64,000 nt of DNA, taken from assembly GCA_024451685.1 (NCBI GenBank), contig JAMXCW010000003.1, forward strand, positions 124,001 to 188,000. Direction: 5' to 3'. Positions 1 to 64,000 of this stretch are shown one piece after another (position 1 is the first letter of the stretch; each line of letters begins with the position of its first letter). The translations under genes were made by a program, and so were the position numbers. The DNA is from Candidatus Bathyanammoxibius amoris. Its GTDB lineage: Bacteria; Planctomycetota; Brocadiia; Brocadiales; Bathyanammoxibiaceae. Under the pieces are notes generated by a model. It searched no databases. It was given only the letters and a program-made list of their open reading frames with translations, and was not told where the DNA came from.

Positions 1-966
1 GCTGCCGTCGCGCCTGTAGTCGGGGAACATCCAGCGCACGCCTCCTTCATTGACGACGGTAAAGAAAAAATCGATATCATCCTGTGTCGTCGGGCTGCGC
101 GGTTTCCAGTCTAAATCTACGTGCAGCGGCCCCTCGATTACAGAAATGTACTTTACGCGTTCGTTGTTGATATAGTTGTGCTCGGTGACGCGGCGGTCTG
201 TGTTGATAGCGGCCTTAACCACGTTTCTGTTATATCTGGTGGAGAAGGTGCCCGTACCCTGGATTTCTCCAAATCTCCATGAGAGGGTCTCGCCCTGCTT
301 CAGGCCCGGAACGTCGGCCTCCAGGTGGGTAGTATACGCCTCGCTCCCGACCTGCACGTCAAGCTCAAGCCTGAAAGCCCCGGCGTCGGCAGTTCCTTTG
401 TTACGTATGATGACCTCAATATCCGGCCGGTCGAACACCGAGGGATTTACCGGCGTCCAGCGGATGTCCACGATATCCAGGTCAGGTTGAGGGGGTAATA
501 TATTTATTGGAACCCTGTGAACGTTATTGTACGTACGTTCTTCTCCCTGAACCGGCTCTATGCGAAAGACAGCTACGTATTCACCCGGAACGGCGTTGCC
601 AGGTATGACAACCGGGACCTTCATGTCATAAGTGGCCTGTTCCTGACCATAGGGAGGAAGCGTAACCTGGGCCGTGGAGGCTTCTGCCTGCCAGCTCTCA
701 GGGAGGCCGTATGCCCCGACGTTTACCGGCCCCTCGTAGGTGGTGTTGCCCTGATTTGTTATGGTAATAGTATAGACGACGGTATCACCAGGGGCTACGG
801 CGTCGCGCAGGTGGAGCCAGGGGTTGTCTTCCACAAGCTTACCGTAGCCGGAGATGACGAGGTCCGGGAATTCTCCCTCTCCACCGCGGGCCCCCGGAAA
901 AGAGGCGAGTTGAAGACACAGGACACAACAAAATAGCGTGACGCATGAGCGAAGTTTCTGCCTCAT
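1..966 (-). CDS. Exported CARDB-type adhesion/structural protein (partial, C-terminus outside window)
   Basis: An open frame runs from an ATG at 966 leftwards to the window edge without a stop, giving 322 codons of an incomplete protein. The first ~30 residues form a signal peptide (basic start MRQKLRS, then a Cys/Leu-rich hydrophobic stretch). The mature part is rich in Val, Thr, Asn and Pro and has repeated beta-sandwich phrases such as VVYTITITNQGNTTYEGPV and IEVIIRNKGTADAG, which are typical of CARDB / NEW3 (DUF11-like) domains found in cell-surface and periplasmic proteins. At least three such modules are visible, near residues 55-150, 165-280 and from 290 onward. It lies 27 bp downstream of the LarA-like gene on the same strand, so it probably ends that operon. 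No catalytic motif is visible and the binding partner is unknown. Confidence 0.75.
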   Translation of the reverse strand, partial: MRQKLRSCVTLFCCVLCLQLASFPGARGGEGEFPDLVISGYGKLVEDNPWLHLRDAVAPGDTVVYTITITNQGNTTYEGPVNVGAYGLPESWQAEASTAQVTLPPYGQEQATYDMKVPVVIPGNAVPGEYVAVFRIEPVQGEERTYNNVHRVPINILPPQPDLDIVDIRWTPVNPSVFDRPDIEVIIRNKGTADAGAFRLELDVQVGSEAYTTHLEADVPGLKQGETLSWRFGEIQGTGTFSTRYNRNVVKAAINTDRRVTEHNYINNERVKYISVIEGPLHVDLDWKPRSPTTQDDIDFFFTVVNEGGVRWMFPDYRRDGS

Positions 967-993
967 AACAGGGCTCCATCCGCAGTAGAATAA

Positions 994-2223
994 TTACGGC
1001 AAAAGGTTTCCCTCGGTGTCAAAGGACATGGTTGCCGCCTCCGAGACTGTTTCCAGGTCCCGGCGTCCGTTTAATTCACCAGTATAGGCATCTGAGACGC
1101 TCAGTTCTTCGAGGTCCCGGGTGCTCTTTATCCTTACGATACGCGCATGTTCAGGTTTAACGAGACCCAGCGTGTCTAGTGCCTGTGTCAGGGCCTCCCT
1201 GTCAGTAGCACAGGTTGGGGGAATCTTGGCCCCCTCGGGCCTCAGGGCGGTAATACAGTTTACGTCCGTGTCGGCAATGTTTATCTTGTCGACAAGGCGT
1301 TTGGTGGTAAAGTCGGCAAACCCGATCCCACAGGCGTTGCCGTCGGATTTACCTGTAAGGTCTCTGACAAATATCCTTTTTATTTTTATATTGGAGTGTT
1401 CTTTCCTCCCGATGATTGACGTGTCTATTCCAGTACCCGAGATGTCTTTGCCCATCTCGTCTACGACCAGGAGGTCAATCTCATTGAAGGGCAGTTTTGC
1501 CGTCAGGCTGACAGCCTTCTCCAGGAGTTCCGGTTCCCTCTCCAGAAGTCTGTCCGGTAATACGGCCTCCAGCCCCGCAACTTCGCCCCTGGCGTTTTCA
1601 ATGACGGCCAGGCCTAAAAGGACGGGGAGCTTTTTCAGGAGGATAGGGACTGTGTCGTTTATGATTTCGTCGAATGAATATTCCTGTGTCGCGCGGTGGT
1701 ATATTGTGGCAGCGGGCTGCTTGCCCAGCCCTACAAGGAGCATCTTGACGAGACCGCTCTCAATTCTGCCGCTAAAGCGTGTATGTGTCTTGATGCGGTT
1801 GATGAGGACTATGTGGTCTGCCCCGGCAGCATGTTTGTCCATATGCACAGGAAACCCAAGGGGGCTGGTGCCCATATCTACCACCTCCATTGAGGACCTG
1901 ATGGGGACGCCCATGCGGGCCTCCGTAATTCCATACCCGGCCAGCACTGCGGCCTGCCCCTCCGCGGTGGCACCGCCATGGCTGCCCATGGCAGGGATTA
2001 TAAACGGTTTAGCCTCCAGGTTTTGGAGTGTTTTTATCACCGTCCGGGTAATAAGTGCTATATCCGCGATACCCCGGCTGCCGGCGGTAACCGCCACGGT
2101 ATCGCCTGCTTTTACCCTTGAAGCGGGTTGAAGTTTCAGGAGTTCTTGCCCGGTTGCAGAGGCGACGTCTTCAATCCTTTGCATAGAAAACCTCTGTCTG
2201 ACCTTTATCATCTTTGGATACAT
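994..2223 (-). CDS. LarA-like nickel-pincer family protein (DUF2088)
   Basis: A 409-residue protein of the LarA (lactate racemase) superfamily. The N-terminal lobe contains GSHGGATAEGQ (80-90) and the segment NRIKTHTRFSGRIESGLVK (142-160). K160 and H176 lie 16 residues apart, the same spacing as K184 and H200 of Lactiplantibacillus LarA, which tether the nickel-pincer nucleotide and bind nickel. LarA-family enzymes racemise or epimerise 2-hydroxy acids, and substrates of most subgroups are unknown. No larB, larC or larE cofactor genes are in the window, so activity depends on genes elsewhere. It is third in a minus-strand run after the IspH-UbiA fusion and a DUF502 gene. Substrate is not predictable from sequence; family assignment is fairly sure. 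Confidence 0.75.
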   Translation of the reverse strand: MYPKMIKVRQRFSMQRIEDVASATGQELLKLQPASRVKAGDTVAVTAGSRGIADIALITRTVIKTLQNLEAKPFIIPAMGSHGGATAEGQAAVLAGYGITEARMGVPIRSSMEVVDMGTSPLGFPVHMDKHAAGADHIVLINRIKTHTRFSGRIESGLVKMLLVGLGKQPAATIYHRATQEYSFDEIINDTVPILLKKLPVLLGLAVIENARGEVAGLEAVLPDRLLEREPELLEKAVSLTAKLPFNEIDLLVVDEMGKDISGTGIDTSIIGRKEHSNIKIKRIFVRDLTGKSDGNACGIGFADFTTKRLVDKINIADTDVNCITALRPEGAKIPPTCATDREALTQALDTLGLVKPEHARIVRIKSTRDLEELSVSDAYTGELNGRRDLETVSEAATMSFDTEGNLLP

Positions 2224-2274
2224 AATTAAACCCTGGTAAGTGCGATTGCGGTTAAGCGGGGCGGCAAACGGTTT

Positions 2275-3000
2275 TTAGAACGGGTGAGTCTTTTTTGCCT
2301 CTTCCACAAAACCAGGGGTAAGGATACCGCCGGAGACAATGACCTTAAACCCTTCTTCTACGCTTAGATGGGTGTCTTCCACATCAGACTCGGGAAAGAG
2401 CACAACAAAACCGGAAGTGGGGTTAGGTGAGGTGGAGACAAAAACGCTTACCAGCGTGCTCCCGTCTTTAAGTTGAAAAGAACCCGTTACAAAACCGAGG
2501 GCCTTCGACCCCCTCCTTGGAAAATCGACCAGCACCACCCGTTTAAAGGCCCCCTTGCCCGGAAGAGTGGCGCTGCGAATAAGCTGTTTCGTTGTGCCGT
2601 AGATATTCTTTACCAAGGGCATTCTCTCCAGTATGCTCTCACCGAAAGATATAATTCTCCTACCGATAAAGTTTGTGGCGAAGGCACCGGCAAAATAAAG
2701 GAGCAGAAAAAGCATTATCAGCCCGATAAGGAACATCAGGGGGGTCAGCACCGAGTCGGGCACCCTCAACTGCACCCAGTCCGACCTGAGGAATATCCTC
2801 TGAACCACAGGCACCATGGTTCCACCGGCAAAGGTAAAGAGCAGTTTGAGGACGTAGAACGTGATGTATAGGGGCAGCAGGACGATGGCGCCCGCAATGA
2901 GCCTCTTCTTTATGTCCGTAGTGAATATGTGTATAAAGCCACGGCGCCCTTTGCGTTTTTTATGTAGTTCACGTTCTTTGAGTATTTTTCTGCGATCCAT
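2275..3000 (-). CDS. DUF502 family inner-membrane protein
   Basis: A 241-residue protein with a very basic N-terminus (residues 1-32, many K/R). Two hydrophobic helices follow, around 36-58 and 84-112, then a soluble domain with the DUF502 signature ERMPLVKNIYGTTKQLI (about 144-160) and a beta-rich end ('FVSTSPNPTSGFVVLFPE'). DUF502 proteins are widespread two-helix membrane proteins without an established biochemical role; they are distantly related in layout to plant COV1-type proteins. The gene sits between the IspH-UbiA fusion and the LarA-like gene with short gaps, consistent with cotranscription. Identification rests on the conserved central motif and topology; function unknown. Confidence 0.8.
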   Translation of the reverse strand: MDRRKILKERELHKKRKGRRGFIHIFTTDIKKRLIAGAIVLLPLYITFYVLKLLFTFAGGTMVPVVQRIFLRSDWVQLRVPDSVLTPLMFLIGLIMLFLLLYFAGAFATNFIGRRIISFGESILERMPLVKNIYGTTKQLIRSATLPGKGAFKRVVLVDFPRRGSKALGFVTGSFQLKDGSTLVSVFVSTSPNPTSGFVVLFPESDVEDTHLSVEEGFKVIVSGGILTPGFVEEAKKTHPF

Positions 3001-3110
3001 GTTGTGTTTGCCGTCCTCCGGTAACGTTGTTGTTACTGGTTAGGTGAAATTTTTCATTATCTACCACTTAACTACACAAGAAACAGCCGTCATAAAGTCT
3101 TCAAGTCGAA

Positions 3111-4859
3111 CTACAAGGCCCATTTAGACATGTAAAAGGCAATAATCCCGGACAACATGAAATTAAAATCCACAACCGCCTCGCACATCAAGCCCTCGCC
3201 GATGAGCCTGACATGATACAGGTAAAGGTAGAAACAGGCGTAGATAACACAAGGGATGAGGAAATAGCTAAACGTAGACGTCCACCCAAAAGTGGGACTC
3301 AAGGTCAGAACAGAGGCCATTAAGATTGCGACAGTGACAAGCATTATCTTGGTCCACTTATTGCCAAGGGCTATTGGGATAGTGTCCCTGCCGACAATCC
3401 TGTCTACATGAATGTCCCGGATATCTAAGAGAACGGCCCGGATGAATGCGATGCTGAATGTGAAGGCCATGGCCACCCCCAAGGCCGAGAGGTTTTGCGA
3501 ATCGCTGACCAAAAACGGTATAAGGGCTGTAGTCAGGGCCCAGGCTATTCCAAAGAAAATTTCTTTTGAACCCGCAAACTGCTCAAGCCCCTTATACCTC
3601 AAGAGGCTCGAAACGCTTGAAGGCACGACCTGTAGTCGAAAGGCGATTACAAAAAAGACGCTGGCCAGGAATAACATCAGGAAGACCGAAAAGTCCAGTA
3701 CTAAGGCTAACCCGTAACTGGCGAATATACCGGCAAAACCAAGTACCAGAAATACGGACCTGTAGCTGTCATAGAGCGTTGCTATAGTGGGTTCACTTAT
3801 GGCTGCCGCCTCTCTGTTGGCGGTGTTATTCAATACATGCATGGAGAACAGGAACAACGCCGCGATTATACAGTAGATCATCTTGGGCTCAACGCCAAGC
3901 AGAATGGTGTTGGCATAACTCAGGGCTATCGCGCCGATCCCAAGATAGAGACAACTTCCGACAAATATGTTGAAAACCGCCTTTGCCATGCCCCACATCC
4001 TGGCAGTCTTGTGTTTTTCATAAGTGGCAATCCTGTCTTCAATCCTCTTTGTCAACCATTGCGGAGTGGAAGCCCCGGCTGTTATACCCACAACGTCAAA
4101 ATCGCTAAAGTTGTCAAATTCCAATTCTTTTTCCGTTTCGACATGAAAGGTGGGAACCCCTTCTCTCTCGCATATCCGTACCAATCGGGTCGTATTGGCG
4201 CTTCCCCTGCCGCCGACGACCACCATAGCATCCACTTCTTGACAAAGGTCTATTACCTCCGCCTGTCTGTCATTGGTGGAATGACAGATAGTATTAAAGA
4301 CCTGACAGTGGGCATATTTCTTTTTGAGCAGGGAGGTTATTTGTTTGTAGAGCCGCTTGTCCTGAGTAGTCTGGGCCACCACGCATACCTTGTCCAGGGG
4401 GGGGAGCTTCTCTATGTCTTCGACCGAGCCAACCACGTGGCCGGCGCCCTCCGCATGTCCCAGAAGCCCCACTACCTCAGCGTGTCCCTCGTCACCGACT
4501 ATAATAGTAGAGAAGCCCTGCGAGGAGTATCTCTTTATAATGGATTGCACCCGTGTCACGCGGGGGCAGGTGGCGTCACAAATCTTCGCCCCCATAGATT
4601 CAATCCTGTCTCTTCGGGAGGGGGTGATACCGTGGGCCCTTATTACCACGGTACATCCAGAGACATCCAGGCCGTCCTCTACGGCACTGATGCCCCTTGC
4701 CCTTAACAGCTCCAACACCTGAGGGTTATGGATTAAGGGGCCGTCCGTATATATATTGCCGTTTTTGCGGTTTTCGCTCTGCGCCGCATTAAGGGCTATG
4801 TCCACTGCCCGGCGCACGCCCATACAGAATCCTGCCGTTTTGGCAACCACTACCTTCAA
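3111..4859 (-). CDS. ispH: IspH (HMBPP reductase) fused to a UbiA-like prenyltransferase domain
   Basis: A 582-residue fusion. Residues 1-277 are a complete IspH, the [4Fe-4S] enzyme that makes IPP and DMAPP in the last step of the MEP pathway. Cluster cysteines C12 (GFCMGV), C98 (CDATCP) and C192 (TICHSTNDRQ) are present, as are H44, H76, H126-x-E128, the VAQTT segment and GSANTTRL near 219. Residues ~290-582 hold about eight membrane helices with a UbiA-type second Asp motif, LDIRDIHVDRIVGRD. The first UbiA Asp-rich motif, normally NDxxDxxxD, is replaced by NNTANREAA near residue 347, so the prenyl-diphosphate site looks incomplete. The fusion suggests a link from isoprenoid precursor supply to prenylation of a quinone, carotenoid-like or other aromatic lipid. 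It is the first gene of its minus-strand run. Confidence 0.9.
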   Translation of the reverse strand: MKVVVAKTAGFCMGVRRAVDIALNAAQSENRKNGNIYTDGPLIHNPQVLELLRARGISAVEDGLDVSGCTVVIRAHGITPSRRDRIESMGAKICDATCPRVTRVQSIIKRYSSQGFSTIIVGDEGHAEVVGLLGHAEGAGHVVGSVEDIEKLPPLDKVCVVAQTTQDKRLYKQITSLLKKKYAHCQVFNTICHSTNDRQAEVIDLCQEVDAMVVVGGRGSANTTRLVRICEREGVPTFHVETEKELEFDNFSDFDVVGITAGASTPQWLTKRIEDRIATYEKHKTARMWGMAKAVFNIFVGSCLYLGIGAIALSYANTILLGVEPKMIYCIIAALFLFSMHVLNNTANREAAAISEPTIATLYDSYRSVFLVLGFAGIFASYGLALVLDFSVFLMLFLASVFFVIAFRLQVVPSSVSSLLRYKGLEQFAGSKEIFFGIAWALTTALIPFLVSDSQNLSALGVAMAFTFSIAFIRAVLLDIRDIHVDRIVGRDTIPIALGNKWTKIMLVTVAILMASVLTLSPTFGWTSTFSYFLIPCVIYACFYLYLYHVRLIGEGLMCEAVVDFNFMLSGIIAFYMSKWAL

Positions 4860-4975
4860 AATTTATGTCCTGGCTTGTGATTAAGTTGTGTGTTAGATAC
4901 GTCTTAAAAGAATCTTAGCAGATTCTTAAGACCATGTCAAAATATTTCGATTCATAAGGACTTGCAGGGTTTTTC

Positions 4976-5003
4976 TTGCATGTGTCACGTTAATTTTTAT
5001 AAT
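4976..5003 (+). promoter_or_regulatory. Probable sigma-70-type promoter of folD
   Basis: A TTGCAT -35 element (4976-4981) and a perfect TATAAT -10 element (4998-5003) are separated by 16 bp, in an A/T-rich intergenic stretch. Transcription would start near 5010, about 60 nt before the folD start codon. Confidence 0.5.
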
Positions 5004-5018
5004 AGTTAGCCCTTAACA

Positions 5019-5038
5019 TAAGTTGTTAATACAACTTA
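5019..5038. promoter_or_regulatory. Perfect 8-4-8 palindrome in the folD leader (possible operator)
   Basis: TAAGTTGT and ACAACTTA are exact inverted repeats around a TAAT centre. The dyad lies just downstream of the predicted folD transcription start and upstream of its Shine-Dalgarno, a place where a repressor could block elongation. A related dyad with the same TAAGTT/AACTTA arms occurs at 32111-32127. Confidence 0.4.
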
Positions 5039-5070
5039 ATACAGCCCCTTAGATTGTGAGGAGAAGTTAT

Positions 5071-5967
5071 ATGACGGCGCAGTTGATTGACGGCAATGCA
5101 CTCGCGCAGAAGATAAGAGATGAGCTGGCCAGGGAGGTTGAATCGTTAAAAGAAGGAGGAAAGGCGCCGCATTTATTTGCGGTTCAGGTGGGCGAGAATG
5201 CCTCCTCTCAGGTATACATCCGCAGCCAGGCGAAGGCCTGTGAAGAAATAGGCCTGCAATACACCCTCGAAAGTCTGCCGGGGGATATAACTGAAGCTGA
5301 GCTGATAGGACACATAAGAAGGCTTAATCAGGACTCCTCTGTTACCGCTGTCATAGTGCAATTGCCGCTGCCCGCAGGTATTAACGCCCAGCGGGTACAG
5401 TCCTCGATAGTCCCGGAGAAGGACGCTGAGGGGATGAACCTGGCAAGCATGGGGCGGCTGGTGTACGGCAAGGCGAGACTGGCCCCCTGCACCGCTATGG
5501 CCGCGGTAGAACTTATAAAGAGCACCGGAGTGGAGATAAAGGGCAAAGAGGTCACTATCGTCGGTCGGAGCGCGATAGTCGGAAAGCCTGTTGCCCTTTT
5601 GCTGCTTGACCTCCATGCCACGCTGACCATATGTCACACCAGAACCAGGGATATGGCCTTCCACACAAAAAGGGCCGATATACTGGTCGTGGCCGCGGGA
5701 AAGGCGGGGTTTCTGGCGGGTGATTTAGTAAAACCCGGTGCGATTGTAATCGACGTTGGCATAAACAGAGTGCCGGAATACGATGCAGACGGTAAGCCGG
5801 TCCTGAACAAAAGCGGCAAGCAAAAGAAGAAAACCGTGGGCGATGTAGACTTTGCGAGTGCCAGTGAGGTTGCTTCTCAAATAACCCCCGTACCGGGCGG
5901 GGTTGGACCGGTTACTACCGTAATGCTTCTAAAAAACGTCGTAGAAGCCGCAAAGCTGACCCGTTGA
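5071..5967 (+). CDS. folD: Bifunctional methylenetetrahydrofolate dehydrogenase/cyclohydrolase FolD
   Basis: FolD interconverts 5,10-methylene-, methenyl- and 10-formyl-tetrahydrofolate in the cytoplasm, linking serine/glycine C1 units to purine and fMet synthesis. Conserved family segments are present: the active-site region SQVYIRSQAKACEEIG with catalytic Lys, VQLPLPAGINAQ, and the NAD(P)-binding core VTIVGRSAIVGKPVALLL followed by ADILVVAAGKAGFL and the C-terminal TPVPGGVGPVTTVMLL. I place the start at ATG 5071, preceded by a good AGGAG at 5059-5063; a GTG at 5056 would extend it by five residues. The chosen form is 298 residues, usual for FolD. A small Lys-rich insertion (LNKSGKQKKKT) sits near residue 258. 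It has its own likely promoter and stands alone upstream of the ribosomal-protein pair. Confidence 0.95.
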   Translation: MTAQLIDGNALAQKIRDELAREVESLKEGGKAPHLFAVQVGENASSQVYIRSQAKACEEIGLQYTLESLPGDITEAELIGHIRRLNQDSSVTAVIVQLPLPAGINAQRVQSSIVPEKDAEGMNLASMGRLVYGKARLAPCTAMAAVELIKSTGVEIKGKEVTIVGRSAIVGKPVALLLLDLHATLTICHTRTRDMAFHTKRADILVVAAGKAGFLAGDLVKPGAIVIDVGINRVPEYDADGKPVLNKSGKQKKKTVGDVDFASASEVASQITPVPGGVGPVTTVMLLKNVVEAAKLTR

Positions 5968-6127
5968 CCGGCCTGTATGTGGTAGACGCCGCCGGCTGAA
6001 TCGGCTCTTTTGAGCGGGAATTCTACGGAATTGGCTCAATACTACCACATGTGTGCATCCACGTATGGCCGCGCGCTCATCCTGCCCACCGCAGGGGGTG
6101 ACGCCTTTAGCCGCGGCATTAATCCTG

Positions 6128-6156
6128 TTGACAATATCCAGGGTTTCGTGTTAAAT
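6128..6156 (+). promoter_or_regulatory. Probable promoter of rplM-rpsI
   Basis: A perfect TTGACA (6128-6133) and TTAAAT (6151-6156) are separated by 17 bp. The predicted start near 6163 leaves a ~34-nt leader with a GGAG Shine-Dalgarno before the rplM ATG at 6197. Confidence 0.5.
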
Positions 6157-6196
6157 TCTACGTTTCGGCTTGCAGGGATTTTGGAGATTATTATAG

Positions 6197-6628
6197 ATGA
6201 AAACCTTTGTTGCAAAAGACGGCCTGGTACCGAAGGTATGGTACGAGGTTAACGCGGACGGCAAGGTGCTGGGCAGGATGGCGACGCGCATCGCCACCGT
6301 TCTGCAGGGTAAACACAAACCGCAATACACGTCTCATGTGGATACGGGTGATTTTGTCGTAGTGTATAATGCGAAAAAAGTTAAACTTACGGGGAATAAG
6401 TTGAAGGATAAGATGTATAAGCGTTATACGGGCTATCCCAGCGGCCTGAAGCTCAAACCCGCCGGGGAAATGCTGGAGAAACACTCGGACAGGGTGGTAA
6501 GGCTGGCTGTGAAGCGTATGTTGCCCAAGAGCAAATTGGGAGACAAGATGATAAAGAAACTCAAGATTTATGCGGGTCCCGAACATCCCCATGAGGCGCA
6601 GCAGCCCAGGGAGTTAACTTTTAATTAA
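6197..6628 (+). CDS. rplM: 50S ribosomal protein L13 (uL13)
   Basis: A 143-residue protein matching uL13 along its whole length: [20 protein letters not shown] near the N-terminus, [17 protein letters not shown] in the middle, then [12 protein letters not shown] and a C-terminal [18 protein letters not shown]13 is an early assembly protein that binds 23S rRNA domains II and VI. The gene is followed after 11 bp by rpsI, the near-universal L13-S9 pair. In E. coli this operon is autoregulated by L13 at its leader; nothing diagnostic of that is visible here. Confidence 0.97.
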
Positions 6629-6639
6629 AGGCGAGGTAA

Positions 6640-7065
6640 ATGGCCAGGACAGCAAAAACCGGCAATGACGATAATAAGACTAACTATGTATGGGGTACCG
6701 GCAGGCGGAAATCCTCTGTCGCAAGGGTTCGCCTGATAGAAGGCGACGGCGCCGTGTCTATAAACAAGTCTCCACTTGATGACTTTTTTTCAAGGGACAT
6801 AGACAAGGCCGTAGTGCTGGCCCCTTTGAAGGCCACGGACACCCTGGGTAAGTACAAGGTGTTTGTGAACGTTACCGGCGGTGGCACCACAGGACAGGCA
6901 GGCGCAATCTCGCTTGGTGTATCCCGTGCGCTTATGAAGGTGGAAGGCGAGCACATGGAAATCCTCCGCGTTCAAGGCTTTCTGACCAGGGACAGCAGGA
7001 TGAAGGAACGCAAGAAGTACGGAAAAAAGGGTGCAAGAAAGAGCTTCCAGTGGACTAAGCGCTAA
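6640..7065 (+). CDS. rpsI: 30S ribosomal protein S9 (uS9)
   Basis: A 141-residue uS9 with the family signature GTGRRKSSVARVRL near residue 19 and the invariant C-terminal tail (KYGKKGARKSFQWTKR). In the ribosome this Lys/Arg tail, normally ending SKR/TKR, reaches into the 30S P site and touches tRNA. A short Asn/Asp-rich N-terminal extension (KTGNDDNKTNYVW) precedes the core. It is cotranscribed with rplM, 11 bp downstream of it. Confidence 0.97.
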   Translation: MARTAKTGNDDNKTNYVWGTGRRKSSVARVRLIEGDGAVSINKSPLDDFFSRDIDKAVVLAPLKATDTLGKYKVFVNVTGGGTTGQAGAISLGVSRALMKVEGEHMEILRVQGFLTRDSRMKERKKYGKKGARKSFQWTKR

Positions 7066-7229
7066 ACAGCGCCGCTTGCTGCAGCCATTCTTTTAATAAC
7101 CCCCTCCATATATTTCTCCTCTTATCTCGAACTCTTATTGCGCAGGTCTACTCTTGTCTGAAAACTCGATAGGGCTGCCACGTTCTTAATAATGTCGCGG
7201 TCTTGGTATTTAATTTGAAGGTTTAGGAT

Positions 7230-8003
7230 ATGAAGCTGGGAGTTACCCTGAGTTCTCTTGGGTCGGATGTTAAAGAGGCGATTGGCAATGTCTCAAGAAC
7301 CGGCCTGGCGACGATAGACGTTGACGCCGCCCATGGCCCTATCACCCCTGAGCTGTCACACAGCGGACGCCGTGACTTCTTGCGCTACGTGGGTTCATAT
7401 GGCCTGGAGGTCAGCGCGCTTTGTGGTGACTTTGGAAGGGGTTTCTCTGATGAAGGAGCTGTAGAGCGGCTTTTTGACGAGACCGAGAAGCTTATAGGGC
7501 TGGCGCTCGACCTGAGGGTGCGGATAATCACCACCGGGATAGGCCGGGTGCCTGAAGACGAAACAGGCAGGGCACGCGGCAGGCTCCGGGAGGTATTGAA
7601 TGAGGTAGGGAAGCGGGCCGAAAATTATGATATCCACCTTGCGAGCCACGTGGGTGAGTCAACACCCGCTGATCTAAAAAAGATGCTAGATTCCCTGAAT
7701 ACGCAGGGTGTCAAGGTGTGTTATGACCCTTCGGTACTGATACCCAGAGGGCTGGACGTGGTTAGTGGTGTACGTGAACTGGGCGGTTATATAGTCCATG
7801 CCTATGCCAGAGACGTCCTGAAAGGAGAGAGGGGTTACGCGGAGACGGTGCCGGGTGAAGGGATAGTGCCTTTCAGGGATTACGTGCTGGCCCTCTGCGA
7901 GATTGGCTATACCGGGCATCTTGTGGTAAAGAGAGAGGCGGGAGACGGGGGCATCGAGGACGCCATAAAGGCCAGGGAGTTTCTTGAGAGAATAATTATT
8001 TAG
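7230..8003 (+). CDS. Sugar phosphate isomerase/epimerase-like TIM-barrel protein
   Basis: A 257-residue protein of the xylose-isomerase-like / AP endonuclease family 2 TIM-barrel superfamily. The N-terminal strand MKLGVTLSSLGSDVKEAI, a central HLASHVGES, the KVCYDPSVLIPRG segment and the terminal EGIVPFRDYVLALCEIGYTGHLVVKRE phrase are typical of these proteins, which bind divalent metal and isomerise or epimerise ketoses, or cleave inosose-type substrates. Some metal ligands differ from classical members: D replaces E or N at the central strand. The substrate cannot be named. The gene is single, with an AGGA-type ribosome-binding site, and converges with nadD. Confidence 0.7.
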   Translation: MKLGVTLSSLGSDVKEAIGNVSRTGLATIDVDAAHGPITPELSHSGRRDFLRYVGSYGLEVSALCGDFGRGFSDEGAVERLFDETEKLIGLALDLRVRIITTGIGRVPEDETGRARGRLREVLNEVGKRAENYDIHLASHVGESTPADLKKMLDSLNTQGVKVCYDPSVLIPRGLDVVSGVRELGGYIVHAYARDVLKGERGYAETVPGEGIVPFRDYVLALCEIGYTGHLVVKREAGDGGIEDAIKAREFLERIII

Positions 8004-8057
8004 TATCAGGCGTATCGCCTAACCCGCCCCCGGTCCATTTATAACCCGTTGGTTTCA

Positions 8058-8666
8058 CTACCTGTAAAGCCCGTGTTTTTTAATGTACAGTTCCACATTC
8101 TGCGGTACCATGTGGCTTATAGGGAGACCGCTTCTTAGTCTCCTCCTTATCTCCGTGGAGGAGATGTCGACAGGGGGGATTTCTACCTGAATCCGCCTTA
8201 TTTCCTCCACCTTTTCCCGTCCCAGTATGGGTACGAGCTGGTTCAGATTGTCCAGGGTGTTGCCGGGCCGGTTCACCACTACGATACGGCACAGCTCGGC
8301 AAGCCGTTTAATTTCCTTCCATGTAGGCAGCTCGTTTACGGTGTCCGTGCCGATTATGAGATGTGGGTCCGAGTCCCTGCCATAGAGTTCCGGGTGGGCC
8401 TCTACGGTGTCGATGGTATACGACTTGCCCTCGCGGGAGATCTCTACGTCCGAGACATCAAAGTGGTCGGTGTCTTTTATGGCCAGGGCGACCATCTCAT
8501 AGCGGTGCCGGGCGTCCACAATGTCATCTGCGTTCTTATGGGGCGGCTGACCCGAAGGGATGAACTGGACCCTGTCGAGTCCGTGCCTGTGATACACCTC
8601 TTCAGCGATGATGAGATGTCCGATATGAACGGGGTTAAAGGTTCCCCCCAGGATACCGATTCTCAT
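8058..8666 (-). CDS. nadD: Nicotinate-nucleotide adenylyltransferase NadD
   Basis: A 202-residue nucleotidyltransferase that adenylates nicotinate mononucleotide to deamido-NAD in NAD synthesis. The T/HxGH superfamily motif is GGTFNPVHIGHL at residues 7-18. FIPSGQPPHK (36-45) and the C-terminal ISSTEIRRRLRSG motif are also diagnostic, and the usual NadD ending (ELYIKKHGLY) is intact. It stands alone; genes often linked with nadD (obgE, proA, rsfS) are absent from the window. Confidence 0.93.
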   Translation of the reverse strand: MRIGILGGTFNPVHIGHLIIAEEVYHRHGLDRVQFIPSGQPPHKNADDIVDARHRYEMVALAIKDTDHFDVSDVEISREGKSYTIDTVEAHPELYGRDSDPHLIIGTDTVNELPTWKEIKRLAELCRIVVVNRPGNTLDNLNQLVPILGREKVEEIRRIQVEIPPVDISSTEIRRRLRSGLPISHMVPQNVELYIKKHGLYR

Positions 8667-8945
8667 GGGTTTATTCTCGGTTTGGTGTTGCCCTGCCTAG
8701 GTGTATAGATTATATTTTAACCACGGCGTAAGTCAACAAGAAGGCCGCAGCGACTGCCGTGTGCGCCCAAGTAATTACGTCCTGTGCGGCGGCTCTTTCT
8801 GGATGACCATGGATGACCGGAAAGATTTTTTAAAAAATGCTTGATGCCGCATGCAAGATGCGTACGCTGTTTCATGAGGAAATATTATACAGGCAGGGCC
8901 CAATACATTGAAGGATGCATAAGTAGAGAAAGGATGGTGCTTATA

Positions 8946-9392
8946 ATGAATTATATCACAAAGAGGCTGTTTGCCGTTGCCTTTGTGGTTTCAATTAGTT
9001 TGGCCTCAATTATGCCGTATACTCAGGCAGGTCAGGAATCTGTGAGTTCTGTGGAAGAAAATGTGGCCCAGTTGTTAAGTACAAGGAAATGCCCGGGTTG
9101 CGACCTGCACGGTGCCAACCTGAAGGGCGCCCAGCTTGAGAATGCAGACCTGAAAGGCGCCAACCTGAGCGGTGCGGATCTGATGAATGCCGAGCTGAGC
9201 GGCACCGATTTGAGCAACGCGGACCTGACGAACGCGAACCTGGAGGCCGCCGTCTTGAGTAATGCGAACCTGAACGGTGCCAAACTGGACGGTGCCCGGG
9301 TAATAAACGCGGGGTTTATCAGCGTCAGGGGCCTCACCCCGGAGCAGAAGGACGACCTTCGAAAGCGTGAGGCTATAGTGATTGATGATTAG
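8946..9392 (+). CDS. Exported pentapeptide-repeat protein 1 of 3 (CPGCDL type)
   Basis: A 148-residue protein with a signal peptide (MNYITKRL, then a hydrophobic core ending near TQAG). A linker with SVEENVAQLLSTRKCPGCDL follows, then about twelve A(D/N)LxX pentapeptide repeats (HGANLKGAQLENADL and onward) that should fold as a right-handed quadrilateral beta-helix. The C-terminal tail is GLTPEQKDDLRKREA. The two Cys of CPGCDL cap the helix and could form a disulfide in the periplasm. I chose ATG 8946 because its leader (GAGAAAGGATGGTG) matches those of the two paralogues downstream; an in-frame start at 8841 would add an unlikely 35-residue extension. Molecular function unknown. Confidence 0.85.
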   Translation: MNYITKRLFAVAFVVSISLASIMPYTQAGQESVSSVEENVAQLLSTRKCPGCDLHGANLKGAQLENADLKGANLSGADLMNAELSGTDLSNADLTNANLEAAVLSNANLNGAKLDGARVINAGFISVRGLTPEQKDDLRKREAIVIDD

Positions 9393-9438
9393 CCGGCGGA
9401 CCATCCGGCTCCCTTAGTTCGTTCCCGGCACGGGAACG
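9391..9438 (+). terminator. Two hairpins between pentapeptide genes 1 and 2
   Basis: AGCCGG/CCGGCT (9391-9396 with 9405-9410) starts in the stop codon. A perfect 8-bp stem CGTTCCCG/CGGGAACG (9420-9427 with 9431-9438) follows, with a 3-nt loop. There is no clean T-run, so this may act as an RNA processing or attenuating hairpin rather than an intrinsic terminator. Confidence 0.3.
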
Positions 9439-9501
9439 GCTGGATGTTTTGAAAACTCCTTACTCAAAATTGTAACCAGGAGAGAAAGGACGGTACTGAG
9501 G

Positions 9502-9948
9502 ATGGGTAACATCAAAGGGTCATTATTGGCCGTTGCCGTTATCGTTTCTATCGGCGTTGTTTTGGGTATGTCGGGCATAAAGACGCGCCCGGTCTATGGT
9601 GCCTCTGTAGAGGAGAATGTAGAAAAACTGCGAAGTACGAATTCATGTCCGGGATGCGACCTGCATGGTGCGGACCTCCGCAACACCAACCTTGAGGACG
9701 CCAACCTTAACGGTGCAAATCTTAGAAACGCCAACCTGAGCGGTTGTGAACTGCAAAATGTGGATTTCAGGGGCGCTAACCTGGAGGCAGCCGACCTCAG
9801 GCGTGGTGACTTTAACGGCGCAGACATGAGCGGCACCAGCCTGAACGGGGCGTGGGTTCAAGGCGCCGACTTTCTGAGGGTAAGGGGCCTCACCCCGGAG
9901 CAGAGGAAGTACCTTAAAGAAAACGGAGCCATCATCCGCAAGGATTAA
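9502..9948 (+). CDS. Exported pentapeptide-repeat protein 2 of 3 (CPGCDL type)
   Basis: A 148-residue paralogue of the preceding gene with the same architecture: signal peptide (MGNIKGSLLAVAVIVSIG..., likely cleaved near VYGA), then [20 protein letters not shown], then about eleven pentapeptides (HGADLRNTNLEDANL and onward), then GLTPEQRKYLKENGA. The repeat sequences have drifted but the flanking boxes are conserved between paralogues, so the selection appears to be on the cap and tail. Leader and Shine-Dalgarno (GAGAGAAAGGACGG) resemble those of its neighbours. The gene lies 109 bp after paralogue 1 and 117 bp before paralogue 3. Confidence 0.85.
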   Translation: MGNIKGSLLAVAVIVSIGVVLGMSGIKTRPVYGASVEENVEKLRSTNSCPGCDLHGADLRNTNLEDANLNGANLRNANLSGCELQNVDFRGANLEAADLRRGDFNGADMSGTSLNGAWVQGADFLRVRGLTPEQRKYLKENGAIIRKD

Positions 9949-9968
9949 AGGATTAACGGTTACGGCTA

Positions 9969-9985
9969 CCCGGTTTCCCACCGGG
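9969..9985 (+). terminator. Hairpin between pentapeptide genes 2 and 3
   Basis: CCCGGT and ACCGGG form a perfect 6-bp stem around TTCCC, 20 bp after the stop of paralogue 2. There is no T-run, so termination is uncertain. Confidence 0.25.
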
Positions 9986-10065
9986 CTATCTACCCAGGGG
10001 TGACGTCACTACTGTGGAGAAGGTTTTCGTGCGGAAGTTTTGGTGGAGAAAGGATGGTGTTGTAA

Positions 10066-10518
10066 ATGGGTAATGTACAACGTTTATTGCCGATTATTGC
10101 GTTCCTGATTTTGACCGGATGCACTGCAAGTAAATTGGGTATGCAAACAAGTTCGATTTATGGACCGGCGGTATATGACAATTTAGAAAAAGTGCGGAAT
10201 ACGAATTCATGTCCCGGCTGTGACCTTCGTGGAGTCGACCTTGATAGTGGTTTTCTGAGTAACGCCAACCTGAGTGGCGCCAATCTTAGCGGCGCCAACC
10301 TGAGCAGTGCCATGCTTGTGGAAGCCAACCTGAGCGGCGCCATACTGGTAGATGCCAACCTGAGAGGCGCCACACTCCGGGGTGCCGACCTGAGCGGCGC
10401 AGACCTGAGCGGTGCCAATGTCTATGGCGCCATCTTCTTACAGGCGAAAGGACTCACCCCGGAACAGAAGGAGGACCTAAAAAGCCGCGGCGCCCTCTTT
10501 CACGGGCCTGCTTTTTAG
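10066..10518 (+). CDS. Pentapeptide-repeat lipoprotein 3 of 3 (CPGCDL type)
   Basis: A 150-residue paralogue that, unlike the other two, carries a lipobox: [19 protein letters not shown] places the lipid-modified Cys at residue 19. It then has [19 protein letters not shown], about twelve pentapeptides ([19 protein letters not shown] and onward) and the [15 protein letters not shown] tail. It would be membrane-anchored on the periplasmic side while its sisters are soluble or differently anchored. The leader GGAGAAAGGATGGTGTTGTA closely matches that of paralogue 1. The local direct repeats in its coding DNA (GCCAACCTGAGCGG-type units) reflect the pentapeptides. Confidence 0.85.
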
Positions 10519-10619
10519 GGCACGAATGCTTTTGCCGCTTGATGCGTGTAGTCTACCCGGGTGTGTAATGTGGAAGGAAGAATATCAAAGGCCAAATGGG
10601 ACCTTACTGGAGCGACCCG

Positions 10620-11630
10620 ATGGCGGGGGACGTGGGAAAATTAGTTGAGTGTGTACCGAACTTCAGTGAGGGGAGAGACCTTGAGAAGATTAGAGATATA
10701 ACCGTGACCATAGAGGACTCCCCCGGTGTCAGGCTTCTGGATGTGGAGGCAAACAGCGATTATAACAGGGTGGTGGTTACGTTTGTGGGCGGGCCGGAGG
10801 AGGTGAAGGAGGCCGCGTTTCGTTCGATAGCCAGGGCCTCAGAGCTGATAGATATGTTGGTCCAGAATGGTCACCATCCGCGTATGGGTGCGACGGATGT
10901 GTGTCCGTTTGTACCGATAGCAGGGGTAACGATGGAAGACTGCGTAAGGGTGGCCCGGGAGCTTGGCAGGGGGGTCGGAGAGAGACTGGGAATACCTGTA
11001 TATCTATATGGAGAAGCGGCCAGAATTGCAGATAGGGTGGCCCTTTCAAATATACGCAGGGGTGAGTACGAGGGCCTGGAAAAAAGACTGGCGGGTTCTA
11101 TGTGGAGGCCTGATTTCGGACCATGTGAATATACCGACAGTGTGAGAAGGACCGGCGCGACAGCTATAGGGGCACGGAAGTTCCTGATAGCCTTTAACAT
11201 AGGACTGAATACGTCTAGCGTCGGCCTAGCGAGAAAGATCGCGGGCCGGCTCAGAGATTCAGGGGTAATAGCAATACATCAGGGGAAGAAGGTAAGGATA
11301 CCGGGGAGATTGAAAAAGGTGCAAGCCATCGGGGTGCCGATGGACTCTGGCACAACCGAAGTCTCTATGAATTTACTGGATTACGATGTTACGCCGCCGC
11401 ACGTGGCGTTTGAGGCCGTGAAGGATGAGGCGGAGGGCCTGGGTGTGGAGGTGACGGGTAGTGATATAGTTGGTCTTGTCACAAAGGAACCGCTCCTTGT
11501 GGCCGGGGCGTTTTACGGGTGCGGGGGTACGGAGAGGCAACGGATAGAGGCGGCAATCAAGGGACTGCGGCTTCAGAACTTTGATATGGACAAGAAAGTA
11601 ATAGAATACGCTGTTGGGTTTAATGAATAA
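10620..11630 (+). CDS. ftcD: Glutamate formimidoyltransferase FtcD
   Basis: A 336-residue formiminotransferase domain protein. It transfers the formimino group between N-formimino-glutamate and tetrahydrofolate in histidine degradation; some stand-alone versions act on other formyl/formimino donors. The N-terminus KLVECVPNFSEGRD, the catalytic-loop motif GHHPRMGATDVCPFVP and the FNIGLNTSSVGLARKIAGRLR region match the family. The cyclodeaminase domain of the animal bifunctional enzyme is absent, as usual in bacteria. I prefer ATG 10620 because family members begin just before LVECVPNFSEG; an ATG at 10596 would add eight residues. No hut genes are nearby. It is convergent with the YjiK-like gene. 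Confidence 0.9.
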   Translation: MAGDVGKLVECVPNFSEGRDLEKIRDITVTIEDSPGVRLLDVEANSDYNRVVVTFVGGPEEVKEAAFRSIARASELIDMLVQNGHHPRMGATDVCPFVPIAGVTMEDCVRVARELGRGVGERLGIPVYLYGEAARIADRVALSNIRRGEYEGLEKRLAGSMWRPDFGPCEYTDSVRRTGATAIGARKFLIAFNIGLNTSSVGLARKIAGRLRDSGVIAIHQGKKVRIPGRLKKVQAIGVPMDSGTTEVSMNLLDYDVTPPHVAFEAVKDEAEGLGVEVTGSDIVGLVTKEPLLVAGAFYGCGGTERQRIEAAIKGLRLQNFDMDKKVIEYAVGFNE

Positions 11631-11654
11631 GATTAGCCACTTAAGTCGTGTGGA

Positions 11655-11676
11655 TTTTAGTCTGAATAGACTGAAA
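11655..11676. terminator. Possible bidirectional terminator between ftcD and the YjiK-like gene
   Basis: TTTTAGTCT-GAAT-AGACTGAAA forms a stem with flanking T and A runs, so it could terminate transcription from both converging genes. The stem is short (5 perfect pairs plus extension with one mismatch). Confidence 0.35.
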
Positions 11677-11717
11677 CACCAGGCTTATGATATGTCCGTT
11701 CGGCGCCTTTTACGGTC

Positions 11718-12485
11718 TCAACCCTCAACCGGGGAGTATACGTACAGCGTGTTGGTTTCGTCACAGATTATATAAATATTTCCGTCCGCATCCATGGTAA
11801 TTCCCTCCGCCTTAGGGACGTCTATAGTGAATGAGCCTAAGAGCTTACCGCCGGGCGTATACTCCATAACCTTCTTTGACTCATGGCTTAAGATAAGAAG
11901 GTTTCCGCTCCCGGTGTCACGGTGTATGCCGGAGAGGTCGTCGGCCTCGTCCACCTCAAAGGAACCTGCGATGGTGCCGCCTTCATCCAGTTCCATCACC
12001 CGCCTGGGGTCTTTTTCATTGACCACAAAGACGTGTCCATTCTCCGGGTTATGGGCAATGCCCTCCAGACCGTGATTAAAGTGCCACAGACGGTAATTTA
12101 TGGGCACCTTGACCGTACGTAACGTCTTACCCTGTTTGTCTATCTCCTTAATTTCTCGATATCTCTCCTCGGCAAGTAGGAACGTGTCGGTAGCTGGCTT
12201 GTAGGCAATCCCCTCCAGGTCATTTGAGGGGACGTCAATCGTCTCAAGCACTATTCCCCGCTTGTCTATCTGGTAGAGGCCACCGCCGCCGTCTCTGACC
12301 GTCCAGAGGGTGTCAGTTTTCGTGTCGTAGGCAAGCCCTGACGGCTCTTCAACCGCGACGGGAAATGATTTCACGAACCTGTATTCTGCTGCCGTGACGG
12401 CAGACCCGCACAAAAGCAGCACAAAGGCCGTACAAAGACAGATACAGAATGTGTTAGTCATGTAGTAGGGATTGTTTTGTGACAT
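11718..12485 (-). CDS. Exported SdiA-regulated/YjiK-like beta-propeller protein
   Basis: A 255-residue exported protein: a signal peptide (MSQNNPYYMTNTFCICLCTAFVLLLCGSA..., cleavage near VTAA), then a propeller domain with repeated blades such as EPSGLAYDTKTDTLWTVRDGGGGLYQID, DLEGIAYKPATDTFLLAEE, GLEGIAHNPENGHVFVVNE and DLSGIHRDTGSGNLLILSHES. This matches the SdiA-regulated (YjiK) family of six-bladed propellers, whose biochemical role is not settled. The gene starts 7 bp after rodA and closes the mre-mrd-rod operon, so it might be a periplasmic accessory to cell-wall growth, but that is only positional inference. Confidence 0.75.
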   Translation of the reverse strand: MSQNNPYYMTNTFCICLCTAFVLLLCGSAVTAAEYRFVKSFPVAVEEPSGLAYDTKTDTLWTVRDGGGGLYQIDKRGIVLETIDVPSNDLEGIAYKPATDTFLLAEERYREIKEIDKQGKTLRTVKVPINYRLWHFNHGLEGIAHNPENGHVFVVNEKDPRRVMELDEGGTIAGSFEVDEADDLSGIHRDTGSGNLLILSHESKKVMEYTPGGKLLGSFTIDVPKAEGITMDADGNIYIICDETNTLYVYSPVEG

Positions 12486-12492
12486 ATCTTCC

Positions 12493-13593
12493 TTACGTGA
12501 AATCTTCTCTGGTCAGGACGACCCTGTTGCGTATACCGACGTTAATTATCAGGGAAAGGGCGAGCAGGGAGGACACCAGAGACGAGCCGCCATAACTCAC
12601 AAACGGGAGGTTAAGCCCGGTGATAGGCGCCACGCCAAGGGCCATCGCTATGTTTATAAATATCTGCGTGGAGAACATGGCTACGAACCCGATTAACACA
12701 AGCCGTCCCACGGGGTCCCGTGTCCTGTACGCAATCCCTAAAATGGCTATTATAAACACGAGAAAGATTATCATCACCCCGAACGTGCGGAGGAACCCCC
12801 ACTCCTCGGCTATTACCGAGAAAATGAAGTCCGTATGCGGTTCGGGGAGGATGTTGAGCTGTGTCTGGACCCCCTGTTTCCAGCCCTGTCCCAGTACGCC
12901 GCCGGAGCCAATGGCGACAAGTGACTGTAATCTATGATAGGCTGCGCCCCAGTCCTGGGTCTCGCTTGGCCAGATGAACCCGATTATCCGGGCCTTTTGA
13001 TACTCATGCAGCAGGAAGAACCATCCTAGCGGGAGCGCGGCAAGCCCCGCAGGTATCAGGAGCGAGAAGTGCTTTATGCGGGCGCCGGTAATGAATACCA
13101 TGGCAAAGAATATCGGGAGCAGTATAAGGCCGGAACCCAGGTCCGGCTGCATAAAGATAAGCGCCATCGGCAACAGCGTAAAGGCGAGTGATATTATGAG
13201 TATACTGAAGCGTTTGTACTTCTCTTTGTACATCAGATACCTTGCGAGCGCGAGCACGAGGATTATCTTCATGAACTCGGAGGGCTGAAAATTTACCACA
13301 CCGAGGTCAAACCACCTGTGTGTGCCGCGTATGGTGCTCCCGAGAAAGAGCACGGCTATCAGGGTCACAATGAATACGACATACAGTATGTATGCCTGAC
13401 GGACTATCTGCATGTAGTCCAACGCGAGCAGGCCGAAGAACAAGCCGAACCCTATGCCCATAAAGATGAGTTGCCGGAACGCGTAGGTCTGGGAAGACGC
13501 GCTCCAGACAAAAAAGAAGCCGATGGCCATGAGAGCGCATGCAGACCCGAAAACCAGCCAGTCAAATTCCCTTAAAAAATCTCTGGTCGCCAT
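12493..13593 (-). CDS. rodA: Peptidoglycan glycosyltransferase RodA (SEDS family)
   Basis: A 366-residue SEDS protein with about ten membrane helices. It polymerises lipid II into glycan strands in the elongasome, partnered by PBP2. Family landmarks include GSTIRGTHRWFDLGVVNFQPSEFMKI, FMQPDLGSGLILLPI with the essential-Asp region, KQGVQTQLNILPEPHTDFIFSVIAEEWG and the C-terminal LNLPFVSYGGSSLV. It follows mrdA with a 4-bp gap on the minus strand, the classical PBP2-RodA order. Length is normal. Confidence 0.95.
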   Translation of the reverse strand: MATRDFLREFDWLVFGSACALMAIGFFFVWSASSQTYAFRQLIFMGIGFGLFFGLLALDYMQIVRQAYILYVVFIVTLIAVLFLGSTIRGTHRWFDLGVVNFQPSEFMKIILVLALARYLMYKEKYKRFSILIISLAFTLLPMALIFMQPDLGSGLILLPIFFAMVFITGARIKHFSLLIPAGLAALPLGWFFLLHEYQKARIIGFIWPSETQDWGAAYHRLQSLVAIGSGGVLGQGWKQGVQTQLNILPEPHTDFIFSVIAEEWGFLRTFGVMIIFLVFIIAILGIAYRTRDPVGRLVLIGFVAMFSTQIFINIAMALGVAPITGLNLPFVSYGGSSLVSSLLALSLIINVGIRNRVVLTREDFT

Positions 13594-13597
13594 TGGT

Positions 13598-15550
13598 TTA
13601 CCTGTGAGTGTCAGCCTTCTCCGTTGCGACGAACTTTCTCCTCGCCCTTTCTATGTCATAAAGTCCAGAGACCAGTTTCCCGGCCATAGGCCCCGTTACC
13701 GCTCCCGAATGACCGGCGGCACGTTCAATGGTGATACAGAAGGCGTAGCGAGGGGCGTCAAACGGGGCATAGCCAACGAACCACAGGTGGTTTTTGTTGC
13801 TGTTGCCTATCTGTGCGGTCCCCGTCTTGCCGGCCGCCCTCAGTTTATCAAGACCCTTACGTTTCGCGGTGCCGCTTATCACAACCTGTCTCAGAGCCCT
13901 CTGGATGGCAATGAAATCTTCTTCGGGTATATCTATTATGTCCGGCCTGTCTGCCTTGTACTCTCGCAAGGTTACGCCGTCATCTGTAACGACCTTCTTC
14001 AGGAGGTGAGGACTGAGTACCACCCCGGCGTTTGCGACCGTGGATACCAGTTGCGCCATCTGCAGGGGGGTGACGAGCAGTTGACCCTGACCAATAGACA
14101 GGTTTAGTCTTTCACCGGCGTATTTTGGCAGTGGCACGTTACCCGATGCCTCATATGGAAGGTCTATGCCGGTCTTGTTGCCGAAGCCGAACGCCCTGGC
14201 CCACTCGTTCATTGCGGTGCCGCTGAGCCGGCGTGCCACATTAAAAAAATAGACGTTGCAGGAGTGTTCTATGCCCCTCAGAAGGTCTACCGAGCCGTGG
14301 AATGAGTGGCAGCGGAATTTGCGGCCGCCCAGGGTTATCGACCCGGAACACTGAAAACGGGTATCCAGGTCAATTTCACCCTCCGAGAGGGCTGTGAGGG
14401 CAGTTACTATCTTGAAGGCTGAGCCGGGCGGCAAGAGGGCCTGTATGGGACGGTTGAGCAGCGGCTTGCCGGGGTCGTTGAGTAGTCTGCCGTAATCCGC
14501 GGCAAAAGTGTTCGGGTTGAAGCCGGGATGACTGGCCATCGCCAGGACGTCGCCGCTGCGGGTATCTAAAACCACAATGGAACCGTTGTTTTTCCCCAAA
14601 ATTTCTTCAGCCAGGCGCTGTATGTCAAGGTCAATGGTCAGGAAGACGTCGTTTCCGTGTCTGGGAGGCATGTCAAATATGACCCTGTTTACTTCCAGGG
14701 TCTTGAGTGACAACTCCTCCATCTTCTTACCGGGGCTTCCGGTAAGGTCGAGGTCGTATTGGGCCTCAATTCCTGACCTGCCGATGTGGTCGTTCGGTGA
14801 TAACGCAAGACTCATGTGGTGATGTAATTTCTCGTCGTCTCCGCTGGCCGGTTGCAGGGTGTTCTTTGCGTTCTTGAGTTCTTCCGGGGTGGGTTTTCCC
14901 ACATAGCCCAGGATATGCGAGGCGACGTTACTGTATGGATAGTACCTCTTGGGTCTGGTGTGGAGGGAGACGCCGGGGTATAAATCCGGGTGCATCTCAA
15001 CCTCCGCGGCCCTTTTTAGGGGGGCGTCCTTAACTATTGCATGTGATGCGTATTCTTCCTGAATCCTGACGGGTCTTTTATGTCGCTTCTGCACCTGCGC
15101 CTTGATCTTCTCCACACGGTTTATGATTTCTTCCGCTTGGCTGAGTAACTGTTGCGGGGTCCGGCCCAGGAGTTTCGAGAGCCTGGATACCCACAGCCCC
15201 ATACCATCTTCATTGTGGCAGGAATCACACCCGGCGGAGAGGTTTTTGTGGGCCTTAAGTCTGGAGAGGGGAGGTGTCAATTCTCCTTTGGAGCGCAGGT
15301 GGCCGTAGAGAAGGTTTTTGTAGGCTACCGTGATATCAAAGGCAGGTTCTTCAACCGCCAGCGGCCTTCCGAGACGGTCGTAAATATTGCCCCTTCGCGC
15401 CGGTACGGAGTAGTCCCTCAGCAGGCGCTGCTGCGATATGCCGCTGTACTTGGCGCCCTCAAAAATTTGCAGGTATCCAAGCCTTATCACCAGCAGTGTG
15501 AAGGATGCGATGACAAGAGCGAAGATTATCTTTAGTCTGTTAGGGTACAT
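13598..15550 (-). CDS. mrdA: Penicillin-binding protein 2 (MrdA) with an in-built c-type heme motif
   Basis: A 650-residue class B PBP, the elongasome transpeptidase. It has one membrane anchor (residues 8-26), the N-terminal pedestal with RRGNIYDRLGRPLA (52-65), and a transpeptidase domain with all three active-site motifs: S377-A-F-K380, S430-C-N432 and K575-T-G577. Unusually, residues 107-114 read GCDSCHNE, a canonical CxxCH c-heme attachment site (C108, C111, H112) on the periplasmic side, in an insertion just before the LLGRTPQQL helix. A separate Cys pair, C401 and C414, lies in the transpeptidase domain. The gene is 7 bp from mreD and 4 bp from rodA. The window also encodes ccsA-resB, the apparatus that could attach the heme. 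Confidence 0.95.
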   Translation of the reverse strand: MYPNRLKIIFALVIASFTLLVIRLGYLQIFEGAKYSGISQQRLLRDYSVPARRGNIYDRLGRPLAVEEPAFDITVAYKNLLYGHLRSKGELTPPLSRLKAHKNLSAGCDSCHNEDGMGLWVSRLSKLLGRTPQQLLSQAEEIINRVEKIKAQVQKRHKRPVRIQEEYASHAIVKDAPLKRAAEVEMHPDLYPGVSLHTRPKRYYPYSNVASHILGYVGKPTPEELKNAKNTLQPASGDDEKLHHHMSLALSPNDHIGRSGIEAQYDLDLTGSPGKKMEELSLKTLEVNRVIFDMPPRHGNDVFLTIDLDIQRLAEEILGKNNGSIVVLDTRSGDVLAMASHPGFNPNTFAADYGRLLNDPGKPLLNRPIQALLPPGSAFKIVTALTALSEGEIDLDTRFQCSGSITLGGRKFRCHSFHGSVDLLRGIEHSCNVYFFNVARRLSGTAMNEWARAFGFGNKTGIDLPYEASGNVPLPKYAGERLNLSIGQGQLLVTPLQMAQLVSTVANAGVVLSPHLLKKVVTDDGVTLREYKADRPDIIDIPEEDFIAIQRALRQVVISGTAKRKGLDKLRAAGKTGTAQIGNSNKNHLWFVGYAPFDAPRYAFCITIERAAGHSGAVTGPMAGKLVSGLYDIERARRKFVATEKADTHR

Positions 15551-15557
15551 GAGATTA

Positions 15558-16052
15558 TCAGAGCAGGTCCCGCCTGAGGTGCAGCGGCCTGAACTTTCTA
15601 AAAAGGAAATAGGGTGCCGTGGCCCACGCGGCGGTGTAAGCCGAACCCGCGAAAACGTTTAAAATCATGGGAGACGGGGCAATCGTCCCGTAGTAGAGCC
15701 ACATAAAGAGCGCCGAACCACCCCTGTAGATGATGGAGGCTATGAGTACGACGAGTAGCTGCATCAGTATGTTGCCGGTATATACCTTGTGTCTTAGAAG
15801 ACCTATGAGGATGACGATTACAATGAAGAACGAAGCGTTCACGCCGAGAGGCCCCTCGGTGAGGATATCCTTGGAAAGACCCATTATGCAGGCGGTTACG
15901 CTTGCCTCAGAGAGGTCCAGGTTCAGTGCCGCAAGGACTGCGAAGATAAGGAAAAAGTCCGGCTGTATACCCAGAAACCCAATCTGGTTGAACGTCGTGC
16001 TCTCCAGGATGGAGATAAATAACGCACAGGCTATCAGGATTATCCACAGCAT
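15558..16052 (-). CDS. mreD: Rod-shape-determining protein MreD
   Basis: A 164-residue integral membrane protein with about five helices and the usual MreD layout: an N-terminal helix, then NQIGFLGIQPDFFLIFAVLAALN, an acidic loop, GLSKDILTEGPLGVNASFFIV, and a last helix ending in a basic tail. MreD links MreC and MreB to RodA/PBP2. The identification rests on topology, the conserved PDFFLI and GLxxDxL segments and its place between mreC (25 bp gap) and mrdA (7 bp gap). Confidence 0.9.
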   Translation of the reverse strand: MLWIILIACALFISILESTTFNQIGFLGIQPDFFLIFAVLAALNLDLSEASVTACIMGLSKDILTEGPLGVNASFFIVIVILIGLLRHKVYTGNILMQLLVVLIASIIYRGGSALFMWLYYGTIAPSPMILNVFAGSAYTAAWATAPYFLFRKFRPLHLRRDLL

Positions 16053-16077
16053 TATAGTATGGTCTTGAGTACAGACA

Positions 16078-16908
16078 CTACTTCTTCAGTACAAGAACGG
16101 TGTTTATCCTGGCAGGGTTCACCCTGGGCCTGAGTTTTAGTGTACTGTAGGGAGAACCCTCCTTTGCAATGTCTTCTGTCACGGTGGCTATAAGCAGCGA
16201 GTCCGGGAATATCCCGCCAATGGATGACGATACTACCTTGTATCCCTTCTCCACCCTTTGTCCCCATCTTGACAGGTACTTGAGCCTGCATGAGTTTCCG
16301 GAGCCTCCCTCGACTATACCGACGTCTTCCGTTTCCAGAATGCGCGCGGGGACCTTCGAGGCCGGGTCCGTTATCAATATCACCCTGCTGGTGGATTTGC
16401 CGACGGTAGAAACCCTTCCTACAAGCGCGGCATTGGCAATCACCACACTGTTCTCGGTGACACCGTGTCGTGAGCCCACGTCAATCAGCATACTCTTTCT
16501 CTGGTCGGAGGTGTCATACGCGACCACGTTAGCAAGTAGCGGTTTCTGTTCCAGGACCCCTTCCTTGTAGTATTCCGTTACTGAAGACAGCTTCGTCTGC
16601 AGGCGGTCTATAGTTGTCTTTTGGGCCACGATCACGTTTTCCAGGATGAAGACGTCCTCCTCCAGGTCGTTTACTTTAGAAGAGGTATTCCAGGAACGCG
16701 GTAGCCAGATAAGGGTCTTCTGAACAGCGGTACCTGCTGTAAGGAACACCTTCTGGATGGGCGCAAGAGGTCTGGAGAGAGTGAGCTTTATATGATCGGA
16801 GACCCTTGACGGGATGGCCAGCAGTGACAGGCATACTATGAGAAGGACTATTGTGGGCAAGAAGATTTTGAGAAAGCGTTTCTTTTTGTTATTCCTCCGA
16901 GTTCTCAT
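16078..16908 (-). CDS. mreC: Rod-shape-determining protein MreC
   Basis: A 276-residue bitopic protein: a basic cytoplasmic N-terminus (MRTRRNNKKKRFLK), one membrane helix, a coiled coil (about 70-105), then the periplasmic beta-domain with VVAYDTSDQRKSMLIDVGSRHGVTENSVVI and GLVGRVSTVGKSTSRVILITDP-type phrases. MreC scaffolds PBP2 and activates it by binding its N-terminal pedestal. I place the start at ATG 16908, which overlaps the mreB stop by 20 bp; an upstream ATG at 16992 would put 28 atypical residues inside mreB. Translational coupling to mreB is likely. Confidence 0.92.
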   Translation of the reverse strand: MRTRRNNKKKRFLKIFLPTIVLLIVCLSLLAIPSRVSDHIKLTLSRPLAPIQKVFLTAGTAVQKTLIWLPRSWNTSSKVNDLEEDVFILENVIVAQKTTIDRLQTKLSSVTEYYKEGVLEQKPLLANVVAYDTSDQRKSMLIDVGSRHGVTENSVVIANAALVGRVSTVGKSTSRVILITDPASKVPARILETEDVGIVEGGSGNSCRLKYLSRWGQRVEKGYKVVSSSIGGIFPDSLLIATVTEDIAKEGSPYSTLKLRPRVNPARINTVLVLKK

Positions 16909-17944
16909 CGCGTAATATGTCTTTATACAGGTCAAGATTTTCCAGTAGCACTCCTGTACCCCTGGCCACCGCCGTAAGCGGGTCGTCCGCAATGTGGACG
17001 GGTATGCCGGTCTCTTCCTGAAGTAGCCTGTCCATTCCCCTTAAAAGCGCTCCACCACCTGCCAGTACCATGCCGTGCTCCAGCAGGTCTGATGCCAGTT
17101 CCGGCGTGGTCTGTTCAAGAGTGGTCTTTACTGCCTCGATAATCTGGTCAAGGGGTTCGCTCAGTGCCTCTCTTATCTCCTCAGATGTGACCGTGACGGA
17201 TCTTGGAAGGCCCGCGATGAGGTCTCTGCCCCTTACGGCACCGGTGGTTTCGCCGTTTGTCGAATAGGCGGAGCCTATCCCCATCTTTATACTTTCTGCG
17301 GTGCGGTGGCCGATATCAAGGTTATGTTGCGAGCGCATGTATTTTATTATAGCCTCATCCATCTCGTCGCCCGCCACGCGCAGACTTACCTGGGTGAACA
17401 CGTCACCCAGGGAGATGACGGCCACCTCCGTCGTGCCCCCGCCAATGTCCACTATCATCTGGGCGGTGGGTTCACATATGGGAAGGTCGCAGCCTATTGC
17501 GGCCGCCTTCGGCTCACTGAGCAGGTACACGTCGCGTGCGCCTGAACGCTCCAGTGAGTTTACCACGGCACGTTTTTCAACGGCAGTTATCCCGGCGGGT
17601 ATTGCGACTATTACACGCGGCTTGATGCCCCACTTCCGCTTGTGTACCTTACGTATAAAAAACCGCAGCATGGCCTCGGTAAGGTCGAAGTCGGCAACGA
17701 CGCCGTCCTTCAGCGGACGTGTAACGGATATTGTGGAAGGGGCCTTCTCAAACATGGCCTTTGCGGTGTTTCCAACGGCCTTCCCGCCCAGCAGGATGTC
17801 ACTCGTCCCCGGTCTTACCGCCACCACGCTGGGTTCAAAAAGGACTACCCCCCGGCCGGGCATGCAAATGAGCGTATTCACCGTGCCGAGGTCTATGCCA
17901 ATGTCCGAACTCATGACTCCCATAAAGAAATGCATTGGATGCAT
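16889..17944 (-). CDS. mreB: Rod-shape-determining actin homologue MreB
   Basis: A 351-residue bacterial actin that forms membrane-bound filaments guiding the elongasome. Nucleotide-binding motifs are clear: DIGIDLGTVNTLI (phosphate 1), MIVDIGGGTTEVAVISLG (phosphate 2) and VLAGGGALLRGMDRLL (adenosine). The start at ATG 17944 is supported by a GAGGTGAG Shine-Dalgarno 4-5 nt upstream, although most MreB proteins begin about ten residues later (MSSDIGID). The extra N-terminus MHPMHFFMGV is hydrophobic and Met-rich and might serve as the membrane anchor seen as an amphipathic helix in many Gram-negative MreB proteins. First gene of the shape operon. Confidence 0.97.
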   Translation of the reverse strand: MHPMHFFMGVMSSDIGIDLGTVNTLICMPGRGVVLFEPSVVAVRPGTSDILLGGKAVGNTAKAMFEKAPSTISVTRPLKDGVVADFDLTEAMLRFFIRKVHKRKWGIKPRVIVAIPAGITAVEKRAVVNSLERSGARDVYLLSEPKAAAIGCDLPICEPTAQMIVDIGGGTTEVAVISLGDVFTQVSLRVAGDEMDEAIIKYMRSQHNLDIGHRTAESIKMGIGSAYSTNGETTGAVRGRDLIAGLPRSVTVTSEEIREALSEPLDQIIEAVKTTLEQTTPELASDLLEHGMVLAGGGALLRGMDRLLQEETGIPVHIADDPLTAVARGTGVLLENLDLYKDILRDENSEE

Positions 17945-18112
17945 AACTCACCTCGCAAAGCTCTGAGGATTGGGCGTCCAACTTATGGTAGCCAAGTTTT
18001 GCAGACATACCACATATTGACCAGTTACGCCAAAAAATTTTTCCTCAGAGTCTGCTACTCCTGCATATTTTTTTAGTATTCATTCGCCATTGCCCCTTCA
18101 CCTATACAGCGA

Positions 18113-18141
18113 AGTTTATATAAGAACAATACCCGTGTCAA
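18113..18141 (-). promoter_or_regulatory. Probable promoter of the mreBCD-mrdA-rodA operon
   Basis: On the minus strand a perfect TTGACA (18141-18136) and TAAACT (18118-18113) are 17 bp apart. The -35 overlaps the lnt stop codon. The predicted start near 18105 leaves a ~160-nt leader before mreB. Confidence 0.5.
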
Positions 18142-19742
18142 GCGTAAAATCGCTTAATTATAGGACCTAGCAAAAATCCAATGGAGACTGCCAGGCAGAT
18201 TTGCGCGAAGATGTCGCCGTGGATGGTGTACCAGCTTCTGTCTCCTCCGGGAGAGATGAGGATGTTTGCCTCCAGGACGCCCTCCACCTCCCTTCGTTTT
18301 CCTTTGTCGTGGATCAGGGTGTAGACGTCCCCGGTCGGGGCGACGAAGGCGGAGATGCCGGTATTGGCGGCACGGGCGACCCCTACACGGTTCTCTACGG
18401 CCCTGAAGACCATGATGGCCAGGTGCTGGTCCAGCTCAGGGCTGTCTTTGAACCAGGCGTCGTTGGTGATGTTTATCATGAAATCGGCCCCAAGCTGCCT
18501 GAACCGCCTTGCTATCTGGGGGACGGTATCCTCGTAGCAGATAAGTGTGGCAAATCTAAATTTTTTGCCGTCCCGGGTATTAATGGTGAAGAGGTGCCAG
18601 TTCTTTCCCGGTGTCAGCCCGGTCTGATAGGGAACCATCTTTTTGAGGAATGGGAAGTACTCCTTAAGGGGTGTGTACTCGCCGAACGGTACGAGATGGA
18701 GCTTGTCGTATCTCTCGGTAAGCCTACCCTGGGGATTATAAAGGAAGGCGCTGTTGTAAAATGTCTTTTCCTTGTAGGAGTACGTATCGGGGTCCAGTGA
18801 TATTCCTCCTACGAGGAGATATGCCTTGAGGACTTTTGCAAGTCCTGTAATCGAGGATTGGCTCAGGTAGTCTATCTCCCTGTCGAAGACCTTTGGGTCA
18901 ATATTTAAAAGTCCCGGGACCATGGTCTCGGGCCATACCACCAGGTCCGTGGAGCCCGCCTTTACAGTCCTCGAAAGAAGCAGATATTTGTTGAGATTCG
19001 CCTTCCTCTGCTCAAGCCGTTTATCCATCTTAAGGGATAGAGGGATGTTTCCCTGTACTACGCTGAGCCGGGGTCCTTCTTCTATGCCCAGGCCGGCAAG
19101 GCGAAACATCCCGTAGGACAGGGGCACGAGGGCGATGACGAAGGCAAGGGTTACCGGCATGTGCGGGGCCTTGCCGCGCGACCAGCGCATTATGCCCTCG
19201 GTGAAACACGCGTTAATGACCACCACCATAAATGACACCCCGTAGGCGCCCGTTATGTCGGATATCTGTATGATGGAGAGGTAGCTGTATTGTGTATGCG
19301 CGAGGAAGAGCCACGGAAAGCCTGTAAGGATACACCTCAAGTACTCCTGGGCGACCCAGAGAAATGGCGCGAAGACGAAGAAGGGGAGTCCAAGTGCCCG
19401 GTACAGGAAATTGCAGGCCGCGGCAAAGGCCACGAAATAGACCGCCTGGTAGAGACTCAGTGCCAGCCAGCCCGCACAAGTTACGTGGCTCAGCCAGTAC
19501 AAATTGTACAGAAAGAATACAGCCCCGACAAGAAATGAGGCGATTATCGGCGCTGAATCCCTTGAGCAGATGAGCAGAAACCATGGCACCAGGGCAATCC
19601 ATGCGAAGTGTCCCATGTCCGGCTCAGGGTATGAGAGGGATAGAAGGAAAACGGTAAGAACGACGGCGAGAAGGTCTTTCCAGCAAAAATACTTCCAATC
19701 CAGGCGATTGGCAGGTTCCTTGGGGAAGTCCTTGTTAGTCAC
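18138..19742 (-). CDS. lnt: Apolipoprotein N-acyltransferase Lnt
   Basis: A 534-residue inner-membrane enzyme that adds the third acyl chain to lipoproteins. About seven N-terminal helices (residues 24-215) precede a periplasmic nitrilase domain with the triad E272 (WPETMVPG), K347 (YDKLHLVPFGEYTP) and C402 (LICYEDTVP), corresponding to E267, K335 and C387 in E. coli. A final helix ends the protein. Several lipoproteins in this window are plausible substrates (the third pentapeptide protein, the DUF1254 protein, the TPR protein, the solute-binding protein). It lies 32 bp downstream of moeA and probably shares its transcript. Confidence 0.94.
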   Translation of the reverse strand: MTNKDFPKEPANRLDWKYFCWKDLLAVVLTVFLLSLSYPEPDMGHFAWIALVPWFLLICSRDSAPIIASFLVGAVFFLYNLYWLSHVTCAGWLALSLYQAVYFVAFAAACNFLYRALGLPFFVFAPFLWVAQEYLRCILTGFPWLFLAHTQYSYLSIIQISDITGAYGVSFMVVVINACFTEGIMRWSRGKAPHMPVTLAFVIALVPLSYGMFRLAGLGIEEGPRLSVVQGNIPLSLKMDKRLEQRKANLNKYLLLSRTVKAGSTDLVVWPETMVPGLLNIDPKVFDREIDYLSQSSITGLAKVLKAYLLVGGISLDPDTYSYKEKTFYNSAFLYNPQGRLTERYDKLHLVPFGEYTPLKEYFPFLKKMVPYQTGLTPGKNWHLFTINTRDGKKFRFATLICYEDTVPQIARRFRQLGADFMINITNDAWFKDSPELDQHLAIMVFRAVENRVGVARAANTGISAFVAPTGDVYTLIHDKGKRREVEGVLEANILISPGGDRSWYTIHGDIFAQICLAVSIGFLLGPIIKRFYA

Positions 19743-19774
19743 GGTCTTTCATTAGTTTGCTGAAAAAGCGGGGG

Positions 19775-20977
19775 CTAAAGTTCTCCTGTGACCATTACCT
19801 CGACCTCATCGCCTTGTGAAATTGACTCCGTTTCTTCCGGGACTATAAGAAAGGAGTTTCCCCTCGTCGTCCCCAGGAGGTCTGCCGAGCCATGCCACTC
19901 GACTGGGGCCACGTAAAACCTCCCGTCCTCCATTCTCAGATGGGCGGGTCTGTATTCGCGGCGCGTTCTCTTCCGGTACAGGGGCTTCTCCATCTGTGCC
20001 TTCAATATCGTCCGGCTAAGGTCTTCAAAGCCCATCATCTTCCGGATGGACGGCCTGACGAACAGCTCAAAATTCACGTAAGTGGCCACAGGGTTTCCGG
20101 GGAGTCCAAATACCATGGTGTTCTTGTTCTTCCCGAAAAGGATAGGTTTTCCAGGGCGAATGGCCACCTTGTGAAAAAATATGATAACGCCGGCGTCCAG
20201 AAGCGTGTCAGCCACTATGTCGTATTCTCCCATGGACACGCCGCCTGTAATAATTAAGATGTCATATTTAAGCCCCTTTTTTACCATGGGCAGCATCTTG
20301 TTTTTTATGTCTGACGTGGTTCCCAGGAACTTTACCCTGGCGAGGGCCTGACATATCTGGGCGGCCAGACTGTATCTGTTACTATCTCTAATCTGTCCGG
20401 CCTTTGGTTTTTGAGATATCTTTACCAGTTCGTCCCCGGTAGATATGATAGCCACCGTCGGGGGCGAAAAGACCTTGACCTTTTGCCTGCCGACCATTGC
20501 CAGCACGCCTATCTCCTGGGGCCTCAGTAGCTTACCTTTTTCCAGTACAGGTTTCCCCTTCTTAAAGTCCTCTCCCTTCTTGCATATGTTTGTCCCCTTC
20601 TTGACCCGCTTCATAATCATTACGCGTCCGTTTTTCAGTTCCTCCGTCTCTTCAACCTTTACGACGGCGTCGGCGCCGCGGGGCACGGCTGCGCCGGTCA
20701 TTATCTTTGAGGAGTGTCCCTTTCGCACGGTCTTCTTGGGTAAAGACCCGGCGGGTATGTTTTCGGCCACCTTAAGTTCCGCCCCGACCGAGGTGTTCTT
20801 GGCGATCACGGCGTAACCGTCCATGGCGGATTTGTTGAACGGCGGCATGTCTATGTCCGATAGGACGTCCTCTGCAAGGCAGAGGCCCATGGCGTCATTT
20901 ATGCCCACCTTTTTTGGCCCTAGCGTGCGGACGTTGTCCAGCACTATCTGATACGCCTCGTCAATTCCAATCATCAT
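19775..20977 (-). CDS. moeA: Molybdopterin molybdenumtransferase MoeA
   Basis: A 400-residue MoeA that inserts molybdate into adenylylated molybdopterin. Visible motifs are DMPPFNKSAMDGYAV (39-53), the GAAVPRGADAVVKVEE segment, STGDELV, the MPT-binding ITGGVSMGEYD and GLPGNPVATYVNF. The C-terminal domain IV is present. Molybdenum-cofactor genes are split in this window: MogA/MoaB-like and MOSC genes are at 48260-49282. MoeA starts a minus-strand transcript that probably includes lnt. Confidence 0.94.
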   Translation of the reverse strand: MMIGIDEAYQIVLDNVRTLGPKKVGINDAMGLCLAEDVLSDIDMPPFNKSAMDGYAVIAKNTSVGAELKVAENIPAGSLPKKTVRKGHSSKIMTGAAVPRGADAVVKVEETEELKNGRVMIMKRVKKGTNICKKGEDFKKGKPVLEKGKLLRPQEIGVLAMVGRQKVKVFSPPTVAIISTGDELVKISQKPKAGQIRDSNRYSLAAQICQALARVKFLGTTSDIKNKMLPMVKKGLKYDILIITGGVSMGEYDIVADTLLDAGVIIFFHKVAIRPGKPILFGKNKNTMVFGLPGNPVATYVNFELFVRPSIRKMMGFEDLSRTILKAQMEKPLYRKRTRREYRPAHLRMEDGRFYVAPVEWHGSADLLGTTRGNSFLIVPEETESISQGDEVEVMVTGEL

Positions 20978-21689
20978 TCATCTCCCCAATTTTTTAAGGA
21001 CAATAACGGACGTTCCAGATAATAGTTCCTGGGGGATTTTGTGTCAAGTACTATAGAGTCCTCAGCCTCCGGCACGACCCGCCCCTACCTACTGTGTAGT
21101 GGTCGAGCCTTCGGCCTCGAGGGCCTCAGCCCGAAGGCTTGCTCGACAATTATGGTAGACGTAGACAATGATCTTTACGGTCGTTGAGGTAGAGTAAACT
21201 CTGCCACTACAAATGTTACTGCCTGGGCCGTGTATTAATTTATCTCTGCCGGGCTAAAGTCGCGCCCTGGGTGGATCTGCCTATGGCATGACCCTGTCCC
21301 TATGTTGCCTTGGTCGTTTTACTCCCTCAGAATGACACAGGGTATTGGGCCAGCCCCGCCAGAGAGCCCATATAATGTATGATTAGTGCCCGAAAGTACT
21401 ACAAATACGGCTATCTCCGTAAATATTATAGAAATACTATTGCACTTTTTCGAAAATGAGGAAGAATCTATACAGAGAGATGTTCTAGCGGGACAATATC
21501 CTTGTGGAACATGACAACTACATGCATGAAGTATGAGTGTGTAATTCGGTGCTTCATGTCTTAAGCAGGCTTGTAGGAGCACTTAGAGGACGAGTGCGTC
21601 TTGGACAGTGTGTTAAGTCAATACTACACGCCTAATCACTCCCGGTATATAAGTTATGCTCGCAGCGGCACTTATTTGAGGGGGTCAGC
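20978..21689. other. 712-bp divergent intergenic region between moeA and the histidine kinase
   Basis: No credible coding sequence was found on either strand. The left half contains a degraded palindromic repeat (separate entry) next to phrases such as CGACCCGCCCCTACC that look like dispersed intergenic repeat remnants. The right end carries the leader of the histidine kinase, with GAGGGGG as ribosome-binding site at about 21678-21684. Promoters for both flanking genes must lie here but I could not place one with confidence. Confidence 0.5.
21102..21147. repeat. Imperfect palindromic repeat element
   Basis: GTCGAGC-CTTCGG on the left and CCGAAGGCTTGCTCGAC on the right pair as a long imperfect hairpin with a 3-4 nt bulge and a loop containing CCTCGAGGGCCTCAG. 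It resembles a REP-like dispersed element more than a terminator. Similar structured units occur near 26406 and 52684. Confidence 0.45.
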
Positions 21690-23612
21690 ATGGCTAATCC
21701 ACTCCGTTCAATAAAGGGTAGGCTGCTCATCTTCGGGCTCTGCATCTCCCTCATACCCATCGCCATAATCACGACGATATACTACCTCAGCGCCCGTAGT
21801 GTGGTAAAGAAGCAGACGCTTGACTGGCTGACGGCGGTTGCAGAGTCAAAGGAGGTTCACGTCCTGGAATTTATGAATGGAAGAAAGGGACGGGCTACAG
21901 ACTTTGCCTCCGACAGGTTTATAAGAAACAGTCTTGAGAAAATTAACCGTGGGGAATCACTTGAACATGATACAGCCATTGCCCTGAACAGATACCTCTT
22001 GCAGCATAAAAAACCACTAGACCCCTCTATCGAGGGGATAGAAATTGTGAACCTGGAAGGCATGGTTGTCATATCCGACCGTGAGGCGAATATTGGGCGG
22101 AACATACCCGAGATTGAGCGGCTTACACCCGGCGAGAATTTAGCATATATGCGAGTCATAGATAAAAACTACACTGAAACCCGCATGGGTTCGCCCCACC
22201 ACAGTAAGCTGCTGAATATGGATTCTGTATGTGCTGCTGCACCTATTACCTCGATGGAGAACGGTGAGCCATTGGGCGTCCTCATTAACCACTATAACTT
22301 AAAACTCCTGAATGAGATTGCAACCAACCGAGAGGGGATGGGTGAGACCGGCGAGGTATATCTGGTAAACAGCGATGGATTAATGATCACCGAGTCAAGG
22401 TTTATAGAAGATGCACTCTTTAAACAGGTGGTGGATACCGAGCCGGTTCGCAGGATTGCCGAGAGTGGCGAAGAAATGACCGGCGTCTATCCCGACTACA
22501 GGGGTGTGCCCATCGTTGGCGCCTCGATGTATCTACCAGAATACGGCTGGACGCTCCTGGCGGAGATTGACAAGGCGGAGGCCTTTGCGCCATTAAAGAG
22601 GCTGGGTTTAATCGCGATGATACTGGGTCTCGTCAGTGCCGCCGCGGTCATTGCTATAGGGATTATCTTTGCCGTGTCAGCGTCAAGACCCATCCGAAGA
22701 TTAACGGATGCGACCAGGAGATTTGCCGGTGGGGATCTCAAGAGTAGGGTCAAGATAACCCGCAGGGACGAGGTTGGTGAGTTGGCCGACAGTTTCAACG
22801 TCATGGCGAGAGGGCTTGAAGAGGAAATCACCGAGCACAAGAAGACAGAAGACAAATTGACAGAACACGCCATGAAGCTGGCCAAGGCAAACACCCGCCT
22901 AAAGGAACTCGACCAACTGAAGAGCATGTTTATCGCCTCGATGAGCCATGAACTCAGGACGCCTCTCAACTCCATAATCGGTTTTACCGGCGTCCTGCTG
23001 CAGGGCATGGTGGGAGAAATCAGTGAAAAGCAAAAAGACCATTTGAACAGGGTCAACAGGTCGGCAAAGCACCTGCTCGGATTGATTAACGACATTATCG
23101 ATATATCGAGGGTCGAGGCGGGGAAGGTCGAGGTTTTCATAGAAGAGTTTACCCTCGATGATGTCATCAAAGAGGCAGTCGAGAGTGTACAGCCCCAGAT
23201 AAAAGAAAAGGGATTGACTTTGGAGGTGAGTATTCCGCCGGGTGTGCTGTTGAAGACGGACAGGAAGAGGCTGCTGCAGTGCATCCTCAATTATCTGAGC
23301 AACGCGGTCAAATTCACAGAAGCGGGCACGGTTAGTATTGCTGCCCGGGAGATAGATGGAGAGGTGGAAATCTCGGTCAGTGACACCGGAATCGGCATCT
23401 CGGAGCAGGACCAGGCTAAACTGTTCAAGCCCTTTGTGCGCCTTGACTCGCATCTGCGCACCCGGACACTGGGCACGGGTCTGGGGCTTTATCTGACCCA
23501 GAAGCTTACAACGGAGGTGCTTGGAGGCACGGTCGCGGCACAGAGCCAGCCGGGAAAGGGGAGCACGTTTACACTGAGACTGCCTAAGGAACGAAGGCGG
23601 AAAAAGGCCTGA
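21690..23612 (+). CDS. Cache-HAMP sensor histidine kinase
   Basis: A 640-residue membrane kinase. The order is: helix 1 (about 11-31), an extracytoplasmic double-Cache-type sensor (about 35-290), helix 2 (about 308-331), HAMP (331-385), a coiled coil, HisKA with SMSHELRTPLNSIIGF (phosphoacceptor H420) and an HATPase_c domain (about 520-635). The N box (NYLSNAVKF), G1 (VSDTGIGIS) and G2 (GTGLGLYLTQKL) are all intact, so it should be active. It precedes a single-domain receiver by 28 bp and a receiver-GGDEF-EAL protein, probably forming one phosphorelay and cyclic-di-GMP output operon. The signal is unknown; Cache domains bind small organic ligands. Confidence 0.92.
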   Translation: MANPLRSIKGRLLIFGLCISLIPIAIITTIYYLSARSVVKKQTLDWLTAVAESKEVHVLEFMNGRKGRATDFASDRFIRNSLEKINRGESLEHDTAIALNRYLLQHKKPLDPSIEGIEIVNLEGMVVISDREANIGRNIPEIERLTPGENLAYMRVIDKNYTETRMGSPHHSKLLNMDSVCAAAPITSMENGEPLGVLINHYNLKLLNEIATNREGMGETGEVYLVNSDGLMITESRFIEDALFKQVVDTEPVRRIAESGEEMTGVYPDYRGVPIVGASMYLPEYGWTLLAEIDKAEAFAPLKRLGLIAMILGLVSAAAVIAIGIIFAVSASRPIRRLTDATRRFAGGDLKSRVKITRRDEVGELADSFNVMARGLEEEITEHKKTEDKLTEHAMKLAKANTRLKELDQLKSMFIASMSHELRTPLNSIIGFTGVLLQGMVGEISEKQKDHLNRVNRSAKHLLGLINDIIDISRVEAGKVEVFIEEFTLDDVIKEAVESVQPQIKEKGLTLEVSIPPGVLLKTDRKRLLQCILNYLSNAVKFTEAGTVSIAAREIDGEVEISVSDTGIGISEQDQAKLFKPFVRLDSHLRTRTLGTGLGLYLTQKLTTEVLGGTVAAQSQPGKGSTFTLRLPKERRRKKA

Positions 23613-23640
23613 CAATTTGTCAATATACAGGGGGTTGTAA

Positions 23641-24012
23641 ATGAAGACAGCATTGGTCATTGAAGACAATGTGGACAACATGGAGCTGATTAGCCTGATT
23701 CTGGAGAAGAACGGCTACAAGGTCCTCAAGGCAGAGACCGGGCAGCAGGGGTTTGACGTTGCGCTGGAGGCGCGGCCGGACTTTATCCTTCTGGACATCC
23801 AGCTCCCTGATATGGACGGGCTGGATGTCTTACGGAAGATACGCAGCTCGAAGATTGATAGCGGTATACGGGTGATTGCCATGACCTCCTATGCCATGGT
23901 CGGCGACCGTGAAAAGATGATGGCCGCGGGCTGTAACGGGTACATAGAAAAGCCCATTGACCCGGAAAAGGTTATCGGTCAAATCAGAGAGATTATTGGA
24001 GAGAAACCGTGA
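23641..24012 (+). CDS. Single-domain response regulator (CheY/DivK-like)
   Basis: A 123-residue stand-alone receiver domain. The phosphoacceptor is D52 (FILLDIQLPDMDG), with acidic residues E8-D9 at the Mg site, a T/S in VIAMTSYAM, and the conserved Lys in YIEKPIDPE. It has no output domain, so it likely acts by protein contact, as DivK or CheY do, or as an intermediate of a phosphorelay from the upstream kinase. Its stop overlaps the GTG start of the next gene by 4 nt, indicating translational coupling. Confidence 0.93.
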   Translation: MKTALVIEDNVDNMELISLILEKNGYKVLKAETGQQGFDVALEARPDFILLDIQLPDMDGLDVLRKIRSSKIDSGIRVIAMTSYAMVGDREKMMAAGCNGYIEKPIDPEKVIGQIREIIGEKP

Positions 24013-26348
24013 AGATTCTGATTGTTGAAGACGATGAAGACAGCCGGGTCCTGCTAGAAACTGCCTTTGAGGCGCAGGGATACACAGTGGAGAGCGCTGC
24101 TAACGGAAAACAGGCCCTGGAAATGGCCAGGCGCTCACGCCCGGACCTGATTATCTCGGATATCCTGATGCCTGAGATGGACGGCTTTGCGCTCTGCCAG
24201 GCGGTCAAGGACGATGAGCAGTTGAGAACGACCCCCTTTGTGTTCCATACGGCATCTTACGTAGGTTCCCAAGACGAAGAGTTAGCGATAAAGCTGGGAG
24301 CGTCACGGTTCATTGTAAAGACCGGGGAGACAGAGGAACTTCTTAAAGCAGTCAAGGAGGTATTTAAAGAATATAAGGAAGGGCGTCTTGAGGTTCCAGT
24401 CATACCCGCGGAGGCCAGGGAAGAATTGGAACGGATGCATAAAGAGGCGCTGATAAGGCAGCTTGACAAGAAAGTGCAGGAACTGGAGAAGGAGCGTGAC
24501 GCGCTGGATAAACGGAGACGCCTGGCGGTTTTGGGCGCAGATGTTGTCCGTGCACTTACCACGGGTATTACGTTGCAGTCGATGTTGCAGCGATGTGCCG
24601 AAGCTATGGTTCGGCACCTTGATGCGGCGTTTGCCCGTATCTGGACACTCGACAAAGAGAAAAACGTGCTGGAGCTTCAGGCCAGTGCGGGGATGTATAC
24701 CCACATAGACGGCCCTCATAGCCGCGTGCCTGTCGGTACACTCGAGATAGGCCTAATCGCCAAGGAAAGGAAACCACATCTGACCAACGATGTTATCAGT
24801 GACCCCCGTGTAAGTGACAAGGAATGGGCAAGGCGGGAGGGGATGGTTGCCTTTGCCGGTCATCCCCTGATTGTGGAAAACCAGTTGGTGGGGGTGATGG
24901 CAATGTTCGCCGTAAAGACGCTTGCGAAAGAAACCACCGAGGCGCTAGCATCAGTTGCGGATGAGATCGCTTTGGGCATCCAGCGCAAGCAGGCGGAAGA
25001 GACAATCCAACGAATGGCTTATTACGATACCCTGACCGGCCTGCCCAACCGTGTTTTGTTCTGTGAATACCTGAGTCAGAGAATAGCACAGGCCCAGGGC
25101 AAGAAGCAACAAATAGCCATTCTGTATATTTATCCGGGTCAACTTAGCAAGATATGCGAGTCGTTTGGACGCAAGGTTTGTGACTTTTTGTGCCAGACAC
25201 TAACTGAAAGAATAAAAGAAAGCGTGCGTGAGAAAGGCGGTGTTGCCCCTTCCGGTGGGGAAGAAGACACCAAAACTATAGGTCGTCTGCGTGAGCATGA
25301 ATTTGCTGTACTCCTGCCGCAAATTGCCAGCGCACAAGATGCCATGAAGGTGGCAAAGAAAGCCATCAAGGTATTCTCCAAGACCATTTTGTTGGATAGT
25401 CAGGAAGTCTCACTCCCCTGCCGTATCGGCATTAGTGTGTACCCTACAGACGGCAGCGACGAAGAGGCCCTGTTAAAAAATGCCGCTATTGCCATGTCCC
25501 ACGTCAAGGAGACGGGCAAGGGCGACTTTCAATTCTACTCGCCTAAAATGGGTGCCTTGGTTTCTGGCCGTATGGCATTGGAAGGCGACCTGCGTGGAGC
25601 TCTAGAACGGGAAGAGTTTGTGGTGCACTACCAGCCTCAGGTGGACCTCCGTACCGGGCAAGTCACAGGTATGGAAGCTCTGCTGCGCTGGCAGCATCCG
25701 AACCGGGGGATTGTCTCCCCGTTGGAGTTTATACCAATAGCAGAAGAAACCGGCCAGATTGTGCCTATCGGCGAATGGGTACTGCATACCGCCTGCGCGC
25801 AAAACAGGGCGTGGTACGATGCAGGGTTTCCGGCTATTCACGTTTCCGTCAACTTTTCCATGCATCAGTTTAAACAACAGGATGTAATAGGGATGGTTAC
25901 AAGGACGGTAAAAGAAACCGGGCTGGACCCCGGCCATCTTGAGATAGAGGTTACGGAGAGCGCCTTCATGAAGGGTATGGGTGTCACCGTTGCGGCACTC
26001 ACCGAATTAAACGAGATGGGGATAAGGATAGCAATAGATGATTTCGGCACGGGCTATTCGTCTCTGAGCTACCTGAAGAGTTTACCCGTGACAAAGCTAA
26101 AGATAGACAAGTCCTTTGTATGTGACCTTACGGCAAATCCAGATGATGACGCTCTAGTGACGGCGATTATCGCCATGGCGCACAGCCTGAACCTCAAGGT
26201 GATTGCCGAAGGTGTGGAAACGCGCGTGCAGCTTGAGTTTCTATGCTCACTCAAATGCGACGAGATGCAAGGTTACCTGTTCAGCAAACCCCTGCCCGCC
26301 GAAGAGGCTACAAAACTGTTGGCTGAGGGGAGGCGCCTTGAATTGTAA
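24009..26348 (+). CDS. Receiver-GAF-GGDEF(degenerate)-EAL response regulator, probable c-di-GMP phosphodiesterase
   Basis: A 779-residue protein starting at a GTG with GGAGAGAAACC upstream. Residues 1-125 are a receiver (phosphoacceptor D51 in LIISDILMPEMDG), ~170-325 a GAF domain, ~335-500 a GGDEF-fold domain and ~515-770 an EAL domain. The diguanylate cyclase active site reads LREHEF instead of GGDEF, so the cyclase should be dead and may only bind GTP or serve structurally. The EAL residues are intact: MEALLRW, the Asn in HVSVNFSMHQF, EIEVTES, IDDFGTGYSSL, KLKIDKSFV, VIAEGVE and the Gln in MQGYLFSKPLP. The output is therefore predicted to be cyclic-di-GMP hydrolysis controlled by phosphorylation and GAF ligand. 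Confidence 0.92.
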   Translation: MKILIVEDDEDSRVLLETAFEAQGYTVESAANGKQALEMARRSRPDLIISDILMPEMDGFALCQAVKDDEQLRTTPFVFHTASYVGSQDEELAIKLGASRFIVKTGETEELLKAVKEVFKEYKEGRLEVPVIPAEAREELERMHKEALIRQLDKKVQELEKERDALDKRRRLAVLGADVVRALTTGITLQSMLQRCAEAMVRHLDAAFARIWTLDKEKNVLELQASAGMYTHIDGPHSRVPVGTLEIGLIAKERKPHLTNDVISDPRVSDKEWARREGMVAFAGHPLIVENQLVGVMAMFAVKTLAKETTEALASVADEIALGIQRKQAEETIQRMAYYDTLTGLPNRVLFCEYLSQRIAQAQGKKQQIAILYIYPGQLSKICESFGRKVCDFLCQTLTERIKESVREKGGVAPSGGEEDTKTIGRLREHEFAVLLPQIASAQDAMKVAKKAIKVFSKTILLDSQEVSLPCRIGISVYPTDGSDEEALLKNAAIAMSHVKETGKGDFQFYSPKMGALVSGRMALEGDLRGALEREEFVVHYQPQVDLRTGQVTGMEALLRWQHPNRGIVSPLEFIPIAEETGQIVPIGEWVLHTACAQNRAWYDAGFPAIHVSVNFSMHQFKQQDVIGMVTRTVKETGLDPGHLEIEVTESAFMKGMGVTVAALTELNEMGIRIAIDDFGTGYSSLSYLKSLPVTKLKIDKSFVCDLTANPDDDALVTAIIAMAHSLNLKVIAEGVETRVQLEFLCSLKCDEMQGYLFSKPLPAEEATKLLAEGRRLEL

Positions 26349-26405
26349 GGCAATGAAAAGGCGCTTGTCTTTAACAGGGGGGCAAAAGGGAAGGTGCTGC
26401 AGTAA

Positions 26406-26450
26406 GGCAGTTTGCTGCCACGATTACATGCGGGCAAGCTCGCACGCTAC
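26406..26450. repeat. Pair of short palindromes ending in CACGCTAC
   Basis: GGCAG-TTTG-CTGCC (26406-26419) is followed by TGCGGGC-AA-GCTCGCA (26429-26444, one wobble) and then CGCTACATTCC. The same CACGCTACAT tail follows a palindrome at 52684-52701, which suggests a dispersed repeat family. It lies between the converging GGDEF-EAL gene and hslU and could also serve as a transcription stop. Confidence 0.4.
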
Positions 26451-26483
26451 ATTCCCTTCCGCATCGAAGGGGCAGAGGGTTCT

Positions 26484-27824
26484 TTAGAGCACATACCTGC
26501 TCAAATCCTCGTCCTGGGTTATAGACTCCAGTTTTTCTTTGACGTATGTCTCGTCAATCTTAACCTCTTTATGGTCCATGTCCGGGGCATCGAATGACAC
26601 CTCCTCGAGCAGCTTTTCCATGACGGTGTGAAGGCGGCGAGCGCCGATGTTCTGCATGCGCATGTTGACCTTGGTCGCTATCTCCGCTATCTCCTGGACG
26701 GCGTCTTCGGTGAAACTCACCTTCACGCCTTCTGTCTCGAGCAGGGCGGTGTACTGCTTCAAAAGGGCGTTCTTCGGCTCTTGAAGGATTCTTATAAAGT
26801 CTTCCTTGCTGAGGGCTTCGAGTTCAACCCTTATGGGGAAGCGGCCCTGGATCTCGGGGATGAGGTCAGAGGGTTTTGATACGTGGAAGGCCCCGGCGGC
26901 GACGAAGAGAATGCGGTCGGTCTGGACCATGCCGTACCGTGTGACCACGGTGGTGCCTTCGATAATCGGCAGTAAATCGCGCTGTACCCCCTCGCGCGAG
27001 ACGTCGGGACCGCGCCCGGCCTCCCTTCCCGCAATCTTGTCAAGCTCGTCAATAAAGATTATCCCTGTGTTTTCCGCCCTCTCCACCGCCTCTCTTGTAG
27101 CGCCTTCCTTGTCTATGGCCTTTTCGGCCTCCTGCTGGATGAGTATATGACGGGCCTCCTTCACGGAGAGTTTCTTTGTATGTGTGCGGGACGGCAGCAT
27201 CCTCTCCAGCATGTTCTGAAAGTCCATGCCCAGTTCCTCTGTGCCAGCTATCATGCCCTGGACCATCATGGGCTTATCCTTTACACTTATCTCTATTGTG
27301 CGGTCCTCAAGTTTGCCGTCGCGCAGCATCTTTCGAAACTTTTCCCGTGTCTCCGCGTGACGGCGTTCTTCTCCGCGCCCTTCCTCCTCTGGCATTTCTC
27401 TCTGAGGCGGCGATGGTAAGAGCAGGTCCAGCAGGCTGTCCTCCGCCCTCTGCTCAGCCACGGGGCGCATCGCTTCTATTTTCTCACCCCTTACCATGTT
27501 GACGGAGATCTCAACCAAATCCTTGACCATAGACTCTACGTCCCTGCCCATGTAGCCAACTTCCGTGAACTTGGAGGCCTCCACCTTCAGGAAGGGTGCC
27601 TTGACCAGGGTGGCCAGTCTACGGGCTATTTCCGTCTTGCCCACGCCGGTAGGCCCTATCATGATAATATTTTTGGGCAGGACTTCTTCCCTCAGCCCGG
27701 GTTCGAGCTGCAGCCTCCTCCAGCGGTTTCTTATGGCGACGGCGACCGCGCGTTTGGCGTCTTTTTGGCCCACTATGTATTTGTCCAGCTTATCTACGGT
27801 CTGGCGGGGGGTGAGCTCCTGCAC
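26484..27824 (-). CDS. hslU: ATP-dependent protease ATPase subunit HslU
   Basis: A 446-residue AAA+ unfoldase of the HslVU protease. Walker A is GPTGVGKT (57-64), and Walker B is [10 protein letters not shown]. The [14 protein letters not shown] pore-loop region, the I-domain (about 110-245, here rich in Glu/Arg), sensor-1/2 and the C-terminal tail LSRYVL that inserts into HslV are all present. The start is a GTG whose G is the last base of the hslV stop codon, so the two genes are translationally coupled. Confidence 0.97.
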
Positions 27825-28354
27825 TACTTTATCTCCTCTATGGCAATATTGCTGTTAGTGAACACGCATATATCCGCTGCCGCTGTAAGGCTTTTTTCGA
27901 CTATCTCCCTGGCGGAGAAGTCGGTGTTTTTGAGAAGTACCTTGGCGGCTGCGGTTGCGTAGGGCCCGCCCGACCCGACGCCTATTATGCCGTCGCTGGG
28001 CTCTATTATGTCGCCGCTGCCGGATAACAGCAGGGTCGTGTTCTTATCTACCACCACCAGGAGCGATTCAAGCCTCCTCAGGATCTTGTCCGTCCGCCAG
28101 TCCTTGGCCAGTTCGTGGGCGCTTTTAAGCACGTTGCCCTGGAACTGCTCAAGCTTTGAATCGAATCGTTCCATAAGCGCGAAGGCGTCTGCTGTGGCAC
28201 CCGCAAAACCCACAATCACCTTGTTGTGGTAGAGCCTGCGTATCTTCTTAGCGTCCTGCTTGAGGATGGTGTTGGCCAGAGATACCTGACCGTCTCCACC
28301 GACGGCTACGGCGCCGTCACGCCTTACGGATAATATCGTCGTTGAGTTTAGCAT
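27824..28354 (-). CDS. hslV: ATP-dependent protease peptidase subunit HslV
   Basis: A 176-residue Ntn-hydrolase. The mature N-terminus is [20 protein letters not shown], with the catalytic Thr at residue 5 after a short MLNS propeptide. K/R residues of the active site and the [11 protein letters not shown] segment are intact. I place the start at ATG 28354, which has GGGAG four bases upstream and gives the normal family length; an upstream in-frame start at 28486 would add 44 residues ahead of the catalytic Thr. It precedes hslU. Confidence 0.96.
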
Positions 28355-28756
28355 GGTGCTCCCAGGTGGTTTCTGTGCGTATAAGTTGTTGTATAGGTGT
28401 TCCTTATAAAGACCTGCCCCGGCACTGCTGACGGCACAGGGTAATAATGTTTCAAGAATACTATAGCCTGCAGGGGCCGAAGACACCGCAACAGAGGTTC
28501 TTCATGCAGTTATTTCATTTATACCCCTCTAGGTGCGTGATTTCAACACAAAACAGTGGATAGTGGCAGGGTTGCGTCTAGAGGGATGCGGTGCCTTTGT
28601 TTTGTGGAGCTTATTGGAGGTGTAGTTGTAAAAGTCGCCTGTTTTTCCAGGAAGGTCTGACGTTGCGGAGGCGGCGTGTTCTTGTTTGCCAAAAAAGGCA
28701 TCAGGCCGAGACCATCAAGCGCTTACAGCCTCAATAAAATGCTGTTGTTGATTTTA
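28355..28756. other. 402-bp stretch upstream of hslV without a recognised gene
   Basis: No convincing coding sequence was seen; a plus-strand frame at 28676-28897 is the reverse of a small lipoprotein gene. One imperfect inverted repeat is visible: CCCTCTAG at 28525-28532 and CTAGAGGG at 28578-28585, separated by 45 bp. The hslVU promoter should lie in the left part. Confidence 0.4.
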
Positions 28757-28915
28757 TCAGGGTTTCTGCCCTTCTTGCTGCTGACTCGTTGGTTTCTCAC
28801 TTTTCTTCGAATCCTTTTTCTTCATATGTTTGTACACAAGTGGCGCGGCACAACCAGAGCCAACCAGTGCTATTCCAAGTACAAATGTGAGATATAAAAG
28901 TGCTTTAGTACTCAT
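28757..28915 (-). CDS. Small lipoprotein-like peptide (52 aa)
   Basis: An ATG at 28915, preceded by AAGGGG with 8-nt spacing, opens a 52-codon frame. The peptide starts MSTKALLYLTFVLGIALVGSGC, which is a lipoprotein signal peptide with a plausible lipobox (VGSGC, Cys at residue 22). A short charged and Gln-rich tail, K/S/E/Q only after residue 30, follows. Small entericidin-like or 'YgdI-like' lipoproteins share such a layout, but I recognise no family. Signal peptide, Shine-Dalgarno and the hydrophilic tail together make it more likely real than chance. Confidence 0.55.
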   Translation of the reverse strand: MSTKALLYLTFVLGIALVGSGCAAPLVYKHMKKKDSKKSEKPTSQQQEGQKP

Positions 28916-29014
28916 ATCTATTTCCCCTTCGTCTCAACTCTAATTTGAGGCCTATGAAAAATGATGTATGCAGTTTGCTTCTCAGTTAGGCGCACCTAAA
29001 AGCACATTCTACTA

Positions 29015-29165
29015 CTACAGGTGAAAAATGACTGGCTTACTGAACTTGTGGATTATCTGTTCTACAGTGTATCTCTTACGACCCATGATACTGCCTCCCT
29101 TCTGTGGCCCAATTTAACTCCAAATACTAACTTTAAAAATGAACCGGTTTAATGGGGGCAGGTCA
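29015..29165 (-). mobile_element. Remnant of the left end of an IS3-family insertion sequence
   Basis: On the minus strand, TGACCTGCCCCCATTAAACC at 29165-29146 resembles IS3-family terminal inverted repeats. It is followed by a leader with AGGGAGGCAGT and an ATG (29086) opening MGRKRYTVEQIIHKF, which matches the usual start of IS3-type OrfA transposases (MxRKRYTxEQII). The frame then leaves the family and stops at 29015, so only about the first 14 codons survive. I found no matching right end, so this is a truncated scar. Confidence 0.55.
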
Positions 29166-29210
29166 GAACCTCCATCGTAGAATCGGGTGTTCCAGAGATT
29201 CTCCGGTTGT

Positions 29211-30743
29211 TTACTCGCTTATAATATCAGTTATACTACCGCCGCCTACACGCTTCAATGCCGGCGGATTCCAGGTTCCATCCAGCACCGCTTGTTTGGG
29301 GGCGTAGAGACGCATGGTCAGGTTCCAAGCGCCCTCCTTGGGTGTGGGAAGCCAGTTTGATTCCTTGTCTTTGCCCGGCGAATCGGCTTGGAAGTACAGG
29401 TCGAGAGAGCCGTCTGCGTTGTACTTAAGCGCGTCGCGGTCGCCTATGGCAAAGCGATTGAGCGGGTTCGCTACTGGAAAACCATCTTTGTCGTACAAGG
29501 TGAGTGACCAGAAGGCCTCGACCGGAGGCAGGTCCTTCTTGTCGAAGTGCAGTATGAATCTGTCCCCGGCGCCGGCGTTACCGTCCATGAGGGGGTAAAC
29601 CGCATCGGCCACCTGGTTGGCGCCCAGGCCAATAAGGGCGACGACCGCCCGCTTCAGATAGTAGATGCCATACGAACCCATGGTATCGGTGCTCATGATC
29701 CAGCCGTTGGCAACTCGCGCGAGTGTCGGGATCTTGGACTGCATCGTCTTCAAGGCGTCGGCAGGAACCTTGGCCAGCGCGTTCTGCACCGTCGGGTCGA
29801 GTTTGTCGAAATCGAAATCCTTGCCCGGGACAAGGCCGATGCGTCTCAGCCGCCAGACCTGGCTGTAGTCAGTGGCATGCGGCGAGTGCAGTTTCATGAG
29901 CCGAGCCGCGTATTCAAAGAACTGCTTGGCGGACATGTTTTGCACCTGTTTCATTGGCGGCGTCTTCATGTCCACGTTGGGGTCGACCACCCCCTTGGCG
30001 GGAGCCGGCGTCTTGCCCCACTGGGAGAGCGGCGTGGCCTTCAGGCCATTCTGGAACTTGTGAACGTTGTCGTAGTCCTTCGGCCCATCGGTCTGGGTGC
30101 GAAGGATCATCCACATATACTTGGTTGTTGCGTCGATGCGGGTGACACCCTCTGGCAGTTCTCCGTCCCAACCCGGTGGCACGTAGGCAAAATGCCCCGC
30201 CTTGGTTCCGGTGGTGCGTTTGCCCGGTGCGGCGGTGACGTCCGTCCACATATCCAGCGCCGGCGCCAGGTAGTAGCGCCCCTGGCTGTCCGGAATGGAG
30301 ACAATCATCGGCTCCTTGGTGAGATCCATCCAGAGAGACGAATACAGCGTGTCGAAATTCGGTCGCACCACTGTCTTGAAGTTCACATCAAGAAACTCAC
30401 GCGCATTAACAAACGTGCCCATCAAGCCGAATATTCCTTTGGGCTCCTCGAAGTTGGTCATCTGCAACCGGGTGACGTCCATCAATACCAGCGGGTACAA
30501 ATAGATGTAGGCCTCAACTCCGACCTCGTAGGCCTCCTGCGCTGACGGTTCCTGCGCAGCGGTAGGCGCTGCAGACAAGCCGGTCGCCCTTGCCTCTACC
30601 GGTGTAACCTTGAGCGCGGAACTGACAGTGGCTTTTTCGGCTTCAGCACTGCCCTGTTGTTGGGCCGTCGAACAACCAATTATGGACAGTACAAACAGCA
30701 TCGTAGCAAGAGCACAAAACCCTAGTGTCATTTTCGTAATCAT
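29211..30743 (-). CDS. DUF1254/DUF1214 lipoprotein
   Basis: A 510-residue exported protein. The signal MITKMTLGFCALATMLFVLSIIGC has a lipobox (SIIGC, Cys at residue 24), followed by an Ala/Thr/Glu-rich linker. A DUF1254 domain (about 80-220, VGVEAYIYLYPLVLMDVTRLQ and PNFDTLYSSLWMDLTKEP) and a C-terminal DUF1214 domain (about 370-500, PPVEAFWSLTLYDKDGF and YFQADSPGKDKESNWLPTP) follow. Function of the family is unsettled. The ATG at 30743 follows (AGG)7 as ribosome-binding site; starting further upstream would translate that tract as poly-Glu. It is 76 bp downstream of a barrel protein with which such genes are often paired. Confidence 0.88.
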   Translation of the reverse strand: MITKMTLGFCALATMLFVLSIIGCSTAQQQGSAEAEKATVSSALKVTPVEARATGLSAAPTAAQEPSAQEAYEVGVEAYIYLYPLVLMDVTRLQMTNFEEPKGIFGLMGTFVNAREFLDVNFKTVVRPNFDTLYSSLWMDLTKEPMIVSIPDSQGRYYLAPALDMWTDVTAAPGKRTTGTKAGHFAYVPPGWDGELPEGVTRIDATTKYMWMILRTQTDGPKDYDNVHKFQNGLKATPLSQWGKTPAPAKGVVDPNVDMKTPPMKQVQNMSAKQFFEYAARLMKLHSPHATDYSQVWRLRRIGLVPGKDFDFDKLDPTVQNALAKVPADALKTMQSKIPTLARVANGWIMSTDTMGSYGIYYLKRAVVALIGLGANQVADAVYPLMDGNAGAGDRFILHFDKKDLPPVEAFWSLTLYDKDGFPVANPLNRFAIGDRDALKYNADGSLDLYFQADSPGKDKESNWLPTPKEGAWNLTMRLYAPKQAVLDGTWNPPALKRVGGGSITDIISE

Positions 30744-30745
30744 TT

Positions 30746-30766
30746 CCTCCTCCTCCTCCTCCTCCT
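30746..30766 (-). repeat. (AGG)7 microsatellite acting as Shine-Dalgarno of the DUF1254 gene
   Basis: Seven tandem CCT triplets on the plus strand read AGG x7 in the mRNA, ending 2 nt before the ATG. Every unit can pair with anti-Shine-Dalgarno sequence, so the optimal spacing unit is 1-2 repeats upstream. Copy-number changes would alter spacing without affecting the protein. Confidence 0.6.
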
Positions 30767-30819
30767 TGTCTCCCACTAATCAACGGCCCAGCATCGTAAG
30801 CGAGTACCCAACCGTTTAC

Positions 30820-31812
30820 CTAAAACCACTTCGTAAACGTTAAGAGACCGAGCTCCGCCTCGGGGCGGCCTGTGTTGTCAATGTCCTGCATGTAGGTCAG
30901 TCCTACGTTTAGCTTCCATTTAGGGATTGTATAACTGATCTGGCCGCCAATGCCGTGAGCCTGGGTCTTTGGGCTATCGAGTATCAAGTCCGAGCCGCTA
31001 TCATCCTGAACTTGCCACATGCTGTATCCCCTAAGACCTACTTCGAATACACCATTGAAGATCTTACTGACACCGTACTCTAAGGTGACATAGTCTCCCA
31101 CCGTGACATCTTCGTCTATTTTCTCGTGGTTAAGCTCATAAGTCCCAAGAACCTGGAGTCCCAGTGACTTCTCCTCATCTAAATAGCCGATACCACCTAC
31201 CTGGAACTGATGTTCAAAGAACCCTAATCCGGTATTGTCTATGTCGCTGCTATTGTGCTTTCCCGTAGGTGCATAAAAGCCATAGAGCGCCATCAGATCA
31301 AATCTTGGCCAGTGCCATCCGGCCAGAAACGGCGCGAAAAACACATCGCCAAGGTTAAATTGGCTATCGTCCAGCTCAAATTCCCTGCTTACGCTCCGTT
31401 CACTTCTCACCCCTTCAACCTTAAGGCTCCCTTCTAAATCCGTATCCACATACGTGAGGGGAAGCATGAAGGCGATTCCATAGTCCGCCTGTAGGAGTTT
31501 CAGGGGCGTTATCCAAATGCCTGTCGGAGCGACTACAATCGTATCGTGATCCACATCTACACCAGCCGACACGTTTAGTTCCACGGGAGGCTCAACGCCT
31601 GGAATAGTCAAGACCTTAGACGCCTTGCCAGACTCGTCGATGTGATAGTCGAAGTTGAATTGCAGGTAATAAGGCCCCGGCGGAGGGATGGCCACAAAGC
31701 GAATAGGAAAGATTCCGGGGAGGTAGTGGGCTGGTTCGCCCGCGCTTACTTCCCGGCAAGCGAATAGGACACTGGCCAGAACCCCAAACACTAGGATGCT
31801 CTTCCACTTCAC
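30820..31812 (-). CDS. Outer-membrane beta-barrel transporter (SphA / 'MetA-pathway of phenol degradation' type)
   Basis: A 330-residue exported protein starting at GTG 31812. A signal peptide (MKWKSILVFGVLASVLFACREVSAG) is followed by alternating amphipathic strands with aromatic girdles (GPYYLQFNFDYHID, GIAFMLPLTYVDTD, FDLMALYGFYAPTGK, WKLNVGLTYMQDI). The last residues, LLTFTKWF, fit a BAM-recognised C-terminal beta-signal with terminal Phe. This matches the PF13557-type outer-membrane family, often seen next to DUF1254/1214 genes and in aromatic-compound loci. Transport is inferred only. Its GTG lies 4 bp after the stop of a frameshifted gene remnant. Confidence 0.75.
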   Translation of the reverse strand: MKWKSILVFGVLASVLFACREVSAGEPAHYLPGIFPIRFVAIPPPGPYYLQFNFDYHIDESGKASKVLTIPGVEPPVELNVSAGVDVDHDTIVVAPTGIWITPLKLLQADYGIAFMLPLTYVDTDLEGSLKVEGVRSERSVSREFELDDSQFNLGDVFFAPFLAGWHWPRFDLMALYGFYAPTGKHNSSDIDNTGLGFFEHQFQVGGIGYLDEEKSLGLQVLGTYELNHEKIDEDVTVGDYVTLEYGVSKIFNGVFEVGLRGYSMWQVQDDSGSDLILDSPKTQAHGIGGQISYTIPKWKLNVGLTYMQDIDNTGRPEAELGLLTFTKWF

Positions 31813-31816
31813 CTTG

Positions 31817-32012
31817 TCACCCCTTTAAGACACCCATACCGCAGGGATGGACGCAGGCCCTTGAGCAGACGTTGGGAAGCACGTTGGCGAGGCGGTTTAT
31901 CTTCCAGGCACCGTAAAAAACCCCCTCAACGAGCAGACGCACGTATTTTGGCACGTCTGTTTTTAGTAGGACAGGCCCATTGACAAGGTGCCATTGTCTC
32001 TTGATTGGGCAT
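31817..32012 (-). pseudogene. Frameshifted, truncated GltD-like Fe-S domain (dihydropyrimidine dehydrogenase domain II type)
   Basis: On the minus strand a frame begins at ATG 32012 behind AAGGAGG and encodes MPNQETMAPCQWACPTK. At a run of five A it must slip one base to continue as TDVPKYVRLLVEGVFYGAW, then KINRLANVLPNVCSRACVHPC, then a stop. The restored 64 residues match the Fe-S-cluster-binding N-terminal domain of GltD-type oxidoreductases, including four Cys (PCxxACP; VCxRxCxHPC). The following FAD domain is missing, so the fragment is broken twice: by a +1 shift and by loss of the rest. The stop lies 4 bp before the barrel gene's GTG. Confidence 0.65.
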
Positions 32013-32110
32013 GGCCACGCCCTCCTTACTTTATAAGAAGTTTACCACCTTATTGCGATAAATCAACGCGGAAGGAGGGATTAAATCCAGTTTATCCTTT
32101 AAAATGGAAG

Positions 32111-32127
32111 TAAGTTATAACAACTTA
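32111..32127. promoter_or_regulatory. Palindrome TAAGTT-ATAAC-AACTTA (possible operator)
   Basis: A 6-5-6 perfect dyad with the same outer arms as the 20-bp palindrome in the folD leader (5019-5038). It lies upstream of the minus-strand Fe-S remnant and barrel gene. A shared regulator is possible but two occurrences are weak evidence. Confidence 0.3.
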
Positions 32128-32246
32128 ATATGTAACACCTTAGGAGGATTTACCTGTAGCACAGCGCCCCTGCAGTTCCAGGCAATCTTCAAAAATTATT
32201 TTCTCAAGCACTATGAGTACGTTAATTTGATAAGCGGGAAAATTTT

Positions 32247-32663
32247 TTACCCGCCGATGGCCTTTATGATTACCCTCTTTTTCCTCCGCCCGTCGAACTC
32301 CGCGTAATATATCTGCTGCCATGTGCCCAGGTCCAGTTTACCCCCGGTAATGGGCACGATGACCTGGTGGTGCATTAACAGGCTCTTAAGGTGGGCGTCA
32401 CCGTTGTCCTCGCCCGTCCTGTGGTGTCTGTAGTCCTTTCCGTATGGCGCCAGTCCTTCAAGCCACTCGTCTATATCCTGTATCAACCCCTCTTCCGCGT
32501 CATTTACGTAAACGGCCGCGGTTATGTGCATCGCCGATACCAGTACAAAACCTTCGTTTATTCCACTTTTTCTGACTGCCTCCGATACCTTGTCCGTTAT
32601 GTTCAGGTATTGTCTTCTTGAATCCGTGTTGAACCACAGGTACTCTGTATGTGATTTCATCAT
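32247..32663 (-). CDS. YjbQ family protein (UPF0047, secondary thiamine-phosphate synthase type)
   Basis: A 138-residue protein of the YjbQ/UPF0047 fold. Conserved motifs are [12 protein letters not shown] (near 47), the [26 protein letters not shown] run with clustered His/Asp, and [23 protein letters not shown] near the end. Members complement thiamine-phosphate synthase mutants when overexpressed in E. coli, but their real role is uncertain. Start ATG 32663 has GGAGG upstream; a second ATG follows immediately. It is transcribed away from the glycosylglycerate operon. Confidence 0.88.
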
Positions 32664-32746
32664 CCTGAGACCTCCACTGTATCACGTTTCTAAAAATTTC
32701 CGTGCATACTATGTGTCTGCCGGGAGGGGGCAAGACCCCTTTTGTA

Positions 32747-32774
32747 TTGACCCCCGGACCACAGGGCTTATAAT
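32747..32774 (+). promoter_or_regulatory. Promoter of the glycosylglycerate operon
   Basis: TTGACC (32747-32752) and a perfect TATAAT (32769-32774) are separated by 16 bp. Predicted transcription start is near 32781, leaving a ~23-nt leader before the first ATG at 32804. No clear Shine-Dalgarno precedes that ATG. Confidence 0.6.
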
Positions 32775-32803
32775 AACTACAAATTTATTTTAAGTATAGA
32801 ATA

Positions 32804-33616
32804 ATGCACGTGCAACGGCGTTATATTGTATTTTCAGACCTGGACGGTACGTTACTGAGCCACGACACCTATTCCTGGGAGGGCGCGAGACCTGCTCTGG
32901 AGGTTCTCAAGAGGGGGGACATACCCCTCGTCCTGTGTTCAAGCAAGACAAAGGCCGAGATAGAGGTATGGCGGAGGAGGCTTGGGAACGAGCACCCTTT
33001 TATTTCGGAGAACGGAGGGGCTATATTTATACCCGTAGGCTACAGGGGTTTTCAGTTCAAGTTTGACGCGGTTCAGGATGGTTACTGGGTTCTTACTCTG
33101 GGCACAGACTACCCGACCCTTGTAAGAGCGCTTGGGGAAATCAGGGCAAGGACCGGCCTCAATATCAGGGGTTTTTCGGACATGCGTGAGGAGGAAGTGG
33201 CGGAGGCAACCGGTCTTGGGCCTGAGGACGTCAGGCTTGCCAGAAAGCGCCAATATGATGAGCCCTTCATCGTGGAAGGAGGCGTTACCGGGCTCAGGGA
33301 GGCGGTAAAGGACCTGGGACTTACGTGCACGGAAGGTGGAAGGTTCTTTCATCTCTCGGGTAACGCAGACAAGGGAGTGGCCACGACGAGGCTGACCGAG
33401 ATTTACAGGGAAAACTGTAGTGGTGTCCAGGTTGTCGCCATCGGCATAGGTGACAGTCTGAACGACCTGCCGATGCTGGAGGCGGTCGATATACCCGTTC
33501 TTGTTAAAAGGCCTGACGGTGGATACGACGAGAGGGTGAACGTTGAGGGCCTTATCCGTGCGGAGGCGGCAGGGCCGAAGGGCTGGAATGATGCGTTGCT
33601 TAAACTGGTAGCTTAG
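32804..33616 (+). CDS. mpgP: Mannosyl-/glucosyl-3-phosphoglycerate phosphatase (HAD family)
   Basis: A 270-residue HAD phosphatase of the MPGP subfamily (Cof-type cap). Motif I is FSDLDGT with nucleophile D12 and D14, motif II is VLCSSKTKAEI, and the acidic motif is GIGDSLNDLPML. HPFISENGGAIFIP is typical of MpgP and of the related GpgP activity. It removes phosphate from mannosyl- or glucosyl-3-phosphoglycerate to yield the compatible solute mannosyl- or glucosylglycerate. The adjacent synthase is GpgS-like, so glucosylglycerate is the likelier product. First gene of a nine-gene operon; 29 bp to the next. Confidence 0.85.
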   Translation: MHVQRRYIVFSDLDGTLLSHDTYSWEGARPALEVLKRGDIPLVLCSSKTKAEIEVWRRRLGNEHPFISENGGAIFIPVGYRGFQFKFDAVQDGYWVLTLGTDYPTLVRALGEIRARTGLNIRGFSDMREEEVAEATGLGPEDVRLARKRQYDEPFIVEGGVTGLREAVKDLGLTCTEGGRFFHLSGNADKGVATTRLTEIYRENCSGVQVVAIGIGDSLNDLPMLEAVDIPVLVKRPDGGYDERVNVEGLIRAEAAGPKGWNDALLKLVA

Positions 33617-33645
33617 AAACCTCTGTTGCGTGGGGAGATATAAAT

Positions 33646-34854
33646 ATGGGTGACTTTTGCCAGTCGGGCGATATTACCACACTACACCTTATCGGTGGCG
33701 GGCAGTTGGACAGGCTGGAGGATGATTTATTACGTTATTCCAGGACAAGGCCTATTGCTCTGGTCCTTCCCACAATTTATTCTGAGCTGGAAGGCAAAGC
33801 GCTGCCGCACATCGTGCAGGAGATTGCCAAGGTCAAGTATATTGACCAAGTTATAGTAGCACTCGGCAGATTCTCGGAGGAGCAGTTCGAACACGCCCAG
33901 AAATTCTTTTCCCCATTGACGCAGGACGTAAAGCTCATATGGAACGATGGCGAGCGGATAAAGAAACTGTATTATCTCCTGGACAGTGAGGGTGTTTCGG
34001 CTGGAGCGGATGGTAAAGGCAGGTCTGCGTGGCTGGCTTATGGATATATACTGGCGAAGGACAGGGCCAGGGTCATTGTACTCCATGATTGCGACATCCT
34101 CACCTACAACAGGGAGTTCCTGGCGAGACTGTGCTATCCGGTCGCGAACCCGCACCTGGACTTCGAGTTTTGCAAGGGTTACTACATGCGTGTAACAGAC
34201 CGCATGTACGGGCGGACTACCAGGCTCTTCGTCTTTCCCCTTGTTGAAGCCCTTACCCGCGTCCTGGGAAAACTTGATTATCTGGAATATCTCAGCAGCT
34301 TCAGGTATCCGCTGGCAGGAGAATTTTCCATGGTCGCCGACCTCGCGCGAATAAACCGGATACCGGGGGACTGGGGCCTTGAGATAGGCGTTCTGTCGGA
34401 GATATACAATAACTGTTCAAAGAGGCGTATATGTCAGGTAGAAGTGTGCGAGACCTATGAGCACAAGCATCAGGCCCTTTCCTCGGAAGACCCCAGTACG
34501 GGGCTTATGAGGATGGCCATAGACATCTCCAAGTGTCTTTTCAGGACGTTGGCCGGCGCAGGCGTAGAATTTCCGGAAGGGTTCTTCAAGGCGCTGAAGG
34601 CCTCCTATTTTGCGACGGCCCACAGGTATATTGATAAGTACAACCACGATGCCATCATAAACGGACTGTACTTTGACCGCCATCAGGAGGCAAAGGCCGT
34701 AGAGGCGTTCATAAACGGCTTGACCATTGCCGGGGAGCGCTTCAAGGAGGACCCCACGGGGATGCCGCTTATACCCAACTGGAACAGGATTACGTCTGCG
34801 GTACCCAATTTCTTTGACCTCCTTGAAGAGGCTGTGGATGCCGACAATAAGTGA
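33646..34854 (+). CDS. gpgS: Glucosyl-3-phosphoglycerate synthase-like glycosyltransferase (GT81 type)
   Basis: A 402-residue nucleotide-sugar glycosyltransferase. The N-terminus RPIALVLPTIYSELEGKALPHIVQEI, the acceptor/donor-site region and the metal-binding VIVLHDCDILTYN (a D-C-D version of DxD) match GpgS-type synthases of cyanobacteria and other bacteria, which condense NDP-glucose with 3-phosphoglycerate. FSMVADLARINRIPGDWGLEIGVLSEIYN is also typical. A mannosyl-3-phosphoglycerate synthase cannot be wholly excluded. The product would be dephosphorylated by the HAD enzyme encoded just upstream. The glycerate kinase gene starts inside its last codons. Confidence 0.8.
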   Translation: MGDFCQSGDITTLHLIGGGQLDRLEDDLLRYSRTRPIALVLPTIYSELEGKALPHIVQEIAKVKYIDQVIVALGRFSEEQFEHAQKFFSPLTQDVKLIWNDGERIKKLYYLLDSEGVSAGADGKGRSAWLAYGYILAKDRARVIVLHDCDILTYNREFLARLCYPVANPHLDFEFCKGYYMRVTDRMYGRTTRLFVFPLVEALTRVLGKLDYLEYLSSFRYPLAGEFSMVADLARINRIPGDWGLEIGVLSEIYNNCSKRRICQVEVCETYEHKHQALSSEDPSTGLMRMAIDISKCLFRTLAGAGVEFPEGFFKALKASYFATAHRYIDKYNHDAIINGLYFDRHQEAKAVEAFINGLTIAGERFKEDPTGMPLIPNWNRITSAVPNFFDLLEEAVDADNK

Positions 34855-36172
34855 GCTCAGGAGGGACGCGAGAGACATCTTTGATTTTGCCCTTAAGGCG
34901 GTAGACCCCGCCAAGCTTGTGAGGCAACAGTTAAGATTGGACGGGCATAGACTGGAAGTGGCTGGAAGAAAATATGACCTTCGCGGTGTTGAGAAGATTT
35001 TTTTGATTGCAGCCGGTAAGGCCGCCGCACCGATGGCGGAGACGCTGGAAGACGTTCTTGGGGATAGGCTGGGCGACGGAATCGTTGTGGTAAAGTACGG
35101 TTACGGATTGCCCTTCAAGAAGATGAGGGTCATTGAGGCCGGCCATCCGGTCCCTGACAGGAAGAGCACAGAGGCCGCCGGGGCGGTTCTAAAACTGGCC
35201 TCACGGGCGGGGAAGAAAGACCTGGTAATTTGTCTCCTCTCGGGTGGAGGTTCGGCGCTTCTTTGCGGTCTTCCTGAGGGGATAACGATTGCGGATTTAA
35301 AGTCCCTTACAAAGCTGTTACTCGCCTCCGGCGCGGACATTAAAGAAATGAACACCGTCAGGAAGCACGTGTCCGTAATCAACGGGGGGAGACTGGCCAA
35401 GACTATATACCCTGCGGGCATTATAAGCATCATTATCTCTGACGTGGTGGGCAACGAGCTCAGCATGGTGGCGTCGGGGCCTACGCTGCCCATTGGCAGT
35501 ACCTTTAAGGATGCCATAGACGTCTTAGATAAATACAATCTTACGAAGAGGATACCCCGAGGCATTTACAGATATCTGAAGGAGCAGCTGAAGGAAGGAC
35601 GGGACGAGGGACCGGCTGAGAGCGCCCCGTGCTTTAAAGGCTGCCACAGCTATATGGCGGGTAGTAACGAGCGGGCGCTCGAAGCGGCGGAGCGGCGTGC
35701 GCGGAAACTGGGGTATAACAGTATTGTCCTGAGCTCTTCTATTACGGGCGAGGCCAGGGAGGTAGCTGGTGTCCTTGTCTCAATGGCGAAAGAGGTCTCA
35801 GCGTATGGTCGTCCCGTGCGAAGGCCGGCATGCCTCCTGGCAGGCGGGGAGACCACGGTTACAATAAAGGGGAGAGGGAAGGGTGGCAGGAGCCAGGAAT
35901 TTGCCCTGGCGGCGGCGCTGCAGTTGGATGACTGTAACCATACGGTAGTGTTAAGCGGAGGCACGGACGGTACCGATGGCCCGACGGACGCGGATGGCGC
36001 CATGGTGGACACAAACACGCGCCGCAGGGCCGAAAAAAGGTTTCAACTGGATGCGGCGGACTATCTTGACAGAAACGATTCTTACAATTTTTTTAAGAAG
36101 GCGGGTGGCCACCTCATTACGGGCCCTACACGGACAAACGTGACAGATATAATGATGGCCCTTATTGGATAG
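34838..36172 (+). CDS. gckA: Glycerate 2-kinase (MOFRL family)
   Basis: A 444-residue kinase of the DUF4147-MOFRL type, phosphorylating D-glycerate, usually to 2-phosphoglycerate. Characteristic segments are FLIAAGKAAAPMAETLEDVLG, the catalytic region LLSGGGSALLCGLPEGITIADL, AGSNERALEAAE, and the MOFRL stretch GKGGRSQEFALAAALQL ending in GGTDGTDGPTDADGA. I use ATG 34838, which overlaps the upstream stop by 17 nt; the in-frame start at 34727 would add 37 residues of antisense-like sequence. In this operon it can recycle glycerate, the acceptor of the one-step synthase and the product of glycosylglycerate hydrolysis, into glycolysis. Confidence 0.88.
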   Translation: MPTISELRRDARDIFDFALKAVDPAKLVRQQLRLDGHRLEVAGRKYDLRGVEKIFLIAAGKAAAPMAETLEDVLGDRLGDGIVVVKYGYGLPFKKMRVIEAGHPVPDRKSTEAAGAVLKLASRAGKKDLVICLLSGGGSALLCGLPEGITIADLKSLTKLLLASGADIKEMNTVRKHVSVINGGRLAKTIYPAGIISIIISDVVGNELSMVASGPTLPIGSTFKDAIDVLDKYNLTKRIPRGIYRYLKEQLKEGRDEGPAESAPCFKGCHSYMAGSNERALEAAERRARKLGYNSIVLSSSITGEAREVAGVLVSMAKEVSAYGRPVRRPACLLAGGETTVTIKGRGKGGRSQEFALAAALQLDDCNHTVVLSGGTDGTDGPTDADGAMVDTNTRRRAEKRFQLDAADYLDRNDSYNFFKKAGGHLITGPTRTNVTDIMMALIG

Positions 36173-36190
36173 CTGGTAAAGGAGACGATA

Positions 36191-37429
36191 GTGAAATTCA
36201 GTACAGCCCTGAGACGATATCCTCGAAGGAGAATAGAAAAGATAGACAACGTAGACCTGGTGGTGGGTATCCCATGTTACAACAATGACGGTACGATTGC
36301 CCACGTAGTGAAAACGGTCGGCCAGGGCCTTTCCACGTACTTCCCCAGGGAAAGGTCTCTTATCATCGTATGTGACGGGGGATCAACGGACGATAGCCGT
36401 GAAGAGGCCACCGCCATACCGGTAGAACCGTATATAGAGAAATTGATAACGATATACAGGGGTGTCCCCGGAAAGGGTTCCGCGCTAAGGGGAGTCTTCG
36501 AGGTTGCGGAGTACCTTGACGCCAGGGTCTGTGCGGTGTGCGACTCGGACCTGAGATCGATTACCCCGGAATGGATAAAGAACCTGATAGGCCCGATTGA
36601 GCAGGAAGAGTATCAGGTTGTTACCCCTTATTATAGACGGTTTAAGTTCGATGGCACCATTACGAATAACGTGGTGTACTGTCTCACCAGGGCGCTCTAC
36701 GGTCGCAGGGTGCGCCAGCCCATCGGCGGTGATTTTGCCTTCTCCAGAAAGTTTATAAAGACCTGCATGCAGGAGGACGTCTGGGATACGGACATCGGGA
36801 GATTTGGAATCGACATATGGCTTACCACTACTGCCATAGTCAAGGACTTCAGGATGTGTCAGGCCCGTTTAGGCGTAAAAGTGCACGATGTAAAAGACCC
36901 CGGCGAGCAGCTGGGAGCTATGTTCCGTCAGGTGGTTTCCACGCTCTTTAATCTTATGGAAGAATATTACGACTTCTGGAAAGACGTTAAGAAAAGCAAA
37001 CCGGTTGAACTTGTCGGTGAAGAACCAAAGGCCGAGCCGCAGAGTTTTCCCGTTGATAAGGGGGTTTTGGTCGAGAATTTCAAGACCGGGTTCAACAATT
37101 TTGGCGCCCTGTGGAAGACCATCGTTTCAAAGAAGGACTTTAATGAACTGCAAAAAATGGCCACCCAAGGCGTGGACGATTTTTTTATGCCTGAGGACCT
37201 GTGGGTCAGGGTACTGTATGACCTTGCCGCTACATACCATCACTGGAAGAAAGACAGATACAAACTGATAATGCTTATGACCCCCATATATTTCGCTCGA
37301 GTCGCCCACTTTATTACCGTTACAGAAAACATGACCGATGAGGAGGCAGAGAAGGTGATAGAGGGGACTGCCCGCAGGTTTGAAATGGAGAAGGATTATC
37401 TACTGGAACGTTGGGTGGCCGAAGTGTAG
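36191..37429 (+). CDS. GT2-fold glycosyltransferase, mannosylglycerate/glucosylglycerate synthase-like (one-step, GT78 type)
   Basis: A 412-residue GT-A enzyme. VDLVVGIPCYNNDGTIAHVVKTV opens the nucleotide-binding fold, IIVCDGGSTDDS and the metal-binding AVCDSDLRSITPEW (D-S-D) follow, and QPIGGDFAFSRKFI is the acceptor-site loop. This layout resembles the single-step mannosylglycerate/glucosylglycerate synthases (Mgs/Ggs) that use free D-glycerate instead of 3-phosphoglycerate. The C-terminal ~150 residues form a helical extension. Placement right after the glycerate kinase supports glycerate as acceptor. Donor specificity is not readable from the sequence. It lies 18 bp from the kinase gene and 9 bp before the TPR gene. 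Confidence 0.75.
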   Translation: MKFSTALRRYPRRRIEKIDNVDLVVGIPCYNNDGTIAHVVKTVGQGLSTYFPRERSLIIVCDGGSTDDSREEATAIPVEPYIEKLITIYRGVPGKGSALRGVFEVAEYLDARVCAVCDSDLRSITPEWIKNLIGPIEQEEYQVVTPYYRRFKFDGTITNNVVYCLTRALYGRRVRQPIGGDFAFSRKFIKTCMQEDVWDTDIGRFGIDIWLTTTAIVKDFRMCQARLGVKVHDVKDPGEQLGAMFRQVVSTLFNLMEEYYDFWKDVKKSKPVELVGEEPKAEPQSFPVDKGVLVENFKTGFNNFGALWKTIVSKKDFNELQKMATQGVDDFFMPEDLWVRVLYDLAATYHHWKKDRYKLIMLMTPIYFARVAHFITVTENMTDEEAEKVIEGTARRFEMEKDYLLERWVAEV

Positions 37430-37438
37430 CATATTCTC

Positions 37439-37831
37439 ATGAGGATATACCTCCTACTGTTTATCGTTGCCGCTCCATTATTTTCCGTCTCCTGTGCAAC
37501 TCCCGGGGGCATCGTCAGCTTACGGCAAAAGGTGGAAGATAACCCCGGGAGTTCGTCAGCCCACTATGAACTTGCACAGGCATATCTTAAACAGGGGATT
37601 GAGTGGGAGATGCTTCGTGGCGTAGGCGTCCCCATTATTGTAAATAAAGGCTGGACCAACAAGGCCAAGACGGAATTTCAGAAGGTCGTGGAGCTTGACC
37701 CCGGAAACTCAGAGCCACATTACTGGCTGGAGGTTATATACAACGCGCAGGGAAAGTACGAACTGGCCGATCTGGAGGCTGAGTTATATACCGATTTGGT
37801 GGCGAAGGAACATAGACGTTCCAAGAAATGA
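37439..37831 (+). CDS. TPR-containing lipoprotein
   Basis: A 130-residue exported protein. MRIYLLLFIVAAPLFSVSC is a lipoprotein signal peptide with the lipidated Cys at residue 19. Two TPR-like helix pairs follow: NPGSSSAHYELAQAYLKQG and the KAKTEFQKVVELDPGNSEPHYWLE pair. It may scaffold the substrate-binding lipoprotein encoded immediately downstream, whose ATG overlaps this stop codon by 4 nt. No enzyme activity is expected. Confidence 0.8.
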   Translation: MRIYLLLFIVAAPLFSVSCATPGGIVSLRQKVEDNPGSSSAHYELAQAYLKQGIEWEMLRGVGVPIIVNKGWTNKAKTEFQKVVELDPGNSEPHYWLEVIYNAQGKYELADLEAELYTDLVAKEHRRSKK

Positions 37832-39123
37832 GACACCTGTTCCTCATACTTTTTCTCCTGTTATTTGTTCTTCCTTCCACTAACTGTCACAGGGAGCTTG
37901 AGCCCCGGGCGGATAAGACCACCATAGTCTTCCAACACGGAAAGTCTGCGGGCGCAAAGACCATCGGGGAAGTAATCCGCAGGTTTGAGGAGCAAAATCC
38001 GGATATTCATATAAAAGAAGAAGTCCTCCCCGCCACGTCAGACCAGCAGCACCAGTTTTACGTCACCAGCCTTGAGGGAAGGGCCTCCAACTTTGACGTA
38101 ATTTCCCTGGACGTGATATGGATACCCGAGTTTGCCCAGGCTGGCTGGCTGGACGACCTGACGGACCGCATCTCCCCGGATGAAGTCCGTAAATTCTTAG
38201 AGGGCCCGGTCGGGGCCGACACCTACAATGGAAGGCTGTATGCAGTTCCCTGGTATGTTGACGCGGGCATCCTCTACTACAGGAAAGACCTGCTGGAGAA
38301 GCATGGACTCGAACCGCCACACACGCAGGAGGAACTTGTTGCCTCCGCCCGTAAGGTATTGGACGCGGAGGGAGACCCGGGGCTGTATGGTTTTATCTGG
38401 CAGGGTAAGCAGTACGAGGGGCTGGTGTGTGTAGCGCTTGAGTTCATAAGGGGCAATGGAGGCCGCGTTCTGGACACGGAGGGGCGCTGCCGGCTTGCCG
38501 ACCCCAGGGTGGAGTATGCGCTTAGTTTTATGCGGGACCTTATATCTGTAAACGGGGTCTCACCCAACCTGGTGACCACCGCAGACGAAGAGTCTACAAG
38601 GCACACCTTTGGCCGCGGGCGGGCGCTGTATATGCGGAACTGGCCGTATGCCTGGAATCTCTTCCAGGAGGAAGGCTCAAAGGTAAAGGGTCTGATTGGC
38701 GTGGTTGCTATGCCCCCGTTCAGCGGCCATTCCAGCGTGGGTACACTGGGGGGATGGCAGCTTGGGATAAATAAGTACTCCCGTAACAAGGACGCCTCGT
38801 GGAGGTTTGTTGAATTCATGACAAGCTACGAGTCGCAGAAATCCCTTGCGCGAGGTGCCGGATTCAAACCCTCAAGGAAGGCCGTGTATTCTGACCCGGA
38901 TTTGGTCAGGGAGCAGCCGTTCATTACTGAGTTATATCCGATTATAGCGAACGCCAGACCAAGACCCGTCACGCCGTTTTACCCGATGATAGCACAGGTG
39001 CTCCAGTCAGAATTCAGTGTGATCATTAACGGGATAGACGAACCCGGTCGGGCGCTCGCCCGGGCCGAGAAGGAGATGGACTACATACTGGAACTGGCGC
39101 GATTCTGGAAGCGGAGGAGTTGA
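37828..39123 (+). CDS. ABC transporter sugar-binding lipoprotein (family 1 solute-binding protein)
   Basis: A 431-residue periplasmic binding protein of the MalE/UgpB class. MRHLFLILFLLLFVLPSTNC gives a lipobox with Cys at residue 20. The mature protein has the expected opening (TTIVFQHGKSAGAKTIGEVIRRFEEQNPDI), the central YAVPWYVDAGILYYRKDLLEKHGL, GFIWQGKQYEGLVC and the closing 'WRFVEFMTSYESQKSLARG' segments typical of CUT1 oligosaccharide-binding proteins. It overlaps the TPR gene by 4 nt and is followed after 1 bp by the first permease. The ligand may be a di- or glycosylglycerate-like sugar, but that is inference. Confidence 0.92.
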   Translation: MRHLFLILFLLLFVLPSTNCHRELEPRADKTTIVFQHGKSAGAKTIGEVIRRFEEQNPDIHIKEEVLPATSDQQHQFYVTSLEGRASNFDVISLDVIWIPEFAQAGWLDDLTDRISPDEVRKFLEGPVGADTYNGRLYAVPWYVDAGILYYRKDLLEKHGLEPPHTQEELVASARKVLDAEGDPGLYGFIWQGKQYEGLVCVALEFIRGNGGRVLDTEGRCRLADPRVEYALSFMRDLISVNGVSPNLVTTADEESTRHTFGRGRALYMRNWPYAWNLFQEEGSKVKGLIGVVAMPPFSGHSSVGTLGGWQLGINKYSRNKDASWRFVEFMTSYESQKSLARGAGFKPSRKAVYSDPDLVREQPFITELYPIIANARPRPVTPFYPMIAQVLQSEFSVIINGIDEPGRALARAEKEMDYILELARFWKRRS

Positions 39124-39124
39124 T

Positions 39125-40027
39125 ATGCGGTCCTGGCGAGAGCCGTTTTTAACACCGGACGTGAGGTTGGCCCTCATCCTGATGGCCCCTGCGTTTGTCG
39201 TAGTCCTGTGTGTAGCAATATATCCGATAATAACCGTCCTGTGGCTGAGCCTGCACCGGAAGATGCTCATCTTCGACATCTCTCAATTTGTCGGGCTGGA
39301 TAATTATGCGCGTCTTCTGGGCGACGCACGGTTCTGGAACAGTTTATTTAACACGTGCTATTTTACAGTCATCTCCGTCTCCCTTGAGCTTTTCTTCGGG
39401 TTGTTGATAGCCCTGGCAATACACAGGGCCTTTCCCGGGAGGGGCATGATGCGGGCCGTAGTACTCATCCCGTGGGTCATACCCACCGTGGTATCCGCGA
39501 AGATGTGGCAGTGGATATACAACCCGGACTTCGGGATTATGAATTTCCTGTTGAGAGAGTGCGGCCTGTTATCAGCTAACGTAAACTGGCTGGGGAACAA
39601 ATATCTTGCCATTCATGCGGTTATCCTGGCCGACGTCTGGAAGACGACTCCGTTTATGGCCCTTTTGTTACTTGCGGGGCTGCAGGTCATACCCGAAGAC
39701 CTCTACAGGGCGGCGATGGTGGACGGGGCAAGCGCCTGGCGCAGGTTCTGGCATATTACGCTCCCGCTTCTCAGGCCGGCCATCCTGATTGCCCTGCTCT
39801 TCAGGACGCTTGATGCCTTCAGGATATTTGACACCGTGTACGTGCTCACCGGCGGAGGGCCTGGCAACATGACAGAGACCCTGAGCGTATACGCCTATAA
39901 AATTATGTTTCAGACCTTACAGTTCGGCTACGGCTCTACCGTGTCGGTCGCAACCTTCATTTGCGTCATGGTAATAAGTATATTGTATATCAGATGCCTG
40001 GGCGGTTACATGAGACTCGGCGCATAA
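39125..40027 (+). CDS. ABC transporter permease, MalF-like (CUT1)
   Basis: A 300-residue permease with six predicted helices. The EAA loop is DLYRAAMVDGASAWRRFWHITLPLLRPAI, which couples to the ATPase. RLALILMAPAFVVVLCVAIYPIITVLWLSL forms the first helix. The gene starts 1 bp after the solute-binding protein stop and ends 1 bp before the second permease, so all are in one transcript. Confidence 0.93.
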   Translation: MRSWREPFLTPDVRLALILMAPAFVVVLCVAIYPIITVLWLSLHRKMLIFDISQFVGLDNYARLLGDARFWNSLFNTCYFTVISVSLELFFGLLIALAIHRAFPGRGMMRAVVLIPWVIPTVVSAKMWQWIYNPDFGIMNFLLRECGLLSANVNWLGNKYLAIHAVILADVWKTTPFMALLLLAGLQVIPEDLYRAAMVDGASAWRRFWHITLPLLRPAILIALLFRTLDAFRIFDTVYVLTGGGPGNMTETLSVYAYKIMFQTLQFGYGSTVSVATFICVMVISILYIRCLGGYMRLGA

Positions 40028-40028
40028 T

Positions 40029-40865
40029 ATGAAACTGTGGAGCAACGAGACACTGAAGATTTCAGTATTTTGCGCGGCGTTAGGGTTTATTGCCGCCTGG
40101 AGCCTTGGACCATATGTATGGCAGCTTATCACGTCGCTGACACCGTCGGAGGAACTGGCGTCTCTGCCGCCGATTTTGCCCACCAGGACGGATTTGTCGC
40201 ACTATCCCGCGGTGTTCGAGGAGGTGCCGTTCGCCAGGATAATCCTGAACAGCTTCGTGGTGGCGTCCTGCACCACTGTCTTCTGCATATCCATAGGTTC
40301 CTTGACCGCGTACGCCCTCGCCAAATTAAGATTCAGGGGAAAGATAGTGGTATTGGGGCTGGTGCTTGCGATATCCATGTTCCCGCCTATTTCCATCGTG
40401 AGCCCGCTCTACATGATAATCCGTGCCCTCGGTTTGAGAGATACGTACGCGGGACTCATATTCCCTTACTCCACGTTTGCACTTCCGCTGAGCATCTGGA
40501 TAATGACCAGCTTTTTCAGGGAGATACCCGATGACCTTGTCAGGGCGGCCAAGGTCGACGGCTGCACACCGTTCCAGACCCTTTATAAGATTATCTTTCC
40601 GCTTGCCGTCCCCGGTATAGTCACGGCGGCAATACTGGTCTTTATTTTTTCATGGAACGAGTTTCTCTTCGCGCTGAGTTTTACCACGAGTTACGCCGCG
40701 CGGACAATCCCCGTTGGTATCGCGCTGTTCCCGGGTGTCCACGAGGTGCCGTGGGGAGATATCGCCGCCGCCTCCATTATAGTCACCGTGCCGCTTGTAA
40801 TACTGGTCGTGGTCTTTCAGGGGCGTATTGTCACCGGTATTACGGCGGGTTCTGTCAAGGAGTAG
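40029..40865 (+). CDS. ABC transporter permease, MalG-like (CUT1)
   Basis: A 278-residue permease with six helices. The EAA loop DLVRAAKVDGCTPFQTLYKIIFPLAVPGI and the following helix IFSWNEFLFALSFT are typical of MalG/UgpE-type subunits. It pairs with the MalF-like subunit encoded just upstream; the two form the membrane channel of one importer. The ATPase gene follows after 2 bp. Confidence 0.93.
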   Translation: MKLWSNETLKISVFCAALGFIAAWSLGPYVWQLITSLTPSEELASLPPILPTRTDLSHYPAVFEEVPFARIILNSFVVASCTTVFCISIGSLTAYALAKLRFRGKIVVLGLVLAISMFPPISIVSPLYMIIRALGLRDTYAGLIFPYSTFALPLSIWIMTSFFREIPDDLVRAAKVDGCTPFQTLYKIIFPLAVPGIVTAAILVFIFSWNEFLFALSFTTSYAARTIPVGIALFPGVHEVPWGDIAAASIIVTVPLVILVVVFQGRIVTGITAGSVKE

Positions 40866-40867
40866 AC

Positions 40868-41980
40868 ATGGCCAGTGTGCGTCTTGAGGCAGTGGTGAAA
40901 AAATTCGCTGACACGGAGGTCATACATGGTGTGAATCTCAGTGTGGAGGATAAGGAATTCTTTACCCTTGTAGGCCCCTCCGGCTGCGGGAAATCTACCA
41001 TACTTAACATAATCGCGGGGCTTGAGGACCTGAGTTCCGGTAGGGTACTGTTTGACGGAAAATCCGTCGACAGCCTCTCACCCAGGGAAAGGGACGTGGC
41101 ATTTGTGTTCCAGAGCTACGCCCTGTATCCGCACAAGAATGTGTACGAAAACATAGCCTTCCCCCTCAGGATGTCAGGGGCCGGGAAGGACGAGATCGAC
41201 ACCAGGGTGGGGAACGCCGCAGAACTCCTGGGGCTTAAAGAGCTTCTTGACAGGATGCCCAGGGAACTGAGTGGCGGCCAGAGACAGAGGGTCGCCCTGG
41301 GCAGGGCCATTGTCAGAAACCCACGGGTGTTTCTACTGGATGAACCCCTTTCCAATCTTGACGCCGCGTTGAGGGCGCAGATGAGGAGCGAGCTGAAGGG
41401 GCTCCAGCATCGCCTTAAGTGTACCTTTGTATACGTTACGCACGACCAGGCGGAGGCGATGACACTTTCCGACAGGCTGGCCGTAGTAAAGGACGGCCGT
41501 ATCGAACAGTGCGGTACCCCGCAGGAGGTCTACGACCACCCTTCAAACAGGTTCGTGGGTTCATTTTTGGGCAGCCCGCCCATGAATTTTATACCCGCGA
41601 GGTTGGCGGGACAATTTGTAGAGACGGGAGGGCACAGACTGTCGTTGAAGGCCGAAGAATTCGGGTTGCTCAAAACCGGGCTCCAGACGGAGAAAGTTGT
41701 CTTGGGTGTAAGACCGGAAAATGTTAAACTATTTCCACAGGAAGGACCAGATACGTTCAAGGCCACAATCTCTGTGGTAGAGCCTATGGGTGCCGAGTCC
41801 TTTGTGAGCCTCATGTTTTCAGGCCACAAGATTATCGCCAGGACAGAGGCCGATTTTTCTGCCACGGAGGGCGAGGTGGTCTTCGTCTCCTTTGACAGAG
41901 AAAAGGTACATTTCTTTGATGACGCTACGGGGGAGAATGTGTTGCCGAATAGGAACAAAGAGCCCCGCAGTAAGAGCTGA
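40868..41980 (+). CDS. ABC transporter ATP-binding protein (UgpC/MsmK/MalK type)
   Basis: A 370-residue ATPase with GPSGCGKST (Walker A, about 37-45), the Q-loop VFQSYALYPHKNVYENIAFPL, the signature LSGGQRQRVALGRAI and Walker B VFLLDEPLSNLDA. The C-terminal third is the regulatory TOBE/OB domain (VVLGVRPENVKLFPQEG) found in MalK-like proteins. The start ATG 40868 lies 2 bp after the permease stop; upstream in-frame starts run through the permease. It completes the CUT1 importer and is the last gene of the nine-gene operon. Confidence 0.95.
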   Translation: MASVRLEAVVKKFADTEVIHGVNLSVEDKEFFTLVGPSGCGKSTILNIIAGLEDLSSGRVLFDGKSVDSLSPRERDVAFVFQSYALYPHKNVYENIAFPLRMSGAGKDEIDTRVGNAAELLGLKELLDRMPRELSGGQRQRVALGRAIVRNPRVFLLDEPLSNLDAALRAQMRSELKGLQHRLKCTFVYVTHDQAEAMTLSDRLAVVKDGRIEQCGTPQEVYDHPSNRFVGSFLGSPPMNFIPARLAGQFVETGGHRLSLKAEEFGLLKTGLQTEKVVLGVRPENVKLFPQEGPDTFKATISVVEPMGAESFVSLMFSGHKIIARTEADFSATEGEVVFVSFDREKVHFFDDATGENVLPNRNKEPRSKS

Positions 41981-42039
41981 GGCGGATTGGCAGACATGGA
42001 CATGCGTAGTCACATTAGCAGGAGGCTTGTGAGCAAGAG

Positions 42040-44421
42040 ATGAGATTAAAGAAGCTATTGCCGATTGCGATTGGCGGTGGAATCGGCGGTCCCATCCTTA
42101 TATTTGTCATCATTGTGGCCGTGTTTCCGAGCCTGTTTCTGCGCGGAATTATCATGGACCAGCTTGAAAAACAGTTTAAGGGCAGGGCTACTGCCGAGGA
42201 GGTCTCCTTCAGCTGGAAGACGGGGGTACGGATATCAAACCTCTTCATACAGGATGAGAAAGGCGACAGGCCCATCCTCAAGGTGGACAGCGTCTACCTC
42301 AAGTTTGCGATATTTCCGCTCCTCAGGGGTAAGCTGATTATCGAGCGCCTGGACGTCAACCGCCCAGAGATGGTGATTTACCGGGGGGAAGATAGGGGAC
42401 GGGAGGGACCCAGCCTTGATGGCGCTGCTGAATTGGCAGTGTCCGGTGGCAGTGGGAGCGGTTTTCCGGTCTCATCGGGGAAGAAACGTAAGTTTCCGAA
42501 CATAATAGAGGCCAGGATTAGCGACGGTACGTTCGTATTCACCGACCTTTATTCCGGAAAGTCCACGAAGGTGGAGAATCTTAACCTCATCGTGGGCGGC
42601 ATTAAGCCGGGCGGGACGGTCACTGTAGAAGGCGAGTGCGATATAATCGGGGGCGGAGGGCAGGACCATGCGGTTATCTCCGGCAGGTTGCGGGGCTATG
42701 AACTGGCGTCCCTTGAAGATGTTCAGGGCCATCTTGAATTCAAGTCCGGTTTTGCATCCATTAAGGCCGTGGTCGACCTGGGCAAGCTGGACAAAGCCGG
42801 GACAGAGGTCGTCAATGCCGTGGTTAAGGCGGACTTCCAAAAGACTATAACCAGGCTGGATGCGATACTGGCGCTGCCTGATACTGTAAAGATAAGGGGC
42901 CGTCTGGATTCAGATGTGCATGCCGTTTCGCAGTCTGACGGCGGAATGCTTCTCAGCGGTGAAACAACACTTGACGACTTTTACCTTGACCTGGTGCCGT
43001 TCTTCCCCGAACCCATTCAGACGTCCAGGGTAAAACTTTCCCACAAGGTGGGTGTAAATCCGTATACAGGGCTTGCGGACATTGATGAATTAAATGTGAG
43101 TACTGACGAGATAGATTTTAGCGCTACGGGCGTCGTGAGTATGGACGGCTCGGTTGACGGCAAGGTTCACCTGTCGTTGCCGCTGAAGAAGCTGTTGTTG
43201 AGGCTTAGCCATAAATATGATTCCGTGGGTCGGGTAGAGGCCGTCGGCGACCTTGACAGTGACATGGAGATTAGCGGCACTATCGGAGAGGTACTTACCG
43301 TAAAAGGCATTACAACGGTTAAAGGTCTGAACTTCGAGGTTGAATCGTTTAAATATGACGACCCTGAGGTAAGGATTCAACAGCAGGTAGTATATGACCA
43401 TACGAAGAATATATACAATATAAAATACATCGACGTCACCTCGGGTCTGCTTGCCCTCAAACTAAAAAACACCCAGATAAATCTTAACGATAAGATGTAC
43501 TGCCAGGGTAAACTGAGTCTGGCCCTCAATATGGACGAGATACCGAAACTGCACAAACTGCCGGAGAGGCTCACGGTAAAAGGGATGGCAGACCTTGACT
43601 TAAACTTTAAGGGACCCCTCGCGAAGCCGTATATTAAAGACCTCGTGCTTAGCGGCACCTTTAACGCGGATGAGATTGTTTATGATATGTACAAGATTTC
43701 CAAGATTAACACTGAACAGTTCAAGTTTGAGAAGAATAAGCTGAGCGGACACGTAGACATGGAGGTAAACGGCGCCCCGGTGAAGGCCACGGTCGAATCA
43801 GAACTTTTTAATAATGGGGTGCTGAATCCGCACACGAAAGCCGAACTGCACGGAATAAAAGTGCCGGTAAGTCATAAGCTGGGGAAGGGGAAGTTCGGCG
43901 GACTCTATACGGTACACATTGACGAGGCGGAGGCGGAGGGCCTGTTTTGGAACGAGGGGGTAAAGCAAACGCTTACGGCGAATGGGAGGCTGGAAATCGA
44001 AAACGGGAAGATATCCGGCCTGAAGGTATTGAAGGAGATTGTTAAGTTCTTCGGCAAGACAGGCGACATATTTATAGTTGATACAGCTGCCGGCGACTTT
44101 CGCATTGAAAATCAGAAGTTATATATCCCAAAGTCAGAGGAGTCAGTGCCATTCCTTATAAAGGGTAAACCTTTTGACGTTGAACTTTCAGGTTGGCTGG
44201 ACTTTGACCAGGAGATAGATTACGTTGCGGCTGTATTTCTCCCGACCCCGGGAAAGACTGTGGGGCCGGAGAACGCCGCCAGGAAGGTAAAATTAAAGAT
44301 TACCGGTACTCTGTCCAAGCCGAAGGCCCGCGTTGATGAAGGCGCGTTGATAGACGCCCTGATTAAGTCGGATGACGTGATTAAGGATATTGAGGGCTTG
44401 TTCAAGAGTTTCTTCAAATAG
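42040..44421 (+). CDS. AsmA-like inner-membrane-anchored periplasmic protein
   Basis: A 793-residue protein with an N-terminal membrane anchor (IAIGGGIGGPILIFVIIVAVFPSLFL) and a long beta-rich periplasmic part. The N-terminal ~100 residues (ATAEEVSFSWKTGVRISNLFIQDEKG and FPLLRGKLIIERLDVNRPEMVIYR) match the AsmA/TamB/DUF748 start motif. The last ~200 residues (TVHIDEAEAEGLFWN, LTANGRLEIENGKISGLKVLKEI, PFDVELSGWLDFDQEIDYVAAVFLP) match the AsmA-like C-terminal domain. Such proteins are repeating beta-groove bridges thought to move phospholipids to the outer membrane. It is separated from the transporter operon by 59 bp and from CvpA by 17 bp. Confidence 0.8.
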   Translation: MRLKKLLPIAIGGGIGGPILIFVIIVAVFPSLFLRGIIMDQLEKQFKGRATAEEVSFSWKTGVRISNLFIQDEKGDRPILKVDSVYLKFAIFPLLRGKLIIERLDVNRPEMVIYRGEDRGREGPSLDGAAELAVSGGSGSGFPVSSGKKRKFPNIIEARISDGTFVFTDLYSGKSTKVENLNLIVGGIKPGGTVTVEGECDIIGGGGQDHAVISGRLRGYELASLEDVQGHLEFKSGFASIKAVVDLGKLDKAGTEVVNAVVKADFQKTITRLDAILALPDTVKIRGRLDSDVHAVSQSDGGMLLSGETTLDDFYLDLVPFFPEPIQTSRVKLSHKVGVNPYTGLADIDELNVSTDEIDFSATGVVSMDGSVDGKVHLSLPLKKLLLRLSHKYDSVGRVEAVGDLDSDMEISGTIGEVLTVKGITTVKGLNFEVESFKYDDPEVRIQQQVVYDHTKNIYNIKYIDVTSGLLALKLKNTQINLNDKMYCQGKLSLALNMDEIPKLHKLPERLTVKGMADLDLNFKGPLAKPYIKDLVLSGTFNADEIVYDMYKISKINTEQFKFEKNKLSGHVDMEVNGAPVKATVESELFNNGVLNPHTKAELHGIKVPVSHKLGKGKFGGLYTVHIDEAEAEGLFWNEGVKQTLTANGRLEIENGKISGLKVLKEIVKFFGKTGDIFIVDTAAGDFRIENQKLYIPKSEESVPFLIKGKPFDVELSGWLDFDQEIDYVAAVFLPTPGKTVGPENAARKVKLKITGTLSKPKARVDEGALIDALIKSDDVIKDIEGLFKSFFK

Positions 44422-44438
44422 ATGAGAAATAAGATAGC

Positions 44439-45083
44439 ATGACCTGGCTGGACATCGTCTTTATCGCCATTCTCTGTATGGCTGCGGGACTTGGCTTCTG
44501 GAGCGGGCTGATGTGGCAGCTTTACGGCCTGTTTTGTCTGGTGCTGGCATACTTTGCCGGACTGGTCTTGTATGGCATCGTGGCAGGGCCCTTTGAAGAG
44601 GGGCTTGGAGCGGGTACCGCGAGGACAGTGGGGTACGCCTCGGTATTCGTAGCCACCTTTTTGTTAAGCTACGGCCTGGGGATTTTGGCAAGAAGGGTCT
44701 TCCGGCTCCGTCCCGGCAGGGTCAGCAGGGTGCTGGGCCTGTTTCTTGGCCTTTTTCAGGCGTCGCTTGTCTGTGGCGTGGTTGCCGTGAGTCTGGTGTA
44801 CTACAGCAGCGGCAGCGTGAAACAGCTTGCCGAGTCGTCAAAGGTTGTCATGGTGTTTGCCAAGGGCACCCGTTTTCTGACCATCTTTATTCCGGGGGGC
44901 GTTAAGGATGGTTTTGCCACGGTCAGGGAAAAGTCGGATGAGATTGTAGAGGGTGCGAAGAAAAAGGTTGAAGGCGTAAGGATTGAAGACATTAAGAAAC
45001 GGGTTACGGGTGTAACAGGAAGCGTTGAGGGAGAAGAAGAAAAGGTTGAGGAAGCAGAGAAAGGGCCGCAGGGGGAAAAATGA
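44439..45083 (+). CDS. cvpA: CvpA family membrane protein
   Basis: A 214-residue protein with four membrane helices in the first ~135 residues (MTWLDIVFIAILCMAAGLGFWSGLMWQLYGLF at the start is the CvpA hallmark) and a long charged C-terminal tail, nearly all Lys, Glu, Val and Gly after residue 165. CvpA homologues affect colicin V production, membrane integrity and biofilm formation in other bacteria. The last ~60 nt overlap the mnmE frame. Confidence 0.85.
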   Translation: MTWLDIVFIAILCMAAGLGFWSGLMWQLYGLFCLVLAYFAGLVLYGIVAGPFEEGLGAGTARTVGYASVFVATFLLSYGLGILARRVFRLRPGRVSRVLGLFLGLFQASLVCGVVAVSLVYYSSGSVKQLAESSKVVMVFAKGTRFLTIFIPGGVKDGFATVREKSDEIVEGAKKKVEGVRIEDIKKRVTGVTGSVEGEEEKVEEAEKGPQGEK

Positions 45084-46473
45084 TACCATTGCGGCCGTAA
45101 CCACACCGCTCGGTGAAGGTGGTATCGGTGTAATCCAGGTTTCCGGTCCGGATGCGTTGGCGATAGTGGACAGGATTTTCAGGAGAAAAGGGGGCGGCAG
45201 GAAGGTCCGTGGGGCGTCGAGTGGAGAGTTGTTCTATGGCACCGTGGTGGATGCCGTAACCTCCGCGCCGGTTGACGAGGCCCTGGTGAGCATCTGGAGG
45301 TCTGAGGAGAGTCCTACGGGTGAGGACCTTGTAGAGATAAACTGTCACGGCGGTGCCGGGGCGGTGAGAGGCACGCTTGATACAGTTGTTAAGGCCGGGG
45401 CCAGGGTGGGCGTCTGGACGGAGTTTCTGGATCGCGGGCGTGAGAGTGCCAGGATGGATTTTCTCCAGATGGAGGCCCTGGAAGCTCTAGTCAACGCGAA
45501 GACCAGGCTGGAGGTCAAGGTCCTTACGGCTCAATATGAGAAACTACTCTCTCAACGGGTCTTGGACTTCGAGACCGGCATAGACGTTATTGCGGAGACG
45601 ATTAACGGCGGCTCAACCGGCCGGGCGCTACAGAGAAATGTTTCAGACAAGCTTGCCGCGCTTCTCAAGGGCCTGGACGAACTCCTGGACTCGGCCGCGT
45701 TTGGACTGGCCCTCTCAAATCCACAGAAGGTGTCCATAGCCGGCCTGCCTAATGCGGGAAAATCCACGTTGTTCAATAAAATTCTGGGGCAGGAGCGGGC
45801 AATCGTGCATCACCTTCCGGGAACCACCAGGGATTACATCAACGAATATTTCTCTATACGCGGCATTCCCTTCGAACTGCTCGATTCTGCGGGACTCCGG
45901 GAGACGGATGAGCAGGTCGAGAGAAAAGGGGTTGAGAGGGCGCGCCACCTGCACAGGCGGGCTGACAGGATAATCCTGGTACTGGACGGTTCAAGAGATT
46001 TTCGCGAACAAGAATGGGCCCGGATACAGGAGCTTGCCTTTGACCGTGGCGTTTATAAAGAAAAGATAATAACCGTTGTCAACAAGATAGACCTGGGCGT
46101 CATGCTTGATACGGAAAGGCTCGCCGCGATGCTTGATGGTCCTATCTGCCATATCTCAGCCCTGAAGGGCACGGGGCTTGATTCACTTGAAAAGATGATT
46201 GTCGGCGAATTATTCGACGAGTATATAGATTGTTATGAGACCGGTAAACCAAAAGCCCCCGTGGTATTCACAAACAGGCAGCGGGCAATCCTGTTAGAGG
46301 TGCGAAATATAGTGAGAAAACTTTCCGGGGCGTTTAATGATTCCGGAACGGTTGACGGTGAGTGTCCGGGCGTCATCAGAGAAAAATTGAGGGAACTCCG
46401 CTGCGGCGACGGATACAAAGGCCATCAAGAGATTCCCGACAGAGTAATGCCCGCAATGGGTGTGATGGATTAA
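45025..46473 (+). CDS. mnmE: Divergent tRNA modification GTPase MnmE (TrmE)
   Basis: MnmE with MnmG installs (carboxymethyl)aminomethyl groups on U34 of tRNAs. The three-part layout is present: an N-terminal folate-binding domain (NDTIAAVTTPLGEGGIGVIQVSG), a helical domain, and an inserted G domain with GLPNAGKST (G1), GTTRDY (G2), DSAG (G3) and NKIDL (G4). Two oddities stand out. The C-terminus aligns as IPDRVMPAMGVMD where FCIGK-type ends carry the essential Cys, so that Cys is absent. Also, no ATG or GTG precedes NDTIAA. The frame opens at TTG 45025 (AGGAAG upstream), giving a Lys/Arg-rich lead of 18 residues that overlaps cvpA by 59 nt; TTG 45046 is the alternative. The folate-domain motif LNGKLDLTQAEA is also degenerate (ARMDFLQMEALEAL). 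Confidence 0.85.
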   Translation: MREKKKRLRKQRKGRRGKNDTIAAVTTPLGEGGIGVIQVSGPDALAIVDRIFRRKGGGRKVRGASSGELFYGTVVDAVTSAPVDEALVSIWRSEESPTGEDLVEINCHGGAGAVRGTLDTVVKAGARVGVWTEFLDRGRESARMDFLQMEALEALVNAKTRLEVKVLTAQYEKLLSQRVLDFETGIDVIAETINGGSTGRALQRNVSDKLAALLKGLDELLDSAAFGLALSNPQKVSIAGLPNAGKSTLFNKILGQERAIVHHLPGTTRDYINEYFSIRGIPFELLDSAGLRETDEQVERKGVERARHLHRRADRIILVLDGSRDFREQEWARIQELAFDRGVYKEKIITVVNKIDLGVMLDTERLAAMLDGPICHISALKGTGLDSLEKMIVGELFDEYIDCYETGKPKAPVVFTNRQRAILLEVRNIVRKLSGAFNDSGTVDGECPGVIREKLRELRCGDGYKGHQEIPDRVMPAMGVMD

Positions 46474-46524
46474 TGTAACGTTTACCCACGTTCTGTTGTT
46501 TGCAGAGGGATATTAGAGGCTGCC

Positions 46525-47250
46525 GTGAGTACCCAGATAAAGGCGTCGAAGAAGCTTGGGTATCTGATACTGAACTACATGCTCGGCGTGGACGTCCCCG
46601 AGGAAAGCACCTTCGGCAATATGTTCTCCAAAGAGATTGCCGAGAGGCTTGACCGCGTGCAGAGGATAAGGAATTTCAGGCACGTTATGCACAGGCTGCT
46701 CAAGCAGGGCGAACCGGGGGCATGGGCCGAGGTAGACGTCGCGTCGAGAATAAAGCGCGCGGGTTACTACGTAGAATTCTCCTCCCCGAAGGCACCGGAG
46801 ACAAACCCGGACCTCATTGTAAAGATAAGGCGTGAGAAGGTATTGTTTGAGGTAATATACCTGCAACGCCCGACCGGCCGCGGTAAGCGCCTCTCCGAGG
46901 CGAACAGGATAAAGAGGGCCGTTGACAACAAGGTGAAACAACTGCCCGATTATCATAAGGGCGTGATAGTCATCTACGACAGGGACGTCTCCACCAGCGA
47001 CCTTTCCCCGTCGCTGGTCAGAGAGGTTAAGAAGAAGATTGCCAGATACCCGAACGTTATGGCTGTAGCCGTTGTAAAGCCGCTCTTTAAACGCGGGGGC
47101 ACCAGCAAGATAGACGGCAAAAAGGCCTATGTTATGTCAAGGCAGGTGTTCAGGGGCGTGTATTCAAGATATACCCTGATAGTCAAGGGGGAGGATACAG
47201 ACACCAGGGTATTCAGGTCAGTCCGCGACGTCCTCTGCCGCAGGTTTTAG
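46525..47250 (+). CDS. Conserved hypothetical protein with PD-(D/E)xK nuclease-like core
   Basis: A 241-residue soluble protein starting at GTG. I recognise no named family. The middle shows a beta-hairpin run, NPDLIVKIRREKVLFEVIYLQ, like the core of restriction-endonuclease-fold proteins (PD...(D/E)xK), but the second motif reads E-V-I, so the catalytic Lys is not in the canonical place. The rest is basic and helical (RGKRLSEANRIKRAVDNKVKQL; KKKIARYPNVMAV), which would suit nucleic-acid binding. It sits 51 bp after mnmE and converges with glyQ. Inference only. Confidence 0.55.
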   Translation: MSTQIKASKKLGYLILNYMLGVDVPEESTFGNMFSKEIAERLDRVQRIRNFRHVMHRLLKQGEPGAWAEVDVASRIKRAGYYVEFSSPKAPETNPDLIVKIRREKVLFEVIYLQRPTGRGKRLSEANRIKRAVDNKVKQLPDYHKGVIVIYDRDVSTSDLSPSLVREVKKKIARYPNVMAVAVVKPLFKRGGTSKIDGKKAYVMSRQVFRGVYSRYTLIVKGEDTDTRVFRSVRDVLCRRF

Positions 47251-47378
47251 CAAGTGCGGTGTGCCGGAGGCAGACCTGCCCCAATAGCAGACAACGAGGT
47301 TTACCTTGTTGATGAGGTTAAAGAGGCTTTATCGCGAATTTAAAGGCAGTTCTCTGAAATGGCGGGTGGGTTGATGCC

Positions 47379-48275
47379 CTACTTCTTCAGCAGCGGCCAA
47401 CCCTGTTCTTCTCTCAGTTTGTAATAACCCTCGGCGCAGCGTCTGGCAAGACCCCTGACCCTTGCGATGTAACGGGTGCGCTGGGCGACGCCGATGGCCT
47501 TTCTTGCGTCGAGCACGTTGAAGGTGTGGGAACACTTGAGCATGTAGTCATAGGCGGGTAATACAAGGCCCTTATCCAGGAGTTTTTTCGCCTCCCGCTC
47601 GTACGTGTCGAAGAGTTTAAGGTGCATCGGCACGTCGGCCTCTTCAAAGTTGTAGGCCGAGAACTCTACCTCGTCCTGGTGGTGGACGTCCCCGTAGGTG
47701 AGGCCGTCGGACCACTGCAGGTCAAAGACCGACTCCTTCTTCTGGATGAACATCGCTATCCGCTCAAGACCATACGTAAGCTCCAGCGATATTGGCTCAA
47801 GCTCTATGCCGCCCACCTGCTGGAAATAGGTAAACTGCGTTATCTCAAGCCCGTCTATCCAGACCTCCCAGCCCAACCCGGTAGCGCCGAGGGTGGGAGA
47901 CTCCCAGTCGTCTTCCACAAAGCGCACGTCGTGGCCCACAAGGTCTATGCCCAGATCCTTCAGGCTGTCCAGGTAAATCTGCTGTGAGTCTTCGGGTGCG
48001 GGTTTGAGGACCACCTGGAACTGGTAGTAGTGTTGAAGGCGGTTGGGGTTATCTCCATAGCGGCCGTCTGCGGGCCTGCGGCTGGGTTCTACGTAGGCCG
48101 CCTTCCAGGGTTCCGGCCCCAGAGACCTCAGAAACGTGGCCGGGTTGAACGTCCCGGCACCCACCTCGACGTCATAGGGCTGCATCAGCAGGCACCCGCG
48201 CTGGGTCCAGTAGTTCTGGAGCCGGAGAATAATCTCCTGAAAGCTCAGCGCGCGTTTTTCTACTTTCTTGCGCAA
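47379..48275 (-). CDS. glyQ: Glycyl-tRNA synthetase alpha subunit GlyQ
   Basis: A 298-residue class II synthetase alpha chain. The first ~150 residues are almost diagnostic: [41 protein letters not shown], then [28 protein letters not shown]. Further on come [29 protein letters not shown] and [12 protein letters not shown] choose TTG 48275, four nt after an AAAGGTGG Shine-Dalgarno, giving the usual family length; it overlaps the moaB-like stop by 16 nt. An ATG at 48341 would add 22 residues within that gene. The beta subunit GlyS is not in the window, although glyQ and glyS are commonly adjacent. Confidence 0.95.
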
Positions 48276-48811
48276 TCGTCCACCTTTCCCTGGATTACCT
48301 CGATGGTGTGTGGAATCACCGGCAGTATGACCCGCAGGCACTCCTCGACGGCCTTCGGGCTCCCCGGCAGGTTAACGATGAGGCATTGTCCCGCCACCCC
48401 TGCGACGGCGCGTGTGCCCATGGCCCGCGGCGTGACCTTGAGGCTCTCCATCCGCATGGCCTCGGTATAGCCCGGCAGTTCTTTTTCTATTACCGCGCGG
48501 GTCGCCTCAGGGGTAACGTCCCTCGGCGAAACACCCGTGCCCCCGGTCGTGAGTATCAGGTTCACCTCGTCCTTCCACTCATTAAGCCTTTCTGTAATAA
48601 TCTCTGCCTCGTCGGGTATTATGTCGTAAAGAGGCACTTCTGCGCCTATCTCGGCCAAGAGCTGTCTGATAACCTGCCCGCTCTCGTCTTCTCTCTCACC
48701 CCTGGAACCTTTATCGCTCATCGTCAGGATGGCCGCCTTAATAGCGACTTTGGCGTGTCCATGATGTTCGTGGCCATGACCATGTTTATGATTATGTTGG
48801 TGTGAGTTCAA
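48260..48811 (-). CDS. MogA/MoaB-type molybdopterin adenylyltransferase with His-rich N-terminus
   Basis: A 183-residue protein. Residues 23-170 are a MoaB/Mog domain: [56 protein letters not shown], and [16 protein letters not shown]. These bind molybdopterin and adenylylate it before MoeA inserts metal. The first 20 residues are [14 protein letters not shown]-type, a run of His that could bind Ni, Zn or Mo-delivery metals. The stop overlaps the glyQ start and a MOSC gene lies 18 bp upstream, so these three may be cotranscribed. Confidence 0.88.
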
Positions 48812-48829
48812 AAATCCCCTCCGTGCAGC

Positions 48830-49282
48830 CTAATCGAGTATCTTTACCTGATCACCGACCCGCACAATCCCGCCGGCCAGTACCGTACTGAAAATACCCT
48901 CCTTGGGCATAATACAGTCCCCGGCCTTGTAATATATGGCACAGCGGTCGTGACACTCCTTGCCAATCTGGGTTATTTCCAGGAGGGCGTCATTACCCAG
49001 TTTCAGTCTTGTACCGGGTTTCAGGCGCTTAATGTCCAGCCCCTCGGTTACGATGTTCTCGCCAAAATCGCCTGAGTCTATGTCGAGCCCCTTTTGCCTC
49101 ATTTTGTCGGCGCTTTCAAGCGCCAGAAAGCTTACCTGGCGGTGGCCGGGTCCCGCGTGGGCGTCGCTCTCGATACCATGGTCCTCAATGAGTTTAACCT
49201 CGCCGACATCCACCTTCTGTGTACCCTTCTTCTGGCTTATACAGACGGCCACTACCCGTCCTGTCTTATTACCTTTGGTCAT
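48830..49282 (-). CDS. MOSC domain protein
   Basis: A 150-residue MOSC (Mo-cofactor sulfurase C-terminal) protein, family of small molybdenum/sulfur-handling proteins. DHGIESDAHAGPGHRQVSFLALE and DSGDFGENIVTEGLDIKRLKPGTRLKLGNDALLEITQIGKECHDRCAIYY contain the conserved Asp/His/Cys positions. I use ATG 49282 (AAGGA upstream, M-T-K-G-N-K start) instead of an in-frame start at 49366. Located directly upstream of the MogA-like gene; presumably part of a molybdenum-cofactor unit. Confidence 0.88.
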   Translation of the reverse strand: MTKGNKTGRVVAVCISQKKGTQKVDVGEVKLIEDHGIESDAHAGPGHRQVSFLALESADKMRQKGLDIDSGDFGENIVTEGLDIKRLKPGTRLKLGNDALLEITQIGKECHDRCAIYYKAGDCIMPKEGIFSTVLAGGIVRVGDQVKILD

Positions 49283-49513
49283 GATAAACGTCCTTAAAAC
49301 AAGGGACTTACTATGGGAATATATCACGAACCCACGGCAAAGGTCAAGCAAGGAGACTGTCGGCATGCGGGTGAGGATAGTGCCGGCGAAATTGCGTTTG
49401 ACTGCAGGTTCTTTTGAGATATACTTTTATGAGGGCTGTTTGGAAGAAGGAAAGCCCTTAAGACATGGTTTAACCCGGCCGGGCAGCAGGGTCTTGACTG
49501 CTGCCTTAATTTT

Positions 49514-49542
49514 TTGCGTCCCGGCTTATTTCATGCTATTAT
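49514..49542 (+). promoter_or_regulatory. Promoter placing the serA transcript start at its ATG
   Basis: TTGCGT (49514-49519) and TATTAT (49537-49542) are 17 bp apart. Transcription would start about 7-8 nt after the -10, at 49549-49550, which is the serA ATG itself. No Shine-Dalgarno is visible before that ATG. Confidence 0.5.
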
Positions 49543-49549
49543 CTCTACT

Positions 49550-51163
49550 ATGGCAATAGAAACGCTTAACAATACGAGGGTGCTGATAGCAGACAACCTG
49601 CCTGATGTGTGTGATGATATCATGAAAAAGGCGGGTATAAAGGTGGTGAAGAAGCCTCACCTGTCTCCCGACGAGCTCAGGGAGGAGATTAAGGACTTCG
49701 AGGGTGTGATAGTCCGCAGTCGGGCGAGGTTAACGGGGGACGTCCTTGGTTCCGCGGCGAAGTTGCGTGCCGTGTGCAGGGCTGGCGTAGGGATTGACAA
49801 TGTGGACATGGCAGCCGCCACCAAAAAGGGTGTGGTGGTAATGAATACCCCCGAGGGCAACACCATTTCAACTGCTGAGCACACAATCGGTCTGATATTT
49901 GCCCTGGCCCGGAAGCTGTGCCAGGCGCACCAGTCGCTCAAAGCGGGCGAGTGGGAGCGTAAGAAGTTCGTTGGTGCTCAGGTCATGGGGAAGACACTCG
50001 GGGTTGTTGGTCTGGGGCGGATTGGGCGCGAGGTGGTGAAGCGTGCGGCCGCGCTTGGGATGAAGGTGCTTGCCTATGACCCGTATGTTTCTCCTGAGAT
50101 AGCGGACCAGTACCCCATACAGAAGGTGGATAAACTTGATGACCTGTTAAGGCAGTCTGATTTCATAACCATCCACGTTCCACTCAACAATTCCACAAGG
50201 AATATGATAGCGAAACGGGAGTTTGACGTCATGAAGCAGGGTGTGGCGCTGATAAACTGTGCCAGGGGTGGAATAGTAGTGGAGCAGGACCTTTACGACG
50301 CGGTCAGTTCGGGTAAGGTGGCGGGTGCCGCGCTTGACGTGTTTGAAGTGGAGCCGCCGACGGGGAATAAGCTGCTTGAGCTGGAGCAGGTCATAGCCAC
50401 ACCGCATCTTGGCGCCCAGACCAGCGAGGCACAGACGGCGGTTGCGGTAGAGGCCGCCGAGCAGATGGTGGACGCGCTGCGGGGCAGGGTCTTCCGCAAC
50501 GCCCTTAATCTGCCTGCCAGCAGCCCCGACGAGTTTGACCAGCTGCGCCCGTTTATGGACTTTACCGAGAGGATGGGTTCCTTCCTCATGCAGTTGACGG
50601 ATTGCGGGGTGCATTCCGTGTCGCTCATCTATGCGGGGGAAATAGCCAAGAAGAACACTCGCCTTGTAACCGACAGCTTTCTTGTGGGGCTGCTCAAGCC
50701 CTGCGTGGATGAGGGCGCCAACCTGGTAAGCGCACCTATCCTGGCCATGGAAAAGGGCATAGAAGTCTCGGTTACTACCAGCAGTACCTGCGGGAATTTT
50801 ACGAATCTGATTACCGCCGGCGTCAAAACCGCTAAGATGGAAAGCGCCATCACCGGCGCCATATTTGACAGGGGTGACGCCCGCGTGGTGAGTATCGACG
50901 GTTACAACGTTGAGGCCTTCCTGGAGGGCACGATGCTGGTCATCATTGCCAAGGACCGGCCAAAACTGGTCGGCAGTGTCGGCTCAATGCTGGGCGACAG
51001 GGGAATAAACATAGCAAGGATGGCCTTCGGCAGGAAGCTGGTCGACGGTGAGAGCATCGCCATTTTGATAATAAACCTCGATGGGCCGGTATCAAGAGAG
51101 CTGGAGATCGATATAAACAACCTTGAGGGCATAGATTCCGCCAGGCTGGTGTTTCTGGACTAA
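49550..51163 (+). CDS. serA: D-3-phosphoglycerate dehydrogenase SerA (ASB and ACT domains)
   Basis: A 537-residue long-form SerA, the first step of serine synthesis from 3-phosphoglycerate. Domains in order: catalytic substrate-binding (1-100 and 290-320), NAD-binding Rossmann (GKTLGVVGLGRIGREVVKRAA, 146-166), then ASB and a C-terminal ACT domain (VIIAKDRPKLVGSVGSMLGDRGINIARMAFGRK). The catalytic residues lie in LINCARGGIV (Arg), a Glu region, and ATPHLGAQT (His). The start ATG 49550 gives MAIETLNNTRVLIADN; an ATG-like start at 49514 lies in the promoter. Serine can inhibit via the ACT domain in other long-form enzymes. It shares 3-phosphoglycerate with the glycosylglycerate operon at 32804. 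Confidence 0.95.
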   Translation: MAIETLNNTRVLIADNLPDVCDDIMKKAGIKVVKKPHLSPDELREEIKDFEGVIVRSRARLTGDVLGSAAKLRAVCRAGVGIDNVDMAAATKKGVVVMNTPEGNTISTAEHTIGLIFALARKLCQAHQSLKAGEWERKKFVGAQVMGKTLGVVGLGRIGREVVKRAAALGMKVLAYDPYVSPEIADQYPIQKVDKLDDLLRQSDFITIHVPLNNSTRNMIAKREFDVMKQGVALINCARGGIVVEQDLYDAVSSGKVAGAALDVFEVEPPTGNKLLELEQVIATPHLGAQTSEAQTAVAVEAAEQMVDALRGRVFRNALNLPASSPDEFDQLRPFMDFTERMGSFLMQLTDCGVHSVSLIYAGEIAKKNTRLVTDSFLVGLLKPCVDEGANLVSAPILAMEKGIEVSVTTSSTCGNFTNLITAGVKTAKMESAITGAIFDRGDARVVSIDGYNVEAFLEGTMLVIIAKDRPKLVGSVGSMLGDRGINIARMAFGRKLVDGESIAILIINLDGPVSRELEIDINNLEGIDSARLVFLD

Positions 51164-51891
51164 ATGCCTGCTTTCAAGCGTTCTGCCTCGAATTCCGGGA
51201 GGCCCGCCTCAATAATCTTCTTCGATGCGCTTTCTATATCATATTCAAGACGCTTGAAGCTTATTGTCTGGTCATCTGTGTCATAGAGCACGTAACATGC
51301 CCTGGGGTCCTGGTCTCTGGGCTGCCCCACGCTTCCGGCGTTTATTATAGCCTGTTTCACGCCCTTCAGACTCACCACCTCTTTATTCTCAGTGCGCAGC
51401 GCGTCGTCATCCTTGATGATTACTAAAGGGACGTGGGAGTGGCCTATAAAACAGGTGCGTGTTTGAAGGGCGGCAAGGCAGAGTTCCGCCTCCCGGTACG
51501 TCTGGAGATAATGGAACTGCTCCGGCTGATAGAGTGTGCCATGCACAAGTGTAATATCTTCTTTTTCTAATTCTATGACAAGGGGCAAGTTGGACAGGAA
51601 ATCCTTGTCTTCACTGCTCAGGTGTTTTCTTGTCCACAATGCCGCCTCTTTCGCGTGTGGGTTAAAGTAGTTTATATCCATCTTCCCGACGGCGGCGTAG
51701 TCGTGGTTACCCGCTGCGATGGTCCCGGTCAGCTTTCTCAGGGTGGCGAGGCACCTGGAAGGTTCGGCGGCGTAGCCCACCACGTCCCCGATACTCAGAA
51801 TCTTTTCGGCCCCTGTTTCTTTTATGTCTTTCAGAACGGTGTCCAGGGCTTCGAAGTTGCTGTGTATGTCACCAAGTACGGCGTAGAGCAG
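51160..51891 (-). CDS. Metallophosphoesterase (YfcE/MJ0936-like) with probable CTG start
   Basis: A 243-residue calcineurin-like phosphoesterase. The N-terminal block LLYAVLGDIHSNFEALDTVL has the metal site D-x-H, SIGDVVGYAAEP supplies the second Asp, and AAGNHDYAAVGK gives the GNHD motif. IELEKEDITLVHGTL and FIGHSHVPL supply the later His ligands. The block before GDVVGY is only coded if translation begins upstream of the first ATG/GTG. A stop codon lies at 51903-51901, leaving GAG-AAC-ATC-CTG-CTC as candidates; CTG 51891 stands 6 nt after AGGAG, the best position. A GTG at 51783 would lack the first metal ligands. Substrate unknown; phosphodiester. Confidence 0.8.
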   Translation of the reverse strand: MLYAVLGDIHSNFEALDTVLKDIKETGAEKILSIGDVVGYAAEPSRCLATLRKLTGTIAAGNHDYAAVGKMDINYFNPHAKEAALWTRKHLSSEDKDFLSNLPLVIELEKEDITLVHGTLYQPEQFHYLQTYREAELCLAALQTRTCFIGHSHVPLVIIKDDDALRTENKEVVSLKGVKQAIINAGSVGQPRDQDPRACYVLYDTDDQTISFKRLEYDIESASKKIIEAGLPEFEAERLKAGI

Positions 51892-52035
51892 GATGTTCTC
51901 CTAGTAATTAGTTACGCATGATAAACACCAGAATGGAGGGACAGGAACGGCCATTTCATGTAGACCTCAAGAATGTGTCTTTAGGGCAGGGATGATGTCG
52001 TCTAAAGACTGTGTTAAAGTGTACAAGGCAGCAGG

Positions 52036-52614
52036 TTATTCGGTGGTGGAGATGTAGCTCATCCTCAGGTCATAGAGCAGGCCCTGAAGATATTTCTCCT
52101 CCTCCTGTGTTAGATTGCCCCGCGTCTTCTCCTCTATCATTTTAAGGGTGTCTATTGTATACTTGGCCTGGTCCCGGTTTATTGCCTTCTGCTTGGTGAA
52201 GGGGTTTTCTATCTGACCGAGGGCGATAAGGGTCTGTGAGGCAAGCCCGGAGACAAAGAGCATAAAGTTGGGCTCTGGGATGTGAGGGCGGGTGCCTTCT
52301 TGCCTGGCTTCTTTTTTCTCCTGCTGGGCTTGTTCCTTCCATTCCTGGTCTATTGTCTTCTTTTCTTCCCGCGCCGGTTCTTCCGCTGGAGTGGGTCTGT
52401 CCTGGGCCTTTTCTTCAACCTTTTTCTCTTCACGAGCCACATCTTCTTGTGGCGCCTGCTTCTGTTCCTGCTGCTTTGCGGAGGCCTTCTTTTCTTCTCG
52501 CGGCTGTTCTTGTTGTAGAACCTGCTCGTCTTGAGCCTTTTCTACCCGCACGTTTTTTTTCTGTTTAGGTTGTTTCTTATGGACCTTCTTTACAGACTTT
52601 TTTGCCTTAGCCAT
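52036..52614 (-). CDS. Lys/Glu/Gln-rich protein with C-terminal DUF1844 domain
   Basis: A 192-residue protein in two parts. Residues 1-115 are low complexity and highly charged (KKSVKKVHKKQPKQKKN at the start, later QEQ/EEKK runs), expected to be disordered and perhaps nucleic-acid-binding. Residues ~118-192 are a DUF1844 domain: NFMLFVSGLASQTLIALGQIENP followed by DQAKYTIDTLKMIEEKTRGNLTQEEEKYLQGLLYDLRMSYI. DUF1844 is a short helical domain found in several Gram-negative phyla; its role is unknown. It stands alone between the metallophosphoesterase and the pyrG gene. Confidence 0.8.
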   Translation of the reverse strand: MAKAKKSVKKVHKKQPKQKKNVRVEKAQDEQVLQQEQPREEKKASAKQQEQKQAPQEDVAREEKKVEEKAQDRPTPAEEPAREEKKTIDQEWKEQAQQEKKEARQEGTRPHIPEPNFMLFVSGLASQTLIALGQIENPFTKQKAINRDQAKYTIDTLKMIEEKTRGNLTQEEEKYLQGLLYDLRMSYISTTE

Positions 52615-52683
52615 ATTTGAACCTCTGCCGGCGTTTTTTTATAGCCGCACGGTGCGTCCAGACTAACCTTCTGTTGGTTAAAC

Positions 52684-52776
52684 GTGGCAGCGAGCTGCCA
52701 CGCTACATAGAAAATGCTACTAACAACAAGTAGGAATCTGCGTATAACTTGCCGGACAGGTTTAAAAACCTGTTCC
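52684..52776. repeat. Two dispersed-type palindromes downstream of pyrG
   Basis: GTGGCAGC-GA-GCTGCCAC (52684-52701, 8-2-8 perfect) is followed by GCTACAT, and ACAGGTTT-AA-AAACCTGT (52756-52773, 8-2-8 perfect) follows 55 bp later within GGACAGG...CCTGTTCC. Their regular size and common CACGCTACAT / CCTAC flanks resemble REP-like units. They may also terminate pyrG transcription. Confidence 0.45.
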
Positions 52777-52802
52777 TACTTTTGTTAAAAGAAGATTGTC
52801 CG

Positions 52803-55212
<2,410 letters not shown>

Positions 55213-55251
55213 GCCTACACATGCTATCAACTGCGGGACGGCGTGTCAACC

Positions 55252-56706
55252 TCATCCTTTTATGACACCGAGCGGCCTGAGTTGTACGACCTTCCGGGCG
55301 ATTCCCGCGTTGTGGACGACGTCTACCACCTCGGTGACGTCCTTATAGGCCTCGGGTATCTCCTCGGCCAGTGTGCGCCACCCCGACGCCCTTACCACCA
55401 CTCCCAGTTCCTGCATCGCCTTTACAATGTTCTTGCCCTTTGCTATTTTGGATGCCTTTGTCCGGCTCATCAGCCTCCCGGCGCCGTGGCAGCTTGACGC
55501 GAATGTCTCGGCGCTTGCGGCCTCGGTGCCCACAAGTATGTATGAGTAGCGGCCCATATCACCGGGGATGAGTACCGGCTGCCCGGTGGTCTTGTAGGCC
55601 TCCGGGGTCTGAGGGTGTCCGGGGGGCAGCGCCCTGGTTGCGCCCTTGCGGTGGACGCACAGGCGCCTGGACTTGCCGTCTACCACATGGTCTTCGAATT
55701 TCGCGATGTTGTGGCATACGTCGTATATGAGGTCGAGTCCCAGTTCCTCAGTTGACCTGCCGAGCACACGGGAAAAACTCTCCCTGACCCAGTGTGTGAT
55801 CATCTGCCGGTTGGCGAACGCGAAGTTGGCGGCGCAGGCCATTGCCGCGAAGTAACGGCCGCCCTCGTCCGAGTCGAGAGGGGCGCAGCATAGCTGGCGG
55901 TCCGGCAGGTCTATACCGTATTTCCTGGCCGCCTGTATCATTACGGCGATGAAGTCGTCACAGACCTGATAACCAAGGCCACGGGAGCCGGTGTGTACCT
56001 GAATGGCGATACCGCCCTGCTCAAGACCCAGCCCGCGGGCGAGCTGTTCGTCATACACCTCGGATACGACGTCGATCTCAACAAAATGGTTTCCGGAGCC
56101 AAGTGTGCCTACCTGCGCCCGGCCCCGTTCCAGCGCCTTCTGTGAGACGTGGGCAGGGTCTGCTCCCTTTATGCACCCGCCTTCCTCGATGTGGTCGAGG
56201 TCCTTTTGCAAGCCATACCCCTTTGACACGGCCCACCGGGCGCCCTTGTGCAGCAGGGACTCCAGTTCGGCGTGGCTCAGCTTCAGATCCTTCCTGCGCG
56301 AGCCTACGCCCGCGGGTATGTTGCGGAAGAGGGTGTCGACAAGTTTTTCGATGAGCCCCGATATCTCTTCCTGTCTCAGGTTTGAACGCATGACCCTGAC
56401 GCCGCAGTTGATGTCGTAACCCACGCCGCCGGGGGATATCACACCTGTCTTCTCGTCGAAGGCCGCGACGCCGCCTATGGGGAAACCGTAGCCCTCGTGT
56501 ATGTCGGGCATGGCCAGTGAGGCCCGGACTATCCCCGGCAAGGTCGCCACGTTGGCCACCTGTCGAAGGCTATCGTCCTTCTTTATGTCCTTAATTATCT
56601 TCTCGTTCGCGTAGATGATACCGTCAACCCGCATACTGCCTTCTCTTGTCAGCCTGTAACGGTACTCATCTATCTTTTCGAGGTTGATTAACGGTTCCTC
56701 AGCCAT
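55252..56706 (-). CDS. rtcB: RNA-splicing ligase RtcB
   Basis: A 484-residue RtcB, which joins 2',3'-cyclic-phosphate and 5'-OH RNA ends using GTP and Mn. GGVGYDINCGVRVMRS carries the metal-binding Cys, GTLGSGNHFVEI and HTGSRGLGYQVC provide active-site His/Asn, and SSCHGAGRLMSRTKA carries the His that is guanylylated. In bacteria RtcB often repairs tRNA or rRNA cleaved by toxins. The archease gene lies 52 bp upstream in the same direction, so cofactor and ligase are coexpressed. Confidence 0.97.
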   Translation of the reverse strand: MAEEPLINLEKIDEYRYRLTREGSMRVDGIIYANEKIIKDIKKDDSLRQVANVATLPGIVRASLAMPDIHEGYGFPIGGVAAFDEKTGVISPGGVGYDINCGVRVMRSNLRQEEISGLIEKLVDTLFRNIPAGVGSRRKDLKLSHAELESLLHKGARWAVSKGYGLQKDLDHIEEGGCIKGADPAHVSQKALERGRAQVGTLGSGNHFVEIDVVSEVYDEQLARGLGLEQGGIAIQVHTGSRGLGYQVCDDFIAVMIQAARKYGIDLPDRQLCCAPLDSDEGGRYFAAMACAANFAFANRQMITHWVRESFSRVLGRSTEELGLDLIYDVCHNIAKFEDHVVDGKSRRLCVHRKGATRALPPGHPQTPEAYKTTGQPVLIPGDMGRYSYILVGTEAASAETFASSCHGAGRLMSRTKASKIAKGKNIVKAMQELGVVVRASGWRTLAEEIPEAYKDVTEVVDVVHNAGIARKVVQLRPLGVIKG

Positions 56707-56758
56707 ACATTATTATTCCTTTCCTGTCAGGGGCACGGCATGCCGTACCCATACAAGA

Positions 56759-57217
56759 TTACAGGTCTACGACTACCCGTGCGTGCCACCTGCCGGGTTC
56801 CTGCCGCACCTCAATGCGGTGGTACGTAACGGCCTTAAGCGGGGTCAGGATGACATGCCGTCCGGGAATGAATTTTTCACCAAAGGCCGACGCGCGTAGT
56901 TTCCCGCCATTTATCTCTGCAACCTTGAATCTTTTAAAGAGCAGGTCTTCCACCTCGTTAAGGTAAAGCAGTTCGTTCAGCCATTTGACGAGGAGTTGTT
57001 CATAGTCCGTTTCTGTATCCTTGGCCGCTTCTTTCGTTATCTGTATATTGACGGTTCTTTCCGTCTTCTCCTCTACTTTTGACAGGTCAGCGTATACGTC
57101 GAAGAGTGCAAACGCCGCATTCTCAAAGAGATCCCCTAAATCCTTGCCGTATGCGACGAACGCAAGGTCGGCCGTGTGCTCGATAAGTATATATCTCTCC
57201 TCTGCCAATATCTTCAT
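56759..57217 (-). CDS. Archease
   Basis: A 152-residue archease. YILIEHTADLAFVAYGKDLGDLFENAAFALFDVYADL opens the fold with the conserved HTADxxxxAxGxxLxxLFENAA signature; DYEQLLVKWLNELLYLNEVEDLLF and EIKAVTYHRIEV-like end segments (here LKAVTYHRIEVRQEPGRWHARVVVDL) complete it. Archease helps RtcB to form the ligase-GMP intermediate and to turn over. It is the first gene of the rtcB pair. Confidence 0.95.
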   Translation of the reverse strand: MKILAEERYILIEHTADLAFVAYGKDLGDLFENAAFALFDVYADLSKVEEKTERTVNIQITKEAAKDTETDYEQLLVKWLNELLYLNEVEDLLFKRFKVAEINGGKLRASAFGEKFIPGRHVILTPLKAVTYHRIEVRQEPGRWHARVVVDL

Positions 57218-57525
57218 CCCGGGAAACAGACGCAGTTTCTAACTAAATTATCCGGCATTGGCAAATTACTGTCAACTGAAAAGGGAAAGGGTTGTGGCGT
57301 TCATATTGCGGGTACTTTCAAGACCGCGTTCTTGTGTCATCAACAAGTCTGCTTAATGCCTGTTTTGCAGGTGTGTGGTCGTGATGTGTGAGCTTACTGG
57401 AGCAGTTTTAGACAAATTCCACTGAGCACAAATCAGGGATGCAGGATGGACTTACGAGTTCCTTTTCCCCGGCAGGGCCGGCTTAAAAGACCCATTACAC
57501 GATGTTCTTTTGATGATATCCTTGC

Positions 57526-57642
57526 TTAGTCTCCTTCACCTCGTGCTTGATGGCGCCAGCGGCCGGTGAAGGTGTACGCGAGCGCTTCTATGATTTTGTC
57601 TATTATAATCTCGGCTTTTTTTGCCTTTTTAGTCTTCTTCAT
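57526..57642 (-). CDS. Possible small basic protein (38 aa)
   Basis: ATG 57642 is preceded by GGGAGGTG with 6-nt spacing, an unusually strong Shine-Dalgarno. The peptide starts MKKTKKAKKAEIIIDKIIE, a Lys-rich amphipathic helix, and continues ALAYTFTGRWRHQARGEGD before TAA. I know no family. The strong ribosome-binding site and helix-friendly composition argue for translation; lack of homologue knowledge and length argue against certainty. Confidence 0.35.
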   Translation of the reverse strand: MKKTKKAKKAEIIIDKIIEALAYTFTGRWRHQARGEGD

Positions 57643-57770
57643 TTCAGGCACCTCCCATTAACGGCTTTAATGGGCCTGCATGCCTCTTATTATTTTATAG
57701 CTCTGTTTGTAGCCGGGCGTCAACAAAAATGCCTGAAAATCTCAATGGCAGGGCCGGGGTCTTTAAGCGG

Positions 57771-57798
57771 TTGACATTTATTGATGACGGAATATACT
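57771..57798 (+). promoter_or_regulatory. Strong sigma-70-type promoter upstream of the CruF-like gene
   Basis: A perfect TTGACA (57771-57776) and TATACT (57793-57798) are 16 bp apart, upstream of the gene at 57919. Predicted start is about 57805, giving a leader of roughly 114 nt. Confidence 0.6.
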
Positions 57799-57918
57799 AC
57801 GGACTAACTGCCGGCAGGGCGCTGGGTCTTAATCGTTACTCATAATCATTACTATAGCGCGGTGCGTCGAGACACACCCTGCATGCCGAAAATGCCGATA
57901 TTGCCCGGAGCACATGAC

Positions 57919-58767
57919 ATGGATTTTCTTTCGCTCCTTATTGCCACAATCATCCTGAGGCCGTACGTATTTATACTCTTCTTTATGTATTTGCTGGCGG
58001 GCGCGGTTCAGCTGGGGACCCGGCGGATTATTCTCTTTACGCTGCTTGCCTACACGATAGCGTTCGTCTCCGAATATTCTTCCACTAGAACCGGAATCCC
58101 CTACGGTATGTATATATACACGGGTTATACGCACGGTAAGGAACTCTACATCTCCAACGTGCCGTTTATGGATTCCCTCTCATACACCTTCCTCGCGTAC
58201 TTCAGCTACTCCCTGTCCCTGCTGGTCACGTCACGGCTCTGCAGGAGCGGGATTGACGTACAATTGATCAGGGACAAGAGACACTGGCGGTCCCGCGGGG
58301 TCCTGTTGCTGGCGGCGACGTTCATGATGCTGCAGGACGTGGTGGTGGACCCGGTGGCGCTGAGGGGGGCGGGATGGTTTCTGGGTCAGATATTCTATTA
58401 CCCTGATGCCGGTATATATTTCGGTGTGCCGCTGTCTAATTTCCTTGGATGGTTCGTGGTGGCCCTTGCCATTATCTATCTATTTCAGCGGCTGGACAGT
58501 CTTGTCGAGGGGTGGAGGGGTTTCAAGGATGAGGGCATGCGTTACGTCCCGTATAAGGCCCTGCTGGGCCCGGCCTGTTATTTTGCCACCATGCTCTTTA
58601 ACCTGTTCGTGACGTTTTATATCGGGGAGTACCTGCTGGGTCTGGCCAGTCTGACGATAACGGGTATGCTGCTTTATTTAGTGCGCGGGAGCATCCTTGC
58701 CGCCGAGCATGTGGACGAGTCTGAGCTTCGGAAGATTGTCGGGCCTTATCACATCAATCAATTCTAG
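57919..58767 (+). CDS. CruF-like carotenoid 1',2'-hydratase family membrane protein (DUF422)
   Basis: A 282-residue integral membrane protein with about seven helices. EYSSTRTGIPYGMYIYT, KELYISNVPFMDSLSYTFLAYFSY and MMLQDVVVDPVALRGAGWFLGQIFYYP with GIYFGVPLSNFLGWF are the family's conserved blocks. CruF hydrates the psi-end of carotenoids; more distant relatives have no known substrate. No carotenoid genes neighbour it, so the precise role is uncertain. I use ATG 57919 (GGAG 9 nt upstream); an in-frame ATG at 57862 would add 19 residues of non-membrane sequence. Confidence 0.75.
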   Translation: MDFLSLLIATIILRPYVFILFFMYLLAGAVQLGTRRIILFTLLAYTIAFVSEYSSTRTGIPYGMYIYTGYTHGKELYISNVPFMDSLSYTFLAYFSYSLSLLVTSRLCRSGIDVQLIRDKRHWRSRGVLLLAATFMMLQDVVVDPVALRGAGWFLGQIFYYPDAGIYFGVPLSNFLGWFVVALAIIYLFQRLDSLVEGWRGFKDEGMRYVPYKALLGPACYFATMLFNLFVTFYIGEYLLGLASLTITGMLLYLVRGSILAAEHVDESELRKIVGPYHINQF

Positions 58768-58824
58768 CCGCCAAACAGATATGGTACGTCTCGTTACTAC
58801 AATTACAAACCTCACGCGTAAGAA

Positions 58825-59199
58825 CTACCTGTTCTTTTTGAGCCGTTCTACAAGCCCCAATATCTCGTCCTCGGGCCATCTGAGGAAAAGCCCCTTGCGT
58901 ATGGGTTGAGGGAACTCGCCCCTCTCAATCCAATTCCGGATAGTAAACCGCGTTACTCCAAAAAGTTCGCAAACGTCCTTGAGTCTTACAAAACGGGTCA
59001 TCGCCTGGCTCCTTTCCTTACCCATAAGCAGAAACAAAAAACTCCCCTCAGATTCAATAAGCTCGGCCAGGCTTCCGTCGTCGTTGGCAATTATGTCGTC
59101 CACCAGTTCGTCCTTGCTGGTATACTGGTCGCCGCGAAGCTGGTACAGCTCGTTAAGTTCTCTTTTTGATAAAGTTTCCCGCATAAGTTGACTGTCCAT
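58825..59199 (-). CDS. Excisionase/AlpA-like helix-turn-helix DNA-binding protein
   Basis: A 124-residue protein. The C-terminal half is a winged MerR-like HTH of the excisionase/AlpA type: RFVRLKDVCELFGVTRFTIRNWIERGEFPQPIRKGLFLRWPEDEI. The N-terminal ~65 residues are acidic and helical (SKDELVDDIIANDDGSLAELIESEG), without a known domain. It is divergent from a S24 repressor gene with three operator-like dyads between them. Such pairs occur in prophage and integrated-element control regions, although no integrase or att site was found. Function as repressor or directionality factor is inferred. Confidence 0.8.
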   Translation of the reverse strand: MDSQLMRETLSKRELNELYQLRGDQYTSKDELVDDIIANDDGSLAELIESEGSFLFLLMGKERSQAMTRFVRLKDVCELFGVTRFTIRNWIERGEFPQPIRKGLFLRWPEDEILGLVERLKKNR

Positions 59200-59287
59200 C
59201 AGATTCCCACCCGGTCAAAATTATCTATTGACAAAAAAACATGGATGTGGATAATTATACAAGGATTTGCACTATATGCCCGCATCA

Positions 59288-59362
59288 GCCTGAACAGGCG
59301 ATAAGGGTAGGTACGTGCAGGCTCCAATGGCCTATATGGGCGATTGTAGCCTATGTGGGCGA
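59288..59362. promoter_or_regulatory. Three operator-like repeats upstream of the S24 repressor
   Basis: Copies GCCTGAACAGGCGA (59288-59301), GCCTATATGGGCGA (59330-59343) and GCCTATGTGGGCGA (59349-59362) share GCCT....GGCGA and dyad symmetry (GCC..GGC). Start-to-start spacings of 42 and 19 bp put them close to the same helical face. They lie between divergent genes and next to the repressor's likely promoter region, suggesting autoregulation. Confidence 0.6.
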
Positions 59363-59414
59363 AATTGCAAGTAAATTCTTAAATATTTTGTATCTTTCTA
59401 TTATATAGGGACAT

Positions 59415-60152
59415 ATGAACGTAGGAACGAAACTCAGATTACTTAGAGCGGAGAGGGGCTGGACAAAGTCCCATGCCGCCAGGGAGGCCGGTATACCTAT
59501 ATCCAGCTACCGAAACTATGAAAAGGAGTCACTGAACCGCAAGCTCCCTGGAAAATCCGCGCTGGCACTTGCCAAGACCTTCGGGGTGTCACTTGAGTAC
59601 CTGCTTGATGACGTGAAGGACTACCCTCCGGTCCCGGCCAGGGACAGGATTATCCAGCTGGTTGGGGAACCTGAGAAAAAGGCGTCTGGTACCGGGGTTG
59701 AGGGCGATACCCGGCGGAGGGTGGCGGTATCACGGTACGGTGATAGGGGAAATGACGGTATAAATATAGTTGGTCATGTGGCAGCGGGAGAGACGGAGGT
59801 AGTCTTCGATGATGCGGGCCTGCCCACCGGCGGCTCCATTGACGAACCCCTTGAAAGAATGCCCGATGTTACTGACAGCAACGCCTACGGCCTGATAGTC
59901 AGCGGGAACAGTATGCTGCCGGGTTATCCGGAGGGTACAAAGGTGGTTGTATGTCCGTCGCACAAGGTGAAGTCGGGGGACGTAGTTATCTGCCGTCTTA
60001 ACAGCACGGGAAAGGTATATGTAAAAGAGATTGCCTTCTCCCAGGACATGATTATACTCAAGTCTCACAACGCAACTGCCTATGAACCGGTGGCGGTACC
60101 CAGGGAGGATATAGTCTTTTGTCACAAGGTGGTCTGGGCAAAAAGACCCTAG
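59415..60152 (+). CDS. XRE-type HTH / S24 peptidase phage-type repressor
   Basis: A 245-residue cI/LexA-like repressor. Residues 5-68 are an XRE HTH (KLRLLRAERGWTKSHAAREAGIPISSYRNYEKESLN), then a linker, then a S24 domain (about 120-245). The self-cleavage site looks like AAG-E in GHVAAGETE, the catalytic Ser is in SGNSMLPGYPEGT, and the Lys is in KVYVKEIAFSQ. If active it would be inactivated on DNA damage, as cI or HdiR are. The DNA between it and the divergent HTH gene holds three matching dyads. The downstream cytochrome gene overlaps its last codons by 34 nt. Confidence 0.88.
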   Translation: MNVGTKLRLLRAERGWTKSHAAREAGIPISSYRNYEKESLNRKLPGKSALALAKTFGVSLEYLLDDVKDYPPVPARDRIIQLVGEPEKKASGTGVEGDTRRRVAVSRYGDRGNDGINIVGHVAAGETEVVFDDAGLPTGGSIDEPLERMPDVTDSNAYGLIVSGNSMLPGYPEGTKVVVCPSHKVKSGDVVICRLNSTGKVYVKEIAFSQDMIILKSHNATAYEPVAVPREDIVFCHKVVWAKRP

Positions 60153-60502
60153 TAGTTTTGATCCTGCTATACCTCTTTCTCTTTACGCCACTTAACAGTG
60201 AGACGCAGGCCGTGGAAGAATCCCCCAGAGAACTCTTTGAGCGTGTGTGTGCCATGTGCCACGGCTGGGCTGTAGAAAACTTCTTCATGTGCGAGGGGGA
60301 GGCCCATGTGATACCGCCCATCTGTCCCCCTCACACGAGTCACTGGCTGCCCGCGGTGCTTACGGTGGCCACGTACCAGGTCTATGTTGGGGGGGGCGAG
60401 GTAGGTTTTCCGCTGATTCCCAGAAAGGACGTCTTGAAATTGGCCCAATACCTGGACGAAAACTACCCGAAAGAGCCCATATGCGCGAAATCGGGAGGTT
60501 AA
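60119..60502 (+). CDS. Small exported monoheme cytochrome c-like protein
   Basis: A 127-residue exported protein. A hydrophobic signal (KKTLVVLILLYLFLFTPLNS, cleavage near TQA) is followed by ELFERVCAMCHGWAV with C44, C47 and H48 as a c-heme site. The rest has several Cys and His (FMCEGEAHVIPPICPPHTSHW) and closes with DVLKLAQYLDENYP, the last helix common in class I cytochromes. The candidate distal Met is not obvious; the heme may have another ligand. Its start is a TTG at 60119 within the repressor gene, so translation may be coupled to it. Electron partner is unknown. Confidence 0.75.
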   Translation: MSQGGLGKKTLVVLILLYLFLFTPLNSETQAVEESPRELFERVCAMCHGWAVENFFMCEGEAHVIPPICPPHTSHWLPAVLTVATYQVYVGGGEVGFPLIPRKDVLKLAQYLDENYPKEPICAKSGG

Positions 60503-60575
60503 TGCCGGTATAACTTTTCACGATTAGCAGGCGTGTATACCCGCTGGACAAAGAACTTCACGCCAGAGCAACAAA

Positions 60576-61157
60576 ATGAACCTGGACCGCAGAGCCAAGA
60601 TAATGCTTATTGCCTTGATATTGCTTTTACCTCTCGGCGTCTACAGGTTCATCTCTACCTTCAGGGGCGGGGGTTCAACCGGGACCACTGTCATCTCTCC
60701 ACCCGACAGATCGTTTGTGCCGCGTACGGTCGTAGATAAGGGTGACGTGAAGGGTTTGATGCCGGATGAAGCGGAGGGTGAGGCACGCAAGTTTCAACCG
60801 GTGTCACAGGATACAGTAGGTTTTAAGAGGCTTGTTGCCGCTGGAAGCTGGGGGCGGAACCCTTTTCTGACTCCTGAGGAGATTCGCAAACCATCGGTAA
60901 AGGCAACCAGGGCGTCCGAGCGGACCATGGAACGGGCCCCGCCAAGTCTTACCGTGACCTCGGTGCTGATAAGCGGAGAAGAGGGCGTAGCCGTAATAAA
61001 TGGCGAATTTTACGTGGTGGGTGACACAATAAAGGGTACAAGAATCAGGATTGTGTCCATCACAACTGACGGAGTGATAATCGAGACCAGCGGCATAAAG
61101 GAGCTGATACCCCTTGCCCAAAGCGGGGTACGAGTAGAATCAGTTGAGGTGAAATGA
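60576..61157 (+). CDS. PilP/GspC-like single-pass protein
   Basis: A 193-residue protein with one N-terminal helix (KIMLIALILLLPLGVYRFI) and a Pro/Ser-rich linker. A C-terminal HR-like beta-domain follows: WGRNPFLTPEEIRKP, then LTVTSVLISGEEGVAVINGEFYVVGDTIKGTRIRIVSI. That domain resembles PilP and GspC, which connect inner-membrane machinery of type IV pili or type II secretion to the secretin. No other pil or gsp gene is in the window. It follows the cytochrome gene by 73 bp on the same strand and converges with resB. Confidence 0.65.
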   Translation: MNLDRRAKIMLIALILLLPLGVYRFISTFRGGGSTGTTVISPPDRSFVPRTVVDKGDVKGLMPDEAEGEARKFQPVSQDTVGFKRLVAAGSWGRNPFLTPEEIRKPSVKATRASERTMERAPPSLTVTSVLISGEEGVAVINGEFYVVGDTIKGTRIRIVSITTDGVIIETSGIKELIPLAQSGVRVESVEVK

Positions 61158-61178
61158 CCTGCAGGCGACGGGGGCCAC

Positions 61179-62153
61179 TCAGTATTTATGGGCCAGTTTC
61201 TGTACCAGTCTGAAGATTATCATTACCACACCTGCGGCGAAGAGCAGGGTTACCCCGAGCGCAATGGGCATGCTCGGGTTTTCCTTCAGGCTTACCATCA
61301 CGGCGTTGTATATCTGGACGTCCTCAAGCTGCACCTCGGCACCCTCGATTAACAGAGGGGCTTCCCTGTCCATACGGACATAATGTTGCTGTGCATCAGC
61401 CATCCCCGGTCTTGTAACGATGGCTGCCACGGGAAATTCTATCTTTGGCGGCATCATGAGCCCGGCCACTATCGCGGGTGAATCGCCGATGTAAAATTCT
61501 TCATACAACTTCAACTTCCGGGTCATGTTGTTAATCTTCAGTGTTACGTTCCTGGGTGAACTTTCGTACTGCCTGAGGAGAAACTCCCTGGCCCCAAGGT
61601 CAAAGACCACTGGCTGGTTGTACCCCAGTATCCTGTCGAATTCCTCCTCACCGCGTTTAACCCTGATAGTGGCCCTGACCTCCCTGGGCATACCGTTGGG
61701 AAAGGAGACAACCTCAATCGCCTTAACGCTGAGTTCGACGTCGCCGCATTTAACGGGTTCATTAGTTATGGTAATGGGTCTCCCGCTAGTCGAGTACAAC
61801 CCGCCCACCAGATGGGCGAGCAGCGTGACCACAAACGCAAGGTGCACCACAGCGCCGCCGTACAGCGTGACATTTTTTACACCCGCCCTCAGTTTGACCG
61901 CCACCGAGTCAATGGTGCAGAAGAAGGCGTTTATCCCGTAGAGTACAAACCCGGCAAACAACAGATAGAACCAACTGTTGACCGGGCTTACGTGCTGGAA
62001 GAAGAAGTTTATGTCCTCCCCCTGAAGCTCCCGGTAGTAACCGGGCATAAAGTTCATCCAGAGGCTTCCGAAGATGAGCAGTCCCGTTGTGGCAAACCCC
62101 AACTGCACGCCCAGCTTCCTCGATTTCAGTATGTCGTAGAGTCTGTAAAGCAT
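61179..62153 (-). CDS. resB: Cytochrome c biogenesis protein ResB (Ccs1)
   Basis: A 324-residue membrane protein of the ResB family, partner of CcsA in System II heme delivery and thioether ligation. Helices at about 15-35, 65-85, 98-118 and 290-312 bound a periplasmic beta-domain (GDVELSVKAIEVVSFPNGMPREVRATIRV, then LREFLLRQYESSPRNVTLKI-like text). It lies 6 bp downstream of ccsA. This ResB is shorter than Bacillus types but close to proteobacterial short forms. It would mature the cytochrome at 60119 and the heme motif in PBP2. Confidence 0.85.
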   Translation of the reverse strand: MLYRLYDILKSRKLGVQLGFATTGLLIFGSLWMNFMPGYYRELQGEDINFFFQHVSPVNSWFYLLFAGFVLYGINAFFCTIDSVAVKLRAGVKNVTLYGGAVVHLAFVVTLLAHLVGGLYSTSGRPITITNEPVKCGDVELSVKAIEVVSFPNGMPREVRATIRVKRGEEEFDRILGYNQPVVFDLGAREFLLRQYESSPRNVTLKINNMTRKLKLYEEFYIGDSPAIVAGLMMPPKIEFPVAAIVTRPGMADAQQHYVRMDREAPLLIEGAEVQLEDVQIYNAVMVSLKENPSMPIALGVTLLFAAGVVMIIFRLVQKLAHKY

Positions 62154-62159
62154 CTTGGT

Positions 62160-62981
62160 TTATCCAAAGCTGTGGGAGCTGGAGATAAGGAAACTCGTCC
62201 CCACGTAGGTCATTAACATGATAAGGAACCCGGCGACTGCCAGGTGCGGTTTATAGGGCTTAAGGGCGGGCCAGTTGTCCACGTGGATGCAGGCCGAATA
62301 AAACAGCCACACGATTACAGACCATACCACCTTTGCGTCCCACAGGAAGTAACTGCCCCAGGCCACATAACCCCACAACCCTCCAAAGAGCATCGAGACC
62401 GAAAACCCCAGCATCCCGTAGAGAAAACCCCTGTCAATGATATCGATCATGTCTCGACCTCGCGCCTCTCCGGGCGGGCTTGACGGATTTCCGGCGGATG
62501 CTGATGATGTCCCCCGCGGTCCGGCTCCCAAGAAGTAGGCCGAGGCCGCCGCGAAGCTTAAGGTCCAGTACGCGTAACACATAAACGACAGCGGGACGTG
62601 GAGCGTGTACCAGATGGTTATCATCAGTGGCGGAGGATAATTAAGCCCCTTCGGCCAGAAGGCCGCGGCCACCAGGAAGACATAGCCCACACTGAAGAGC
62701 ACCGTCCTGAAGATGGGCACCTCCACATCTCTGTATATGTAGAGCAAGATGAACACAGTTATGGAAAATCCGTAAAATGACTCAAACTTATTTGTAAGTG
62801 GCAAATACTCTATGGCCATACCGCGCATGGCGAAGGCGGTGAGCTGAATGCCCAGCCCCAGGGCAAGTACAAAGGTACGTGTGCCCTTCCCGGAGAAGTT
62901 GCAGTACCAGTACGCCGTATATATGCCCACTGACAGCCAGTAACAGAGTATGGACAGGTTGATAAGACTCTTCGAGTCCAA
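62160..62981 (-). CDS. ccsA: Cytochrome c biogenesis protein CcsA/CcsB-type heme handling protein
   Basis: A 273-residue membrane protein with about eight helices. The heme-handling WWD-like region reads WGYVAWGSYFLWDAKVVWSVIVW near residue 202. It is close to the canonical WGxxWxWDPKExW except that Pro-Lys-Glu is Ala-Lys-Val. System II CcsA-type proteins export heme and present it to apocytochromes held by ResB. An acidic/Ser-Ala-Gly-rich loop (GPRGTSSASAGNPSSPPGEARG) interrupts the cytoplasmic side. First gene of the ccsA-resB pair. Confidence 0.85.
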   Translation of the reverse strand: MDSKSLINLSILCYWLSVGIYTAYWYCNFSGKGTRTFVLALGLGIQLTAFAMRGMAIEYLPLTNKFESFYGFSITVFILLYIYRDVEVPIFRTVLFSVGYVFLVAAAFWPKGLNYPPPLMITIWYTLHVPLSFMCYAYWTLSFAAASAYFLGAGPRGTSSASAGNPSSPPGEARGRDMIDIIDRGFLYGMLGFSVSMLFGGLWGYVAWGSYFLWDAKVVWSVIVWLFYSACIHVDNWPALKPYKPHLAVAGFLIMLMTYVGTSFLISSSHSFG

Positions 62982-63124
62982 CGGTATTACCCTCCTCGAA
63001 ATTTGTAAAGAGTCAAATCTAGCACACCCGTCACGGTAAAATCAAATGCAAATATTGTCCTGGTGCGATGGGACGGGTTGGTTAGACGGCAGGGTGCGCA
63101 TGGACGCGGTGAATGGGTTGGTCG

Positions 63125-63973
63125 TTATCTTCCACCCCTGGCGATGTCCATGAGGGATTCTTTGGCCTGTTTGCGGACGCGCATGTCGGGGTCCCTTCTG
63201 GCCTTGCTCAGTGCTGAGGCGGCGTCGAGCGCCTCGCGGCCAATACTGCCGAGGGCCTGAGCGGCGGCAAGCCGGACGTCTGAGTCCTCATCCTCCAGGG
63301 CCTTGGCCAGTATGGTAGTAGCGTCCCGCGCGCGCGGACCCATGTTGCCCAGGGTCAGGGCGGCGTTCACGCGCACCTGCGGGTTTGTGGCGTGAAGCAG
63401 GGCGTCGCAGAGGTAGTAGATGGCCGTCTGGGAACCGGTGCCTATCTTACTCAGGGCCTTGGCGGCGCTGATACCTACCTCAGGATCTTTGTTCCGCAGG
63501 GCCGCGGAAAGGCCCTCAATGGTATCGGGCGACTTATCTCCAATCTCGCCCAGCGCCCAGATGGCGTTCTTGCGCACCTCGGTACTCTTGTCGTACCACA
63601 GGGCCTCAGAAAGCGCCCGTGCGCCCGCCTTGTCACCGTTATTAATCTTTCCCAGGGCCTTGGCGGCTTGGGCGCGAACCATCGGATGCTTGTCCTTTAA
63701 GAGGGCCTCGGCCAGGGCCGGCGTGCAGTCGGATGCGTCGCGGCCTATGTTGCCAAGGGCCTTGGCGGCCCCGGCACGCATCACCACGCTCTTTTCATCC
63801 TTGAGGGCCTCGACGTTTCGTTTTACCCGGGTCTCTATACTCTGGTCCTGCGCCAGAGCACTGCTACAGTACCACGGGCCTGTACAGAGCCCAAGTACCA
63901 CCAGGACCGGGACGAGCGAAACGTGCAAAGACCTTCTCCTTATCTTACTCGTCATATAAAACATTTTACACAC
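63125..63973 (-). CDS. Exported HEAT-repeat protein
   Basis: A 282-residue protein with a signal peptide (RRRSLHVSLVPVLVVLGLCTGPWYCSSALAQ) and about seven HEAT repeats, each near 31-37 residues: RAGAAKALGNIGRDA, RAQAAKALGKINNGD, RKNAIWALGEIGDKS, and similar. Consensus is xVRxxAAxALGxIG, the type found in PBS-lyase-like HEAT proteins and common in planctomycetes and cyanobacteria. It forms a superhelical scaffold for protein contact. Start may be ATG 63973 or the ATG at 63955. The role is unknown; it reads into the window from the right with nothing upstream inside it. Confidence 0.85.
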   Translation of the reverse strand: MCKMFYMTSKIRRRSLHVSLVPVLVVLGLCTGPWYCSSALAQDQSIETRVKRNVEALKDEKSVVMRAGAAKALGNIGRDASDCTPALAEALLKDKHPMVRAQAAKALGKINNGDKAGARALSEALWYDKSTEVRKNAIWALGEIGDKSPDTIEGLSAALRNKDPEVGISAAKALSKIGTGSQTAIYYLCDALLHATNPQVRVNAALTLGNMGPRARDATTILAKALEDEDSDVRLAAAQALGSIGREALDAASALSKARRDPDMRVRKQAKESLMDIARGGR

Positions 63974-64000
63974 GTTTGACGTTCTGGCAAATATTTATCC

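Follow-up and report, generated by a model that had tools for sequence, protein, structure and literature searches.

The closest described relatives of the protein considered here are the elongasome PBP2 (MrdA, TIGR03423) enzymes of E. coli and H. pylori. In H. pylori PBP2, MreC is bound via Leu69, Phe71, Tyr127, and Tyr134 once the anchor sways about 15 Å away (PMC5626683), while Gln99 of the E. coli enzyme lies within the proposed MreC site and also where the map is most variable (PMC10449877). This literature on the head subdomain agrees with a first-pass annotation of the present locus, which had stated that MreC binds the N-terminal region of PBP2. Precedents for metal and redox dependence also exist among class B PBPs. 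The A. baumannii PBP2 is a metal-dependent enzyme required for rod shape, whose transpeptidase domain holds zinc close to the active site through D350, D365, H371, and C384 (PMC9974482). Redox control of such enzymes has a precedent in the regulatory disulfide in the transpeptidase domain of SpoVD/PBP2, mentioned in PMC5626683. The paper on anammox peptidoglycan reported Pbp2 and Pbp3 homologues, and the word "cytochrome" is absent from its main text (PMC4432595). A search of the open-access literature, which leaves out most subscription papers, returned nothing relevant on a heme-containing PBP.

The window, that is, the whole stretch of 64,000 nucleotides that was analysed, encodes a PBP2 of 650 aa (mrdA, 13598..15550, - strand) that shares the fold, the catalytic motifs, the gene neighbourhood, and the head-anchor N-terminal region of the E. 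coli and H. pylori enzymes, but adds an insertion of about 35 residues with a heme-c motif in the head. The protein scored 495.3 bits against TIGR03423 (pbp2_mrdA), for which the cut-off is 455, and was matched by PF00905 and PF03717. The SxxK, SxN, and KTG motifs, described as intact in the first-pass annotation, were located at S377xxK380, S430-C431-N432, and K575-T-G577. Since a gene for hydrazine synthase alpha (PF18582) is present in the genome, the organism is an anammox bacterium, and its assignment to the order Brocadiales is also inferred from its relatives. Two genomes outside Brocadiales, G064 and G065, had 11 and 16 matches to this hydrazine synthase alpha domain, respectively, in long frames.

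The gene order is mreB-mreC-mreD-mrdA-rodA, all on the - strand, with mrdA between mreD and rodA. The glycosyltransferase partner of PBP2, rodA (12493..13593; PF01098, 297 bits), mreD (15558..16052; PF04093, 30.6 bits), and mreC (16078..16992; PF04085, 127.4 bits), whose product is the presumed head-binding partner, all lack CxxCH. With its listed TTG start, mreC runs into mreB; a start further inside the frame is probably the true one. The mreB gene itself (16889..17944) was assigned by its position and MreB-like sequence rather than by a library scan. A search of the whole genome found one further class B PBP, which is FtsI-like and lacks CxxC. Thus, the CxxCH motif sits in what is apparently the sole elongasome transpeptidase. 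After rodA lies a gene of the SdiA-regulated family (PF06977; 11718-12485, -), and an ORF of similar size occupies the equivalent position in the close relative L033, a Planctomycetes MAG (8214-8981, +). Within the window PBP2, the four residues C401, C414, H418, and C431 do not vary across the A2 alignment and coincide with the A. baumannii zinc ligands, so that the protein may hold a second site by the active site, either a CCHC zinc site or a disulfide.

A membrane helix was read from the sequence at about residues 6-28. In PBP2 enzymes, the rest of the protein lies outside the cytoplasm, and this topology together with the helix implies the same for the remainder of the window protein, including the presumed heme-attachment motif. 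The motif, C108-D-S-C111-H112 as had been reported, is encoded by nucleotides 15215..15229 (-) and would provide two heme-binding cysteines followed by a proximal histidine.

We collected PBP2 sequences from the order, the class, and the phylum, and aligned 59 Brocadiales sequences that were 39-72% identical to the window protein. C108 and C111 were each present in 59/59 sequences and H112 in 58/59. These three were the only columns conserved in at least 95% of the sequences among the 42 columns 78-119, while the others averaged 45% identity. TGC and TGT had roughly equal shares of the cysteine codons, and the histidine column contained 40 CAT, 18 CAC, and one CGT codon. Since the codons vary synonymously, the three residues are held by selection. 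The residues between the two cysteines were variable, which is also typical of cytochromes c, and apart from flanking aromatic and leucine positions the insertion conserves little beyond the heme residues. In total, 59 of 60 members of the order carry CXXCH, including G048, whose frameshifted gene stood outside the alignment and still reads CGECH. The alignment of homologues that the first-pass annotation had proposed therefore gave a conserved motif, and close relatives lacking both Cys and His, which would have spoken against a heme site, were not what it returned. The one exception, G033 (PBP2 locus L064), has CRECR with a CGT codon and keeps the cysteine pair, while G019 from the same genus has CKECH. 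The G033 genome is a single contig of 99% completeness, and its CRECR points either to natural loss of the histidine for heme or to a base error. Consequently, either heme is not strictly required in G033 or the base is wrong. At the locus L051 (genome G009), the upstream His and the CxxCH are separated by some 20 additional residues (PPSTPKSPLSPPLSKGGEGGFKV), which may be a translated dispersed repeat.

The motif lies in an insertion spanning residues 78-119 (15194..15319, -), a stretch about 35 residues longer than its counterpart in the sister family f9. The profile alignment to solved PBP2s was interrupted at this point, between E. coli residues ~94 and ~130, and on these alignments the insertion is placed in the MreC-binding head subdomain. 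The earlier description of the motif as part of an exported N-terminal insertion thus holds, with the insertion now assigned to the head and to a particular lineage. An AlphaFold2 model built from three sequences had a pLDDT of 28.8, which is too low to interpret.

Outside Brocadiales, one genome of a sister order (G065, locus L042) has a clearly homologous PBP2 insertion with two motifs, CAQCH and CLECH, and with the landmarks NLLY, HK, CxxCH, and W in common with the Brocadiales insertions. CxxCH was absent from the 10 other class members having the region and from 43/43 PBP2 ORFs of other Planctomycetota, some of these ORFs being partial. The sister families f6, f7, and f9 lack the insertion. 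In the tree, L042 grouped with the motif-less family f9 and not with Brocadiales (96/97). Therefore, either one ancestral insertion was lost in f9 or the segment was transferred. With its two closely spaced motifs, the L042 protein resembles the doubled-CXXCH cytochromes (PF09699, TIGR01905), but its insertion alone scored just under their cut-offs (19.9 vs 20.6 bits and 22.6 vs 25.2 bits, respectively), and the Brocadiales PBP2s have a single motif. The single-motif insertion of the window protein, searched alone, matched no cytochrome family, including these two. The window protein is therefore classed as a PBP2 with a probable heme-c site and is left outside the doubled-CXXCH family.

A candidate distal ligand is His101 (15248..15250, -), seven residues before the first motif cysteine. 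A histidine equivalent to it was found in 44/44 Brocadiales sequences outside family f3, and also in L042. Family f3, presumed to be the Scalindua-type family, has no histidine at this place (0/15) and instead has a cysteine at about position 86, 22 residues before the motif, in 15/15 sequences. The simplest reading of this Cys for His pattern suggests a swap of the distal ligand.

With regard to heme attachment, the genome contains System II genes. The first-pass annotation had placed a ccsA-resB pair in the window, and one half of this pair stands. The gene at 62160..62981 (-) encodes a CcsA-type heme-handling protein (PF01578, 73.4 bits) with the modified anammox motif WGYVAWGSYFLWDAKVVW, whereas the 324-aa protein of the neighbouring gene (61179..62153, -) had no Pfam match and is a probable short CcsB partner, judged by its length, adjacency, and single VN; the ResB-family genes that Pfam recognises lie elsewhere in the genome. 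Both the modified CcsA motif and a short CcsB have been described for anammox bacteria (PMC4222556). The motif WGYVAWGSYFLWDAKVVW was found in 51/60 Brocadiales genomes and in 0/13 other class members, a pattern confounded by ancestry, and G065 lacks it despite its two CxxCH.

In vitro, CcsBA attaches heme to CXXCH peptides of 9 to 20 residues, requires the two cysteines as well as the histidine, and fails with the Cys18S, H19A, and H19K variants (PMC8112865). Because such short peptides suffice, an exported CXXCH in a cell of this kind is expected to receive heme, and the G033 protein is not. The conservation of the motif under selection, the System II genes, and the sufficiency of a short peptide together make it very likely that the anammox PBP2 carries a covalent c-type heme. 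That the protein also needs this heme in its head, whatever its exact role, we consider probable. A point against heme on PBP2 is that this enzyme has to act at the cytoplasmic membrane, while anammox CcsBA may reside elsewhere, in the anammoxosome membrane according to a published working model (PMC4222556). If PBP2 does receive heme, attachment would also take place at the periplasmic face of the cytoplasmic membrane, besides the anammoxosome, which might help explain why anammox genomes have two different CcsA-CcsB complexes.

In the mechanism that we propose, the N-terminal membrane helix would export PBP2, after which Cys108 and Cys111 would receive one heme from the System II synthase (CcsBA), His112 serving as the proximal ligand and probably His101, or the cysteine in family f3, as the distal ligand. 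The heme would then lie within the insertion of the head, the region that opens and closes and binds MreC in other bacteria, and its attachment, oxidation, or ligand state would set the head conformation. Elongation cross-linking would in turn depend on heme supply or the envelope redox state. The first-pass annotation had likewise suggested that a heme could make PBP2 sensitive to redox state or to ligands and couple elongation to electron transport. We prefer a regulatory to a merely structural role, as a tentative choice and a weak inference, for two reasons: the heme would sit in the moving, MreC-binding head of the sole synthase, which is presumably essential, and PBPs that depend on redox state or on a metal are known, with the SpoVD-type disulfide and the A. 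baumannii zinc site as examples. The putative heme differs from both in lying in the head and not in the transpeptidase domain. A more specific version, in which the heme is a sensor for envelope redox, nitric oxide, or the supply of heme and uses MreC to gate RodA-PBP2, is rather unlikely as it stands, and it is similarly doubtful that direct heme control of the wall synthase links the slow catabolism of anammox bacteria to cell elongation.

A purely structural heme is about equally likely as a regulatory one. It would share the attachment step and act as a staple that lets the small head insertion fold, carrying no signal. That conservation is scarce outside the heme residues and the aromatic and leucine positions next to them is what would be expected if the heme formed the core of the insertion. 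However, PBP2 folding in general is independent of the insertion, as the families f6, f7, and f9 do without it, and the location in a moving, MreC-binding head invites a regulatory role.

Heme would not be involved at all if the cysteine pair formed a thiol-disulfide switch or a zinc site, for which the SpoVD disulfide mentioned in PMC5626683 and the zinc PBP2 (PMC9974482) serve as precedents, and G033 does retain the cysteine pair without the histidine. Nevertheless, we regard this as improbable, since it leaves unexplained both the near-invariant His112 directly after Cys111 and the doubled CxxCH of L042. Furthermore, the zinc site known from PBP2 corresponds to other residues, C401/C414/H418/C431, and in a System II cell an exported CXXCH would be expected to acquire heme.

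It is highly improbable that the PBP2 heme serves as an electron-transfer carrier at the cytoplasmic membrane. Cytochromes c are abundant in anammox cells (PMC4222556) and L042 has two predicted hemes side by side, but most species have a single heme motif, Pfam found no redox domain in the neighbouring genes, and a wall enzyme has no reason to relay electrons. Finally, one CxxCH in an individual protein could be accidental, but a chance motif or an assembly artefact was rejected as practically impossible, because the motif is common to genomes of five families with 39-72% protein identity.

Within the literature searched, a bound heme would make this the first penicillin-binding protein to contain one, and it would tie electron transport or heme supply in a concrete way to wall growth in the slow-growing, globally important anammox bacteria. 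Apart from PBP2, one other ORF of at least 100 aa in the window holds CxxCH. It encodes a small, apparently exported protein of 127 aa (60119-60502, +) that has one CAMCH, matches nothing in Pfam, and is possibly a monoheme cytochrome.
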